In this document: positions 1-64,000 of the stretch, one piece after another
How the letters are laid out: every line of letters starts with the position of its first letter
How positions within the stretch are numbered: the first letter of the stretch is position 1
Source: Rhexocercosporidium sp. MPI-PUGE-AT-0058
Taxonomy: Eukaryota; Ascomycota; Leotiomycetes; Helotiales
NCBI GenBank assembly: GCA_020746875.1
Contig: JAGTJL010000002.1
Location: 2,666,001-2,730,000 of the forward strand
DNA length: 64,000 bases
Reading direction: 5' to 3'
The notes under the pieces: model-generated
Database searches by the model: none
What the model saw: the letters and a program-made list of their open reading frames with translations, nothing else
What the model was told of the DNA's origin: nothing
Position numbers and translations under genes: made by a program

Positions 1-824
1 GACAGCATGACGCAGGATGCGCAATCCGCGCTTAGGAGGACGATGGAGACGTATTCGAAGATCACACGGTTTTGCCTTATTTGTAATTATGTGACGAGGA
101 TTATTGATCCGCTTGCTAGTAGGTGTAGTAAGTTCCGATTTAAGAGTCTGGATGTCGGGAATGCGAAGAGGAGGGTGGAGGAGATTGCTGAGAAGGAGGG
201 GGTGGGTCTGGAGGAGGGAGCGGCTGATATGTTGATTAAGTGCAGCGAGGGGGATTTGAGGAAGGCGATTACGTTCTTGCAGAGTGCGGCTCGCTTGGTG
301 GGTGCGGTGGGGGGAAAGGAGGGGGTTGAGGAGGAGGAGGTGGAGGATGAGGTTGATAAGATGGATGTTGATAAGGAGAAGAAAAAGGTTACGGTCAAGA
401 GCGTGGAGGATATCGCGGGTGTGATTCCAGATAAGACGATTGGGTTGTTGGTGAAGGCTATGCAGCCGAGATCGAAGGGTGCGGTTTATGAGGCTGTGTC
501 GAGGGTTGTTACGGATATGGTGGCTGATGGGTGGAGTGCTACCCAAGTCGTCACTCAGGTATATCCTCCTCCCTTTTCTCATTCTCCCTTCCCATAATCC
601 CTTCCCTTCTCTTCCCTTCTCTTCCCGAGCATCTCAAGACCTTACTGACACCTCAAAAGCTCTTCCAAGCAATCATCTACACCGAAGAGATCCCCGATAT
701 CCAAAAGAACAGAATCACCCTCATCTTCTCGGAAGCTGACAAGCGTCTGGTCGATGGTTCAGATGAACATCTAATAATTCTTGATCTGGCATTACGGATA
801 TCGAATGTGCTCTCTGGGCCTTGA
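1..824 (+). CDS. RFC2: Replication factor C subunit 2 (clamp loader), 5' end outside window
   Basis: This is the C-terminal part of an RFC small subunit, which with the other subunits loads PCNA on DNA during replication and repair. The visible part opens with DSMTQDAQSALRRTMETYS and CNYVTRIIDPLASRCSKFRF, which contain the arginine-finger SRC motif of clamp loaders and match yeast Rfc2 (human RFC4) better than Rfc4 or Rfc3. Two exons fit: 1..558 and 660..824, joined in phase 0 after VVTQ and continuing LFQAIIYTEE; the intron is 559..659. An acidic, lysine-rich insert (about residues 105-125 of the visible part, EEEEVEDEVDKMDVDKEKKK) interrupts the region after the AAA+ lid. I know no role for it. 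The gene starts upstream of base 1. Family assignment is firm; the subunit number rests on remembered motifs. Confidence 0.9.
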
Positions 825-1973
825 AGCGTGGATAGAATGGGGTGGGGTGGGGTGGTACTGATTTGCATGGCATGGCTTGGTTTGCTAGGCGTTTAGGTAT
901 GGGCAAGGGAAGGAACTGAATTGTAAGGGAAGATGTGTAGATGTGAGCTCCCATCCATCTCTCATATCCGAGATGACTAGTGAAGAATTCATGACAAGTA
1001 CAATGCATTTTTTGTACTCCAGAACTTACCAGAAGCCGCACTTGTAAACGCGTCGTATCTGTTGAGTCTGAAAAGCCCTTTATTGACATTGGCACAAGAC
1101 GAAAACTCGCTTCTGGAGAACACCACAAAATCGATCGTATTCTAATCATCGTAAACCCACCTACAAAGGAACCCAGGGTATATAAAAAGCATCGCAATTC
1201 ATCACCTAAGGTCTTCGCCCCATTTCCATCTAGCGATCTCCACATCTCCAATCAAACATCTAGACTTCCAGATATCTAGCTACCCAACTAGTCATACCCA
1301 CACCAAGAAAAAAGCACGTATACTCAGATCCTCTCACTGTCTTAAGAAGGTCCAATTGGTGATTTGAGCTTGGGATCTTCTCTCTGCAGATATGATGATG
1401 TAGATCCAACAAATAAGAAGGAAGGTATCCCACCTCAACCCGGCGAGTAAGAAATCATGAAGACGGAGATCGTTACATGTCGATCCCGGAAATCAGGAAT
1501 CGTGGCACCTCACTAGAATTGCGACTATATGAGTAGCATAAATGAGATGATACATAGTCTCAAGTCTTTAGTGCACAATGAGGGAATTTGGCTGTGCATT
1601 GTGAGGTGTAATTTGCATACCGTAGTTCTGAGAGTGTGGTACCTTTAAAAGCTAGGAGCTGAATAGAAGGTACCGAACGAGGTTTATTTGCTTTTGGCAT
1701 GTCCTTACTCTCTGGTGTTGGTAAGCTCATTTGTTACCTCGTGGAGTAGAACTCGACTACATAGTCCTAGACTGCCGGCATACTGCTCTCGACCGATTAT
1801 TGCGCTTGCCTCTAGCACCTCGGTCCGAGATACATGGATGTGTCTCGACTGAAGAAGTCACTTCCATACTGGAGATTATCGCAGCGGGTTCGACAGGCCT
1901 AGGCTGTCTGCCTAAACCGATCTTCTTCCAGTAGGACTCGGCTGTGAATGATGATCCCCTTGTATCACAGTTT
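825..1973. other. Intergenic region, convergent 3' ends of RFC2 and PPE1
   Basis: No coding region with convincing composition or family resemblance is visible. A TATATAAAAA stretch lies at 1179..1188, but no start codon with a long frame follows it. Open frames here are short and lack recognisable motifs. Confidence 0.6.
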
Positions 1974-3294
1974 TCAAACCCTTTTTCCAGCCCGTAGTAG
2001 ATCCGACACTTTTGGCGGTAGTACTAATGCACTCCTGTCGTTCCTCTTGTAGAAATCTACTATCACCATAGCTGTTTTCTCTGGCAAGTCTTCATGGACG
2101 AAATGTCCTGCCTCGGGGAAGACTTGTAAGGCATATTTACCTACCACATGTTAATCCTTCACCAGGGACAGGTACTGGGCACCTACCTTGCATCTGACCA
2201 ATTATCAGCTCCTTGTCTAATCGATCTGTACCAGCGAGCAAGAGCAGCTTCCCTCCTTTGGCTTCCAGAAACTTCTTACTAAGTCCAACAAACCATCCTT
2301 CCCAGAATGGTTGAGTAGCAGCCAGATCAGTCTGCCACGTCCAACATCTTGAGCTCCTCAAGGTTGGATCATGTTTCAGTAGAGAAGGCACACTTGTTCG
2401 GGCTGATGTGGAATTCCGAATCGTTCTAGATCGAATATGCCATTCTATGCCAGATTCCAAAGATGGAAATCCTGCTGGCCGTGTAGACAGGTATGTTTGC
2501 ATACTCTGCAAAGCATCTATAGCAGAACCCTCGACGACATCAAGTACTGCATATCCCAATACTGAATTTCCCAGTTTTCCGCTCTTTGCAACATCTGTCA
2601 CAACTGCACCGCCAAGCGAGTGGCCTATTAGGACTAGAAGTGGCATTTGCTCCCAGCCCATTTGCATCTTTGCTTTGTTTAGGACAGATATCAAATCTGC
2701 ACTGAGTGTGTCCAAACTGAGGTCCGTTATGTCTGGCTGGGGCGTGACTGTAGTAGCACCATGCCCGCGAGCATCGAGAGACAGGATACCAGCAGATGGT
2801 AAGCGCTTTCGTATCTCTGCGGTCATAACGGCGAATGAGAGACCAGATGACCCAGCACCATGGTGTGTAACGAATAAGGGTGCATTACCGACAGGTGAGT
2901 TGAGGTATGCATGATGTATTATTGTGGAGGAATCGGTCACAGATTCGAGGAAGAGTTCTCGTTCAAAATATGTCGTCCAAGGTATTTGGTCCATTGTTCT
3001 TTTGTTCGGAGATCTGGACAGCATTTGTATTAGCTGGCGTATCCTGGGGGGCATGGAGTTTGCAAACCCTTGTGGTCGGGCGAACAGATTCTGGTTCTGC
3101 GAAGGGATGATTGTCCCAGTGGAGGAGGCTGAGGATGCCGACGAGGCAGAAGAGGAATCGTCGTCTGCAGGGAGCTCCGTATTGAAGTGATCGGTCTCCT
3201 CGTCTTCCTCAGACTCTTGAAAGGGAATGGGAGGCATAGTGGCGGGGTAGCTTGAGAGCTTTGCCTTAGCAAAGCTTCGTTGGAGGTCACTCAT
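1974..3294 (-). CDS. PPE1: Protein phosphatase methylesterase 1
   Basis: Serine hydrolase that removes the methyl ester from the C-terminal leucine of the PP2A catalytic subunit. The start is set at MSDLQRSFAKAKL (3294), typical of the family; an upstream in-frame ATG at 3375 adds 27 residues unlike the family. The alpha/beta-hydrolase core shows the oxyanion region VTHHGAGSSGLSF, DARGHGAT, the nucleophile elbow LIGHSLGGAV and, in the last exon, the catalytic histidine in FPEAGHFVHED. A 46-nt intron (2141..2186) splits the glycine codon of GQMQG|KYALQVF; exons are 2187..3294 and 1974..2140. The N-terminal third is acidic and low in complexity (EESEEDEE, Ser/Ala run), as in fungal orthologues. 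It is convergent with RFC2. Confidence 0.93.
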
Positions 3295-4486
3295 GGTGGG
3301 CTGACGAGAGTGAGGGGGAATCATTCGTGGTCGTGTTTTCGGTTTGCGATATCGTAAAAGTGGAAGTTTCAACAATGATTCAACGAATGTTAAATCATGA
3401 CTGAATCGGTACGTAGGTCGGAGTACGTAATGACTAGGTGGACTGACTTGTTGGAAGTTTTGAAGTCAACAACCAACTGCTTCCTGTCTATGCGATATTT
3501 AAGCTCCAACTCTTGGCTCGCTTAGAAGGGGGGCGATAAGAGATAAAGAACTTTCACTCGGACTCGGAAAATAATTGAGGCGAGTGCGGGGAGAGCTCTA
3601 ATTACTGTAGAGGTGAAGTGAGCTTTGACTGGGATGCTGGGGAGGTATGAGGGTGCAAGGGTGATGCTCGTTGCTGTTGCTTTGCTGATCATACGAAGTA
3701 TCATGATCATCTCGCGATTGTGGCTGCCACCCATCCATCATTGCACCCAGCCAGCATCGAATTACTTCGAAGCAATTCTGTAAGGCGGGTCAATGTTGTG
3801 TGCGTATCCTCTGCTTCAAAAAGGCTCTTTTGTTCTGGTTCAACTCACTAGAGCTCACTCACTCACGTATCACAGCTCAGCCAGCTTCTTCACTCTCACA
3901 TGCCAAATTCCGAGTCAATCAAATTCAGATGGGGATTGTCCGTTGCAGTTGGGGGTTGCCCATGCAGGCATTAAATGATGTCATGGCGTTACCAGCATTT
4001 GACATCCATTCATCCATCCCTCATCCCCCGTCCCCTCCTCTTCTACTGTGAAGTAAAAGCTTCGACAGCCCACCCACCCAGCTTCTGCCTGCCAAATATC
4101 TAGCTGTTCTAGACTTAGAGACCACCATCTGGCCTTGTCGTCATTGGTTCAATTGAGCACACCGAGCAAGCTATCAGCAACTACCATCGATGACCAGTTC
4201 TTTGCCGCCGCACTAGCTGCTCTTGTTCCAGCTTCCATCCGCATCGACCATATTAATCCTGCTTTGCTTTCACTACTGGACCCTAAAAGTACCAGTCTAC
4301 TACTGTACTATTGTGACTGTCGCGGAACCAGCACTCCTCTCGCTGCCTCCTCTCTCTCTCTCTCTTTCTCTTTCCATTCCCCTCTTCCTGCATTTACACA
4401 CATCACATCTCTCCACCAACGTATTGACCCCTCCTACAACTGCTCTAGAGTGAGAGGTGATAGTTGAGAGTTGAATATCAGTCAAC
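3295..4486. promoter_or_regulatory. Divergent promoter region between PPE1 and the membrane hydrolase-like gene
   Basis: No gene is supported. The last 150 bases before the right-hand start contain a strong pyrimidine tract (CTCTCTCT..., about 4349..4372), as often found just upstream of fungal transcription starts. Short open frames here are biased by this simple sequence. Confidence 0.5.
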
Positions 4487-6146
4487 ATGGCTCTCTGGGG
4501 AAACAAAAACAACGACGACGACGAGAGACCTCTCTCGCAGAATGGGGACTCCGCCAGTCATGTTGTGGTGCCCCGTGCTTCTGAGGCCGACGAGAGAACT
4601 CGTTTGCTTCCACCTCCTTCTCAGGGATATCTGAGCCCCGATGACCCAGCTGTAAGTGTTTGAGCTCTTCAGGCCTTGGTCACAAGAGTCATGGGAATAA
4701 AGCAAAGCTGATTCTAATTTCTAGGTATCACCCTACAATCTCTGGAGCGTCCGCTTCCTTCGCTACTTCACTGTCCTCTTTACCATCATTACCTTCTTAT
4801 GGTGGGTTTTGTTACTGGTATCAATCTTCGTCAGCCCCCCAGGAATGCACTCTCGTGGATCCGGTTTCTTCGATTTCTCGTATACCACTCTGACACTTGG
4901 ACTTCTCCTCCTCGGACTTATGTTCTTCTCCTCGCCATCTAAGGCTGCACAAGTCTCATGTCTGGTGGTTGCAGTTGTATTACTGGTCGACGCGATTATG
5001 ATTGTCGCCGTTCCAAGACTTCGAGTTGAGGAAGGCTGGGTTGGAATTGCCAGTGTTGTTTGGGCTCTCCTGATCGCCGTCTGGACTGTTTCCACAGACC
5101 GTATTGTCGCATGGGGCAAGAGAGAAGAGGAGGAGCGTCTCACTGGCCGCGCCGAATCTCGTCGTACCTTGGGAGAATGGACCTCGGTCTTTGTTTCCAC
5201 GGTTTTCCTTGTTATCATGGCTGTAGTCGCTGTTCTCCTCACAGCAACGCTCATCCTTCGCTCTCGTGATGCTTCTCTAGCCGCACCAGGGCACCGATAC
5301 TATGTTGATGGCGACAAGTATCAAATCCACATCTTCTGCGAGGGTAGCACGAGTGCCACAAGCTCTTCAGGAAAGAAGCTCCCAACTGTTCTCTTCGAGT
5401 CTGGCGACGGACCTTTCGAGAATGGAATGATGGTCATTGCAGAGAATGCTCTCGCTAATGGAAGCATCTCCCGATACTGCTACTCTGACAGACCAGGTTT
5501 CGGCTGGTCTGACAATGCTCCATCTCCATTCTCTGCTGGCATGGCCGCTGATGTTCTATCCGAAGCTCTTGCCCGTGCTGGCGAGGACGGACCATGGATT
5601 CTGGCCAGCGCAGGAGTTGGAAGCATCTACAGTCGAATCTTCTCTTCTCGCCACGGTACCGCTGTCGAGGGACTCCTGCTGATCGATCCTCTCCACGAAG
5701 ATCTTCTTTACCGCCTGGGATCTACCAACAGAGGATTCCTCCTCTGGGCTTGGGGTATTATCTCACCGCTCGGATTGGACAGAATTCCCGCTGCAATCTT
5801 CAAGGGCCGCACTCGCGAAGATCGTGTCTATGGTCGATCTGCCTACCAAAACGGAAAATACATCAAGGCTAAGCTCCAAGAATCCCTTGTCGCCGACTCG
5901 CTCACCAGGAACGAAGTCAGCAGCGCTAGACATATTCAACATGAGAAGACTTCCTTGGCTCTCGTCAGCTCCGGTATCGAGATGAAGCGGGATAGACATT
6001 GGGGCAAGAAGCAAGAAGACCTGAGCCACTTGACCAAGAAGCTCATTAGCTGGGATATTGTCAGTGGAGCCCCATCGGAGGTCTGGAAGACATACCAGGG
6101 ACGACACATCATTGAGAAGAGACTGAAGGAGTTGGTTCACGCATAA
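4487..6146 (+). CDS. Five-TM membrane protein with alpha/beta-hydrolase-like domain lacking the nucleophile
   Basis: Two exons, 4487..4651 and 4725..6146, give 528 residues. A polar N-terminus of about 60 residues is followed by five hydrophobic segments (roughly residues 65-92, 100-120, 125-150, 155-175, 190-215), then a soluble domain of about 300 residues. That domain follows the prolyl-aminopeptidase-like alpha/beta-hydrolase pattern: LFESGDGPFENG, YSDRPGFGWSD, then WILASAGVGSIYSRIF and GLLLIDP. In active relatives the middle block reads like GHSYGG, with a serine nucleophile; here the aligned position is Gly352 (SAGVG). The enzyme may therefore be inactive or use another residue. Substrate and membrane location are unknown to me; similar fungal proteins have been labelled mitochondrial integral membrane proteins, which I cannot verify. 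Confidence 0.75.
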
Positions 6147-6642
6147 TAATTTGATTACTTACACGTACAGTACGGTATGAATGGGGTGAGTAAAAATTGG
6201 AACGGGATAAGACTGGGGTATCAGGAAAGGAACAGAGGGGTTGCAGCTCCGTGGTTATTGCCGCATACATGTCCTTCCTGCATTTTTGAAGCAATGGTGC
6301 TGGGGAACTTTCATCTACTTTTTGCTTTCTACGCCTGGCTGTGTTTTCCTCGAGAACCATCTTACGATAATTTGATTAAATGATCTTCCGTGTAGATATT
6401 GTAATACATTGAACAGTCCAATGCCTTGATGGTATGACCACGCTTAAAGCATCTGTAATGCATTAGTCAAACAAACCGCTCACTTGTAGACCTCAATGAA
6501 GTCTTGGCGGGAAGACTTTTATATTTTGTAGAAAAGTTACTGCTGCTAGACCTACACGCCGAAGCCCTACAGCAAATATTAACCGAACTTCAGCTTCTAG
6601 AGCCAAATCCCTCATAAGGTAGGGTAGACATTTGGTTAAACC

Positions 6643-7644
6643 TCAAATGACCTGGCCAGGGTGAAAGAACAGCATATGCATAAGGAACAATGCATCGCCC
6701 TCCTCCGACTCAAACTGCGTGACTAACATACTCCTCGCCAATACCTTGGGCCATTTCTCGCGCTGCAATTCTGCTGCTCGCTGGTTCCACCCATCGCACC
6801 ACCTGTTGAGGATGTTAGTCTGAATGTTTCCTCAAGAGTATAGTATTAGCCAAGGGTGTAAGATCTAGAAAACCCACATCCTTCGTACAGAACGTGATCA
6901 AAAGATAAGGCAGCAGAGAAGAAACAAACGTGACACTCACCAATGCCGACTACACCTTTCCAATCCCGCTCCAACCCTCAAACAAACCACCTCCGGCCAC
7001 CTCTCCTCCCTCCCAACCTTCTCCTTCCTTTCCACCACTCCCTCCCCCTCCCCCTCCTCATCCTCAACCTCATCATCAAACCCCCCACTGAGCCCATACG
7101 CCAACCTCTCCATAGCCAACCTACCATACTGCTCACCACTCTCCACATTCTCCGGATCACACGCCACGCCAAGATGCCTCAACCCCGTAAACCTCTCCAA
7201 CTCCCTCCCATCATCCTCCGCATGAAACAACATCGACTCCTCATTAACCACCAGATACCTCACCCTACCCGCCTCCTCCACCCCCATCTTCCGTCCAATC
7301 CGTCCCGGATACGCCCCCAACGTCCGCCAACACACCATCAGCACATCCCTCTCAAAGCAGAAATACACACGTGCGAACTCCCGCGAGGGCGCGAATGCTA
7401 ATTCGTAGGTTTTGAGAGCCTCGTAACGTGATTCCCGACATACGTGCAGGAGTGGCGGGATGGCTTGCGAGGATTTGAAGACGCGCTGGCGCGCGTTCCA
7501 GTAGATGTGGACGAGGCGGGAGGAGGTGTCTAGGTGGTCGGCGAAGATCTTGATGCGTAGCTCGATGGGGAGTTTGGGGAAGAGGGAGAAGGCTGTGAGG
7601 GGTTTGGGTTTGGTTGATACTGTGGCACGGCGGCGAGGAGGCAT
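6643..7644 (-). CDS. 2EXR-domain (F-box-like) protein
   Basis: Two exons, 6941..7644 and 6643..6802, joined across a 138-nt intron (GTGAGT donor, CAG acceptor) in the codon of a tryptophan, give 287 residues. The N-terminal segment FPKLPIELRIKIFADHL, followed by IPPLLHVCRESRYEALKTYELAF, is the pattern of the fungal 2EXR domain, a lineage-expanded family of unknown function. An acidic stretch (EDEEGEGEG, near residue 200) precedes the C-terminal part. Ending the gene at the first-exon stop would give SRHW*; the spliced reading instead continues HWWCDGWNQRAAELQREKWP, with compact coding-like sequence up to a stop at 6643..6645. No function can be given from sequence. Confidence 0.75.
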
Positions 7645-8217
7645 GATTTTGTTGTGAGTGTACTGGGGAATAGTGGCACAATAAAATGGCCCTCGAGTAC
7701 AAGAGTTTTTCGTATAGAAGAAAGGAAGTAACTAGTCTCGAGAAGGCTGGGATAGCTCAGAACGTTCTCAGAATATCATCTCAGATCAGAATGTTCTTAG
7801 AATATCCTTAGACTTCTAAGACCCTAGCCAAATGACGAGCGTGGAAATGGACAATTGACGAGGTTGAAAACGGTAGACGATGAATAAAGAGAATAGTCCT
7901 GAAGTGGCTTCAAGTGATATCAAATGGAAGTGTTGGTAGAAATGGTACTCGAAGACAGAAGGCTGAGATTTCCTGACGTCTGAAGTCAGCCACACACATG
8001 TGACCCGCTCCAAGGCTCGCCTGCTCGCTTGCATCCCCTCGATTTCAACACCTCTCACTCTCCACGCCATCTCTGCAGCCTCACAGCTCTCCCTCGAGTT
8101 TCGCAACCATTCAACCTCCCAACTTCCACCAAACAATGTGAAGCTTCTCCAACCCGCAAAGGATCAAGACTCGCCCCTGCCCTGCCTTGCCAATGAGTCC
8201 ACCACCTCCTCCAAGCT
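7645..8217. promoter_or_regulatory. Divergent promoter between the 2EXR gene and the DUF1746 gene
   Basis: About 570 bases with no supported gene. The sequence near 7745..7815 contains three similar copies of an AGAAT(G/A)TTC-type motif (GAACGTTCTCAGAATATC, CAGAATGTTCTTAGAATATC). This resembles heat-shock-element half-sites (nGAAn/nTTCn) but was not tested statistically. Confidence 0.4.
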
Positions 8218-9391
8218 ATGAACAATGACTCCACATCAAACGACCTGCCCAGCTCAGATTCAGCACCAGGACCATCAGCGCCAGCATCGAATGCAGTCCC
8301 AGGAGCAAATGAGGGCACAACCGGCGCCGCTGTCATCGAGGATACATCAGAAGGAGCTGCAGCGGCTTTGACAAGTCAGGATGTACAGTCCGAATCGCCC
8401 GCGAAGAAGAGAGCCCTGGCGCAGGCGAAGAAGAAGTTTGAATTCATCAACAATCTCACCCTGCACCTTGACATCCTAATTTATGTCGAGCTCTGTATAT
8501 TATACTATATGGAGTATGTCCCCTCCCCCGTTTACATCCAATTCTACAATGTGCTATTTGCTAATGCGGATATACAGTTGCTCGCTCTTCCGCCTGCTCC
8601 TTCGCGCTGTCAATCAGATGATGTTCCTATCCCCCAAACCGCAATTCATACCCACAGCTCCCATCCACCGCCCCTACATCGGCGCCATCTTCGCCCCCAA
8701 CATCATCTGTATCCTCCTGCACATACTCACGGCGCGGTCAGAAGCAGGAGAAGCCATGCGAGGCTATCTCCACGGAGGCGTGATCATAGATCTCATCGGG
8801 CAGAAAGGACCGACCTCGAAATTCCACTTGGTAGTGTTGGATCTGCTAGTGCTAGGTCTGCAGTGTTTTATGCTTGCTGTACACGTGGAAAGGGAGAGGC
8901 TCTCTGCTGTGAAAGAAGGACTTTCATCCACAGTTCCTACGGCTGCTACGGATCTTCCCAGAGAAGCGGTTGTCTCTGCGCAGAACCTAGATGCCGAGGA
9001 GAGGGGTGAGATGGGAGGTGCCATCGTCACGAGTGAGGGCGATATGGAGATGCAACCCATGATACCACGGAGCGACGGACCCTCATCGTCAAGAAATGAA
9101 GTGGACGAAGAAAGAAACGAAGAACGAGAACGCCTTCTTGCTGAGCCGACTGCTCCACAGCAGGATGACGATGATGGCACTTTGGACATTCTTTGGTCTG
9201 GGTCTGCTATTGTAGCTGACTTTTACGTCATGCATACTTTGAGAAGACAGTGGCTTGATTATGGCAATGCGACGGAATCTGCCATACAGACGGTTGGGTT
9301 TTCTGCTGAGTTTGCTGCTGTTACTGCAAGTCGGCGGATGAATGCAGCTAGTGCTCGTTTTCAACGAGACGTGGAGTCCCTAGGGAATTGA
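8218..9391 (+). CDS. DUF1746 membrane protein, Dsc4-like (Golgi Dsc E3 ligase subunit candidate)
   Basis: Two exons, 8218..8513 and 8578..9391, joined as GA|T (YMED CSLFRLLLRA), give 369 residues. A disordered Ser/Pro/Ala N-terminus (about 75 residues) is followed by FEFINNLTLHLDILIYVELCI, then hydrophobic segments around IGAIFAPNIICILLHIL and FHLVVLDLLVLGLQCFMLAVHVERERL, the layout of DUF1746 proteins. The fission-yeast member I associate with this domain is Dsc4, a subunit of the Golgi Dsc ubiquitin ligase that cleaves SREBP; that link is from memory. The C-terminal half is acidic and charged (EVDEERNEERERL), with a final ordered-looking part DILWSGSAIVADFYVMHTLRRQWLDY (partly shown). A single-exon reading would enter the intron and shift frame into Pro/His-rich sequence. 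Confidence 0.6.
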
Positions 9392-9480
9392 GATACCCAA
9401 TTTTGTATAATAGTTCCCAGTGCAAAAGCATGGCCCGTTCTGCACTCATTGATAGTATCTTTGACTTCAGAATTATCACA

Positions 9481-10695
9481 TTAAGTTATCTTCCTGCCTA
9501 CGTTCCCCACGCCAGCTCCTTTAATACTGACTATAATATCACCACTCTCATCCTCTTCAGCATCCCTCAAACCCCAACTGCTCGCCCCAAACTTCTTCAG
9601 ATCTCTCCCCAGACCAACGAAGTCCTCTGTCCCAACCACCTCCCTCCCTAACCTCACCCTCCCAACATCCTCCGACCCCATAGCCATCAGCGTAAGTACC
9701 GTCGGCGCCCCAACCCTCGTATAGCAGCCACCCTGCGAAATAACCTCCAACAACTGATACGCACACTGCTTTCCCACGTCCTCGGGTGTAACACCACCCT
9801 CACTCGGCGCCGGCACATCTGCCGAATAAATCACCCCCATCGCGCTCGTCTCCGCGATCAAGCTTAATCCAAATCCAATCCCAGTCCTCTTCTTGCCCCC
9901 CGGATTCGTTCTCTCCCCACTCGACACCAAAGGCGCCTGGTCGTACTGCGCAGCAACATGTATATCACTAACCAGCGGGTTCAAAACCCCTCTTGCCGAA
10001 TGTATCATCCTCGCGTTATTACTAGCAGAGACACCCGTACAGTACGCCACGCCACGGATCCTCTTCACGCGCCCCGGACTCCGATTCATATGCAGCGTCT
10101 TTGGCAATCTGAACTGGCTGCCGAATCTCAACTCGACGATCCCTCCTCCTCCTTTCCCTCCCGCGCCCGTACACGAGCGTTGCAGGACGCGCAGCTCGAG
10201 TTTACTCGCCATAACGCCGAAGGTCTCGTAGAGGGGGAGGATAGCAGTCCGTAGCGTGTCGACGCTCACGTCTCCTGTTTCCGTGGCGCTAGTTATGACG
10301 CCTTCGCCTTCGAAGCGCACGTTTATAGGTGCTTTTGAGAAGGGCGCGAGCATGCAGAGAGGGAGGAGGAACCAGCTCACGCCGCGCCGGCAGGTGTCTG
10401 GTAGAACGCACTTCACTACGTCTGAGCCGCCGGTCGAGACGCTGCCTGTGATCAGACCGGGGTTGTAAATGAGTTTCGTGCCCGTATATGAGATTTGCAT
10501 CGTGGTGCCATTGGTTATGCTGTCGAGGAGGCGGAGGAAGGAGATTTCGTGGGGTGCGAGACCTGGGTTCGTGGGTGACGAGGAGCGGATGTTGGAGATG
10601 GCTATGGGGCGGCCGGTCAGGGTTGAGAGAACAAGACGGTGAGTTAGAGATTTGTGGGAGGTGAAGCGAAGGTATTCGGGGGCGGGGGCTGCCAT
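9481..10695 (-). CDS. RCL1: RNA 3'-terminal phosphate cyclase-like protein (18S rRNA processing)
   Basis: A single exon of 404 residues. Rcl1 works with the GTPase Bms1 in the nucleolar SSU processome during early pre-18S rRNA cleavage and has no cyclase activity. The protein shows the family's order of blocks: FTSHKSLTHRLVLSTLTGRP at the N-terminus, GTTMQISYTGTKLIYNPG, DTCRRGVSWFLLPLCMLAPF, the RGVAYCTGVSASNNARMIHSAR region and TGIGFGLSLIAET. The catalytic histidine near the C-terminus of true cyclases is not evident, as expected for Rcl1. Length matches the family (about 370-410). The region 10140-10200 encodes a Gly-rich loop (GAGGKGGGG). Its 3' end is convergent with the DUF1746 gene, with under 100 bases between stops. 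Confidence 0.97.
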   Translation of the reverse strand: MAAPAPEYLRFTSHKSLTHRLVLSTLTGRPIAISNIRSSSPTNPGLAPHEISFLRLLDSITNGTTMQISYTGTKLIYNPGLITGSVSTGGSDVVKCVLPDTCRRGVSWFLLPLCMLAPFSKAPINVRFEGEGVITSATETGDVSVDTLRTAILPLYETFGVMASKLELRVLQRSCTGAGGKGGGGIVELRFGSQFRLPKTLHMNRSPGRVKRIRGVAYCTGVSASNNARMIHSARGVLNPLVSDIHVAAQYDQAPLVSSGERTNPGGKKRTGIGFGLSLIAETSAMGVIYSADVPAPSEGGVTPEDVGKQCAYQLLEVISQGGCYTRVGAPTVLTLMAMGSEDVGRVRLGREVVGTEDFVGLGRDLKKFGASSWGLRDAEEDESGDIIVSIKGAGVGNVGRKIT

Positions 10696-11580
10696 TGTTG
10701 TGTTATTGGGTGAGATGTTTGTGGTTGCAACTGAGGGGAGAAATCTGAGAAATCTAGGTCGCGAAATTGCAGAATAGCTGTAGTGTGCTGAATCGGGTCA
10801 CCGCCTCTACGCTTCCCTTCGCTAAGCCCCCAACACTAGAAGTCTACAAACAGGTTAAGAATCCTGTTCAAAGTTCCAATGGCGGAGATATCATGTTGAT
10901 CCTTCCAGATACTGTGGTTTATGTAAACAATTGCATTTGCTGGCGGTACATGTCAAACACTTCTATATTGTGTACTAGTAGCTATCAGGCTAATTGGAAA
11001 GCGATAGTTCGGGCATAACTTGTCTTATCTAGATGCATGATTTTGAAGATCAGGATTTGAAACATAAAAACAGCAGAAAGCGCTAGACAGTCAAATTAGA
11101 GGAGACACTTGATCAAGGTCACAACTAAGCCTACCTCACGAAAGTCAATTGCATTCGTAAAGACATTTTATTTCCTAGCTGAACAGGAAGAACTGCCAAT
11201 ATCATAAAGATAGCAAGTGCTTATGGCTAGCGGACTCCTTCACTCCCCAGTCCACCACCTCCATCCCAAGTTCATTCATCAGTGCAATTTTAGAAATTCG
11301 GAATTTGTACAATTGTTGGCCGTGTCTGCCAAAGCAATCCAAACCTGGGGATAGAAAGACTCCAGGTATCGTAGTGTTACATGCGGAATCGCAAATTGAG
11401 TTCGCAACGAGATGCCGAAGGTACTGCTGCAAAGGGAAAATGCGGAAAGTGACCAGTAAACCAGCGCAAGACCGCAGAAATTCATCAATCGTATGCCTTC
11501 AAGAAGAAACAAGACATGTCGTATATGATAAACCTGTGAGGGCTACCATGATGTGGTATCAAAGAACCGATAACGGACAC
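10696..11580. other. Intergenic region between RCL1 and the PWWP gene
   Basis: Nearly 900 bases without a supported gene; it must hold the RCL1 promoter and the 3' UTR of the PWWP gene. Open frames are short and unrecognisable on both strands. Confidence 0.5.
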
Positions 11581-13736
11581 TTAGGCAGCGGACTCGACTG
11601 AGGCTGGTTCTGTAATAGATGCCTAAGAGACAATCGTCAGTACATACGGTGTATTTTCGAAAGGAAGTCTAGGAAATCACCTTTGATTCTTCGGCGGGCT
11701 CCACTAGGGTGCTCTCAACCTCAGCTTCAGCCTCAGCGGGAGCACTCTTTACCTCTGCAGTAGCTGCCTTCTCAGCTACGGGTTTATCATTGGTCTTCTC
11801 CTCGGTCTTTTCCTCAGTGGATGATTCCTTGGTTCCGTTGGTGCCTTCAGTTGGAGAGGCTTTTGTACTCTCAACCTCGACCGTAGCTTCACCATTGCCA
11901 TTCGTACTCGCGGATGCAGCAGGGGCGGCTGGGATAGCAATGGGAGTATCAGTAGCAAGAAGCTTGTTCCACTTGTCGAGAAGCTCTTGAGATCGCTCCT
12001 TGAACTGGAATTCCTCCTCTCTGGGGATGAATGGAAGCTTCAAGATGGCCTTGAGAACCTTATTGATCTTGGTCACTCGAATGATGCTAACCTCTAGATC
12101 CGCATAGCCTTGAAGCTTAGCAATGAACTCGGACATTTGTTTCATCTCGGTTTCCTTTGGCTCTTGGTCGCGAGTCAACAAGCCCTTTTGGAGCTTGTGG
12201 CGCAAGAAAAGGATTTCCTTCTACAATAACCATTAGGTTAAGACCTCAAACAATTGAGTGGACTACATACCTCCTTCTTGGCGCGCTTCTCTTCAGCGGT
12301 CAACTCGGGCTCCTTGGGTGCTGCAGCTTCGGGGGTCTCGACAGCTTTGGGGGTAGCCTTCGACTTTTTCACCTTGGCCGTCTTTGGTGTAGCTTCCTTG
12401 GGGGTTTTCGGGGTTGAGACGCCATTCGTAGCCTTCTTGGTGTTCAACTTGATCGTGGTGCGTGGTTTCTTGACGGAATCGGAGCCCTGTGGGGTCTATT
12501 CTATCAGCATTGTTTGATAATAAAATCATTGAACTTACATCTTCAGCCTTGCGCTTGTTTGTCTTTGCTGGCTCCATGGTGGCGTCAGCTCCGTCAGACT
12601 CTGGATCTCCAATGGCATCAGGCATTGCAATATCGGCGTCCTCGTCGTCTTCAACAGCCTTGGCTGTGGATTTCTTTTCCTTCTTGGTACTGGCTGCCTT
12701 CTTTGCTTGCTTTTCGGCTAGCTTTTCAGCTTTGAGGGCTTCCTTAGCAGCCTTGTCGGCCTTGCGAGCTTCCTCGAAAGCGTTGAGAATCTCCTTGAAG
12801 TAGTCAAGGTCGTTCTGCTCGGCAGCAAGGGTACGGGCGGCCGCGATATCCCCCCGCATCTTAGGTGGGAGTGTCCCGACCTCTTCGGGATCAAGATCGC
12901 ACAAGTCGCTGTTGGGAACCCAACCGCTGTGGCAAGACCGTTAGCGACATAGTGGTCCCCGGAGAAGGTACTTTGACTTACAATTCATTTGTATGCAGAT
13001 ACATGACTGGGAATGAGCGATCCTTCACCTTTGCTCCCCCATCCTGATAGTCCTCTCGGTAAGTTCCATCAGGCCTAGCAGCTGTGACAGGTCTTGATTT
13101 CGTGAGGGTCTCAGGGAGCATGCTGTTGTCACAAACAATCACTGGCCACGGTGGGAAACCCTTCAACTTGTGGTAGAAGTAATCGCCGGGCTTAGCATCT
13201 GTGTGTGTCATCTTTGCCATTGAGGCCTTCTTGTTCAATTTCTTGCCCTTATGCTCTGGTACACCAGATGACTTTCTCTTTCCGCCCTTAGCCTTCGCCG
13301 CCGAAACTGGTGTCTCAACAGCAATCTCGGACGAGTCAGCAGCGACTGGAGCAACACCATCTGTCTTTGTTTCATCCTTCATCTCGGAGTCTTCTTGGGT
13401 GGTCGCAGGTTCAGGTTTGTCTTGTGTGACGTCTTTGGAGTTTGTTTGCTGGACAGTCACCTTAGGCTCTTCCTTGCTACCTGAACGCGAAGAAACACTC
13501 ATCAGTATGAAAGAACCCATTTACACATGAAAGGGAAGAATGCGCAAATTAATCTCACTATGCACGGGCGCGTCCTCCGTCGCGACTTCCTTAGGTCCGC
13601 TGATCTCAGCATCACCATTGGCCTCCTTCACAATATCTTCCTTTGCTTCAGGCGCAGCGGCAGCTTCAGGGCGCGCAGGTTCTGCCTCCGCAGGCGTTGC
13701 AACGACTGCAGCTGTTGGGCTTGCCTCGTCCGACAT
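11581..13736 (-). CDS. PWWP-domain chromatin protein with a C-terminal TFIIS-N/LEDGF-like helical region
   Basis: Six exons in phase: 13559..13736, 12982..13480, 12539..12926, 12271..12486, 11681..12220, 11581..11622, giving 620 residues. The start is at MSDEAS. A disordered N-terminus leads to a PWWP domain at about residues 155-235 (PGDYFYHKLKGFPPWPVIV ... PVMYLHTNEFGWVPNSDL), which in this family binds H3K36-methylated nucleosomes and DNA. Lys-rich linkers (KKEKKS, TPKTAKVKKS) follow, then a helical block (RHKLQKGLLTRDQEP ... LKAILKLPFIPREEEFQF) resembling a TFIIS N-domain/LEDGF IBD. Yeast relatives with a PWWP domain are Ioc4 and Pdp3; which one is orthologous is unclear. The last exon encodes only 13 residues; its intron has a weak GTGATT donor but a good TACTGACG branch site. 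Without that splice the protein ends KVIS. Confidence 0.85.
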
Positions 13737-14504
13737 CTTGTCGCGAGATCGAACCGCGAGGGGTGATAGTTTGTTGACACTACGTTGGTAGGTTGGCAGC
13801 TCTGACGCGTCGTAATCAAGAGCAATGGCTGGAAACAATGGCGATGCTATCGCAGGGCAGTGTGGTGGTGATGCCTTGATGGCGATGTGTGGTGGTTCTC
13901 GAATCGTGATGGGGGAGGAATAGAAGCGCAGGAGAGAGTTTCTTCGAATTAATTCCACCTAGCAGCCTTAGGTGGATGTGATCACGTGATTACCAAGAAG
14001 AACCAACAAGCAACGACCACCAACCACCCTCGGCAGAATAGTAACAATGCAATAGCAGGTAGAAGCAGTGAATCGCTTGCTTGATGAACTCATCGACACT
14101 GTTTTAGGGCCTGTTTCTGCACGCAAGCAAGGAGTACAAAAAGCAAATTCACCAGATTTGAGACTTTCAAATGATGAGTCAAGAAAAGCCCCAGAGAATG
14201 AAACAGTTGGTGATGGAATAAGCTCACCGTTCTCACAACAACGCCAGCGCCAACACAGCCAAGGGTAACGAGACCTGCCCGCCCCTTCTGCTGTAGACCA
14301 ATCAAGACCAAATGCAAGTTTCCACGGAACAGGCAACAGAAGCAAAATAGATCAAATCACTAAGAACCCAATGAAATCAGCATATCCTTGTACTCCCTGG
14401 AACTCAGCCATGTCGGAGATAGCTGCGTTGTGCCCATCTAATCTTTTCCTTCATTCCAATTTACTATACAACAAAGCTCTCGAGGTTAGGGGGATGACTG
14501 GAGC
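13737..14504. other. Intergenic region upstream of the PWWP gene and downstream of BRR2
   Basis: About 770 bases. No coding signal is convincing; an in-frame extension upstream of the PWWP start (to 13958) lacks family-like sequence and is more likely 5' UTR. Confidence 0.5.
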
Positions 14505-17500
14505 TCATTCTTCGCCTTCTTCGTCCTCGTCCTCATCCTCGTCCTCGTCCATACCCTCAGCAACAGTCACAGAGAAGCTTGGGTCCTGGTCGACTCCCAC
14601 GTAGCTGTCGCTCATCAAGAACAGCTTCAGGTCGTGTTTCCCGGGTGTCGGCACCGTGTATTCGAGTCTCACGTTCAAGGATCTTCCTATAGTAATGCGC
14701 TTGATCGCAAGTAGTGTTTTCGAACTCTCCTCCCCCACTACCAGCCACCAGTTCTCCATCTTCTTGGCAGGGTAAAACGGTGCATGTACAGTCGTGTCCA
14801 CATCGGCCGAATCTTCTTCGTCGTCCACGTCTCGTTGAATCTTGATCTTGATGTAGGCTGGATCTCCAGCGGTGATGTCTTCGGGATCCTCCAACTCAAA
14901 TTCGAGATCAATGTTCGGATATTTTGAGTTGGTAAAATTGGCAGCCTGGCCCAATTGGTTCTGGGACAGGCCGAGTCGTTTGACCAAGGCCTCGTAATTG
15001 GGGTTCTCCGAAGGATCCATAGCCTCCATGAATTCGAATATGTCCTTGACGCTGCAGGAGAAATCATTAGCAAAAATACTAGGGGACTCAGGCATAGACA
15101 CATACTCAAATTCGTTCGCAGCCTTGATAACCTCAGGTGTGAAGTGCGGAATTTGCTTCAGCGGGCTGTCGCGATCCCACATGCCCTGAACAACCATTTG
15201 TGACATCTCCATAGCATTCATAGCATTGATATGACCATCTGAAGACAGCACATCAACTGTAGCACTGAGGAGACCAAGAACTTTAGTCAGTATGATCTCT
15301 TGGTCTTTGACCAGGTCAATTGGTAGTTGCATTCTGGAGAAATGCGCTTGAAGCAAAACGAAAGCCTTGAAATGTGGAGAATCGTAGGCAGGTTGTGCCA
15401 TCTTGACAGGAACCCGATCGTAGATGCGTCGCAGTAAGCTATCCTCGTGTCGTCGGATTTGTATAGATTCGAATTCGGTGGCTGAAGTGACAATTTCGAG
15501 AATACCTTTCAACTTCGTTCGGCCGCTCAACGACAACAGAAATGTTTGCATCGTAATGTATGAAATGTTATAGTAAGCAGCAATCATAGCCGCATTCAAT
15601 GGTGTCACCGAATCATCCTCTTCATCCAGGTCGATGATCTTTGTCTCCGCAAGATCCTTCAAGGTGGTCTCGACAAGCTCAGACAAGTGTGCACTTAGCC
15701 CTTCGTGGGATGTATCTGCCAGACTGTAATAGCTCGGATTTGCGAGAAGTCGACGATAGAAGTACGTAAAGGTGGTCCAGTTGATAGCATCATCGGCAGA
15801 CTCGATCATTTTCGTGCTGATCTCAGAAACAAACGCGTCGTGCAAGTACACTTGAAGGTGACTTTCAATTGGGAGAGCCTCATTGAGAAATTTCTTATAG
15901 TACTCGCGTTTGACAGCTGGCACCATAAGCACTCCTCTGCTGATCTTGTCTTCTAGTGGTCGTGAAGCCTTCCCAAACATCTGAAGAACCTCGCTCAGAG
16001 GATAATCCACGTATCGGTGCTCCCGACCTTCGTAGTATTGGGTCCCCATGACAATGACCAAGTGTGCAGTGCAGTCAAGCTCCCAGCATACATCGCGAGA
16101 TGCTACCATGACTTGAATAGCGCCGTTGTCGTAAAGATGCCTCACGATACGCTTGTCGCTTGCGCTAAGAGCTTCGTGGTAGTATCCAACTCCATGAGAA
16201 AGTGCTTCGGCCAGAGCATCTTCCCCTATGCGTTCCAACAGTGGCTTCATTTGATCGACTTCGGCGTGCAAGAAACGATCTTCATCATCACTAGCAACGC
16301 AGGCAAGAAGTAAGTCTCTGGTGGTAGATCGAGCTTGCTTCCTGCTGGGAACAAATACGATTGCGGGCTTGTCTGGAGACATCTGTAAAATCGAAGAATA
16401 AGTTGGCTTGGCCATAGCAAGCATGAGAGATGGGAAGTGCGGGACTGTGAAGGACTGGATGTGGAGCTCCAGAGGTACAGAACGAACGTGGGGGCTGAAA
16501 TTGTAGATATTGTGCTTCTTAGCGTCGATCCATTCACCGATATCTCTTGCGTTAGAGAGAGATACACTCAAACCTATGATTCGAAGGGGAAGCTGGGTTT
16601 GAGACCGAATGTAATGCATTCGAGATACAATAATCTCATACACAAATCCAGCCTGTCCTCCGAGCATATGGAGCTCATCTGCAATGAAAAGCTGTATGTT
16701 TTGGACGTTCTTCCGGCGTTGCCACTGGCGAGATAAAACATCCCATTGTGCAGGTGTAGCGAGAATTACGTCGCCACGCTCGAGAAGTTTCAGATCAGCA
16801 GTGGTTTCTCCTGTCAACTTCAGAATTTGCTTGCCGCCACGAAGCTTCGAAAAGCGATGTTGCCAATCTTGGTGGCGAAGATCAACAAGCTCCTGGAAAG
16901 GAGCAACGTAGACGGCTCGGCCAGCATCAGGCTTTGACCAATGACGGAGTAGGGCAAATTCTGCGCAGATAGTCTTGCCACTTCCTGTAGGAGCTCCAAC
17001 GAAAACGTTCTCATCCGTAGAGAACAGAGAATTGAAAGTCTGTGTTTGAATTTTGTTGAACCGTTCCCATTTGGGATATAGGGCTTGGAAGTCGTCGGTC
17101 TTCAAAGCAGCAACGGGGAGAGGTTGCAGATCGAGGAGTTGGGTATGAGGAGGGAATTTCTCAGGTAAAATCAGCTTCTGGAACGATACTGCAAGCTTGG
17201 TTTCGGAGTGCATCCACCTATCAGAGATGACGGTGACGAAATAGTTTGGTGGCATGGGCTCTGTGATAGGAACGGTAAACTCGACGATATGCTCGTTCAT
17301 CTCTGCTTGAGCGAAGTCTTTTCTGAGGATGAACTGATCGTGGAAGAGAATGTCTTCCCCGTCGCAGTCTTCAGCAATGATCCAGAAACTTTCTGCGGTC
17401 CCATGAACCTCGTCGTCCCACTCAAAGTTTGGAGTGATCGTCAGTTCGACGCGAAGCATTGATCTTGTTATGGGTTGCACTTGAGCTTGAACTTCTACCC

Positions 17501-20500
17501 TTGGGAATTTGGAGATCAAGTTGCAAACAGTTCTGCCTGCTTTTGGGAGTCCAAGGAGCTCTCCCATCCGAGGTGGGTCGAGATCGAAGTAGCTTGACCA
17601 AGGTACATCGATTCTTTCCGCCTTTTGAATGATATCCCTCGAGCAGCCTGGGAACTGGCGCAAAGGTGTCATGGTAGGCCACATTCGCTTTTCGGCCATT
17701 TTACAAAGTTCCAAAGCTGTCTTAGCCACCGAGGACCAGCCCTTCTTGAGAGTGATTTCAAAGATGGCTCTGAGAATACGTCCAGCTGATTGAGTGACGT
17801 AAACCAGATCTGCCATCAATGCTAACCCTTCAAGCTTGAGACGCGAGATGTAGGCTTGCAGAAGAACGTTGATCTTGGCATGAGGCTCCTCAATGCTCTC
17901 CTTAACAGGAATTGGAACGCGGCCCAAAAGCTTCGCCAGCTCTAGCTTCTCGTCTTGGCGAACTGGAATAAATTTGAACTCGTCGCTAAGAGCAAAGACT
18001 CTGAATAGCTCGATTGGCGTAATCGATGGCTGGATATGGTGGTTGTAAGTCAACATCGAGCTGTGCGTAATGTAGTAATGGGAAGCAATACGTCCAAGCT
18101 CGGTCGGCTGTAGCTTGCCAGTCTTCTTATCGTACTTCACGAGGTTAGATTTCTCAAGCACAGCAGCTGCAGAGTGAATGAGGTCCACGCGCTTCTGTTC
18201 AAGAGCATTGTCTTCTTCATAGTCGGCGCCGACGCTATACAGGCCAGGAGAACGCAGCATACGAACGAAAAGATAAGTGTATCCGAGCCATTCAACACCC
18301 TCGTCCCGACTTCGTACGTTGCCAAGAACAATTTCGGCGTTGAGATTGTCTGCCAACTTGCTAACGAACTGGCTCTCGATTGGAAGCTGCTGGTTGAGAA
18401 GAGAAAGATAATACTGCATTTCAGTCTGCGTGGTGATGATAATCCCCTCTCCATATGTATCGTACTGGGGTCGACCAGCTCTGCCAAGCATTTGGAGAAC
18501 ATCCTGTGGACTCAGTTCTACCCAGCTACCCTTTTCAGGAGAATAGACCTGTGTGCCTTTGATGATGACTGTGTGTGCCGGTAGATTGACACCCCAGGCC
18601 AGGGTAGCTGTGCATACAAGTACCTGAATCAAACCATCGTTGAATAGATCTTCAACGGATGTACGATCAGGCCTGCTCATTCCCGCGTGATGGATACCAA
18701 AGCCATACGGAAGAAGATCTTTCAACTCCCTGTCATTGACAGCCTCTGCCTCGGTGTTGAGGGCTTCTCTGCTTCCAGCATCACTCCGAAGAATTTGTCC
18801 AATTGTTTCCATTTCCAGAGCCTTGTCTCGAATGTATCGCGCAGTCTTCGATGTCTCCTTCCGAGAGTGGACGAATATGATCATTTGGTTGCGATTGGTG
18901 CCCACGTGTTCGAGAACTTTCGTGTAGGTAATGTCGTTCATGGTCTTCAATTGCTTAATGGCCTTCTTCTCAGTGATACCAATGAATTCTTGCCGCAGAG
19001 GACAAGGACGGAAAGAACCATCGAAATGAAACATACCCTTCAAGGGATCTACGCGGAGGAAACTGGCAACATCACGGTAGTTGGGCAGAGTAGCTGAGAG
19101 ACCAACTAGACGTACAGGGTCACCAGTTTGTTCCACCTTGCGGATTGTTCGGCTGACGATACTTTCGAGGACAGGTCCTCGATCATCATGCAAGAGATGG
19201 ATCTCATCGATGATGATGAGTCTTACTAAATTGGTATAACTCAAATCTGTCGCCTTTCGGGTAATGACATCCCATTTCTCAGGAGTCGTGACTATAATCT
19301 GGGTGTCGGCAATCTGTTGCTTCGTGAGCTGCCGATCACCAGTAAGTTCCGAAACTGTGATGCCATATTCCTTCAGGCGGCCGCCAAAGTTGCCAACTTG
19401 CTCCTGTACAAGAGCCTTGAGAGGGGCGATGTAGACAATTTTGAAGGCATCCAAATTTATCTCTCCAGTTTCGGGATTCCGATTTTTGCCAATTTCTCGA
19501 AGAATAGTTAACATGCCAACATTAGTCTTTCCACTGCCGGTGGGGGCACAGATCAGCATATTACCATCATCATTGAATGCTTGCGGGAAGCATTTAGACT
19601 GGATCTTGTTGAGTTTGGTTGCTGAGCTGAAAGGAACACGAGCCCACTCTGGCATCTCGGTAACTGGAATGTCTCGGTCACTTGGATCGTTGCGCTTCTT
19701 AGGAGCAGGTACATGTATCTCCTCATAGCCTTTGAAAGTCCGCTTTGTTGAACCTTCTGGAAGCTTGACTTTAGGATTCGTCATGAGATGATTTCCTTGA
19801 TCAAATATGAGGTTCTCGAGGTTGATCAACTTTCGTGGTTGTAAGCCGCCAACAAGACCGCCATCCCCATTCTGTTCGGCTTTTTCGGATCCATTGATGA
19901 AGGAAGCAGGAACGTCAATATCCATCTTGATTTCCAACTTCCGTTTTTTCGAATCGCCAGATTGTGCAACGCCTCGAAGTTCGTCTAAGATCCATTTCAG
20001 ACCTTCAGAGGCTATTTCCCGCTCGATCACACCTCTAGCTTCTTCATCTTCCGCACGAGCTAATCGTGTGAGCCAGACAACCTTGTCCCGGTTGGCAATG
20101 AGCTTGTGAACCAGTTCATGGTGCTCCCAGTCAAACAATTCTGCGAGATCATTTTCAATTTCTCGCAATTGTTTTTCCTCTCCACCTTCTTCGTCTGGAG
20201 CACCTGACAAGATGGTTAGGGCTTCCTGGGTTTTCACTTGTTGTATGTGAGCGTCGGAATATATGGCACCAATCTGACGCTGGAGCCAGTACGCATCAAT
20301 TTCGCGGGCTGGAATGAAGCTCTTGTCCTTGTCTTTGCTACTGGTGTCATTGCCTGCCCCAGAATCGATGATAATCGCCTCTTCTTCCGGAAGTTCGCGA
20401 GATTCCTCGTCTTTATCCTGGGCGACGCCACCTGCAGTGGCACCTTCTTCCTCGCCAGGTCTATCCTCAACATCTCCATCGTCTTCATCTTCTGACGATT

Positions 20501-21248
20501 CGTCGCGTATTTCGTTCACCATCTCTTGGCCATCCTCGTCCTCTGAGTTATCATCGAAAACAACGGCAACACCCTGACGATCATCAATCTCCGCCCCATC
20601 CTCAGCACCTGCATCTCCATCACCCATAATCTCATCTTCGTCTTGTGCCTCATAATCTGTGATTTTCTTTCCCAGATTTACAAGTTCGTTAAATTGTTTG
20701 GGGGTAAGTGTTGCTCCCAGCAGGTCATCAATTTCCTTCTTCTTGTCGAAGTCCTTCATGTCATCGTCCTTGAGGTATTCCAGGACAGCATCTGCCGCAC
20801 TCCGAACAATCTCATGCGAGACATCTCCCAGGTTGTTTGCAACAGTCGTGAGAATCAGATCATATGTCGCTCGAGTTGCTGATGTTCGGGGCCGATAGAC
20901 AATACCCTCTACCAAGGCATCTGCCGCAGACAGAATCCCAGTTCCACGAAGTTGCGCAGGCTCACCACGCTTTCGTTTCCGCTGTTCGCGCTCTAAGACG
21001 TCTTGGCCCTCTTGTAGACCTCCTCTCTCAACATCTGGCAGCCCCGAAGCTTTCTTCTTTTGCTTTGGCGCATCGTCTCGCGCGTTTCGAGAGCCCATAT
21101 CGCGAATGCTTAACCGTCCAGCCAGCGATTCTGGGTCTCCAGTAACCTCGTCATTGCGGCGTGTGACAAATCGACGATCCGCCTGGAGGACCAGGTTGGA
21201 CATGGCCGAATACTTGTATTGCGACACATCGCGTTGTTGGTCCGTCAT
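14505..21248 (-). CDS. BRR2: U5 snRNP 200-kDa RNA helicase
   Basis: Ski2-like DExH ATPase that unwinds U4/U6 during spliceosome activation. Exons 15106..21248 and 14505..15051 give 2,229 residues. The start MTDQQRDVSQYKYSAMSNLVLQ fits the family; an upstream ATG (21308) adds 20 unconserved residues. Cassette 1 is complete: Walker A APTGSGKTN (about 568), DEIH (about 680), SATLPN, QMLGRAGRPQYD (about 924), then a Sec63 unit. Cassette 2 keeps a Walker A (GAPTGSGKT, about 1419) but has DELH, SVSLSN and QMFGKASRP in place of canonical motifs, as expected for the regulatory, inactive C-terminal cassette; a second Sec63 unit follows. A 54-nt intron (15052..15105, GTATGT...GCTAATG...CTGCAG) is free of stops and easily missed. 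Removing it gives ANEFDVKDIFEFME. The C-terminus is a pure Asp/Glu run. Confidence 0.97.
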   Translation of the reverse strand: MTDQQRDVSQYKYSAMSNLVLQADRRFVTRRNDEVTGDPESLAGRLSIRDMGSRNARDDAPKQKKKASGLPDVERGGLQEGQDVLEREQRKRKRGEPAQLRGTGILSAADALVEGIVYRPRTSATRATYDLILTTVANNLGDVSHEIVRSAADAVLEYLKDDDMKDFDKKKEIDDLLGATLTPKQFNELVNLGKKITDYEAQDEDEIMGDGDAGAEDGAEIDDRQGVAVVFDDNSEDEDGQEMVNEIRDESSEDEDDGDVEDRPGEEEGATAGGVAQDKDEESRELPEEEAIIIDSGAGNDTSSKDKDKSFIPAREIDAYWLQRQIGAIYSDAHIQQVKTQEALTILSGAPDEEGGEEKQLREIENDLAELFDWEHHELVHKLIANRDKVVWLTRLARAEDEEARGVIEREIASEGLKWILDELRGVAQSGDSKKRKLEIKMDIDVPASFINGSEKAEQNGDGGLVGGLQPRKLINLENLIFDQGNHLMTNPKVKLPEGSTKRTFKGYEEIHVPAPKKRNDPSDRDIPVTEMPEWARVPFSSATKLNKIQSKCFPQAFNDDGNMLICAPTGSGKTNVGMLTILREIGKNRNPETGEINLDAFKIVYIAPLKALVQEQVGNFGGRLKEYGITVSELTGDRQLTKQQIADTQIIVTTPEKWDVITRKATDLSYTNLVRLIIIDEIHLLHDDRGPVLESIVSRTIRKVEQTGDPVRLVGLSATLPNYRDVASFLRVDPLKGMFHFDGSFRPCPLRQEFIGITEKKAIKQLKTMNDITYTKVLEHVGTNRNQMIIFVHSRKETSKTARYIRDKALEMETIGQILRSDAGSREALNTEAEAVNDRELKDLLPYGFGIHHAGMSRPDRTSVEDLFNDGLIQVLVCTATLAWGVNLPAHTVIIKGTQVYSPEKGSWVELSPQDVLQMLGRAGRPQYDTYGEGIIITTQTEMQYYLSLLNQQLPIESQFVSKLADNLNAEIVLGNVRSRDEGVEWLGYTYLFVRMLRSPGLYSVGADYEEDNALEQKRVDLIHSAAAVLEKSNLVKYDKKTGKLQPTELGRIASHYYITHSSMLTYNHHIQPSITPIELFRVFALSDEFKFIPVRQDEKLELAKLLGRVPIPVKESIEEPHAKINVLLQAYISRLKLEGLALMADLVYVTQSAGRILRAIFEITLKKGWSSVAKTALELCKMAEKRMWPTMTPLRQFPGCSRDIIQKAERIDVPWSSYFDLDPPRMGELLGLPKAGRTVCNLISKFPRVEVQAQVQPITRSMLRVELTITPNFEWDDEVHGTAESFWIIAEDCDGEDILFHDQFILRKDFAQAEMNEHIVEFTVPITEPMPPNYFVTVISDRWMHSETKLAVSFQKLILPEKFPPHTQLLDLQPLPVAALKTDDFQALYPKWERFNKIQTQTFNSLFSTDENVFVGAPTGSGKTICAEFALLRHWSKPDAGRAVYVAPFQELVDLRHQDWQHRFSKLRGGKQILKLTGETTADLKLLERGDVILATPAQWDVLSRQWQRRKNVQNIQLFIADELHMLGGQAGFVYEIIVSRMHYIRSQTQLPLRIIGLSVSLSNARDIGEWIDAKKHNIYNFSPHVRSVPLELHIQSFTVPHFPSLMLAMAKPTYSSILQMSPDKPAIVFVPSRKQARSTTRDLLLACVASDDEDRFLHAEVDQMKPLLERIGEDALAEALSHGVGYYHEALSASDKRIVRHLYDNGAIQVMVASRDVCWELDCTAHLVIVMGTQYYEGREHRYVDYPLSEVLQMFGKASRPLEDKISRGVLMVPAVKREYYKKFLNEALPIESHLQVYLHDAFVSEISTKMIESADDAINWTTFTYFYRRLLANPSYYSLADTSHEGLSAHLSELVETTLKDLAETKIIDLDEEDDSVTPLNAAMIAAYYNISYITMQTFLLSLSGRTKLKGILEIVTSATEFESIQIRRHEDSLLRRIYDRVPVKMAQPAYDSPHFKAFVLLQAHFSRMQLPIDLVKDQEIILTKVLGLLSATVDVLSSDGHINAMNAMEMSQMVVQGMWDRDSPLKQIPHFTPEVIKAANEFEYVSMPESPSIFANDFSCSVKDIFEFMEAMDPSENPNYEALVKRLGLSQNQLGQAANFTNSKYPNIDLEFELEDPEDITAGDPAYIKIKIQRDVDDEEDSADVDTTVHAPFYPAKKMENWWLVVGEESSKTLLAIKRITIGRSLNVRLEYTVPTPGKHDLKLFLMSDSYVGVDQDPSFSVTVAEGMDEDEDEDEDEEGEE
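15052..15105 (-). other. Stop-free 54-nt intron in BRR2
   Basis: Donor GTATGT, branch-like GCTAATG and acceptor CTGCAG lie in a multiple-of-three segment without stops. Translated, it would insert YVSMPESPSIFANDFSCS into the helical Sec63 region, where the family has no insertion. Confidence 0.85.
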
Positions 21249-21559
21249 GATGGCGAGGATAGAAGTGAAACTGAGGATTTGGGTGTTTAATCGAGACGAT
21301 GGCGTCAAGATGTGGTGTAGATGTTGTGAGAAATTGATTGTAACAACATCAACCAGGAGAATTGCTCCAAGGAATCATGACAAAATGCCTGGTGGTCGAA
21401 ATGAAAATGCCCCTCCGCGTCTTCAACCGCCTGGAGGTTCATATGCAGAAAATCCGATTAAACTTTTGGCGAGTCCACTAGTGTCTCTCTTAGCGTCGTT
21501 TGCACGCTCGTCAGCTTTGAGCCTCACTTTCACTTGAAAACAAATCTTTATCAACAACA

Positions 21560-21755
21560 ATGGATGCCAAGCTTTCGCTGGACGATGATAATACTAATAA
21601 TGCCAGCATAGCCTTGATATTTTCGACGCATTCGTATCCTTTACTTCGATCCCGATCTTTTGTCTCTAACGAGCAGGTCCTCACCCGTCAGGCACCGCGT
21701 CAGCTCTGGATCAAAAAGTAAACACAAGGCTCAGCAGCGTTTCTATCGACCTTGA
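21560..21755 (+). CDS. Possible short upstream ORF/peptide before the coiled-coil gene
   Basis: An ATG at 21560 opens a frame beginning MDAKLSLDDDNTNNASIAL. Read straight through it ends at TAA 21719..21721 (53 residues). If a 43-nt intron is removed (21634..21676, GTATCC donor, TCTAAC branch, GAGCAG acceptor), it ends PRP-like in QQRFYRP at TGA 21753..21755 (50 residues), two bases before the ATG of the next gene at 21758. It could be a regulatory uORF, a real micropeptide on a bicistronic transcript, or chance. None of the splice options I tried joins it in frame to the downstream gene. No family is recognised. Confidence 0.3.
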
Positions 21756-21757
21756 AC

Positions 21758-23266
21758 ATGGACCAGCTTCAAGCACTTCCCGAAGTTGTACAAAAGGCTC
21801 AACACTTACTCGATCCTTACGTCAAACAGAGGGAAGAAGCTGCGCAAATACGTCGAGTGTTGGCATCCCATCTCAGCTCTCACGTGAGCAAGAATACCGA
21901 CAATTCCCTCAGCCGACCGCTATCTCTGGTGGACACTGATTGCAAGGTCGATGGAGCTTCCCATGGTGTGAGAGGTCTTCAAAAGGAGTATCTTAGATGT
22001 GTTCGGGCGAACGTGAAAGCACAGTCAGATTATGCCCAGTCCAGCAGACAACATCGGCGTGGATTTGAGGATAATGGCAGGGAGCCGGACGCAGCTCATG
22101 CCGATCGTGCTGTGTCACCTATGGAGTCATTTATCGATCTAGTCAGCCAGCGACAAAAGCACGAACGACTTCGCATCATTCAAGATTACCTGGATGTTCT
22201 ATCCCAGAAGCCTGCCGCTACAACTGAGCATCTAGATCCCCAGTTGGTGCTGAGGGACGTCGATACGTTACCCAAAATGCCCTCTGAAATTCTCACTGGA
22301 TCTGGTACTACTCAAAATTTAGCTGGAGTTGACCTGAAGGAGCTTGTTGACCAACTTGAAAAATCCGTTCTTCGTGCTAAGATGCTCCTTAAAAGAGAGC
22401 AAATCTTACTCGCCAAGATCAAGGCTGACAGCGCCATAACCACTGGCGGTCATGGAAGTCGTTTGGAGGCCGTCGGAATGACACGTTCAACCTTGATCAA
22501 CTGGATTGAAGCGGAGTTGTCTCGTGCTGGTGAAAGCAGCCCCGAATCCGTTTCTCAGGATCCTGTTAGTCCTGACAAAAGAGGAAAGCATTTCATTGAA
22601 TCAGAACTCACGTCCATCCAAAGACAATATGCTCGCTATACGAAAGCGCGTCAGGCTTTGATTACTGCTGTGACAGGGAATTTGGGATTGCCAGATATGT
22701 CGTCGGCTGAAGAAGAAGAAGACCTGCAAAGCAAAGAGCCACCTTACAACTCGAATAGCATGGAAGTTACCCACCCTTACCTCGAGGAAATGATTTCCAT
22801 TTCAAACGAGCAAAAGGCGACAATCCAACAAAAGTCCCACCTCACCATAAGTCTATCAAAGCAGCTCAAAGAAGCCAACCAGGGACTTGATCGTCTTGCG
22901 GATGAGAGCCACCTGTTACCAGCTCATCCCATGCCCGCCGCCAGGACACAGCGCAAGGGATTGGAGGGGCCGATATCCTTTGGTGATGAGATTTCGAATC
23001 ACGAGAAGCCAGACTCGTCGCTTCGTGCACGAGCTTGGGTGTATGCCGCTCAATCTGCCACCGGTACGACAAAAGATGCGGTGTCCGAGAAGCTGGAGGA
23101 GGGCAATAGGGCTCTTGATGCTGCTCAACGGACGCTTTTAGAGCTACAGGATCTGCTTGGCCTTGAACGCGAGTCCAGTAGCAGGAAGGGAGCACAAAAG
23201 TCACTGGATATATGGGCAGTTTTAGATGGAAACCTGGGTGTTATCAAAGGAGATGGGTTAGATTAA
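21758..23266 (+). CDS. Coiled-coil protein of unknown function
   Basis: A single exon of 502 residues starting MDQLQALPEVVQKAQHLLDP. Charged heptad-like segments are seen at about residues 1-35, 70-85, 125-150, 185-215, 290-315 and 340-375, with acidic linkers, and a conserved-looking C-terminus KSLDIWAVLDGNLGVIKG. The pattern suggests a structural subunit (for example of a microtubule or kinetochore complex), but I do not recognise the family. The nearest upstream ATG in frame is this one, because the frame has a stop at 21719. It shares a roughly 500-base divergent upstream region with BRR2. Confidence 0.6.
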   Translation: MDQLQALPEVVQKAQHLLDPYVKQREEAAQIRRVLASHLSSHVSKNTDNSLSRPLSLVDTDCKVDGASHGVRGLQKEYLRCVRANVKAQSDYAQSSRQHRRGFEDNGREPDAAHADRAVSPMESFIDLVSQRQKHERLRIIQDYLDVLSQKPAATTEHLDPQLVLRDVDTLPKMPSEILTGSGTTQNLAGVDLKELVDQLEKSVLRAKMLLKREQILLAKIKADSAITTGGHGSRLEAVGMTRSTLINWIEAELSRAGESSPESVSQDPVSPDKRGKHFIESELTSIQRQYARYTKARQALITAVTGNLGLPDMSSAEEEEDLQSKEPPYNSNSMEVTHPYLEEMISISNEQKATIQQKSHLTISLSKQLKEANQGLDRLADESHLLPAHPMPAARTQRKGLEGPISFGDEISNHEKPDSSLRARAWVYAAQSATGTTKDAVSEKLEEGNRALDAAQRTLLELQDLLGLERESSSRKGAQKSLDIWAVLDGNLGVIKGDGLD

Positions 23267-23603
23267 ATCGTGTAAGATTGGCATGAATTACAACCAAGCC
23301 CTTTTCATTGTGTATCTGGGAAATTTTGTATGTACTCTCGAGAAATGAGAGTAATCAAGTAGCGTCCCCTGTTCCGTTCAAGAATCGAACAGACTTGACT
23401 TTTGTGACTTTTGGATGCCCCTCTGTTGATGTCTAAGGACTGGTGCGGGCGGTCAGCTTGCTGTATGGCAGTAAATAGGCGAACTTCAAATGAGTAGGGA
23501 CAACTTCAAATTATTTGTAGGCCAGACCCTCCTGAGTCACTCCACAATAAACACTACCACGACTCCGTGCTGCTTTCCCCAAAGTGCGCACGTCTTCTAT
23601 ACG

Positions 23604-25291
23604 ATGGCGAGCGGTCAAACTACCCGGCAGGGCAATTTGCCTACCGACGTTCTCCAAGCTCTCTCCCAAAATGAACCCCTCCTATCGTCGGTGGCCTTCC
23701 CCTCACAAAAATCGGCGGATGTCAAGAGCGCATTAGACAGACTGGCATCGCGTTCTATGGTCACGTACGAGACAATCGACAGAGAAGAGGCGGTCCTGGA
23801 ACCCGAAGCAGTTGAAATTGCGACCAATGGAAGTCATGAAGCGCGAGTTTTCGAGGCACTGCGACAGGCAGTGGCAGGTCTGACTGTTTCGGAACTCGAG
23901 GCTGCTGTTGGAGACAAGAATGTTGTGAAAGTTGGTCAGGGCAAGGCATTCAAGTCCAAATGGATATCCAAGGGCGACGGCGGACGTCTGGTCGCATCTG
24001 TGAGTTGAATGCTTCTATGTGCAGAAGCAAAGTCTAATCGCTGTAGACCGAGTCTATACAAGACACAACCCGCGAGCAGCTCCAAATCATACAGCAGACA
24101 CGCACACATCCCGATGCCAAGGTCATTACGGATTTGAAGAAGCGGAAGTTGGTGAAGATGCAGAAGGTTATTGCGTACAAGATCCATAAAGGACCAAAGT
24201 TTGCGCTTGAGATAGTCAAGGAGGAGACAGATTTGACCGCTGATATGCTTGCTTCGTAAGTGTTTCGACTCTCAGAACTTGCAAGATTCTAACCATCCCA
24301 GTGGTTCCTGGAAAACCGCCGCTTTCAAGCCATACAACTTCAAGTCCCTCGGAGCAGATCAAAATGCTGGTGCTCTCCACCCTCTGAACAAAGTTCGCCA
24401 CGAGTTCCGTCAGATCTTCTTCGAGATGGGTTTCGAGGAAATGCCAACCAACCGCTATGTTGAGACTGGTTTCTGGAACTTCGACGCCTTGTTTGTCCCA
24501 CAACAACATCCTGCCCGCGACCTTCAAGATACCTTCTACATTTCAGATCCAAAAGTGGCAGATAAACCACATGCGGAGACGGAAGATGACAAGGCTGACT
24601 ACGAGGCATACTGGAAAAACGTTCAGGAAGTACACCAGGATGGCAAATACGGATCTATTGGCTACAGATACCCATGGGCTGAAGATGAGTCCCTTCGATT
24701 GGTTCTCCGAACTCACACAACCGCCATCTCAACAGCTATGCTTCACAAGTTGGCCTCGCAAAAGGGACCTGATGGAAGACCACCCCCAGCTCGGTATTTC
24801 TCCATTGACCGTGTCTTCCGTAACGAGACCGTTGATGCCACCCATCTTGCCGAGTTCCACCAAGTCGAAGGTGTTATTGCTGATTACGGTCTGTCTCTCG
24901 GTGGTCTCATGGAATTCATGGAAATCTTCTTCAATAAGATGGGCATTGAAGATCTCCGTTTCAAGCCAGCTTACAACCCATATACCGAGCCCAGTATGGA
25001 GATCTTCAGCTTCCACAAGGGACTGAATAAGCTAGTCGAGATTGGCAACAGTGGCATGTTCCGACCAGAAATGCTGGAGGCCATGGGTCTGCCAAAGGAC
25101 ATGCGGGTTTTCGGATGGGGACTTTCACTGGAGAGACCAACGATGATCAAGTACAAGGTATGTTGTCCTGAAGGTCACCTTGCTCGCTTGCTAACGTGTA
25201 ATAGGTCAACAACATTCGAGAATTGCTTGGACACAAAGTCGATTTGTCTTTCATCGAACGAAACCCTGCTGTCAGACTAGAGAAGACATAG
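23604..25291 (+). CDS. FRS2: Cytosolic phenylalanyl-tRNA synthetase, alpha subunit
   Basis: Catalytic subunit of the heterotetrameric class II enzyme that charges tRNA-Phe. Exons 23604..23999, 24047..24255, 24302..25157 and 25205..25291 join in phase to 515 residues, the usual length. The N-terminal winged-helix tRNA-binding region comes first ([42 protein letters not shown]). The catalytic core has [21 protein letters not shown] (motif 1 region, partly shown), motif 2 [20 protein letters not shown] and motif 3 [15 protein letters not shown]. The last exon encodes [20 protein letters not shown], as in the family. The start MASGQTT is chosen over an upstream in-frame ATG at 23490 because the extra 38 residues are unlike cytosolic PheRS. 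Confidence 0.97.
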
Positions 25292-26619
25292 ATTACAGCC
25301 TGTCCCAAAATATAAAGCGTTGCTGAATTCAAGACAAGATATCCACTAAACCCGCTTCCTCTCTTGTGTTGCACTCTATCTACTCACTACGTACCTTGAC
25401 TTGCGTGAGAACAATTTCCTTCCGTGCCTTATACCTAGTATTGGGGCGGATTCCTGAAGTGGATATTGGAGCAGCGGGTGTTGTCTCTTCAGTTCAGAGG
25501 AGGTAAAAGGTAAAATGGACTTTTTCTACCTCGATTGCTACTTGAATGTAGACAACATTGATACACATGAGCAGAGCGCTGTGGAGGCAGTTCGGTTGGT
25601 GGCTTACTCCCTTCCTTACAATCTCGGGCTTCCACTGTTCAAGCGATGAGCAAAGTAAACACAACAACTACATGTTTTCCTCTCTGTCCTGTGCCTTGGA
25701 CTTCTTTTCAGCCGCTCCAAGGTCATCACACCGGTAGATCCATCCCCTCCCTGTAGTGTTCCATGCAAATGTGATATCATTGGATCGAAATATTCATATA
25801 CAACCCTTGTGATTGGTCTGGGAAACTCCCCGCAGAGTCTGCAAATGCAAGCAGCAAAATGATCCCGACCCAGGGAAGGCTCTTCCTTCAGCAAGCCATC
25901 CAGTACAACCACATAGTCGTAGGCTCGTAGGAGTACTCGCCATCAAACAGCCGCTCATTGGTCTCCCTTTTCTCCCCCCACCAAGACTAAAGGCAAGGTA
26001 CAATATACATAGCTGAATGCAGTCTAGGTGCCCTTCCCAGGCACAGAAAATCTGCAGACAAAAAGGCGTGCGCAGGTCAGGAGGAAGACAAAAATCGGCT
26101 AGCTGTGATGAAATAGCTGGCAGGGGTGGCAGCCCCGCCTACTGGATGGCAGAAAAATTCATTATCTCTGCAGGGCAGGGCATTAAAGACCTCTTGGCAA
26201 AGTACTGAAAAGTACTCACTGCACTTTCATGCACCTAGCAAAGACAAACACTCAAATTCTTCTCGTGACTACTCACTTACTTTCTTCCACAACAACAACA
26301 ACCAAAACAACACCCTCACACCCCAGATCACCATCTCGACTTCCTCCTCATTGACCATGCTGAGAGATTTCGAGCCTTCGAAACTCCAAACCTAACATCT
26401 CTCTGGTGTTACCTCGACTCTTGACTAACTTTCCGTTATCGCAACTGCTATCAGACCGCCTGAAATCATTTTGGAAGATCCCAGCTCCCATTTCAACAAC
26501 CCCCAATTTCTCAACAACCACTGCTCTGCCACACCTCTCGGAGAGCATCCAAAGCCTGATACCTCGGCCGGAGCTTGGTTGGACCTTTTCATCTTCAATT
26601 GAAGCTTCCGCCCTGCACA
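25292..26619. promoter_or_regulatory. CPA2 upstream region and FRS2 3' flank
   Basis: No gene is supported in these 1.3 kb. The last 350 bases are rich in CAA and pyrimidines, as in a long 5' leader. It contains a 12-codon upstream ORF, listed separately. Confidence 0.5.
26357..26395 (+). promoter_or_regulatory. Short uORF in the CPA2 5' leader
   Basis: ATG at 26357 opens a 12-residue peptide (MLRDFEPSKLQT) ending TAA, 225 bases before the CPA2 start. It is not the arginine attenuator peptide, which belongs to the small-subunit gene and is about twice as long. Any regulatory role is a guess. Confidence 0.3.
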
Positions 26620-29600
26620 ATGGCTCTCTCCATCCGCTCTGCGGGCCGAACAAGCTCTCTCTTCCGCCAGGTTGGGGCTGTATCCTCAAGTCCCTCCAGG
26701 ACTTTTACTTCTCGAGCTTCCCCTCGTTGCCTCTATGCTAGAAGCCCAGCACAAGTAACAGCTCGCAAGAGTACCGGCTATGTCCGACTTTTCTCGAGCT
26801 CCTGCATCCGCCTAAACCAGACCCAAACCGCCCCGAACGCCAAAGCATACTTGGAGAGCGGAGTCATAAAGGGAGCTGCAAACCCAGTGAATGTCAAGAA
26901 GGTCTTGGTGATTGGCAGTGGAGGATTGAGTATCGGACAAGCAGGAGAATTTGATTATTCAGGTTCGTTGTCCAAATTTCCTCCCTTGACTGAAATGAGT
27001 CACTTTAGGATGTGCTCTGTACGGGGCCTTTCGGTTCTCAAGTTTTGTCTGAGTGCAGCCAAAGATATCTTCCTCTTAGACTAACGTTTTGCCCGCAGGT
27101 TCCCAAGCTTTAAAAGCCTTGAAGGAGGCTGGTGTTGCTTCAGTTCTCATCAACCCCAACATCGCTACTATCCAGACCGCTCACGTCCTCACCGATGAAG
27201 TTTACTACCTTCCAGTCACCCCCGAATATGTCACATACGTTATCGAGCGAGAGAGACCAGATGGAATTTTCCTCACATTTGGTGGTCAGACCGCTCTCAA
27301 CTTGGGTGTGCAGATGGAGCGAATGGGAATCTTCGAACGCTATGGCGTGAAGGTTTTGGGCACAAGCATTAAGACCCTTGAGACCAGTGAAGACAGAGAT
27401 CTCTTTGCAAAGGCTCTTGGAGAGATCAACATTCCAATTGCTCAGTCAATCGCTGTCGGCACCGTTGACGAGGCTTTGGAGGCTGCTAAGGGAATTGGAT
27501 ACCCAATTATCGTCCGAGCTGCATATGCTCTTGGAGGATTGGGTTCCGGTTTTGCCAACAATGAGGAGGAGCTTCGCAATATGTCTGCTCGATCTCTAAC
27601 TCTGTCACCACAAATCTTGGTTGAGAAGTCTCTCAAGGGATGGAAAGAAGTCGAGTACGAAGTTGTCCGTGATGCCAGCAACAACTGTATCACTGTCTGC
27701 AACATGGAGAACTTTGATCCCCTCGGTATCCATACTGGTGACTCCATTGTTGTGGCTCCCAGTCAAACCTTGAGTGACGAGGAATATCACATGCTTCGTT
27801 CAGCTGCCATCAAGATTGTCCGTCACTTGGGTGTGGTAGGCGAGTGCAATGTTCAATACGCCTTGCAACCAGATGGACTTGACTACCGTGTTATCGAAGT
27901 CAATGCCCGTCTTTCTCGTTCTTCTGCTCTTGCCTCCAAGGCTACTGGATACCCTCTCGCGTACACAGCCGCAAAGATTGGTCTCGGACACACCCTCCCA
28001 GAACTGCCAAATGCTGTCACCAAGACTACTACGGCAAACTTCGAGCCTTCTTTGGATTATGTTGTCACCAAGATCCCTCGTTGGGATCTGGCCAAGTTCC
28101 AGCATGTGAAGCGTGACATTGGTAGCGCCATGAAGTCCGTCGGAGAGGTCATGGCTATTGGGCGAACCTTTGAAGAGTCTATCCAAAAGGCCATTCGCCA
28201 AGTTGACCCACGTTTCATTGGTTTCCAGGGCGACAAGTTCGACGATCTGGATTACGAATTGGCCAACCCTACTGATCGCCGATGGTTGGCTGTTGGTCAA
28301 GCTATGCTCCACGAAGGCTATACCGTTGACCGTATCCACGACTTGAGCAAGATTGACAAATGGTTCTTGTACAAGCTCCAAAACATTGTCAACTGCACCC
28401 ATGAGCTTGAGGATATCGGAAGCCTCTTTGGAGTCAACAAGGAGCTCATGATGAAGGCGAAGAAGATGGGCTTCAGTGATCGTCAAATCGCAAAGGCTGT
28501 TGGAAGCACCGAAGATGAAGTCCGCGCCCGCCGAAAGAACTTTGGAATCACCCCTTTCGTCAAGAAGATTGATACTCTCGCCGCGGAATTTCCTGCAGAC
28601 ACTAATTATCTCTACACAACTTACAACGCCACTACTCACGACGTGACATTCGACGATCACGGAAGTAAGTCCTGTCCCGCTCCTTGTTCTGTTAAGCGAG
28701 TCTCGCTCCACAGGAAACAACACTGACTTCTATCCAGCTATTGTACTTGGATCAGGCGTCTATCGCATTGGGTCGTCTGTGGAATTGTGTGTAAACTCTT
28801 CAAATTATTTGAATCAAAGTTCTAACTATTTTGTAGCGATTGGTGCAGTACCTCGTGCGTTCTCGCCTTGAGAGAAATGGGCAAGAAGACAGTCATGATC
28901 AACTACAATCCAGAGGTATGCAACATACAGTTCGACGTAAACAGGGTATTTACTGACACTTCAAAGACCTACTCCACTGATTTCGATACCGCTGACAAGC
29001 TGTACTTCGAGGAGCTGAGTTACGAGAGGTGAGCTATATCTTAGCCATGTTGCACATATATCTCAGTACTTTAAAAGAGCACAACTAACTTCAAGATTCC
29101 CTATCAAGAGTGATGGACATATACGAGCTAGAGCATGCAAATGGTGTCGTAGTTTCTGTCGGTGGTCAACTTCCTCAGAATATCGCTCTTCGTTTGCAAG
29201 AAGCAGGTGGTGCCAGTAAGTAATTCAGTCAATGTCACAAGAATTTGCGCTAACTTTGCCCCCAGAGTAAGTTGCTTCTTCTTTGTCTCACATTGCTGCA
29301 TGTGGCAGCTACACCCCCAGCTCCTTCCTGGAATTAATGAGTCTCCTCTGGATGTGGTAAGTCGGGTAAGTATGGACGGCGCTCCTTCCCTCTGGATGAC
29401 TGCTGAGCAGCAATGACGCACACCTCTTTCTTCGTTACTGCCCCCAACAGTTCTGAGACGCAACTGCCATTCTGGACGACGTCTATATAGGCAGCCTTCT
29501 GGTTCTTCTCACGATGTTCCTCTTCTTTCTCAACAACCTTCACTCTCACCACACCGTGGTCAACAAGTGTACTGTACAATACCTACTGAGCCATTGGCGG

Positions 29601-32600
29601 TAAGTTACATGCCCTCTGTCCAACTCGGAGCGCTGCTAATGCTACCTTGGGATCAGGGGTCCTGATTGACACTCATTCCAAGCTGGTTCCTTGGCCGGAG
29701 ACTGATCATCTGCACCTCTGAATCGGGGCCGTCGATTGGAAGGTGAGTGTCGTGTCCTTATTAATTGTGGGATACAGCTAATTCAGAGAAGTTACTGAAG
29801 ATCATCGCCATCGTGAGCCACGATCTGGTCAGATCAGACGCTGTCCGACTTGGCTGCCTCTAGAGTTGTTGACTGTAATCACGAGTTGTCATCATCACCG
29901 GTCTCCTCAGGTTGGCAGAACCTTCATATTGACGCCGACCATTCTCCCAATATGGCGTTCAAGGCTGCTACCATCCTGCAGTTCGTACTCCTGGCTGCCT
30001 GGACTTGTCTGAATGATACAGCTGTTGGCCAGAAGCATGTCCTCTTCGATCAATATTTCCCCACTCAAGTGCTCTTGAAGGAGATTGCTTCAATGATCAC
30101 CTTGGAGTTCGCGCCTGGACTCTTTCAAGTCCTTCAGGCTGTTACACCTCCTACTATTGCTTACTTCAAGACTCTGCCAATGGATCACACGAAGAAGCGT
30201 TGGGGCATCTACGCTGTCGTTCTTGAGAAGGCTAGGTGCCGACCTCGACTGTACATCGGCAGCGGAACGGACAGCCTCAAAGGTATACATTCACGATTGC
30301 TCCAATATGATACCTTAGGCAGACTCCCTCGGTATGTTCAAAAGTCAGTCGATGAAGGCTACACAATTGTTCACAAGGGTCTGGTCTGTTGGATTCCCAT
30401 CCCAGTAAGTTATCCTCGTTGTCTAGTCAAATTTGAGTGCTGACCTTTGCTAGCACGCCTCTCTGCAACCCGTCATTCGTCTTCTGTTCCTCGCTTTAGA
30501 GGCAACATTTGCCTATATGTTCTGGGCCATGAAGGCTAAGTTCGGAGACTTTGGCATGTCTCACATTTGCCTGTGGGATCGGGCTACTCTGGAGTATGAC
30601 GGCCTTTGTTCTCATCCCAGCCTGAAGGAAGGCCTCCGTGGCGACTTTGGTCTGTCTGCTGAGGAGCTCGAGGTCCTTGATGCTCAGAGGAAGGAGATCA
30701 AGGCTGCAAAGCAGGCTATCAGGGGTGCCAACTGGTACTATCTCAAAATGGCAAATAACCGTGACGAGCATTTGGACCATGTCCTTGAAACCAGCACTGC
30801 TTGGAGAAAGGCAAACCCAGAGAGGCACTTCAACAACAACAAGAGATACATCGCAGACGTCCGCAAGAGCAAGAGGTACCATTGCAAGGTCTGCAATTTC
30901 ACTACTGGCATCAAGACACTGCTCACCACTCACAACAAGACTCCCACACATCACTACAAGGTCAAAAATCTTGAGAGAGACCTCGCAACCAAGCCGCACA
31001 CATGCCGCACGTGTGCCTATGCTACCAAGAAGAAGAGCGAGCTTACACGACACCTCGGCTCAGCCCGCCACAAGAGAAACGTGGCTGTTGAGTCTGCCTC
31101 TTCGAGCTCTGAGCTCGACTGAGGCAACACCACGGATTTGCTTTTTGGAACCTTTTGGAGGAAATCGGTACACCCGATTACCTTGTACCAACATGCCTAC
31201 TTCGGACGCCGTCTGAAACCATCATCATGCCCATCATTGCTCATATCTGGACTTCCGGACCCTGGACTCATTTCATTGTCATCATTATCATGTTCTATCA
31301 CTAACACACCATTCAGAATCTTAGGCACCAACCCTGTTGACATTGACAAGGCTGAAGACCGACAGAAGTTTTCGGAGATTCTTGACAGTATTGGAGTTGA
31401 TCAACCTGCCTGGAAGGAACTCACTTCCGTTGCTGAAGCTGAGGCCTTTGCTGACGAAGTCAACTACCCTGTCCTTGTTCGTCCCTCGTACGTATTGTCT
31501 GGAGCCGCCATGACCGTCATCCATAGCAAGGACGACCTTAAGGATAAGCTCGAGGCTGCAAGCACCGTTTCTCCAGATCATCCTGTTGTGATCACTAAGT
31601 TTATCGAAGGCGCAGAGGAGTTGGATGTTGACGCGGTTGCTTCGAATGGCAAGCTCATTGTCCACGCAATCTCCGAGCATGTCGAACAAGCTGGTGTTCA
31701 CTCTGGAGATGCCACTCTCATCCTCCCACCTGCAACTCTTGATCAAACCACCCTGGATCGTGTCAAGGAAATTGCTGTTAAGGTTGCCAAGGCCTGGAGT
31801 ATCACTGGACCTTTCAATATGCAAATCATCAAGGCTGAGGACCCCAACGGAGGCCTTCCCCAACTTAAGGTCATCGAGTGCAACTTGCGTGCCTCCCGTT
31901 CATTCCCATTCGTCAGCAAAGTTCTTGGTCTCAACTTCATCAGTGTTGCAACGAAGGGTATGTCTCTCCCTTTGTTTTGAAAAATTACAGACACTAATTC
32001 GTTGACTAGCGCTCGTCGGTACAAATGTTCCCGAGCCAGTTGATCTTATGGCTATCAAGCGTGACTATCTCGCTACCAAGGTCCCTCAATTCTCATGGAC
32101 TCGTCTTGCTGGTGCCGATCCCTTCCTGGGCGTCGAGATGTCCAGTACTGGTGAGATCGCCTGTTTCGGAAAGGATCTCGTCGAAGCCTACTGGGCCTCT
32201 CTTCAGTCCACCATGAACTTCCGTATGCCAGAGCCAGGAGAGGGTCTTCTTTTCGGTGGTGATGTCTCCAAGGCGTACCTCGCTACCATTGTTGACTACC
32301 TCTCCCCTCTCGGCTACAAACTCTACGCTGCCGAGAAGGAAGTCAAGGAGTTCCTCGAATCGACCGCCAAGAACAACGTCAAGGTTGAGATCATCGAATT
32401 CCCCACTGAAGATAAGCGAGCTCTTAGAGAAGTCTTCCAGAAGTACGACATCCGTGGTGTCTTTAACTTGGCCCAAGCACGAGGCAAGACTGTTCTCGAT
32501 GTGGACTACGTTATGCGCCGCAATGCCGTCGACTTCGGCGTACCCCTGTTCATGGAGCCCAAGGTAAGCCCTCAAACCTCCTTTCCTTCTATAAATTACT

Positions 32601-32723
32601 AACTCTCCTCTCTAGACGGCCGAGCTCTTCGCCCGCTGCATGAGTGAGAAGCTTCCCCGCAAGGAAGGTATCCCCGGCGAAGTCCGCAGATGGTCCGACT
32701 TCATCGGTGGCAAGCCTTTGTAA
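26620..32723 (+). CDS. CPA2: Arginine-specific carbamoyl-phosphate synthase, large subunit, carrying a nuclease-bearing intron
   Basis: Makes carbamoyl phosphate for arginine synthesis with the glutaminase small subunit. Exons: 26620..26962, 27099..28664, 28738..28786, 28837..28915, 28967..29028, 29109..29215, the single base 29266, 31317..31957, 32010..32563 and 32616..32723. All phases agree and total 1,169 residues. A basic, Ser/Arg-rich N-terminus of about 70 residues suggests mitochondrial import. Both ATP-grasp halves are present: [49 protein letters not shown] and [21 protein letters not shown] in half 1; [38 protein letters not shown] and [19 protein letters not shown] in half 2. The allosteric domain ends IGGKPL. 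Between AGGA and ILGTNP lies a 2,050-bp intron holding a GIY-YIG gene. The key lysine codon at this point is assembled from three exons (A+A+A). Confidence 0.95.
26996..27002 (+). promoter_or_regulatory. TGAGTCA box inside CPA2 intron 1
   Basis: A perfect TGA(G/C)TCA palindrome, the binding site of Gcn4/CPC1-type bZIP regulators of amino-acid synthesis, lies in the first intron. The position is unusual, and one 7-mer can occur by chance (another copy is inside the ankyrin coding sequence near 63356). Confidence 0.25.
29216..29265 (+). other. CPA2: Short host intron of CPA2 directly upstream of the nuclease element
   Basis: 50-nt intron: donor GTAAGTAATTC, branch GCTAAC, acceptor TTTGCCCCCAG. 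Its acceptor is followed by only one exonic base before the next donor, so it marks the original exon boundary before insertion. Confidence 0.85.
29263..29272 (+). promoter_or_regulatory. CPA2: Recursive-type splice junction AG|A|GTAAGT
   Basis: The acceptor CAG of the 50-nt intron, one exonic A (29266) and the donor GTAAGT of the big intron are contiguous. Splicing at the first acceptor places AA directly before GTAAGT and rebuilds a donor, as at recursive splice sites. Leaving out the A joins the flanking exons as AAA TCT TAG, an immediate stop. Confidence 0.75.
29952..31122 (+). CDS. GIY-YIG endonuclease with two C2H2 zinc fingers, nested in a CPA2 intron
   Basis: Exons 29952..30404 and 30454..31122 (49-nt intron, GTAAGT donor, GCTGAC branch, TAG acceptor) give 373 residues. 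The nuclease core is complete: GIY at 85-87, YIG at 101-103, the expected arginine in HSRLLQYD (Arg115) and the metal-binding glutamate in [12 protein letters not shown] (Glu167). After a family-like middle part (DYDGLCSH-type block [14 protein letters not shown]) and a basic linker come two zinc fingers with the wide histidine spacing of U1-like C2H2 fingers: C295-C298-H311-H317 and C335-C338-H351-H357. No internal stop or frameshift is seen, and TGG encodes Trp throughout, so the gene is fitted to nuclear expression and is not a recent mitochondrial copy. The start is the first in-frame ATG; upstream spliced exons could add an N-terminus. Cleavage activity is inferred, not shown. Confidence 0.88.
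31163..31179 (+). repeat. Inverted repeat AATCGG/CCGATT after the nuclease gene
   Basis: Six-base perfect stem with a 5-base loop located between the nuclease stop codon and the intron branch site. It could shape the 3' end of the nuclease transcript or be a recognition half-site; it may also be chance. Confidence 0.3.
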
Positions 32724-34071
32724 ACAACATAACTAACCGATGGCGGTCGATCTTCCCATCGTTGCTTTCTGGGCGTTTGTTACTTTACTGGGCCTTTTTT
32801 TCTCCTGCGATGAGCATTACACAAAACAAAATGGATAGATAAACAATATGGTGGGTGAATGGATTGGCTGGTGGCGGATCGTTGGCAACGCTGATAATTA
32901 GTACGAATTCAAAAAGTGCTTTTCTCTTCCGAGTACATGCAATTATGTGTGTTGTCTATAGTTACGTGAGTATGAATTCGTCCATCAATAGTGTGTGACT
33001 TGATGTATGAAGAGTAAAGCGATCCCACGAGTACTGCTTGTTTCCCAGAATCACCAAAGTGAAAGAGAACGCTAGGTGACCTTCCTAAAACCAGAAGCAA
33101 TGCACCCTCTCTGTCACTCCCCTGCTTATCACCACACAGCAATGATCAATCTCCACACATCAATGAATCCATCTCCAAATACTCACTACCCCTTTCACTC
33201 TCCCATAAATCCATTCAACCACCCTCCCTGCCTCCCTCCCCAACACCTCTCCTATCCTATAAGTTATAAACCCACCTTCCGCTTCCAAAAACAACCAACG
33301 GTAAGCCCTCGCCAACACTCTCATTCGATGTCCGCGGGGGAGCGGTTTTGCTGTCTAGATAGCAGGATAAACGTTTTGATCTTTTGATGGAATGGTTATG
33401 ACGTACAGCCTGGATTGCAGCGTGGTAGGTTCGTATTTCTCCTGTTGGGGAGGGCTGGCCAATAGTTCGGTGTTGTCATGTCTTTGTGTTTTTATTTATT
33501 TATTAGCTGACTATGAGGGCATAGCTGAGAGAATAGGATAGGATTGTCTTAGTGGAGTCGGGTGAATTAGAATGAGATTGGTCAATGTGCAGATTTCGAA
33601 GAGGTCATTCAGGGGCTGCCAATGTTGTCTCGTTTAGTACTTTTCTAGAGATATTTGCGGCGGGGACGATGTCCAACTAGAATGGAAAGGAAGAGAAACT
33701 ACTTGGAAGTATGTGATACTACGGCCCAAACGGCTCAGGTGACGAAGAGAAGAGGCATTTGGTTTTATGATTGTGATGGTTCGCACGAGCGGCACTTTAT
33801 TCTTATTGTCAGATTTGATGCGAGAGCCCTTTTCCATTCATCGTGGCCAGTGCTAAAGACTGGTCTTATCATGTATGCATGCACCTTGCTATGCTCGTTC
33901 TTGGAAATTGACCTTTTTGCGCCTTGAAATGCACCCTTAACAACCACCCCTTTACACCCCCAGGTATCTCGCAAATCCGAACCTCCAAACCCCAAGATCT
34001 ATCCGATGGTCCTCCCTCGAGTGCTCAAATTTCCTATATCCACGGAGGATCCAGCTAGTGTAGCGTCACAC
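32724..34071. other. Intergenic region between convergent CPA2 and NPL4
   Basis: About 1.35 kb, including both 3' UTRs. A TTTATTTATTTATT microsatellite is near 33490. Longest open frames (for example 33076..33387, Pro/His-rich) have simple-sequence composition and no family signal. Confidence 0.5.
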
Positions 34072-36144
34072 TTATTCTAGCCTTACCCCGCCAACCCTCT
34101 TAGCAAGACGCTCGCTGAAGCCATCACCGTCATCGGGTGATGGTCTTTTGGGGGGTCTCTCACCAATCGAAGACAAAATTGCAATCAATGTTGCCCAACC
34201 AGGTGTAGATAGTAACTGGAATCCTTCAGCCGGATCGTGTTGAGCAGCAACACGGCACAGTAGAGCTTGCTCGTCCTAGATAGGGTTAGTAAGATAGAAT
34301 GAACTGAAGTATGATCTAACTCACCTTATCCATTGTAGAAAGGCAAAAACTGAGATAGCACAGGAGGTGGAAATCTGACACTGCTTGAAGTGCTTGTTCA
34401 GGCTTGACTTTGCCGTTTCTGTCTACCCCAAGGCGCTGGGCAACGGTTTTATGCTCTTGTTCTTGGCCCAGGGCAAGGCGGTTCTCGATGGTAAATCCAG
34501 GAGTTGCGATGAAGGTAGGCTTGGGAACGTCGGGGAAGCCATGGGTCAAGGTGACAAGGAGGTATTCGACGGGGAAGGATGGCTTCGCATTTTCTTGCAC
34601 GCTTGCTCCATACTCGTTGATTCTTCTGTAGAAGACTTCGGGTATGTAGCGTGTGCGGCTCGTAGATCCATCGTCTTCCTCTTCACTTCGAACAAGCATG
34701 ACTGTAGGATCTGCCGAGGGTTCAACAATATCCGCCCGTACCATTTCCACAGCCGAGTTGGATACCTGGTACGCTGAAATAGCAATTTGTCCCTTCTCGT
34801 CGCCGGATACTACACAAGTGACAAAGTTAGATCCAAATCTCCCAGTGTCGCTCCATTTCGAAGGTTTTGGGTGTTGGGCTTGAAGGCGAGCAGCAAAGGC
34901 GATTTCCAGGGACGACAAATAATACGAGTCAATGTGTCGCTTGCAAATCACAGACCCATCACCCGCACCAGCATCCAAAAGATCGGTCCAGATGATTCCA
35001 ACCTTTTGTAATCCGCATAGTCTGGCAATGTTATCGACCTCCTCCTCATCCGTCCACTCTGACAGAGTAACTCCGTCGACCTCATTAACTTGCGGGGGCT
35101 CATAGATGGCTTCTACAACAGCTTTGACGCCTAGAGGAACCTCAGTATATTCTGTATATCTTCCATAAAGATAACCAATACGCTGTGAGCCAGATTGTCG
35201 CCAGAAATTCAGGAGATTCTCAATGAGGCCTGGATTCGCAAACTCGACATGATCAACCATTCGAAAGGGTTGCGGTTGGAGGGTAATGGCGCTCGGCTGG
35301 CATTTTGTGCATATTCCTTCCGGCCATTGCGGATGCCCAGAAGGACAGTCGCGCTTGACTCGATAATAGGGCTCTGTGAGGGGTGGCATGAAAGACGTTC
35401 CCGACTCTGGTTTGTTAGTGGCGGAGTTGATCTTCCGTAGGTATGAGTGGAAGGAGAGATTCTTGATTTTCTTCTCGGCCAGATATTCCGCGTTGAATGG
35501 CTCCATAGGCATGCAGTAGTCGCACATTCCCTTCTCTCCGTGTCTGCACATCTTCACATCTCGCTTTCGAGGAATTTTGCCATTTTGCTTATCCAATCTG
35601 TCATCCACAGCTGACTGTACAACTACCTCCCAAGGATTCTTGATCTTTTCTGAAGGTGAGGTAACTGGTAATGGGTCGATCGGAATGTCTTCAGTAGGTA
35701 GGACAGCATGTCCGTTAAGGCGGTTGGTGGAGGAGAGAAGGCTCGAGGCGGAGTAGGAGGATGTTTCGCCGTTTGAGTTTCCATTTGAAAGCGTATCGAC
35801 AGTCTTGTAGCTGATGAAAACAAGATCGCCGTGGCTGGTGGGGTAAGTGTTAGAAACGGCGAGTAGGGGGAACAAGTATAACATACCTCAGACCAATCTG
35901 CGAAACCTTGTGTCTTGCAATTTCTTTCAGTAACTTGCTGTCTCCTCCATTAGGTTGGTTGGAGAGGGTCAGGGTATTGAAGTCCACCGTCGGTGGCAGG
36001 ACCTCTGACAGCTAGAACATGTCAATACATCATCGCTGTTTCGCTAGAGACTCTCCTAACCTTCTCTCCAAGTTTTGCAAATGTGTCTGCAGGCTCTACA
36101 GTAACCCGATACATCCCATCGGGACCTCTAAATCTAAGAAGCAT
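34072..36144 (-). CDS. NPL4: Cdc48-Ufd1-Npl4 adaptor, nuclear pore/ERAD protein Npl4
   Basis: Ubiquitin-binding cofactor of the Cdc48/p97 segregase in ER-associated degradation and chromatin extraction. Exons 36061..36144, 35887..36011, 34325..35834 and 34072..34275 give 640 residues. The N-terminal ubiquitin-like part ([20 protein letters not shown] ... [12 protein letters not shown]) is followed by the zf-NPL4 region with paired Cys ([38 protein letters not shown]), then the pseudo-MPN Npl4 domain ([42 protein letters not shown]). The first intron has an unusual GTTAGG donor. The last exon encodes a basic C-terminus ([23 protein letters not shown]). It is divergent from SEC66, with about 500 bases between starts. 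Confidence 0.95.
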
Positions 36145-36658
36145 ATTTGTATCTGTTGGTTGACTGTTCACGGTGAGGTAGGTGGAGGGGCAGTTGGTAC
36201 AGGAGTTGTAGTTGGAGGAAGCAGGGACGTAGGTAGGGGGGAGGGTACAAATAGCAATAATGGAACCCTGATGAGTGATTGGGAGAGACTGTGAAAATGC
36301 AGTTTAGGCAGAAGAAAAGAAGGTGGTGGAGAGGCAAATAAATAGTATTGATTTATTTGAAAGCGAACTGGGGAGAAAGCTACAGAGAGCTCCTTCGGGC
36401 GGCGTCATAAGCGCCGCCTGCGCTAGCCTCGTCCTAGTGTCCCGAACAGGGGTAGATGCGGCCGCATCGTGGTTATTCTGGGGCTGACAACTTGTCCTTT
36501 CATGATGCTTCGATAAATCGCTTTCTACAGTCACTTCCACGAACGACGATTTCTGGCAATCCCATACTCCAGATTGCGAGCTTTTGTTGATTCAAATATA
36601 TTTCCTGGGTCCTGAATACATTCCTTACTTCAGTACAGTGAAGGGCAAACTTGCCACA
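36145..36658. promoter_or_regulatory. Divergent promoter between NPL4 and SEC66
   Basis: 514 bases between the two start codons. A G-rich, T-interspersed stretch (GGTGGAGGGGCAG...GTAGGGGGGAGGG, about 36180..36245) lies close to the NPL4 side. No short gene is seen. Confidence 0.45.
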
Positions 36659-37471
36659 ATGTTCGACATTGACTGGGTTGGACTCGCTGTCCCTTTCGCA
36701 TACCTCGCAGTTCTTGCAGGTTCTTTGACAACATTCTCGAGTGTGTATCGGAAGCGGAAAGCAGGTTGGTTGATATCATGTCAAGCAAATGTGCATCTAC
36801 TAATTTAACGTAGCTGCATCTGCAACTCTTGCGCCATGGTTCCCCCCTCATATGCAACGAAATATCTACCTTTCGCTTCTGCATCTGGAACCAGAAGACA
36901 GCAACGAGAAAGCGCCTAAGGTTCCGGAGAGCGTTCTGCGCGCTGCCTTATTGGAAAGAGCTGTCGAAGACATCCATCGAATTATACAAATCAGAACCGC
37001 AAAACAAGCATGTAGTACACTTCTGCAACGTGGCAGTGTTGGGGATGATCTCTGGCAAAGGTTCCTCAGGGCAGAGAAGGAAATGGAAGAGGAACTCCGG
37101 GATGTGGTCATGGAGGTCAGTGGTGCTCTAGGAAATATGATGAAGCCTACTAACGTTTCCAGGCAAATGGTCTCTCTCCAAACTGGGGTCAAACCATCTT
37201 CCAATCTGCAAATGAGATTGCTGCAAACACACTTTTCCGCACCCGGTTAAACGAGATCCAGGCACAGGCAGAATCGGAGAAGCAGTGGTGGGAGAAGCGA
37301 CGAGCATCCATCCAGGCAGAATTTATGAAGGAGTTGGATTCGCCTTCCTCCAATGGTACCAAAACCACAACTAGCAAGGCCGGAAGTGATGAGGATGCCA
37401 TTTTGGTTGAAGGTGGAGGCCCTGCTGTTTCCGACAAAGGAAGCATACGAAAGAAAAAGGGAAAGAACTAG
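36659..37471 (+). CDS. SEC66: ER translocation complex subunit Sec66 (Sec71)
   Basis: Non-essential subunit of the Sec62/Sec63 post-translational translocon in the ER membrane. Exons 36659..36764, 36814..37115 and 37163..37471 give 238 residues. One N-terminal membrane anchor (WVGLAVPFAYLAVLAGSLTTF) is followed by a cytosolic domain with the family blocks LAPWFPPHMQRNIYLSLLHL, VPESVLRAALLERAVEDI and LSPNWGQTIFQSANEIA; the tail is Ser/Thr-rich, ending in the basic run RKKKGKN. The topology (short lumenal N-terminus, one TM, cytosolic body) and length agree with Sec66. Confidence 0.9.
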
Positions 37472-38207
37472 ACGATTTCACTTCTTCATTTCTTGGGAGG
37501 GGCCAGGTGTAAATAGGTGATTCATCATGAACGGACTTGCATTCGAAAACTGGCGTTCTGGAGCTTGGGGATACCGCAATTGTAAGACTATCAAGAGCAT
37601 TTGAATGGAAGAAACTGTTCGTTCTGACATGCGAATACTTTGAATGGCAGCGGAACTATATGAGATCTTTCTTCCCTTAATGCTACCTATCTCAGTTCGC
37701 TTTCAAAGTCTCATTCTTGATGACTCGAAATACCCTTCTCTTTGTGTCAAGTCAATCACATGAAGCCAATGTATCAAAGAAAATCTCTATTGCGTGTCTC
37801 TGGAACAAAGATTCTCATATCCGAAAATAGAAACTAGATCTATATTCCCCCAGAGACGTGCTCCGGAATGAGCTTCGAGAATAAAGAAGAGGGGAGTCAT
37901 AAAGCAGCTGCGGCTCTATACAAGAAGACCCGTTGGCCCCCAGTTTACTCCATCTCGCCTCGTCAAGTTATCTCATTATTTCATTCCACAACACCTCATA
38001 CTTTTTCCAGACAATCCCAGGCTGCTGGCAGCTATTGAAACATATCACTCTCATTGAACACCTACTTTGATCTTCCGGACACATAAACATCCAAACAACC
38101 GCTCACTTCCAACCCTCATATCTTCAATACCTAGGGACCTCTTATTCTTAAAGCACAGCACTGCTCTAATATCTTACCTATCCCCAAAACCCACAGCAAC
38201 AGAAACT
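37472..38207. other. Intergenic region before the small conserved-looking gene
   Basis: About 735 bases with the SEC66 3' flank and, from roughly 37950, a C/A-rich leader-like sequence. No gene is supported. Confidence 0.5.
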
Positions 38208-38615
38208 ATGCAATCCACGCGTGAACGCAACCCGGCTCTCGATGCCAAGATAAAGCAGATGGCTCTCCCACTGGCTCCTCTCGTACGACTTACAACCGGG
38301 GAAGTACACCCCGTCTTCCCATCCACACTTCTCAACTTCTGGCTTCTGACCTCGGAACAATGCGACGAGCTGGCGCACTTTTACCACCAGAGAACGCCGA
38401 GCGTCTATACCACTCACTATCCTTGCCCTATCCAGTGGAGAACTGACGCCACATTGGAAGAGAAGCGCAGGAGAATCGGCCGCTTTATTGGGCTGAGAGG
38501 CTGTGAGAGTCCGGTGAGAGTTCTCACTGAGGAAGAGATCCGGAGGAGTGTGCAAGAAGAGAGGGAGAGGGCTATGGAAGAGGAGAGAATGAGAGGAAAG
38601 ACGAGATGGTACTAG
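38208..38615 (+). CDS. Small uncharacterised protein
   Basis: A single exon of 135 residues starting MQSTRERNPALDAKIKQMAL. The middle part has well-formed, non-repetitive sequence (HPVFPSTLLNFWLLTSEQCD, ELAHFYHQRTPS) that looks like a real folded protein; the C-terminus is a charged helix (EEEIRRSVQEERERAMEEER). I do not recognise a domain. An in-frame ATG 47 codons upstream is less likely, as that stretch is leader-like (Thr/Pro/Ser-rich) in composition. Confidence 0.6.
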   Translation: MQSTRERNPALDAKIKQMALPLAPLVRLTTGEVHPVFPSTLLNFWLLTSEQCDELAHFYHQRTPSVYTTHYPCPIQWRTDATLEEKRRRIGRFIGLRGCESPVRVLTEEEIRRSVQEERERAMEEERMRGKTRWY

Positions 38616-38779
38616 CTGGTACTAGATGGGTGGGAAAGCCCAAGCGGAGGCCTGTCTGCTTTTTAGCTTGCATTGTGATACCTGGCTACTTTTAGTATTT
38701 TTGGGATTTGATAGATTTTGGTTGTTTTTGTATGCGGTATCAATATGGAAGCCAGTTCTACCTTGATGCTGTTGTGCAC

Positions 38780-41220
38780 TCAAAGTCCCTTCCATGACAC
38801 CTTCGCTAAATGATCGGCTTTTTTCTTGCTGTGCTTAACCATCCCAAGTGACTTCAAATCTGCAAGAGCTCTGTAGAACAGCACCAGTGCATCCCTCTCG
38901 TTAACCTTCTGCTCATCGCCACCACCAATCATCTCAAAGAACGCTGACCAGAGATCGAAAATATTGATGAGAGACCCCGTTTCGAGATACATCTGATACA
39001 GAATTGCCGTGGCCGGGTGCGTCGAAGACAGGCCCTCCAAGGGTTCGCAGCATTCGCAATTCAAATAATCGTATGGTGCAGAAAGAGCCCGTTCAATGAC
39101 CGCCCTAGGACGAGGTGTGAAGTAATCGCGATATGGTGACGTTGAATTGAAAAGCCACACTTCATTCAGAAACATGGCTTGCGGGTTGTCAACAGTAAAG
39201 TACTCGACCAGCATTTGGCACAGACGATCTACCAGAGCTGTGAAGTCTTTGTCCTGCTTAGATAACGTGGATTTTTCGTAGCTGAGCTGGACCCTCTGTG
39301 CAATGACGGTGGTTCTCACCCCCTTGCTGTGAATAGCATAGCTGCTCCGAACTGGCTTGCCACTCTCGTCAGATTCTTGGAGGAGTGAAGAGACTTGAGA
39401 CTTTATCTCGGAGAGTTGCCCAAGAAACTCGGCATGTTCTTCAGCCCATCCCTCGAGGTCCATTCCAGGAGATCCTGCTTCGACGGACTCACTGGCTTTC
39501 TGAACGAATTCGACCAAATCTTCAGGTGCCATGCGTCTGATGGAATCGAGAATAGACCGCACAAGTTCCGATTCGCCGAGGTTTCCTTGAAATGTGGTCA
39601 TATACAGTTCGATCTTTGCAACAGGCTCTGGAGAGCATGCCGCCGCCACGTGCATAGCCCTCAGGATACGGGTAATTTCGCCGTGCCTAGATTCAAGACA
39701 ACTGATAACTTCACCAAGAAGGGCCTTATCGTCCCTAAGAAGATCTCGTGCTTGAATCAGGTTTCCAGCTTCAATCAAGCCATCCATCAGTTTCTTAAAT
39801 GATGGAAGCATCCGAATCAATTGGAAATGCTGAGATTGGAGAAGTTTCGAGAGTGGTAGGTCACTTGATACATCGTTCAGAATGCTCAAAGGATTTCCGT
39901 AAAAGTGGCACATGTAGGAATACTGTCTCATTAGCAATGTTCACTAGGACGAATCTCAAGACCTACCTTTAGTGCTTCTATGAAAGACTGCACGCTCTGG
40001 ACATGGTCTTCCTGCCTTTCGATCAATTCAGACACCAATTTGGTACCCAGACGCAGAGATGCTTCAGCACCAGTAACAGCTTTTTCGAATATCCTCTCAA
40101 GAAGGGAACTGGTCTGCTCCACATCGAATTGGCGACCTTCCAAAGATCGACTTGCTGCTCTAGAGAGCCTTTCATGGAAGAGATCGACGGAAGTGGCGAT
40201 TCCGAAAAGTAACACAAATGGTATTCGATCCTTCCAAGAGCTAAACACTTTAGCCAAAGTCTCGTGAATCTTCTGGCAGAAACTCACCTGAAGAGACATA
40301 TCAGATCCGCAATGAGAGCTGTATCGAAAGCTTCGCTATTTTGGAAAGCTATAACGACAGCTTGGCTTTCATGGGTTTCTACATGGCCGTGAAGAATCTC
40401 CAGATCATAGTTCAGAAGTTTGCGTCCCTTTCCGTCTCTTAGTAAATTTACTTGGTAGGCTCTCTGGAAAGATACCTACATCTTTGTGAGATGAAATACC
40501 TTCCTCCTCATCCAAGCTCGCCCTTTGGTTTGTAGCGTCTCGAATGAGCTGTTTCAATGCTGCTTTCAGGTTTGAGGCATCTCCAGAACGTAAAATGACC
40601 ACTGACCCATCGATTTCAGATTTTAGGTGATTGGTAAGTTGTTTGAAAAGAAGGCCCTGGGATGTGATGTTTGGTCCAGTTACCACGAATCCAGTTGGAA
40701 CTCTTTCCGTATGCCTTTCATTCATTAATAAGGTTATTCTACCACTGAGATCAAGACAATTTACCTTGCAAGTCCAGAATCGCCGACAAAAGCAGTGACC
40801 TCCGCTAAGGTACCCTCATTTGCTTCACTCAATATTGACTGCATGACTTTAGCCCTGATCCCGCTATACATCTAGTGATTGACTACCTGAATCCGTGCTT
40901 CTGCCGCTGACCACGAGCTTTCGTAAAGTGTCTTCCTTAGATCTGCGCATTCCCTAGTCTCAAGACCATCGAGCAGAGGCTCAAACATAAATGGTCTGGC
41001 CTCTGCAGAGTTGGCAACAGAGCTCTTGCCTTTGGCAACCTTCCTTCTCTTCGTTGGTCGCGAGAGGTGTTCACTGTCTGCATTGACTGGGCTATATACG
41101 TAGGCTGTCTAAAGATAAAGTTAGATGTAGAAGGAAGAAGGAGAATGTAACGATGAAGGATACCTGGTGATCTGCGGCATCAAAGCCCTGGTGGCTGTTC
41201 TCTTCGTCGATTTCCGACAT
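38780..41220 (-). CDS. ORC3: Origin recognition complex subunit 3
   Basis: Component of ORC, which marks replication origins and loads MCM. Seven exons keep phase: 41164..41220, 40887..41108, 40765..40838, 40500..40714, 40288..40459, 39967..40240 and 38780..39922, giving 718 residues. Family landmarks: RHTERVPTGFVVTGPNITSQ and LLFKQLTNHL near the N-terminus, GRKLLNYDLEIL, then SSWKDRIPFVLLFGIATSVD, the most characteristic ORC3 block. The C-terminal winged-helix part ends LFYRALADLKSLGMVKHSKKKADHLAKVSWKGL (only partly diagnostic). The intron 40460..40499 is just 40 nt and uses an AGAGAG acceptor; it is the only choice I found that keeps the frame. The start lies 85 bases from the start of the divergent PPR-like gene. 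Confidence 0.88.
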
Positions 41221-41305
41221 TTGTATTTGGTGTTGTAATTTGGAAGTTTGGCGGACGCGATCTCGGCGATCTCGCGTTCTGGCAGCCGATGACCAAAGCG
41301 CCTGC

Positions 41306-44212
41306 ATGTCAAGTCAAGAAAAAAAGTTACAGCCTCGTCCGCTAAACCCCAACATCGCCCTCATGCCACCTCCACAACATCTTCTGGCTTCCAAATTACG
41401 AGGCTTTGTGTGCCGGTCATGTTTATCTAAAATACAATCTCCTCAGCGGCAACGAATACAATGGATATCTCGGAGTCTCACGACAGATAGTGTACATTCG
41501 AAACAGAAAGGGGCGACATACCTCTCGTCTTCGAATTTTGACGAGACAAAGGGCGAAGATGGAGCAGAAGCCGAACCCGAATTTGATGAAGAATCGATTA
41601 TACAAACACTGGAAGAAGAGCTTCAAGCCAGGCGGAGAGATGCTGCTGAACATGGACCTTCAACACTTGGTGGGGGGCCCAAGGTCGCTGTCAGATATTT
41701 TGAGGAAACGCCAGATGGAGTTCGAGAAGAGGTACAGGATGGTATTGGCGACGGAAATACACTAGATGCCTTGGAAAGGGAAATCGAAGATCTGAAGTCG
41801 GAAACTGGGGGCCTTAGGGAGAGGTTGGTGGGAAGAGAAAGCTCCTCGGGAAGCAGCCCTCTGGCTGATGAGCTCAGAGCTCAGATACTGGAAATTGAGA
41901 GAGTTGATTTGAAAAATCTGTCCCAAGAAGATCGCATGCGGCTCAGAAAAATCGTTCTTGGAGACTTAGATACCGGTATGTACCGAATCAACTCCTCCAC
42001 TTGAGATTTCCCGTTGATCAGAACTATAGCTACCCCACACAACCCGCAAGCATCCCTCCTCAAACCTCGACCTGCGACGAACATAAATGAAGCCTCACCT
42101 CGGTTAGAATCAGCAACCGCAGATGTTGAGATCGCTCCAGATACATTCATTCCTGTCAACGAATTTCCAGTAGCACAACAATCTCGGGTGCAACAACTGA
42201 ATGATGCTCTTGAACGAAAGTCACCTGTTGGGAGGAAGAAAAGAGGAACGCGGGCAGTCCAGGGAGCATCGAATGCGGCGGACAGGAACTACCTTCTGAA
42301 AGTCTGGAAGGCCTATTCACTTTGTCGACATGCGCTCGTGGGGATAGGACGGGTAATGCCCAGGCAGATCTGGATGAGACTCTGGAATATCTTCCAGGTG
42401 GAAGGGATTCATAACCTGGATCGTTGGGCACGTCTGAAGACTCTGGGTGATGATATCCGAAAAGCAGGTGTCAGACTTGAGCAAGATCAAATGCTCCTGC
42501 ATATCGAGGCAACCTTCATTGAAGGTAACCAGAGTCATGCTATCACTACTTGGAAGCACTCACAAGCTCAACGGGGTAGTCATTACTGGGAGCTAGGAGC
42601 TCGCATGCTCGCTCAAAATGGCCAAGCCGATGATGCTTTAAAAGCAGCTGAATCTTGCTTGCAACAGAGTGAAGCCTCTGCTTCATATCGATTACTACTC
42701 CCAATCATCCGAGCATACCTCGATCTGAACACCAAGCTGTCTATCAAGCAGGCCTGGGCTCTCTACATTCGCCTAAGGGTATCCTACAGTCAATATTTGA
42801 CGATGGAAGACTACGACAACATCATATCTTCATTCTTGGCTGCTAATCAGTCCGACTTAGCACTGGGAGTCTTCACAGACATGATGCTCACAGGTCAGCC
42901 TTCTGTCCTGGGTGAAGATTCAACTTCACAATACAGGGCCGCAATAAGTACACCCGATGATTTGACATCGTTGAATATCAAGGTCCACGAGCTTGAATGG
43001 CAGAGCCCACGTGCGTTGAGCAAGCTCCCACCTCGCCTCAACAACAAATTTTTCTTCGGAAAATGGCTCAAGAAATTGATTGGCGATGGGGAGCTCGAAG
43101 CTGCAAGGAAAGTTCTTGATTTGATGGACAGTCGTCGAATTCAACCTAGTGCCATCCATGTCAATGGACTCATTGGTGCCTGGTTCCGAGAGGGGTCCGA
43201 GAAAAGTAGGACATTGGCTGAAGACATGGCTTGGAGAATGATCAGGGCCAGAACCGACTTCGTACAGCAGCGGAGTAATCTCGCTCCTTCACTTCGCTTC
43301 GTAAAATCAACTGATCTGCCATCATTTCGAGCCCCTAGCCTTACCCCACCAGCGACCATCGAAACATTTTGCATTTTGGTCTCGCAATACAGGCGGCGGC
43401 AAAAGGCAGATCGTATGACGGATCTCTTCGAGGCTTTCCAGAAGTCAGGCATACCGCCCAACACAGCATTCATGAACGAATTACTCTTGACCAACAGAAG
43501 AGCTCATGACAAGAAGTCTGCCCTAGAGACCTACCAGACCGCGACAGAAGAACAGGGGGTCACCCCAGATTTCAACACATACAAAGTCCTGTGGGCACTC
43601 TTGAAGAAGGACGTGGATCCAATAAGAGGACCCAACAGGCCTGAGAGTTCGGACCGGTATGAGATGTGCCGGAACTTGTTTGCAGATATGATATCCAAAT
43701 TACCGAGATCGTCTACTGAAACATTCCCTCAAGACTTGTACAGGTTGATCGTTCAGACGTTCAGTCTCGCGCAAGACTTGACCGGAACGGCAGTCGCCTT
43801 GCGGGCATTGCAACAGCACTTCAAAATATATCCCGATCCCGAGACTGCTCGCATTGTCGTACTGCAACTTGCTCGGCTGGGTCTGAAGAACGAGCTTGGG
43901 GTTGAGCCAGCTCGTCTGAACCCCGATCTTTCTATGACGCGAGAAAGGATAGCCACGGTGACGACTATCTTACAGCAATTCAAGGATCAGCGTGTTGAAG
44001 CTTTATTACAACAAGGAATCAAGTTCAATGAACTGCAAGGCAAAGCTCTGATGGAGGAGCCTTTGGTGTTGCTCTCCGAATTATTACGATTTGCGGAGCG
44101 TCAGGTGGCGCTTGACGGAAGTGAAAGTACCGCTCAGAAGTCAAAAGCCGCTGCCCAAGTGATGGGTGTGCCTGATTGTTCAGCTTGGGGAGATTCTACG
44201 GAGAGTTTGTAG
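41306..44212 (+). CDS. Mitochondrial PPR-like helical-repeat protein
   Basis: Exons 41306..41975 and 42030..44212 (joined G|CT, DTATPHNP) give 950 residues. The N-terminus is basic and hydroxylated (LLASKLRGFVCRSCLSKIQ, RQRIQWISRSLTT), a likely mitochondrial signal; an alternative start at 41363 (MPPPQHLL) would place it at the extreme N-terminus. After an acidic coiled region come repeated 35-residue-like helical pairs: EDYDNIISSFLAANQSDLAL, ARKVLDLMDSRRIQPSAIHV, ADRMTDLFEAFQKSGIPPNT and FNTYKVLWALLKKDVDP. These resemble pentatricopeptide repeats of fungal organelle RNA-binding or translation-activator proteins; the exact orthologue is unclear. It shares a very short divergent promoter with ORC3. 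Confidence 0.75.
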
Positions 44213-45156
44213 GATATGTGTAGGACGGAACTCGTTAAAGTGTACAATATATAGACATGAAGACGGCGCAAGAAGATACTCCCAATATCAATGTACACAA
44301 CATTACACAGTGTCTTGAACAATGCCGCCTCTTCAATTTCCCCTTCGTTTGCGATATTATAGTGAGTTGATCCTCTGGTTCCGAAACAGTTGTTCATGAT
44401 TGGCAAGTAGAACAGGCTCCCAGGCAGCGCTTCAGACTGAGTACTGCAGAGGCGAGTGACGCTAGGGCAGTCACTGCTAAAAGGCAACTCTGCTGCCACT
44501 TTGTACGCAAAATAGTTATTGAAACTTTATTCATATTCATATTTTAGGACTCCCGGTTCCAATGAGACCGAAACTTCTTACCCAGAGGCTTTAAAGGTAT
44601 CCTTTTGTCCCACTTCCACTTCTTCAACTTTACACCATCATGCACTAAGGGCACTCGCTTAGCACCCCAACACCGAAAACCGGACTCAAGACCTACTTTC
44701 GAAAGTTGACTCATGGATGATCTCAGGGCTGAAATGGGCACAAAAAAAGGCAAAAGGCAAAATGCAAAATAAAGATTGGCCGGAGCTTTCAACTACTCCA
44801 GGTGGGTGTCGAACCCACGACTTTCGCATCTCTTATGATGACAAGATCATATTAATCAGTTTCCTGAAGAATATAAGAACGACACGCTAACCACTCTATG
44901 CACAAAATTAGCTCATGATTGTAATCACGGGCAGTAACGAAGACTTACGCGTCACTGGAGTTTGGCATGTTTGAATTCAAAATTTGCTTATCTCGTTATC
45001 TACGAGTATTAACATTTTTGCCAAGTATTTCAACTCGAAATTTACCGAACGAGGCTCAACGGGGGATCGCAAAATCGACGTCACTTCGAGACTCTATTTG
45101 GATTTTGCATGAAAGTTGTCGCATACTTTCAACAACGTCGAATCTTGGTCGTCAAT
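44213..45156. other. Intergenic region with a tRNA-like locus
   Basis: Holds the 3' flank of the PPR-like gene, a degenerate tRNA-like sequence (listed separately) and the promoter of the G-patch gene. No protein gene is supported. Confidence 0.5.
44794..44903 (-). tRNA. Degenerate intron-containing tRNA-like sequence, possibly tRNA-Ile(UAU)
   Basis: On the minus strand a perfect T-arm (GTGGG TTCGACA CCCAC) is followed by the 3' acceptor strand CTGGAGT and A73. Upstream are a D-loop-like GTGGTTAG and an anticodon half TCGTT-C-TTATA, then an intron of about 40 nt, then a 3' anticodon strand TGCGA pairing at four of five positions, and a 5-nt variable loop. TAT would be the anticodon. The 5' acceptor strand should be ACTCCAG but is absent (TGTGCATAGA instead), and the D-stem is imperfect, so this is probably a 5'-damaged copy or pseudogene. 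Confidence 0.4.
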
Positions 45157-46143
45157 ATGTCTGCACAAGACCCTATGCCCAGCAATGGCCCCGAAGAGGA
45201 CGAGGAAGATGATTACATGAATATGGTCATCGCAGAGCCTACGGTGCCACAGAAGGAAACCTCCATACAGCGAAGACAGCGTCAAAAGCGCGAGGCAGAG
45301 ATACGAGGACGGGTCAAATCAAAAGCCGAACTCGCAGAGGAGGAGAAGACTGCCAGAGAAGCTGCGCTTTCGAAGTCGATGCTCGCAGATACCACATCAT
45401 CCAAGAACAAGGGACTAGCAATGATGGCGAAGATGGGCTTCAAGCCGGGAACTGCATTAGGAAGCAAGGATAACATTGGGGCGAGGACAGAGCCAATTGG
45501 TGTTTCTATGAAAGAGGATCGGGGAGGCATTGGTCTGGATACAGAGAAGAAGAGGAAATTCCGGGAGGAGGTCGAGAAGGAGGGTAAGAGGGTCAAGGCA
45601 GAGGAAGGGGATTACAGAGAACGAGTTAGGAGGGAGAGGGAAGAAGCAAGGTTGGAGGGTGTGGTTGGATCCGCCATGAGGGTGGCAGAGCGTATGAATG
45701 AAGAAAGGGAGGAGGCAGAAGCACAGCCATTAGAGGACCCCAAAGACGTCAAGAAGCGCACGATATCCACGAAGCCGCTCAAGCAGATCAACATCCTATG
45801 GCGAGGACTTGTTCGGAGGCGCGAGGAGAAGGAAAGGGATCGGAGAATGCGATATGATCTCCACCAAAGCCTCTCGAGATTGCCTACCTACGATGACGTG
45901 GACGAAGATAAAGATGACAAGAGGGCTCTTGGTAAAGACCGAGTCCAGCATACTCTCGTAGAGGATCTTGAGGAAGAAGACCCTGATTTAGATGCATTTA
46001 ATGAATTAGATCCAGCGGAGAGACTACACAAACTGGTCCTTCATCTCAGGGAGGAGTACAACTACTGTTTCTGGTGCAAATTTGCATATCCAGATAAGGA
46101 CATGGAGGGTTGTCCTGGTCTTACGGAGGAAGATCATGACTGA
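45157..46143 (+). CDS. G-patch protein of the GPATCH11 type (DUF4187)
   Basis: A single exon of 328 residues from MSAQDPMPSNG; an ATG 16 codons upstream is less likely. A G-patch lies at about residues 80-125 (NKGLAMMAKMGFKPGTALGS, then RGGIGLD), a motif that activates DEAH RNA helicases. A long Arg/Glu helical stretch follows (RERVRREREEARLEGVV). The C-terminus matches DUF4187: LHKLVLHLREEYNYCFWCKF, then YPDKDMEGCPGLTEEDHD with its Cys pattern. Animal GPATCH11 has the same two-domain order. The role is probably in RNA processing; the helicase partner cannot be told from sequence. Confidence 0.85.
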   Translation: MSAQDPMPSNGPEEDEEDDYMNMVIAEPTVPQKETSIQRRQRQKREAEIRGRVKSKAELAEEEKTAREAALSKSMLADTTSSKNKGLAMMAKMGFKPGTALGSKDNIGARTEPIGVSMKEDRGGIGLDTEKKRKFREEVEKEGKRVKAEEGDYRERVRREREEARLEGVVGSAMRVAERMNEEREEAEAQPLEDPKDVKKRTISTKPLKQINILWRGLVRRREEKERDRRMRYDLHQSLSRLPTYDDVDEDKDDKRALGKDRVQHTLVEDLEEEDPDLDAFNELDPAERLHKLVLHLREEYNYCFWCKFAYPDKDMEGCPGLTEEDHD

Positions 46144-48966
46144 GGCTTTGTGGCCGGCGTTGATAGCAATTATACCCGTTCTGTTTGGGGACTCCAAGTT
46201 GACTCCTTCTCCCCTGATTTCATGTGACTAACTCCTGCTAGATCACGTTGATTTTGAAGATCCATGATCTCTTCTACTATCTGGCTATACATCACATTGG
46301 TTACCGAGATTGGGACATGTCACAATGCACTTATTTGTTCTATTGAGCATAATGAGATGCATGTAAGGTAAGAGGGCATATTCATTAGGTGATGATTTGT
46401 ACCAAGTTGTCTTCCATGTTCTGTTTCGTCGGTTCTCAGTCCGTAATGTCTTTGAAGCAATATATCATTCTTCTCAGATTGCAAGTATGTTCCCAGGTAG
46501 CAAAGTTCAAGTAATAGCACGTATGATATTCTCATGTTCGTCAAGAAACCAATGGTGTCGACAAAAGAAATTCGGTCACTGGTGTTTAGTCTCAACACAT
46601 CTCAACACATCTCAGAATTACTCATTACCCAATAAAAACATCTAAGCAATACCCGCTGCAAATCATTAAGAGGAGTGAGAAGTGAAGCGTACCCAAACTA
46701 CCATCACAGCTAACATCCTGACACTACGACTTAATTTCTTGACGAGCGTACTCTCTTGTTATGTGCCTCATGCTTTGCCGTCATAATTTATTCATCCCTT
46801 GTAGCCCCTCAAGTTATGGGCAACAGAATCGATGCTCTGCTCTTCTTCTTTCCTTTCTATCCCTCCTCTAGCGTTCTTGCTCTCGCTGCACCCACCTATT
46901 TCAGGCTTGGTCTCAATGTTATTGTGCGCCTCGTCCTCAACTAAGACGTTCATGAAGTATGACTTTGATAGTATAATCTTATATCGATGCTGCCCCTGCT
47001 ATTGTCCCCTTAGTTATATTTGCCCCCAAAATGGCGAGAGGACACTGTGAAGTCTGCTCCATTAAAATTTCTTAGAACAGATCCCAGATATCAAAGAATA
47101 ATTTCACCTGTTACGTTCGCTTGTTTATAGTTTCTGTGGCTCTCCCCCACAATTTCCTTGTACATTTATTAGTGTTGAACTCCTTATTTCCCGCACATGT
47201 ATATCCTTCCACGGTCAGAACAAATTGTTTTTAAGGGCATCACAACTAGCATAGCCTCCTTTGTCGCTTGACATTCTTTATGAAGCCAGCCTTCAAGGTC
47301 AACATTAGGCTCGGCTAACCAGCCCCCTATAATTAGCGAGACCAAATTAACCTGCCACCTTTTCGAAGAGATCTCAGTCTCATTCTTTCTCTTCACGAGA
47401 ACGCATGGTGGCATAATTGAGTTGGTGGGGACTGGTGAATTGATTGATCTAGTCGGGGATGTTCGACTATTCTTTGACGTCAGTGCAAAAGTCTTCGCTT
47501 TCGTCTCATCAAGAAACTCTAGAACCTGGGCGAGCAACATATAAGCTGTCGTAGTGGAGTCAAAGTCATGATCCCCTTTGCATATCAGGCTTCTGTTATT
47601 GTATGTATTCTTTTCTGACAGAAAGTTTTCCCCTGAATCTTCCCACGGGGATTATATCCTTGGGTATGGTACCTGCCAGCTTCTCTGTGTTTGCCTTGCG
47701 ATTTTGCTCACACCCATGCACGATTCCCAGTTTGTTATTTCGAGCAGCAGACTTTGCTGCCTATCTGAATCCCTGAGTTTGGATAACCTTGATACAGAGG
47801 GTGAAATAAATTTCATCAAGTTCCAGGAGAACATCCTCGGGGGTTAGATATTCTGTCCAGGATATCGCGAACTTAGTTTGCCTTCTACAGTACTTCAACT
47901 CATGAACAGATCTTGACTTGCATGACTTGCATGAATCGAATCTTACTTCAGCCGTATGATCCACTGAGCAGGATATCAAATCAATCTCGTGATAAAAAAG
48001 AAGTATCATAAAGTGCGCATGATTCGCGGAACTACCGACGGCGTCTCGAGGAATAGAGTTCTGGCAACGAAGACAACATTTATGCAATCGCGGATATTCT
48101 CTCCCGGTACGTCACAGCACATCAATAGTTCGTTTTGCAATTCATAATAGTAGACTTGTATCGTAGTATGAGCCAGGTATTTTAGATCGTAGCTCATATC
48201 GCCCTGGTCTAGTTGAGGGACGGTATGGATTTTCCTGGGGGAATGCACGTCGAACGTCAACATAGCTTCGGGATATTTTCAAGACCGAGATCTACATATC
48301 ACAATTCACTGAAGACATGTTAGCAATTCATGCGATGACAAGATAGCGAGATTAGTCGTAGCTAAGAGACTTTACTTTAGTTGACCATTTGTAGGTTTAC
48401 CAGTACATTTCGAACGGGCAGGTCTGGAGTTTGATCTAAACGGGTCACAAAACATCGCGATTAAAGCGGTACTTTCGTTACTGTAATTTGCAAAATTGTC
48501 TTTCTCGTGCTTACTATCACACCTAAATATTGTGCGAGGAAAATTAAAATATATTCAGCATTGTAGGGCATTGCTCAATGACGAGGACTGAACAAGGACG
48601 AATCTTGTGACACTTGATTGATACAATAGTAGTATACATCATAGATATGCTTCCAGAAAATGAGATTTAAAAGCATTTTAAGACGAATGGTATCCAGCTT
48701 GTTCAGTCTCACAGCAACCTTCTGTCTTTTCGCAAGAACATCTCGTAAGATCATAGAACAAGATCACGGTGAATTTACCCGGCTGTAGCGATTGAAAGCT
48801 ATTGGTTGCAGCCGGCCAGCACACCTTCCACATCCTCTTACCGAACGCCCGATACGTAGGCCAGAGCCTCGTCGATCCATGTAAAGACAGGGCGCTTCAG
48901 GACAAACTGGAGAGGTCGTCCTCGTTACCCAAATTCCGTTGACCGGCCTCGAGGCGTATAGAGGGC
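46144..48966. other. Gene-poor 2.8-kb region
   Basis: More AT-rich than the left part. It contains small direct repeats (TCTCAACACA three times near 46590; GACTTGCAT twice near 47925). The only possible gene is a weak minus-strand chain of frames (see separate entry). No transposon protein, LTR or inverted repeat is recognisable by eye. Confidence 0.45.
47184..48263 (-). pseudogene. Possible multi-exon gene or gene remnant, unrecognised
   Basis: Three minus-strand frames in a row (48263..48006, 48087..47761, 47540..47184) have natural-looking composition, for example YDLKYLAHTTIQVYYYELQN, FDSCKSCKSRSVHELKYC and WLHKECQATKEAMLVVMPL. A GTACCG...GTTGCCAG intron could join the first two in phase (LMCCD|NSIPRDAVG), and a later GTAAGA donor could lead on. 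I do not recognise any domain and cannot close a full model, so this may be a decayed gene or chance. Confidence 0.22.
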
Positions 48967-51440
48967 ATGGCGGAGAAAAGACGACAAAAGCGACCTCGAG
49001 AAGGAAGCATTGAAGAGTCTGAACACATCGCAGAGAGTCGACCGGTGCCCAGTAATAGCACCTCAAGTACTGAGCCTTACCAATCAGCTGAAGGATCGCT
49101 GGCAAGTTATCCACCTCCGTCGGGCTACAGCATCGATCGATTGAACCACCACATCGACCTCGAAGACTTCGGGAAGAGCCTCCAAGAAGCGGCTAATGCT
49201 GTGTTTGCTGGGGCAGGGAATAGAAGATCTAGGTACTCAAACGTTCGTTTACCACCTTTTTAGACCTCTCTCTGTAGCTTGCACTTCGATACAACGATAC
49301 ATATCATCCTGATATCAAGCTAAACGTGACGCAGGTCTCCGTGATCTTGTTTTCCTGGGAAGATGAGGATCCAAATCTTCCTGTATCCTTGGAAATTGCC
49401 GCCTTAAAACACGTCTTTGTAAACCTAGTGAGTACCTTCTCGGCAACTTTAGGTATCGGAATCGGAAAGCAAGCACAGCAAGAGGACTGCTGATCAACTG
49501 GCAGTATGGATATGAAGCCATCGAGTGGCAGATCCCCAACCTGAACAGTCATACTGCACTAAACCTGAGGATACTGCAGTTCTTGGCCGAGGGCGACTGC
49601 AAGAACCTCAAAATTATATACTATGCAGGGCATGGAAAGCTAAGTTCTCGAGGCCAGGCAGTGTGGACTAGGTCAGTGAATCTTGCTTATACCTTGTCCA
49701 TGTTCATCAACAGAAACGTTACACTTCGCTGACAGTGAATTCTCGCCTCCAGTTATGGGAACTGTCACGCCGAGAGACCGCCTATGGTGAAGTGGTCGGG
49801 CATCCAGAATGCCTTGGAAGAGTCGGAATCCGATGTGTTGATCCTGCTAGATTGCTGTGCTTCGGGCCTAAGCAACACAGATGAAGGCAAGCCATTAACA
49901 TCCTCTACTAGCTGCGATCGAGCTGACAGCATTCCCAGGGAATGGTGTCACCGAGCTGTTAGCAGCATGCGCATTCAACAATACCACAAAAGGAGTAGGA
50001 CCATTTTCTTTCACGCACGTATTGATCTCTCAATTGAAGAACTTGGTCAGCAGACCGTCTTTCACAATTGGGTATCTGTACAACTTGATGTTCGCTCAGG
50101 TTCAGGCGCTGCCAGTGAAGTCTGCAGAGTACAGAAAGCCTCCGATACACTTGGTCTTGACTCAAGACCACCGCTTTCCTCGAAGTATTACTCTGTCATG
50201 TCGGAAGCCGGAGAAACAAGATATACCAGACATAAGCATGGATATGCTAGAAGAACATGCCGATCAATATGCCGTCCTTGATTCAGTGTAAGAAACTCCT
50301 ATACATCGACATATGATTCCCATGGCATCTCTAGTCTTTCAACGGATTCTAACTCATACTCAGGGATCAATCGAGTTTATCCGATGAAAGCGAAAAAGTG
50401 TCAGACAGCAGCCTATTTGCAAATTCCAGCGAGTCGCCGGCAACATCGCTTTCTCTTATTCCAGAATACCCCAGACTTCTCTTCAGCATACGTATGAGTG
50501 AGGACATCAATCCTCGAACCCTCTCACCCGAGCTCTTCGCAGATTGGCTGTCAGCCTTACCGATGGAGGCCAAGTCTGTAAGGGTGGAAGCTGATTTCGC
50601 TAGTGATTCGACATTGCTGATGGTATCTATGCTGATTGCTTTAATGGGATACCTTCCTCGCAGCGAAGCAATCTCCCTGCTGGGTACTGTAAGATCGAAT
50701 AACTTGCTTTCAACTGATCAAGAGGGATCGAAATTACCGAAGAGTGTAGGTTTGACCGTATTCTTTCCTCGAGCCATCCCCCGCCACTCCCTGGGTAGCA
50801 AATTACACAATATGTCACGACCAATGAGTATCGTTATCTGAACTCGCAGGCTAATAATGGATATACAGGTCGTAACAAGCGATCCAAAGGTTGAGCTGGA
50901 GGACATTTTCATGAATGATGAAAGTAAAAGTCCGTCTCAAGATCATCTCGAGGAAGAGATGGATGTTGCAACGCCAAGACCAATCGATACGCTGCTAGAG
51001 AGCAGCCATATACACATGGATACAAACACATCGCCTACTGACGGGACATTAGCGGGCCCTCTCGCGGCATACCACTGGGGAGCCCATCTCGCAAAGAAGA
51101 CAAAACCTTTCCAGCTCAATAGCATATACAACAAGTGGTCAATGGAGAAGCTCGAGGTGGTTGCGAGAAGTGCTGTGACAGCTTACCACGTGAGGAAGCA
51201 GGACGAGCAAATGTCTCTGCTGCAACACAAAATAGACAGCATGATAATTCACCTGTAACTTTAAAAACAGAGATGGAAACAGAGATTAGAGACAGTCCTG
51301 GGCATGAGGTGGAGATAATGGATGATGCAGCATTTATGGATGTATTCGAGGGATCAATTTCTGACAATGAGTACATCGTAAGATCGAGTGGACTGTCCCT
51401 GCAAAAAGAGTTATTTCCTCAAAAGAATTGTTCGTCTTAG
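48967..51440 (+). CDS. Caspase-like (peptidase C14) domain protein
   Basis: Eight exons fit in phase: 48967..49242, 49335..49427, 49505..49671, 49753..49886, 49939..50287, 50364..50745, 50869..51189 and 51240..51440 (640 residues). After a disordered, charged N-terminus comes the C14 fold: NVSVILFSWEDED, YGYEAIEWQIPNLNSHTAL, catalytic His166 in IIYYAGHGKL, catalytic Cys (Cys214, second of the pair) in DVLILLDCCASGLS, then GVTELLAACAFNN, SFTHVLISQLKNL and KPPIHLVLTQD. A C-terminal block (AKSVRVEADFASDSTLLMVS, partly shown) resembles the tail of a known group of fungal metacaspase-like proteins. The fourth intron (49887..49938) starts with GC, not GT. The first intron has a GTTCGT donor. The last two introns, in a disordered tail, are less certain; the gene could end at 50841 or 51258. 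Relatives are linked to cell death and incompatibility, but substrate and role here are unknown. Confidence 0.78.
49887..49938 (+). other. GC-AG intron in the caspase-like gene
   Basis: Donor GAAG|GCAAGC, branch GAGCTGACAG, acceptor ATTCCCAG. Removal joins NTDEG to NGVTELLAACAF in phase; reading through hits stops or a different frame. A minor class of U2 introns has GC donors. Confidence 0.8.
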
Positions 51441-54400
51441 GAGTAGATCAAGCAACAAGTGCTCGATTTTCACAACTAACAAGCTTAATCAGAGAAAGTA
51501 AACAATCAAAATAGATCCCGCAATGGTCGCAGGCAGCCTGTAATATCTGAACAGCACACTGCTCACCCGACACCTCGCCGCAACTCGGAACAGAGATTGT
51601 TGTCGCAGAAGCAGGTTGCCTGCGGGTATCCTAACCATATGAACAAAGTGCAAAGAACAGCTCCGTGTTCTGAAGTTCTTCTCACTCAGCTTCCACGAGC
51701 AACTGTAACAGGCGCGTAGCACTTGTAACGTAAACCATCGTCTGAGACAAAGATCTCCAAGTGACGAGTCTGCAGGTCCTCGCAGATAGAACTCGCTAAC
51801 TTCGCTTTCAAGAGGGTCAAGAAAAACCCCACGTTTCAGACCTTGTCTTGATGGCGTCGATGGAACGGATGAGGCAGGACGCTACTAAGCCTTGGTTGAG
51901 ACTGGAAGGAGGAGATAACCTATCTTCTATCGAAGTTCGAGAGAGATGAAAGTGTAGAATTGGCATAGTACTCTACGCGGATTCTTGTTGCTCATGCGGC
52001 AAGGAGAACACCCTCAACCAGGCGACGCATGAACGATGGAAGCCACGTGGATGCATGTTCATGCTTTCGGTGACGCGTTGTGAACTCTCTTTGCTGAAGA
52101 ACAGATCGCGAAGGCATGAACAAGAGAAATAGCGCAGATAAGAAGTACAGTAAGAAAATGTGGGTTCAATTCCAGGATTCCCCATAAGTCCACATGAACA
52201 CTTGAAGGAAGGGGCGATCATTCTTCATCTCAACTCCATCTCCTTAACGAGGACCCGGATATGCCCTGTATCGACACGCTTCATCGACGTCTTTGACAGG
52301 TTTGCTGGGTCAACTTCCCCATGGGTGGTCCTTGCTCGCTCGCACAGTCAATCAATCGAACGTGGATCGTCAGCAGTGCCCATTCTCGGCTTCCATGCCT
52401 AAACTATCCCGTTCAAATGATGATCATACCCCGGGGGTAACAACACGAGCATTTTAGGTTTTTTGTTAGCATAACTTTCTCCAAACGCTCACCGGACAAT
52501 GGAACTCAAGAGAGGCCGCGGCGAACACGAACGCCAACTGCCCGCTGTCAGAGTGAGGATCTTTCTTCGCTCGAAAATTGGCACGTGCGTGAACCGTTCA
52601 GATGGAATCAAGGGTCTTCCATGTCCAGGGAAAGAGCAGAGCAGGGCATTGTCGGAGTGTCTGTTTTGGTAAATCGCTGCAGAAATGCAACGTAATAAGA
52701 GCAGCAATATAACAAGATGAGGCAATATTGTAAGCGTCGAAAAAGGGAACCCCGCGGGAGTCTACCAAGACCAGGTTGCTAGTTGAAGAAATTGTTCTCC
52801 GTACTGTAGGGCTCACTGGGATATCGGGCCGCAGCTTGGTTGTTGCACCCCGCCGTCAGTGCAGAGCCGTGAGGCGATCCTGGGGAAATCGTGATGGTCA
52901 TGCCATCATGTGGATTCGAAAATGGGGAGAGCAGATGTTGCGGGAAATTGCGAACTTGGAGAAGTATTGACCAAAATACCTCGGTCTCAGCCACTCTGTA
53001 TGGAAGACTGTATTGAGGGAGTTTCTCCGTGCCGTTTTCCTGTGATAATTTCCTTGTGAATTGGCGGAGTTTATGCCGGAACGGAAGTGTGGGTGGACGC
53101 AGAAAAATGCTCGAAGCATTGCCCAATCAAGGAGAATTTTCGTCCGCCGTTGACGTTGAGTCTTGGAAAGGAAAGAGGTGTGCCAACAGTCAAGTCCGAA
53201 AACTTGCCGAAGAAAAGGATGAACTTTACAAACTTATTATCTAGGCCATTTTTTTTTAGAGTTCGTTATTAAGCCTTCAGAATACAGCGACAGAAGCCCA
53301 TTTCATCTGGTGCCAGACCTTTGGGATTCTGGTTGACTATTTCGGGAGCTTCTGGAAGATGTCCCGCATTCAACCGGTTACATTTGAAACGTAAGAAACA
53401 AGGGGGAAACGTGGCTTCGTTAAACGAGGACGGATTTGGTCCTGTGCATTTCTGCACCGGACGCAGGCTGACGGCACACACGGTTCGGCCAAGTCTCTTT
53501 GAAGGGAAACCCTCCGTCACTGAATCCATGGGTTGGTCGAAGAGGCGGATATGCAGAGTGCTGCCGCAAGTAAAGCCATGATGAAAGCCATCATTCGGCT
53601 GGGTAAACAAAAGAGATGTTGGCATCTGCAAAAGGGTTACATTGCATCTTCTGGGAATTTTTCCAGTTGTTGTTTGGAGTCCCAAGGCGGTTGTAGGCTG
53701 TGCCGCTACGGTTGAGGCTGATTTTGAACCTAAAAGGCAAAAGACGAAGAACATCCAACTGCATTCGGACTATGAACCCAATAAGGACGACGTAGATCCT
53801 GATATACGAACCGGCCTTGATCGCATGGCAAAGCTGGTTCACAGGGTCTGAGCTCGATAGCACGGCCTATCACATTCTCTAGCCTAGCAGACACGGGTCA
53901 GCTTACTGTAACGATTCATTTGGAAGATTCAAGCTGCAGCCTTACCGAGATATCTGATCAATCGGCGAGGTTCTTACGTCTTGGAGATTTGGAGGCGAGG
54001 ATGGGGTGCAAAAGGGGCGGATGCACCTCCTGCTTCCCCAAGAGATGTTTCCTGATAGGTGGATGGGGCTATGGAGAACTTGCATACGATCTAAGGAGGA
54101 TTTTCTCGGCAGTCCTGCTCGCAGTAGTGATTGATATCTCCCGACTGAACAGTCGCACTACATGGAATCTTGGCAACCGTCTGTTCGTGGGATGGATCAT
54201 AGAGAAGTTGCCATGCTTCTTGGATGTTCGAAAAAAAACAAAAGATGTTTCCTCTTGCATGACTTGGAGGTTTTACATTTCAAGACTTAGTTAGCCGAGA
54301 CGCGGCAGGGAGGCGAGCCCAGGGCCTCTGGGAAGGACCTGGTGGGATAAGATAATGGTTACGTCGGGAATTTCCAAATCGGGCTATACTCCCGACATCG

Positions 54401-55400
54401 TCATTCTCATCCATGGGATGGAGCTAGTTCTAGGATTACGAGGCGTATGTCTGTGCGAGTGTGTGGTAGACCGTGCTTCAGAATTAGGTCAGGAAGATTT
54501 TTTCTTCAAGACTTCAACAAACCAGAGTCGCAGTTGCTCCAGCTTCCGGAAACCCAAAATGTCTTATGAGTGGCCGGCACTGGTGTCTCTCCTCATGACA
54601 GAACTATAAAAGTTTCAATAGCACCCCATCTTGCAAAGATGCGGTGTGAGGTTTGAAATTTGCAACCTTTGGACCTGTTCCAAAGAACATCTCCCATCCG
54701 AGCGATGAAACAAGGAAGGTGATGTGATGGCCCCTTGAAAATCGAGTTTCCAGGTGTTCTTTGGAATGTGAAGCGCGAACTGCTGGCCATAGCCGTCTCA
54801 GCCTTTCGGGATCTTTTGAGCCGATCAAGGGCAACACTGTCACCAGTATTTGGACTTTTGTCATCTGCCTGGGTTGAGAGTACAATACCATAAAGTTCCC
54901 AGGAATGGCATGGCTCCAAAATCTGGTAGCTGAATCCTTTGCGAGAAGGAAATTTTTAGATCTTGTTACTAATAAGTTCGGTAAAGAAATTGTCAAATGG
55001 TCGTCGAAGTGAAGTGACTGGACCACTACTGTAGGGCTTGATGATATCCCTAGCCTTACATCGATAGAACCTTTGCGATAGTCCGGCGAGTATCCAAGGC
55101 TTCAACCCATCGGCGTCCAAGATCCCTTCATTGTCATTATTTAAACTTTCGCATGAACGTGGCGCGGGGAATTGATTGTATAGCGCGGATTGGCGAACTG
55201 GAGCCAAATCCCCAGAGATCCGCAGAGATCAGCTCAACATCAGTCGAGACCGAAGTTGACGTCGATCATACTGTAGATAGTGACGCCAACGCTACAATTC
55301 AGCACAGCTGACCTTACTGATTCTCTCTCCGTGAATATCACACCAACAGGCCATGTCATTTCTGATATGTTTTGTATCTAACAAGAAGACTAGCAGCCAT
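51441..55400. other. Gene desert, left half
   Basis: About 4 kb in which I find no gene, RNA or transposon I can defend. Open frames of up to 160 codons (for example 53269..53754 on the minus strand) have high Cys/Pro/Ser content and no domain. The sequence is not obviously AT-biased, so heavy RIP is not apparent by eye. Old, unrecognisable mobile-element remnants are possible. Confidence 0.4.
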
Positions 55401-58400
55401 GGAGGATCAGCAAGTTTTCAGTGGTAGCGAAACTTTCTCCAGATTTCGCGATTGCTTGGAGCGCTTGCTGATAGATCAAGACTTCGGAAGACGATCATGA
55501 AAGCCCAAAGCACTCGCAGGCATCGTTCTGAGGGCGTGATGACCAATGAAATGCCCTTGAGTCCATAGACGGGACGTATCGTAACAAGATGCATGTATAC
55601 CGCCTCCTACTAAGTGTTTGATTTTCATCCAACACTCGAGACAGAATATTCTCGTCCAGTTGCCAGCAAAAGCACATCGTCTGTGGGTACTAATATGCAC
55701 AAAACTAACAATGGCATATTATCCAAATTGCTTGCTTTGTGCGGATCATGACTTGACAGGCTCTGGGCCAGCCTCGCCCCTCTGTGGGATCTGTGTGACG
55801 GCGAGGCTGTGAGGCATCGTGAGAGGTCGAGGGGTAGCCAATGAGGAACAGAAGCTCGCCTTTCCATGTTCTTGCATGGAGGGATGCTTTTACTGCGCTT
55901 AACATTCGAATCTGATTCGGCTACACCAAGGTCACCAACGAGAGCGGTCGGGACGCTGTGAGCCGTCCCAGGGGAAGACCTTCTGGTAACGAAGCTCCTC
56001 AAGTGGTAGCAGTATAGACAAAACCGTTTGGGAGGAGGTGTGGTAGCGAGGTGGTTTAGAGTCGTTTCTGTGACAGCTTTCCATGCGTTGAATCGGCCGG
56101 CTCAGAAGCCGAGACCACCCAATCTTGGAGCACAATTTTCTGTAGAATGGACGTACGAAAGCGAGCTGAAGCAGACCATAAGGTTGAAAAATCGCATCAT
56201 GAAAAGGCCAAGTTAGGACACCTGGAGCCGAAGATAGGGAGGCAGTCAGCCCACGAGAAATTGCCCAAGGCCGGGGGCGAAGTCGTGATTCTGGGTGAGC
56301 GGGCAGGGACGGGAGTGTGTGGGTGGCTGGACAGGGCCCAAGAGACGCAGGAGGAAGTTCTTGTCGGGTCCCTCGTGCATTTCTGTGCCGTGTCCCTCAG
56401 TCTGGACTCTGGTCTGTCTGCACCACCGAAGAAGTGCAGGGCGCTTTTTTGCTTTGATCGACCGCCTAAAATCGGCCAAGAGACGAGGAGAGAGGCGGGG
56501 AGGAAAGGGGAGGAGTTCTGACTTCTTCGCCTCCCAAACGCCCAACAAGAGCATCATGACTCACGAGAATACGTCGTAGTACAGTACTGCAGTGTGATCA
56601 AGGGGTTGATAGCATGAGCCTGACAGGACCCGGTTGCCGAGAATTCTAGCTTCAGGCACAGCAGGCACAGTGATGGATGGTAGCTCGGCTAGGTACCTAG
56701 GAGGCGAGCTAACAAAAGGTAAGAAAGATACTTGTCCCATTGCGGTTTTGGCACCAGAGAGCATGACACGATGCATATTGGTGGTAGTCAGTCTGGTAGA
56801 GCACGCGACTCTTCCATGTCTGGAGGTGCAGAGCGAGAAAACCAGCATGAAATCTAAAACAGGCACTACGAATGACCTCAAGACATATTCAAGTTCTTAG
56901 AGTTTCAGCGATACATGCCCGAGCTGCATCTAAGCCCATGGTGGTTGGGAAGGCTTACTGGTGCAGGAAGGACTTGGGAAAGGACAGTAATTAAGGACAG
57001 AAACTGCAAAAGCGTGCGATTTCTTGTCTCTTCTAGGTCAAGTAATGGCACAGACAGCACAGTTCGAAGGGTCCCTACTCTGCGTGATTCAGTGATCCTA
57101 CCGGTATCAACGTCATACCAGCTACAAGTTTTTCACCCACTCCCGTACTGCTCTTCAAGGGAGCGCTGCGCTATGAACTATGTACGATTCAGCACTTACT
57201 TCGTAGTTACTTAGATTAGGAACTAGACTGCAGAGCCGCCAAGCACATTCTGTTAACAGTTTTCAGCACTACTCGGTGACTGGCTGGAACCAGTGCAGTG
57301 GTACCAGCGAAGCTTTGAACTCCAGCCCCTCTCCCTCCAACATACAGGAGGCCTGACCTCGGGTTATAGGGTACTTCACCAGGATGATACGCAGAGCAAC
57401 AGTGACAACTCACGAATTTGGCCAGTAGGCCCGCTGATATACTTGTATTACTATCAGTCGAAGACTCTAAGCACAAACCAATACGTAGATTCAGCTCCCC
57501 CACAGTAGTCAAGGGTTAGGCTTCGATGGCTTTTGTCGCCTTTGTCGCCTTTGAACGTTGCCGACGCGAGCCTTTCTGATACAGCCCAAAGTGCCTACTT
57601 ACTTTGTGGGGTGGGTGGCTTCCTTCTTTTCTTTCCGAGTTGCCTCCACTTCCTTGCTTTCACTCTGTTCTCTTTGTGTCTTGGTCTTGCACCAAGGAGG
57701 AAACCACCCCACCATACTCGTAGCTCGACGTCCTGCCTGTCTGTCTCAAACAGGAGACCCAGACTCAGTTTTCACGACAGAGTTCCTGGGATCCACCCTC
57801 ACTCTCTGCTCTTGGGGACGCTCTGCAGAGGGGGCTACGGTAGGGTGCACACTTAATACCTCATCGTGGCCTGACGAGGTGACTCTGTCACTACCGTACC
57901 CTAGGTAGGTAAGGCCAGCTTCAGCCACAAGCTTCACCGTCTTTCCCACAAGCGAAGTGCCTAGATGAAGCGGGAAGCTGGGCAACTTCTCAGCATTTTC
58001 GACGGGTGATGCGTGATGGGTGACGAGTGCCTGGCTGTGCATTTAGCTACTGTACTGTGCAGTACAGTGCTGGACTGTTGCGAGTGCAAGTGTGGTTGGG
58101 AGCGAGGAAATAAGGTACGGGGTACTTTCCTATGATCGACCAAAGTCTTTTCGTTGGCTCGCGGCGGCCGCCAGACCCTCCGGGCCATGCCATGCCCTGC
58201 CACTCCAGGACAGTAGCTCGAGTAGGTAACGGATACTTACGGAGTACGGAGTAGGGACTGTAGTAGTGCCTTACTACTTACAGTACTCACACCCCTGGCA
58301 GGTGATCCAGGGCCGGGCCCAGCACATCCAGGTCCACGACCTCCAGTCCAGGACTGTCCAGGACTGTACCAGAGTAGGTATGGATTCCACTGATGCCCCG

Positions 58401-59379
58401 CTACTGCCCCACTATCGCTCCACTCCTGGCCCACTAAAGTTTGAACCCAGTGGATGTGATGCCGCGCTAACAGGACTTTCCCCCTCCGCTAACCAGCCTG
58501 GGCATGGCCTGGGTCGCTTCCAGCATCCTCGATTCTGCTTCAACTCCGAAGCCCATCATCGACTGGGCCCAACCCTCGCCGTCGCTGCCAATCATCATCC
58601 CTCGCAGGGACGTTGTCTTCCTCGTCCTCCTCCCACCCCACCCCACCCCCAGCAAAGAAGCAGAAAGAAAGAACAAGGGATCCATCTTCCCTCACTCATT
58701 CTTCTTCTCCCATGTCATGGACGCGATGCACTGGGGTCTGGTCTATACTTTGCCTTACCCTTGCTTGCCCTGCCTCCTCCGCCTGCCCGTGTCCCTCCCT
58801 CCTCTCTTCTCCACTCGCGTCCTGCCTCCTTGATGACCCACTACAGAAAGTTCCCGCAACTCATGCATGCCCTGCTCCTGCTTCTCCCTCCCTCCCAGTC
58901 CCTCTTCCCCAGTAATATCTCCTACATCTCCTACCCAGCCTGCGTATCTCTTGTGCTCGAACTCTCATTTATTATCTCACTCTCTCCCGTCTGGCGCGCG
59001 TTGGTACTCTCCCTCGCGACTCCCACTCCTCCATTGACCTCCATACACTCACTCAACCACAAGTTCAACAACCTTGTCACCCAATCGTCAACTTTTTTTC
59101 TTATTTACTACAGATGGCTTCTTGAAACTCCAACTTCCTCTCCACGGTCCCCTCCATTCTAGACTGTCGGATTAGTCCTCTAACCTTTGCATCACCGAAG
59201 TAGAATTCCAACTAAATCATCGGCTCCAACTCGGGACTTGGATTTTCCGGAAACTGTCATCTTGCGCGTAACAGGATCCGAGTCGCTGCAAACATATTTC
59301 AAGAAGAATATCTTACTTGAAAGGGGAGAGGGTGGGCGCGCGTCTCTAAATCAAAGGACTGCGTATACATATTTCGAAA
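55401..59379. other. Gene desert, right half, and long upstream region of the receptor gene
   Basis: About 4 kb without a supported gene. From about 56570 short palindromic and tandem motifs become frequent: GGTACCTAGGAGG near 56690, CTAGGTAGGTAAGG near 57900, TGTACTGTGCAGTACAGTGC at 58051..58070, TTACGGAGTACGGAGTAGGG near 58237 and a CCAGGACTGT tandem near 58348..58368. From about 58590 the sequence becomes C/T-rich, as expected near a fungal transcription start and 5' UTR. The receptor leader contains several upstream ATGs. Confidence 0.4.
58051..58070. repeat. Near-perfect palindrome in the receptor upstream region
   Basis: TGTACTGTGCAGTACAGTGC contains ACTGT-GC-AGTACAGT-like arms (CTGTACTG/CAGTACAG family) that recur nearby at 56579 and 58278. 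It may be a binding site for a dimeric regulator or simple low-complexity drift. Confidence 0.25.
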
Positions 59380-61045
59380 ATGTCGAATGCTACGAAACTT
59401 CCAGGGCAGGGACTGTGCCCAGCACCATTTCTACAAGCGGAACTCTTCCCAGTTACAGGTGGATGTAAGTTTCTATCCTTTTGGGACAATGTCAGATTCG
59501 ATGTCAGGACTGACCATTCGCTAGTTGTTGAAGGAAGGTTTTGTTCTGCTATACTGGGACCGACTTGTTGTTTACCATGTCCGCAGACTGAATGGCTATA
59601 CCCGGACAATTTCAAGACGGTTACCAATTCGGCCAGCTGGATAAATGTTGGCGGAATGGTTTGCTCTATGTTTCTCCTTCTTTCCTTTGCCTTTCTTCCT
59701 GTGGAAAAAACCCATCGCCATTACCTAAGTGTTTGTTTAGCGGTCGCTATTGTTATCATGCAGGTAAGCATACTGGAACATCTATGCATGACATTGCTGA
59801 CCAATGTTTCACAGCTTGGGTTCATCATTCCGTTAGGCGCAAAGCCAGAGGCATGCTTCAATGCCATCACTCCAAATGATATGGACAGTAGTATAACATG
59901 TGCTCTCTCGGGAGCAATGCTCCTCGCCGGAGGATGGTGTGCTGTGATGTGGATTTTCCTGAGAGCCCTGGCACTCCATCTCCAAATCTGCTGGCAAATC
60001 GTCATTGGGAAATCTTTCATGTGGGGAGCTCTCGCTGCGGGATGGGGAATTCCTGCAATCGCCTTGACAGTGGCTCTGGTCTTCAGTGGGGTGTCATTTC
60101 GATTCGGAGACACTTGCCATATCAACCACAAAAACAGTATGGCAGATTTCTGGATTCCTCTACTGGTCTTTGCAGCTATCACGGTCATCATCCAGTTCGG
60201 GACCTTCGGTTACTGCATCAAAGTGTATCTTGCATCGCTTCGGGACGACTCGAGTACTACAAACAGCTCAGGGGTAAGATCATTCAACAACAGTGTCAAG
60301 GGCACCATTTCGCCTCGCCAGGCTCTTCGTCGAGTTCGACGAGTCCTCGAACTGCAGTGGAGAGGAATCGCAATCGTTCTTCTCATCATCGCTGATGTCA
60401 TTTTCTTCGCCGTCGTCTTCGTCTTCATGGATGACCTTGAGGCGAGCACACTCAAGAACCCAATGAAGGCTGCCGATTGGTTAGGATGTTTGGCGAAGAC
60501 CAAGGGAAATAAGAACGCCTGCCTGGAGTTCGCCAGCAACCTGGTCATCAATGAAGCCACGGTCATGGCAGTTCTTGTGCTGCTATCTGTAAGTCATACC
60601 GGCACTTGACGACACACAATTCGCTAACAGTCCCTAGCTGAACGGAATTTGGTCTCTCCTCTTCCTCGGTCGCTACTCGATGTTCGTCGGCTGGTACGAA
60701 AAGGTCATGGGTAAAGTGAAGCCCAACAACGAATTCGTGAGCGCCGATGTTCGCGCTTTCAAAGATCCCAGCTCCTACGAGATGCTCAGTCGAGACCGAG
60801 ACGTAGGCAAGACACCTGAGCCTTTGGTCTCATATTCCACGACACCCCTCTCTCCTCCGGCCGCGAAGAAAGGACGAGAAACACCGGATTATTTCGGACG
60901 AGAAGCCCGATACAAACCCGACACACGCTCCTTCTCGAATCCCAAGCCTCCAGCCGCAAACGATGGCTGGGACACATCTCCTACCACCAGTCCCCGGCCG
61001 TATGTCTATCCGGGGATGGATCCTCTATCTATGAATAAGATCTGA
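59380..61045 (+). CDS. Seven-transmembrane receptor, Frizzled/secretin-like fungal GPCR
   Basis: Exons 59380..59464, 59525..59763, 59815..60588 and 60638..61045 give 501 residues. A short Cys-containing extracellular part (CPAPFLQAELFPVTGGC, FCSAILGPTCCLPCPQTEW) is followed by hydrophobic segments: NVGGMVCSMFLLLSFAFLPV, YLSVCLAVAIVIMQLGFIIP, CALSGAMLLAGGWCAVMWIF, WGALAAGWGIPAIALTVALV, FWIPLLVFAAITVIIQFGTF, GIAIVLLIIADVIFFAVVFV and NEATVMAVLVLLSLNGIW (seven). The cytosolic tail is Ser/Thr/Pro-rich (TTPLSPPAAKKGRETPDYFG). This matches the fungal GPCR group related to Frizzled/Smoothened and secretin receptors; ligands are unknown. Intron 59764..59814 (51 nt, GTAAGC...GCTGAC...CACAG) has no stop and would add 17 residues in the third membrane region if retained. 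Confidence 0.83.
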
Positions 61046-62553
61046 GACGCACCCACGTGCAACATATTCTGCTTTTGTTTTTTCACATCGTGCGTTTCAG
61101 CGTTTTTCACATTGTTTATAGTTACTTATGTTGCTTCTCGTGCAATATTCTCGGGGACATAGGCGCCCGGTGTATACATGGTTTGGGATGGGATGGTAGG
61201 GGTATAATGAAAAAGGAATGTTTATGGTTAGGGTTTCGATTATGAAGAAGGAAAGGAGTACGCCTGAACGGGTAGGCTTGGAGATGAGTGGCATCATCTG
61301 TTGAGCCAACATGGCAAGGGGATTGGGATTTCCAACACAGTTGTAAGAAGAGCCAGTTGTATAGGTTGTGTTGTGTCAGGTTGTATATGGACTAGAAAAG
61401 CTAGGCTAGAAGGGAGCAGATACCTGGAGGAACACCTACGGTAGGCTCATTGTATCTATGAACGAACGAGAAACGCTGCAATTGGGAGCACTGGTCTTAC
61501 AGGAGCTGCAATAAACCCACATTATATTTAAATCACTCTCTGCGGGTTCAATCCTTCGACTACTTTTTTCCTTCCAACTCTGTACCTCTTATACACCAAA
61601 TTTCGGCTACGCTTCCTCTACGAAAAGCAATTCTTTCACTAATCCTTTCTAGTTTCACCGAACACCTTCTAGTTCCACTACCAGCTCTCTCGGGTTTGCC
61701 CCCTCCCGCACTCCGGTAGCACAGAGCCAAACAGCGGGGAGGCAGGTCACTAAAACACACTGGGTCTGGGGTGCCGAGACTTCCGGCCCGAAGCGTAAAC
61801 GAGACCCCAACAACAACACTTCACACCGTAGGCGCTAGTATCAACCACATTTCATTAAGTATCGAAGTTGAAGGAACCCCCAATGCTATGGATCAACCAC
61901 CGACTCGAGTACAGGGGATTCCGCACAGTAGCTATAAAGCTGTACAGATCTTCCCCCGTGCTTCGATAAATCCCGTTCGGAGCCTTGGATGATAGGCTTC
62001 GTACGGATTCAGCCAGCTCACAGGATCCCTCGGGCTGGATTGGCTGGCCCCAAAACCCAGACGCACGAGTTGCGTCTGCATACCAAGTCACGGCTGATTG
62101 GACTCAGTGAGCATCGAGATGCATCTGCGCTCCTGCCGTGCTGCATTACGGGATGAGTTTTCAGCTTCTTGTGGGCATGAGGGATATGGGGGAGGAGAGG
62201 TGAGGTGAGGTAGCCTTATCAAGCAAGCTGTGCTTCTCGGTTTTTTTTTATATGGTTCTATCCCGTCATTGCCAGCCTTCTTCTTCAACGCCGTTTCTGC
62301 TTTTTAGATCGTGGTCTGCGGCTAACAACTGACTTGCTCCTCCGTTCGCACTCTGTTGGAAAGCTTTTCGGGCTTTGAACTTGCCTTCTCTTGCATGCTA
62401 ACCCCACTCTCTGAGTATCTTCGACTCGTCTCGAGCCTTGCGTTGTCGCATTTTCAGTTCGAGGGAAAGGAGAATAGGAGTCATCCTGTCGGTGCAACGA
62501 CCTGGCTATCGCTGGGAAGTGAGACTTGACGTCGAGCTGAAGGCGCTGCTGGC
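61046..62553. other. Intergenic region between the receptor and ankyrin genes
   Basis: 1.5 kb. No gene is supported. It includes a T-rich tract (TTTTTTTTTATATGG near 62240) and pyrimidine-rich sequence before the ankyrin start. Confidence 0.45.
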
Positions 62554-64000
62554 ATGATGGAAAGGACCGGCGAGAATACTGGAGTCAGAGACACACCAGC
62601 TATTCATATCATTGGTAAAGCGCACCCGGAGTTGGACAAGGAATTACTGTCTGCAGCGGGGAGAAAGGAGACGCATTCGCCTGAGATCGAAGATTTGTTG
62701 AAGCGAGGAGCTGATATCGACGTGCAAGACGAGCTCAATGGGAGAACACCATTGCACATTGCCTCACGTGGTGGAGACGAGATGTGGGAAGTTGTTGAAG
62801 CATTGCTCCGGTTTTGTCCAAACGTGGACATTCGGGATACCAATGACGAAGAAACAGCTTTAGGTATCGCTGCCACCCACGGTTTTGAGGTAATTGCGAG
62901 GATCCTGTTGAATAATGGGGCGGAGTATAACACGAGAGACAAGGCAGCTAAAAGAGCACCTTTGCATCTCGCGATCCGTAACGGACATCTCGGAGTCGTC
63001 CAGGCACTGCTCGAAGCATCGAAGCAGCGGCTTAAAGACAATAGGGAAGGTTTGAATCTCAATGCGACAGACAAATTTGGGAGGACTCCTCTTCATCTTA
63101 CTGTCAGCGACAAGGAGAAACTTGACATTGTGCAGGCTCTACTTGATGACTCGACCCAGCGGCCGAATCTCGACGTACAAGACGAAGACGAAAACACGCC
63201 CCTCCATATTGCTGCCACCAAGGGTTTCGAGGACGTTGCAAAGATGCTGGTAAGGAATGGAGCCCATCTTGGTATGCGAGACAAACTCAATAGCAGAACT
63301 CCATTGCATCTAGCTGTCCGCAATGGACATCTCGGGATTGTGCAGGCCCTGTTTGACTCAAGTCAACGACCGGTCCCCGACAAAAAAGGACTAGATATCA
63401 ACGCAAAAGATAGGTTTCTCCGAACAGCTCTGCACATTGCTGCCCAGGTTGGAAGCAACGATATCGCTGTAGCCTTATTAGGCCACCATCCTGGAGTGAT
63501 TGATAGAGACGAGGACGGAAACACGCCATTGCATCTTGCCGCCTGGTATAAGAATAGTGATGTCGTTGAAACTTTGTTGAATAACAGCCATTCAGGTGTC
63601 AACTTGAAAAATGAGAAGGAAGATACGCCGTTGCATTATGCTGTCAAGAATAGAGAGCAAGGTAAAGAAGCAGCAGTCAAAAAAATCATCAGGGCCCTGT
63701 TGAAAGCAGGAGCTCATATCGACTCTAAGAATAAGATCGACGAAGAAACACCATTGCATATCGCCGCTCGAAATGAATCTGAGGGTGCTGTCAGAGCTCT
63801 CCTAAATTACGACAAACCTGGGGATGTGGTCAGGGATGGCTCAAGTCAAAAAACAGCTGGCAGCAGCAAGCAGCCATCACCTGGTGAATTACCTCCAAGT
63901 ATCCAGGGACCGTCGGCCGATGTCAACATGAAAAACATACGGGGCTTCACTCCACTTCAAATTGCAATCCGCCATAAGAATGCCCCCATTGCTCGTTTGA
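62554..64000 (+). CDS. Ankyrin-repeat protein, 3' end outside window
   Basis: An uninterrupted frame from ATG 62554 (a second ATG follows at once) to the window end gives 482 residues with no stop. After about 55 residues of mixed sequence there are ten to eleven ankyrin repeats with the TPLHxAA core: RTPLHIASRGGDE, ETALGIAATHGFE, APLHLAIRNGHLG, RTPLHLTVSDKEK, NTPLHIAATKGFE, RTPLHLAVRNGHLG, RTALHIAAQVGSN, NTPLHLAAWYKNS, DTPLHYAVKNREQ, ETPLHIAARNESE and, after a Ser/Gly/Pro-rich break, FTPLQIAIRHKN. Two repeats (about residues 140-155 and 245-260) share near-identical AIRNGHLGVVQALL/AVRNGHLGIVQALF text, pointing to internal duplication. Such genes are common in fast-evolving fungal regions; no effector domain is visible in the part seen. 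Confidence 0.9.
   Translation, partial: MMERTGENTGVRDTPAIHIIGKAHPELDKELLSAAGRKETHSPEIEDLLKRGADIDVQDELNGRTPLHIASRGGDEMWEVVEALLRFCPNVDIRDTNDEETALGIAATHGFEVIARILLNNGAEYNTRDKAAKRAPLHLAIRNGHLGVVQALLEASKQRLKDNREGLNLNATDKFGRTPLHLTVSDKEKLDIVQALLDDSTQRPNLDVQDEDENTPLHIAATKGFEDVAKMLVRNGAHLGMRDKLNSRTPLHLAVRNGHLGIVQALFDSSQRPVPDKKGLDINAKDRFLRTALHIAAQVGSNDIAVALLGHHPGVIDRDEDGNTPLHLAAWYKNSDVVETLLNNSHSGVNLKNEKEDTPLHYAVKNREQGKEAAVKKIIRALLKAGAHIDSKNKIDEETPLHIAARNESEGAVRALLNYDKPGDVVRDGSSQKTAGSSKQPSPGELPPSIQGPSADVNMKNIRGFTPLQIAIRHKNAPIARL

Follow-up and report, generated by a model that had tools for sequence, protein, structure and literature searches.

Homing is not a route by which spliceosomal introns are usually expected to spread. 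An exception in viruses came with the shintrons, the spliceosomal homing introns of mirusviruses (Medvedeva et al. 2025, PMC12768974). That report counts GIY-YIG proteins in 132 of 334 shintron endonuclease genes, places shintrons mostly in giant-virus virion genes and states that no counterparts were seen in the genomes of eukaryotes. Among open-licence PMC titles and abstract openings, PMC12768974 was the only account found of nucleases in spliceosomal introns, and the presence of spliceosomal homing introns in cellular nuclear genomes appears to be the new part. The sequence-only reading had called the life style undescribed, which does not hold, as the mirusvirus shintrons had already been published. 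The element analysed here lies in the nuclear gene CPA2 of Rhexocercosporidium sp. MPI-PUGE-AT-0058, within a window of 64,000 nt (contig JAGTJL010000002.1, positions 2,666,001 to 2,730,000). Compared by features with the shintrons of that report, it shares the GT-AG ends, the lack of a group I/II signature, a GIY-YIG or other homing-type nuclease and a preference for target genes; it differs in residing in Pezizomycotina nuclear genes, in joining a GIY-YIG domain to long helices and C2H2 fingers, and in having a nuclease gene that is itself spliced.

Rfam returned no family match at E ≤ 1 for positions 29100-31500 and none at the gathering threshold for loci L010-L012. The CPA2 element is without a recognised group I or II intron signature, and a group I or group II mobile intron was rejected because no catalytic intron RNA was found. 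GIY-YIG homing endonucleases of the I-TevI type belong to group I introns, whereas the fungal element has no recognised group I intron, would depend on the spliceosome and falls below PF01541 detection. Introners resemble it in that an exon apparently receives an intron already equipped with splice sites, but they form high-copy, near-identical families; the fungal element bears a nuclease, is tied to specific sites and was found in one DNA-level copy. As the genome search at the DNA level gave this one match (a lower bound) and not many near-identical copies, a high-copy introner was discarded. Inteins with homing endonucleases, which occur in fungal VMA1 and PRP8, likewise place a selfish nuclease at conserved positions in conserved nuclear genes, and V-ATPase A hosts both kinds. 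The fungal element, in contrast, would be removed as RNA and lies out of the host frame, and an intein was rejected because the nuclease has its own start and stop codons and flanking splice sites. In stwintrons and micro-exons two introns meet with almost no exon between them, as they do in CPA2, but here one of the introns is a 2-kb nuclease-bearing element.

The element, a GT-AG intron of 2,050 nt holding the nuclease gene, occupies positions 29267..31316 of the forward strand, on which all features below are placed. Its donor is GTAAGTTG at 29267 and its acceptor CATTCAG, with the last base at 31316. An ordinary 50-nt CPA2 intron (29216..29265, GTAAGT..CCCCCAG) lies directly upstream and is separated from the element by a 1-nt exon (A, 29266). 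The preceding exon (29109..29215) ends with ..LRLQEAGGA plus one base of the codon that follows, and only the two-intron model keeps it in an open frame with the exons downstream; the following exon spans 31317..31957. Counted from the exon at 27099, with the first CPA2 exon left out, this model gave 1,054 codons and a single terminal stop. A single 2,101-nt intron (29216-31316) left 5 stops in frame and one that ends at 31325 left 4, and the 1-nt exon was accepted because the CPA2 frame needs position 29266 (GCC A/A/A ATC). Removal of the element at its GT-AG boundaries restored the CPA2 frame, as expected of a spliceosomal homing intron, and the CPA2 segment matched solved carbamoyl-phosphate synthases. 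The exact coordinates and the single-stop frame bear out the earlier description of a 2,050-bp GT-AG intron inside CPA2, and the junctions proposed there (29215/29266/31317) gave an open frame in the two-intron model with the 1-nt exon. Within the element, a TATA-like CTATATA (29483..29489) noticed by eye 5' of the nuclease gene is a possible promoter, and the 3' non-coding tail (31123..31316) carries a branch-point-like CACTAAC (31299-31305) and the acceptor.

The nuclease gene contains its own 49-nt spliceosomal intron (30405..30453), across which relatives align, and after its removal encodes 373 aa from the ATG at 29952 to the stop at 31120-31122. Coding exon 1 (29952..30404) specifies residues 1-151 with GIY at 85-87, YIG at 101-103 and Arg115; coding exon 2 (30454..31122, including the stop) specifies Glu167, a helical linker and the C-terminus SSSSELD, and both exons align with relatives. 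The GIY-YIG catalytic domain extends over about residues 81-210 (30192..30630, including the 49-nt intron), and two C2H2-type fingers were placed by Pfam and column counts at about residues 295-320 and 335-357 (30883..31071). The longest single-frame ORF of 201 aa was not unusual in length (maximum of 210 in 300 shuffles); homology, not length, carries the case for the gene. A total of 194 relatives was obtained at E ≤ 0.01, the best being 76% identical over the full length (Cadophora). Tyr87, Tyr101 and Arg115 were each kept in 118 of 119 filled alignment rows and Glu167 in 119 of 121, the roles of the catalytic Tyr, Arg and Glu being presumed to be those known from I-TevI. The Pfam family PF01541 (GIY-YIG) matched neither the window protein at E ≤ 10 nor the whole genome at E ≤ 0.001 and was absent from the best 25 of 89 families matching 121 family members; the GIY-YIG assignment rests on motif and fold. 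The window protein showed both the GIY-YIG fold and the catalytic Tyr, Arg and Glu of the superfamily, and the frame, the fold and the catalytic columns agree with the intact 373-residue GIY-YIG protein proposed earlier. The two zinc fingers of that proposal stood in part: Pfam detected them more clearly in the relatives, where 77 of 121 members matched PF12171 (best E 9e-14), but in the window protein itself only below curated cut-offs. No relative of the nuclease was detected in viral contigs or, in a near mode search, in plasmids, and a search for CPA2 pieces in the best 120 of the 194 relatives gave nothing convincing. These analyses support the prediction that the CPA2 intron encodes a homing-type endonuclease.

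In the same genome, each of the four places detected at E ≤ 1e-3 fell within an intron of a conserved gene, on the strand of that gene, and the copies measured 2,050, 1,639, 896 and 793 nt. The three relatives of the CPA2 copy are decayed and lie in PYC, SF3B1 and a tricalbin-like gene, their intron junctions being read by eye. Pfam supports PYC, SF3b1 and an SMP/C2 protein as the hosts, and the names SF3B1 and tricalbin, which go beyond the Pfam matches, are our assumption. The 3' tail of the CPA2 element resembled the corresponding tails in PYC and the tricalbin-like gene (local alignment scores of 35 and 33, shuffle maxima of 27 and 31, reached by 0 of 300 shuffles each), the alignment with the tricalbin-like tail extending to the branch-point region. 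The PYC and tricalbin-like tails were also similar (4 of 300 shuffles), and the three pairs with SF3B1 were not significant (20, 22 and 31 of 300 shuffles). Homing genes pass through an invade-and-decay cycle, and the finding of one intact and three decayed copies is in keeping with it.

In other fungi, 26 gene models were found that join the nuclease to exons of a conserved gene, with ten such genes represented: CPA2 (7), aconitase (6), URA2-type (3), clathrin heavy chain (3), PYC (2), and V-ATPase A, F1-ATPase alpha, Hsp70, GCN1 and PMT1 (one each). Such fusions are annotation artefacts that reveal the position of same-strand insertions only, without the exact nucleotide, and were found only when the family consensus served as the scored region inside a long query. 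The first search gave 27 matches, from which P0140-P0147 were dropped as zinc-finger proteins with 17-33% query coverage; the second gave 12, of which 5 repeated the first. Host residues were present on both sides in only five of the 26 models (P0123, P0129, P0135, P0137 and P0139), on the left only in 11 and on the right only in 10, and the host-protein motifs for reading junctions were taken from general knowledge. The nuclease would in each case lie in an intron of the host gene. In other fungi the relatives of the nuclease are associated with roughly a dozen conserved genes, and the four own-genome places together with the 26 foreign models bear out the proposal that relatives should be housed in introns of conserved genes besides CPA2.

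Host flanks in seven models end or start at one position, MIN^(Y/F)NPET, referred to as CPSase site I: five from CPA2 (P0121, P0123, P0124, P0125 and P0139) and two of the URA2 type (P0126 and P0129). P0128 and P0132 begin a few residues downstream, which is compatible with site I. In nuclease trees (57 rows in the first, 33 in the second, with the too decayed tricalbin-like copy left out and the nuclease ends in fused models cut by hand), all nine CPSase site-I rows fell, in the second, into one clade with support of 99/97. The clade also holds three nuclease records named cpa2 and P0122, a CPA2 model with the nuclease near the site of the element analysed here. Site-I models span Sordario-, Dothideo- and Eurotiomycetes, and hosts and classes interleave within the clade, the labels changing 2 times where shuffles averaged 7.8 (0 of 500 shuffles). 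At CPSase, the nuclease lineage goes with the target site whichever class the fungus belongs to and whether the host is CPA2 or its paralogue URA2; site specificity, as expected of a spliceosomal homing intron, was found at this site. At ACO-a, CLA-2 and PYC-G the two nucleases of each pair do not form a single clade, and CPA2 site II is occupied by two lineages, that of the element analysed here and P0122. The four aconitase rows grouped in the first tree (support 84-89), and the second tree does not resolve this grouping. For all 15 sites jointly, the tree required 17 changes, shuffled labels averaging 19.5 and falling as low in 2 of 200 cases; therefore the site signal comes mainly from the CPSase clade.

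Judged from sequence comparison, the element is probably a spliceosomal homing intron of fungi, a mobile element specific for its site. The CPA2 frame, the fold and the relatives in introns of conserved genes are consistent with the sequence-only reading, which had placed a homing-type nuclease gene in a nuclear spliceosomal intron. Removal of the element by the spliceosome would let the host gene CPA2 survive, while the nuclease would be produced from its own transcript and enter the nucleus. Its linker and fingers would bind the conserved empty site, which would be cut near the insertion point, and repair off the occupied allele would copy the intron into the cut site and so destroy the target. 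Crosses, hyphal fusion or gene transfer could unite occupied and empty alleles, occasional retargeting to a similar site could found new nuclease lineages, and fixation would be followed by decay of the nuclease and shrinkage of the intron.

A less probable, though serious, explanation is that the intron came first and that a nuclease gene (ORF and flanks) invaded ordinary introns already present in conserved genes, where it would be harmless, the host's intron being immobile as a unit or moving only by co-conversion. At 7 of the 11 foreign nuclease sites checked (PYC-G, aconitase a, b and c, V-ATPase A, F1 alpha and Hsp70), this genome has an ordinary intron at the position itself or no more than about a codon away, a coincidence read by eye, through interpretation of the junction codon for Hsp70 and F1 alpha, and weighed by eye against a rough intron density. 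As the nuclease is often found where this genome has an ordinary intron, older introns may have been invaded. Against it, the ordinary CPA2 intron persists 1 nt upstream of an element with its own donor, branch point and acceptor, the CPA2 tail resembles two other tails, one of them up to the branch-point region, and this genome has no intron at URA2 site I or at either clathrin site, the nearest one to CPA2 site I being 12 nt away. The earlier claim that the element brings its own splice sites is thus favoured by the 1-nt exon arrangement in CPA2 and partly by the tail likeness, and is weakened by the ordinary introns at many other sites.

That the element was once mobile and is now immobile cargo in Rhexocercosporidium sp. 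is unlikely, given that the CPA2 copy retains its frame, splice signals and catalytic residues, even though three of the four own-genome copies are decayed and one intact copy cannot prove activity. Nested genes exist, and an intact protein that is 76% identical in Cadophora would suit an ordinary or domesticated host gene with a cellular function such as DNA repair. The dozen different hosts, the decayed copies in the same genome and the class-mixing CPSase clade make this explanation very improbable. An assembly or gene-model artefact joining unrelated sequences is scarcely conceivable, as CPA2 sequence flanks the locus to left and right within a contig of 3.9 Mb, and three more own-genome copies and models from other assemblies show a like association.

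The probable homing intron has conserved hosts, including the spliceosome component SF3B1, several target sites, and intact as well as decayed copies. As the family occurs in fungal nuclear genomes, homing of spliceosomal introns becomes testable in culturable organisms. The family also accounts for a set of odd gene models in fungi and provides a concrete candidate for how introns are gained repeatedly at the same positions. It is conceivable, but doubtful, that such nucleases drive fungal intron gain, a homing intron invading a conserved exon site and decaying by deletion to leave a short ordinary intron, or an introner-like element filling the cut site. If this were true, spliceosomal homing introns would be a general eukaryotic class of mobile elements and not a viral oddity. 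The introns of this genome at V-ATPase A and at one of the PYC-G pair belong to a dispersed introner-like family, the core of which was found at 32 places. The V-ATPase A and F1 alpha nucleases formed a sister pair (93/97, not starred) with long branches, which may reflect long-branch attraction, and by eye their sites occupy equivalent positions.

The window (C12:2666001-2730000) belongs to a 62.7-Mb genome assembled in 60 contigs, with genes of fungal character. On its + strand lies CPA2, the gene for the arginine-specific carbamoyl-phosphate synthase (CPSase) large chain. An ordinary 50-nt intron (29216-29265, +, at ..^KILGTNP) is separated by a one-base exon A (29266, +) from the 2,050-nt element intron (29267-31316, +; GTAAGTTG..CACTAAC..CATTCAG). 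Translated from the exon at 27099, the model with two introns and the 1-nt exon gave 1,054 codons and a single terminal stop, restoring the frame and confirming the GT-AG intron proposed in the sequence-only reading. A single intron spanning both left five stops, and one ending at 31325 instead left four. Recognition of the 1-nt exon would be unnecessary if the inner intron were spliced out first. The element carries a GIY-YIG-fold gene with conserved catalytic residues within a spliceosomal-type intron.

A protein search of the same genome with the window nuclease (E ≤ 1) revealed eight matches in four places, the other three being on the minus strand of the same contig, C12: in PYC (~2192549-2193575), SF3B1 (~2764111-2764620) and a tricalbin-like gene (~1569073-1569399). 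Same-strand frames flanking these copies encoded Biotin_carb_C, CPSase_L_D2, HMGL-like and PYC_OADA domains, SF3b1 and HEAT repeats, and SMP and C2 domains, respectively. The introns, delimited by eye and string search, were 1,639 nt (GACATGCTA^..^AACCCC), 793 nt (GGGGCAAG^..^GAGGCAACG) and 896 nt (GGTCTGGAT^..^GTAATTG) long. The expectation that relatives would lie within introns of other conserved genes was therefore borne out: each of the four places at E ≤ 1e-3 fell inside an intron of a conserved gene, on the same strand as that gene, with the nuclease intact in one and decayed in the other three. The PYC copy was split over three frames, the SF3B1 copy was detectable only from residue ~148 onward and so lacked the GIY and YIG motifs, and the tricalbin-like copy was scarcely recognisable (E 6e-4). 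The SF3B1 exon occurred once in the genome, so its intron would have to be removed if the gene is needed. Three additional query proteins yielded only weak extra matches on contigs C10 and C13 (E 0.025 and 0.18). C12 (3.9 Mb of the 62.7 Mb), where all four nuclease places lie, also carries the gene for clathrin, a host elsewhere; this clustering may come from spread within the contig or from linkage that the host genes have in common.

Hosts in other fungi were read from automatic gene models, which often join the nested ORF to host exons. With a family consensus placed as the scored region within a long protein, the first consensus gave 27 matches (19 fungal fusions and 8 zinc-finger proteins) and the second 12, of which 7 were new fusions. 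The 26 fused models comprised CPA2 (7), URA2-type (3), aconitase (6), clathrin heavy chain (3), PYC (2) and one each of V-ATPase A, F1-ATPase alpha, Hsp70, GCN1 and PMT1: ten host genes, a number that SF3B1 and the tricalbin-like gene raise to twelve. Host residues flanked the nuclease on both sides in five models (P0123, P0129, P0135, P0137 and P0139), on the left only in 11 and on the right only in 10. In these species, too, the nuclease probably lies within an intron. Three proteins of nuclease length (P0031, P0048 and P0054; 368, 399 and 381 aa) bear the source name 'carbamoyl-phosphate synthase cpa2', most simply because they were annotated inside a CPA2 locus.

One insertion site in CPSase was MIN^(Y/F)NPET (site I). 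The left flank stopped there in P0121, P0125 and P0129, the right flank began there in P0124 and P0126, and P0123 (MVN) and P0139 were bounded there on both flanks; P0128 and P0132, with right flanks beginning a few residues past the site, are compatible with it. P0126, P0129 and P0132 were URA2-type and the remaining models CPA2. The source fungi whose class was looked up belonged to Sordariomycetes (Neonectria, Chaetomium, Monosporascus), Dothideomycetes (Neocucurbitaria, Meristemomyces) and Eurotiomycetes (Exophiala, Blastomyces). Aconitase was entered at GGTG(A/S)I(V/I)EY^ (site a; P0134, P0151), at GWASPK^ (site b; P0131) and between NAC(G) and QWDR (site c; P0133 left, P0130 and P0149 right), V-ATPase A at SIYTG^ (P0136) and F1 alpha at APFT^ (P0154). 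The fused model P0134, aconitase of Zymoseptoria tritici ST99CH_3D1, is one member sequence in a taxonomy with several strains, possibly owing to presence/absence polymorphism or merely to differing gene models.

In a careful nuclease tree of 33 rows, one clade (99/97) contained all nine CPSase rows of site I together with P0122 and the three records named cpa2. Within it, hosts of both types (CPA2 and URA2) and fungal classes were intermingled, and P0124 paired with P0132 (100/99). The site-I label required 2 changes, whereas shuffled labels needed 7.8 on average (0/500); for CPSase, the nuclease lineage is tied to the site. P0122 belonged to this clade, yet in its model the nuclease is joined near the window's CPA2 site, so that region would have been entered twice or by retargeting. 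The window copy paired with that of Cadophora (Helotiales, Leotiomycetes; 100/100), its closest relative among the matches listed, joined next by the GCN1 and SF3B1 nucleases (95/91). The V-ATPase A and F1 alpha nucleases were a long-branched sister pair (93/97). Three results count against a simple story: the placement of P0122; the same-site pairs ACO-a, CLA-2 and PYC-G, none of which formed one clade; and the 15 sites taken together, which required 17 changes where shuffling gave 19.5 on average (2/200 as low). Nucleases that otherwise diverge (window copy, P0001, P0003, P0031, P0035, P0048) often shared a C-terminus of the form (E/K)LD preceded by serines, or one resembling it.

Evidence on the proposal that the element has its own splice sites pointed both ways. 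The ordinary CPA2 intron survives alongside it, and in its 3' tail the CPA2 copy resembled the PYC (score 35) and tricalbin-like (score 33) copies (0/300 shuffles each), in the latter case up to the branch-point region; both points argue for an element bringing its own intron. The remaining four tail pairs were weak or not significant. Against it, the genome has an ordinary intron at or within ~1 codon of 7 of 11 checked foreign sites (aconitase a, b and c, V-ATPase A, F1 alpha, Hsp70 and PYC-G). Of the other four, URA2 site I and both clathrin sites had no intron, and at CPA2 site I the nearest was 12 nt off. Judged by eye against a density of about one intron per 250-500 nt in such genes, the coincidence looks far beyond chance. 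Either nuclease genes invaded old introns, or old elements left those introns behind. By eye, this genome's own aconitase (L073:1950-2140) and F1-ATPase alpha (L077:1030-1290) genes had exons of 24 and 30 nt between short introns at nuclease sites.

In the proposed cycle, the spliceosome would remove the element in vivo and the nuclease, made from its own transcript, would cleave the empty site; repair would copy the intron into the cut allele, and the element could spread between species and decay once fixed. The fungal elements share the tested features of mirusvirus shintrons, which are spliceosomal homing introns (Medvedeva et al. 2025, PMC12768974), but sit in cellular genomes and encode a nuclease with C2H2 fingers.

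The genome also contains introner-like introns of ~100 nt, mostly beginning GTATGT, with the hairpin core GGATCAGATCCTTTGTTCTGATC. The 23-nt core occurred at 32 places with ≤3 mismatches, including C3:1703616, C12:2194891, C16:198006 and C60:2391419 (L080-L083), and the reversed pattern at none. Among ten copies inspected, a script flagged the donor in eight and the branch motif in seven, and all ten were complete short introns by eye. Members occupied two foreign nuclease sites, as the V-ATPase A intron and the second intron of the PYC-G pair. In PYC (L010 ~6610-6350, minus), two introns surround a 4-nt exon, CCCA, at GAIIT^PHY, the nuclease site in Elsinoe and, approximately, in Oculimacula. 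The first intron of this pair contains a TTTGGGATTTTCTTGGGACG stretch reminiscent, by eye, of the SF3B1 element tail.
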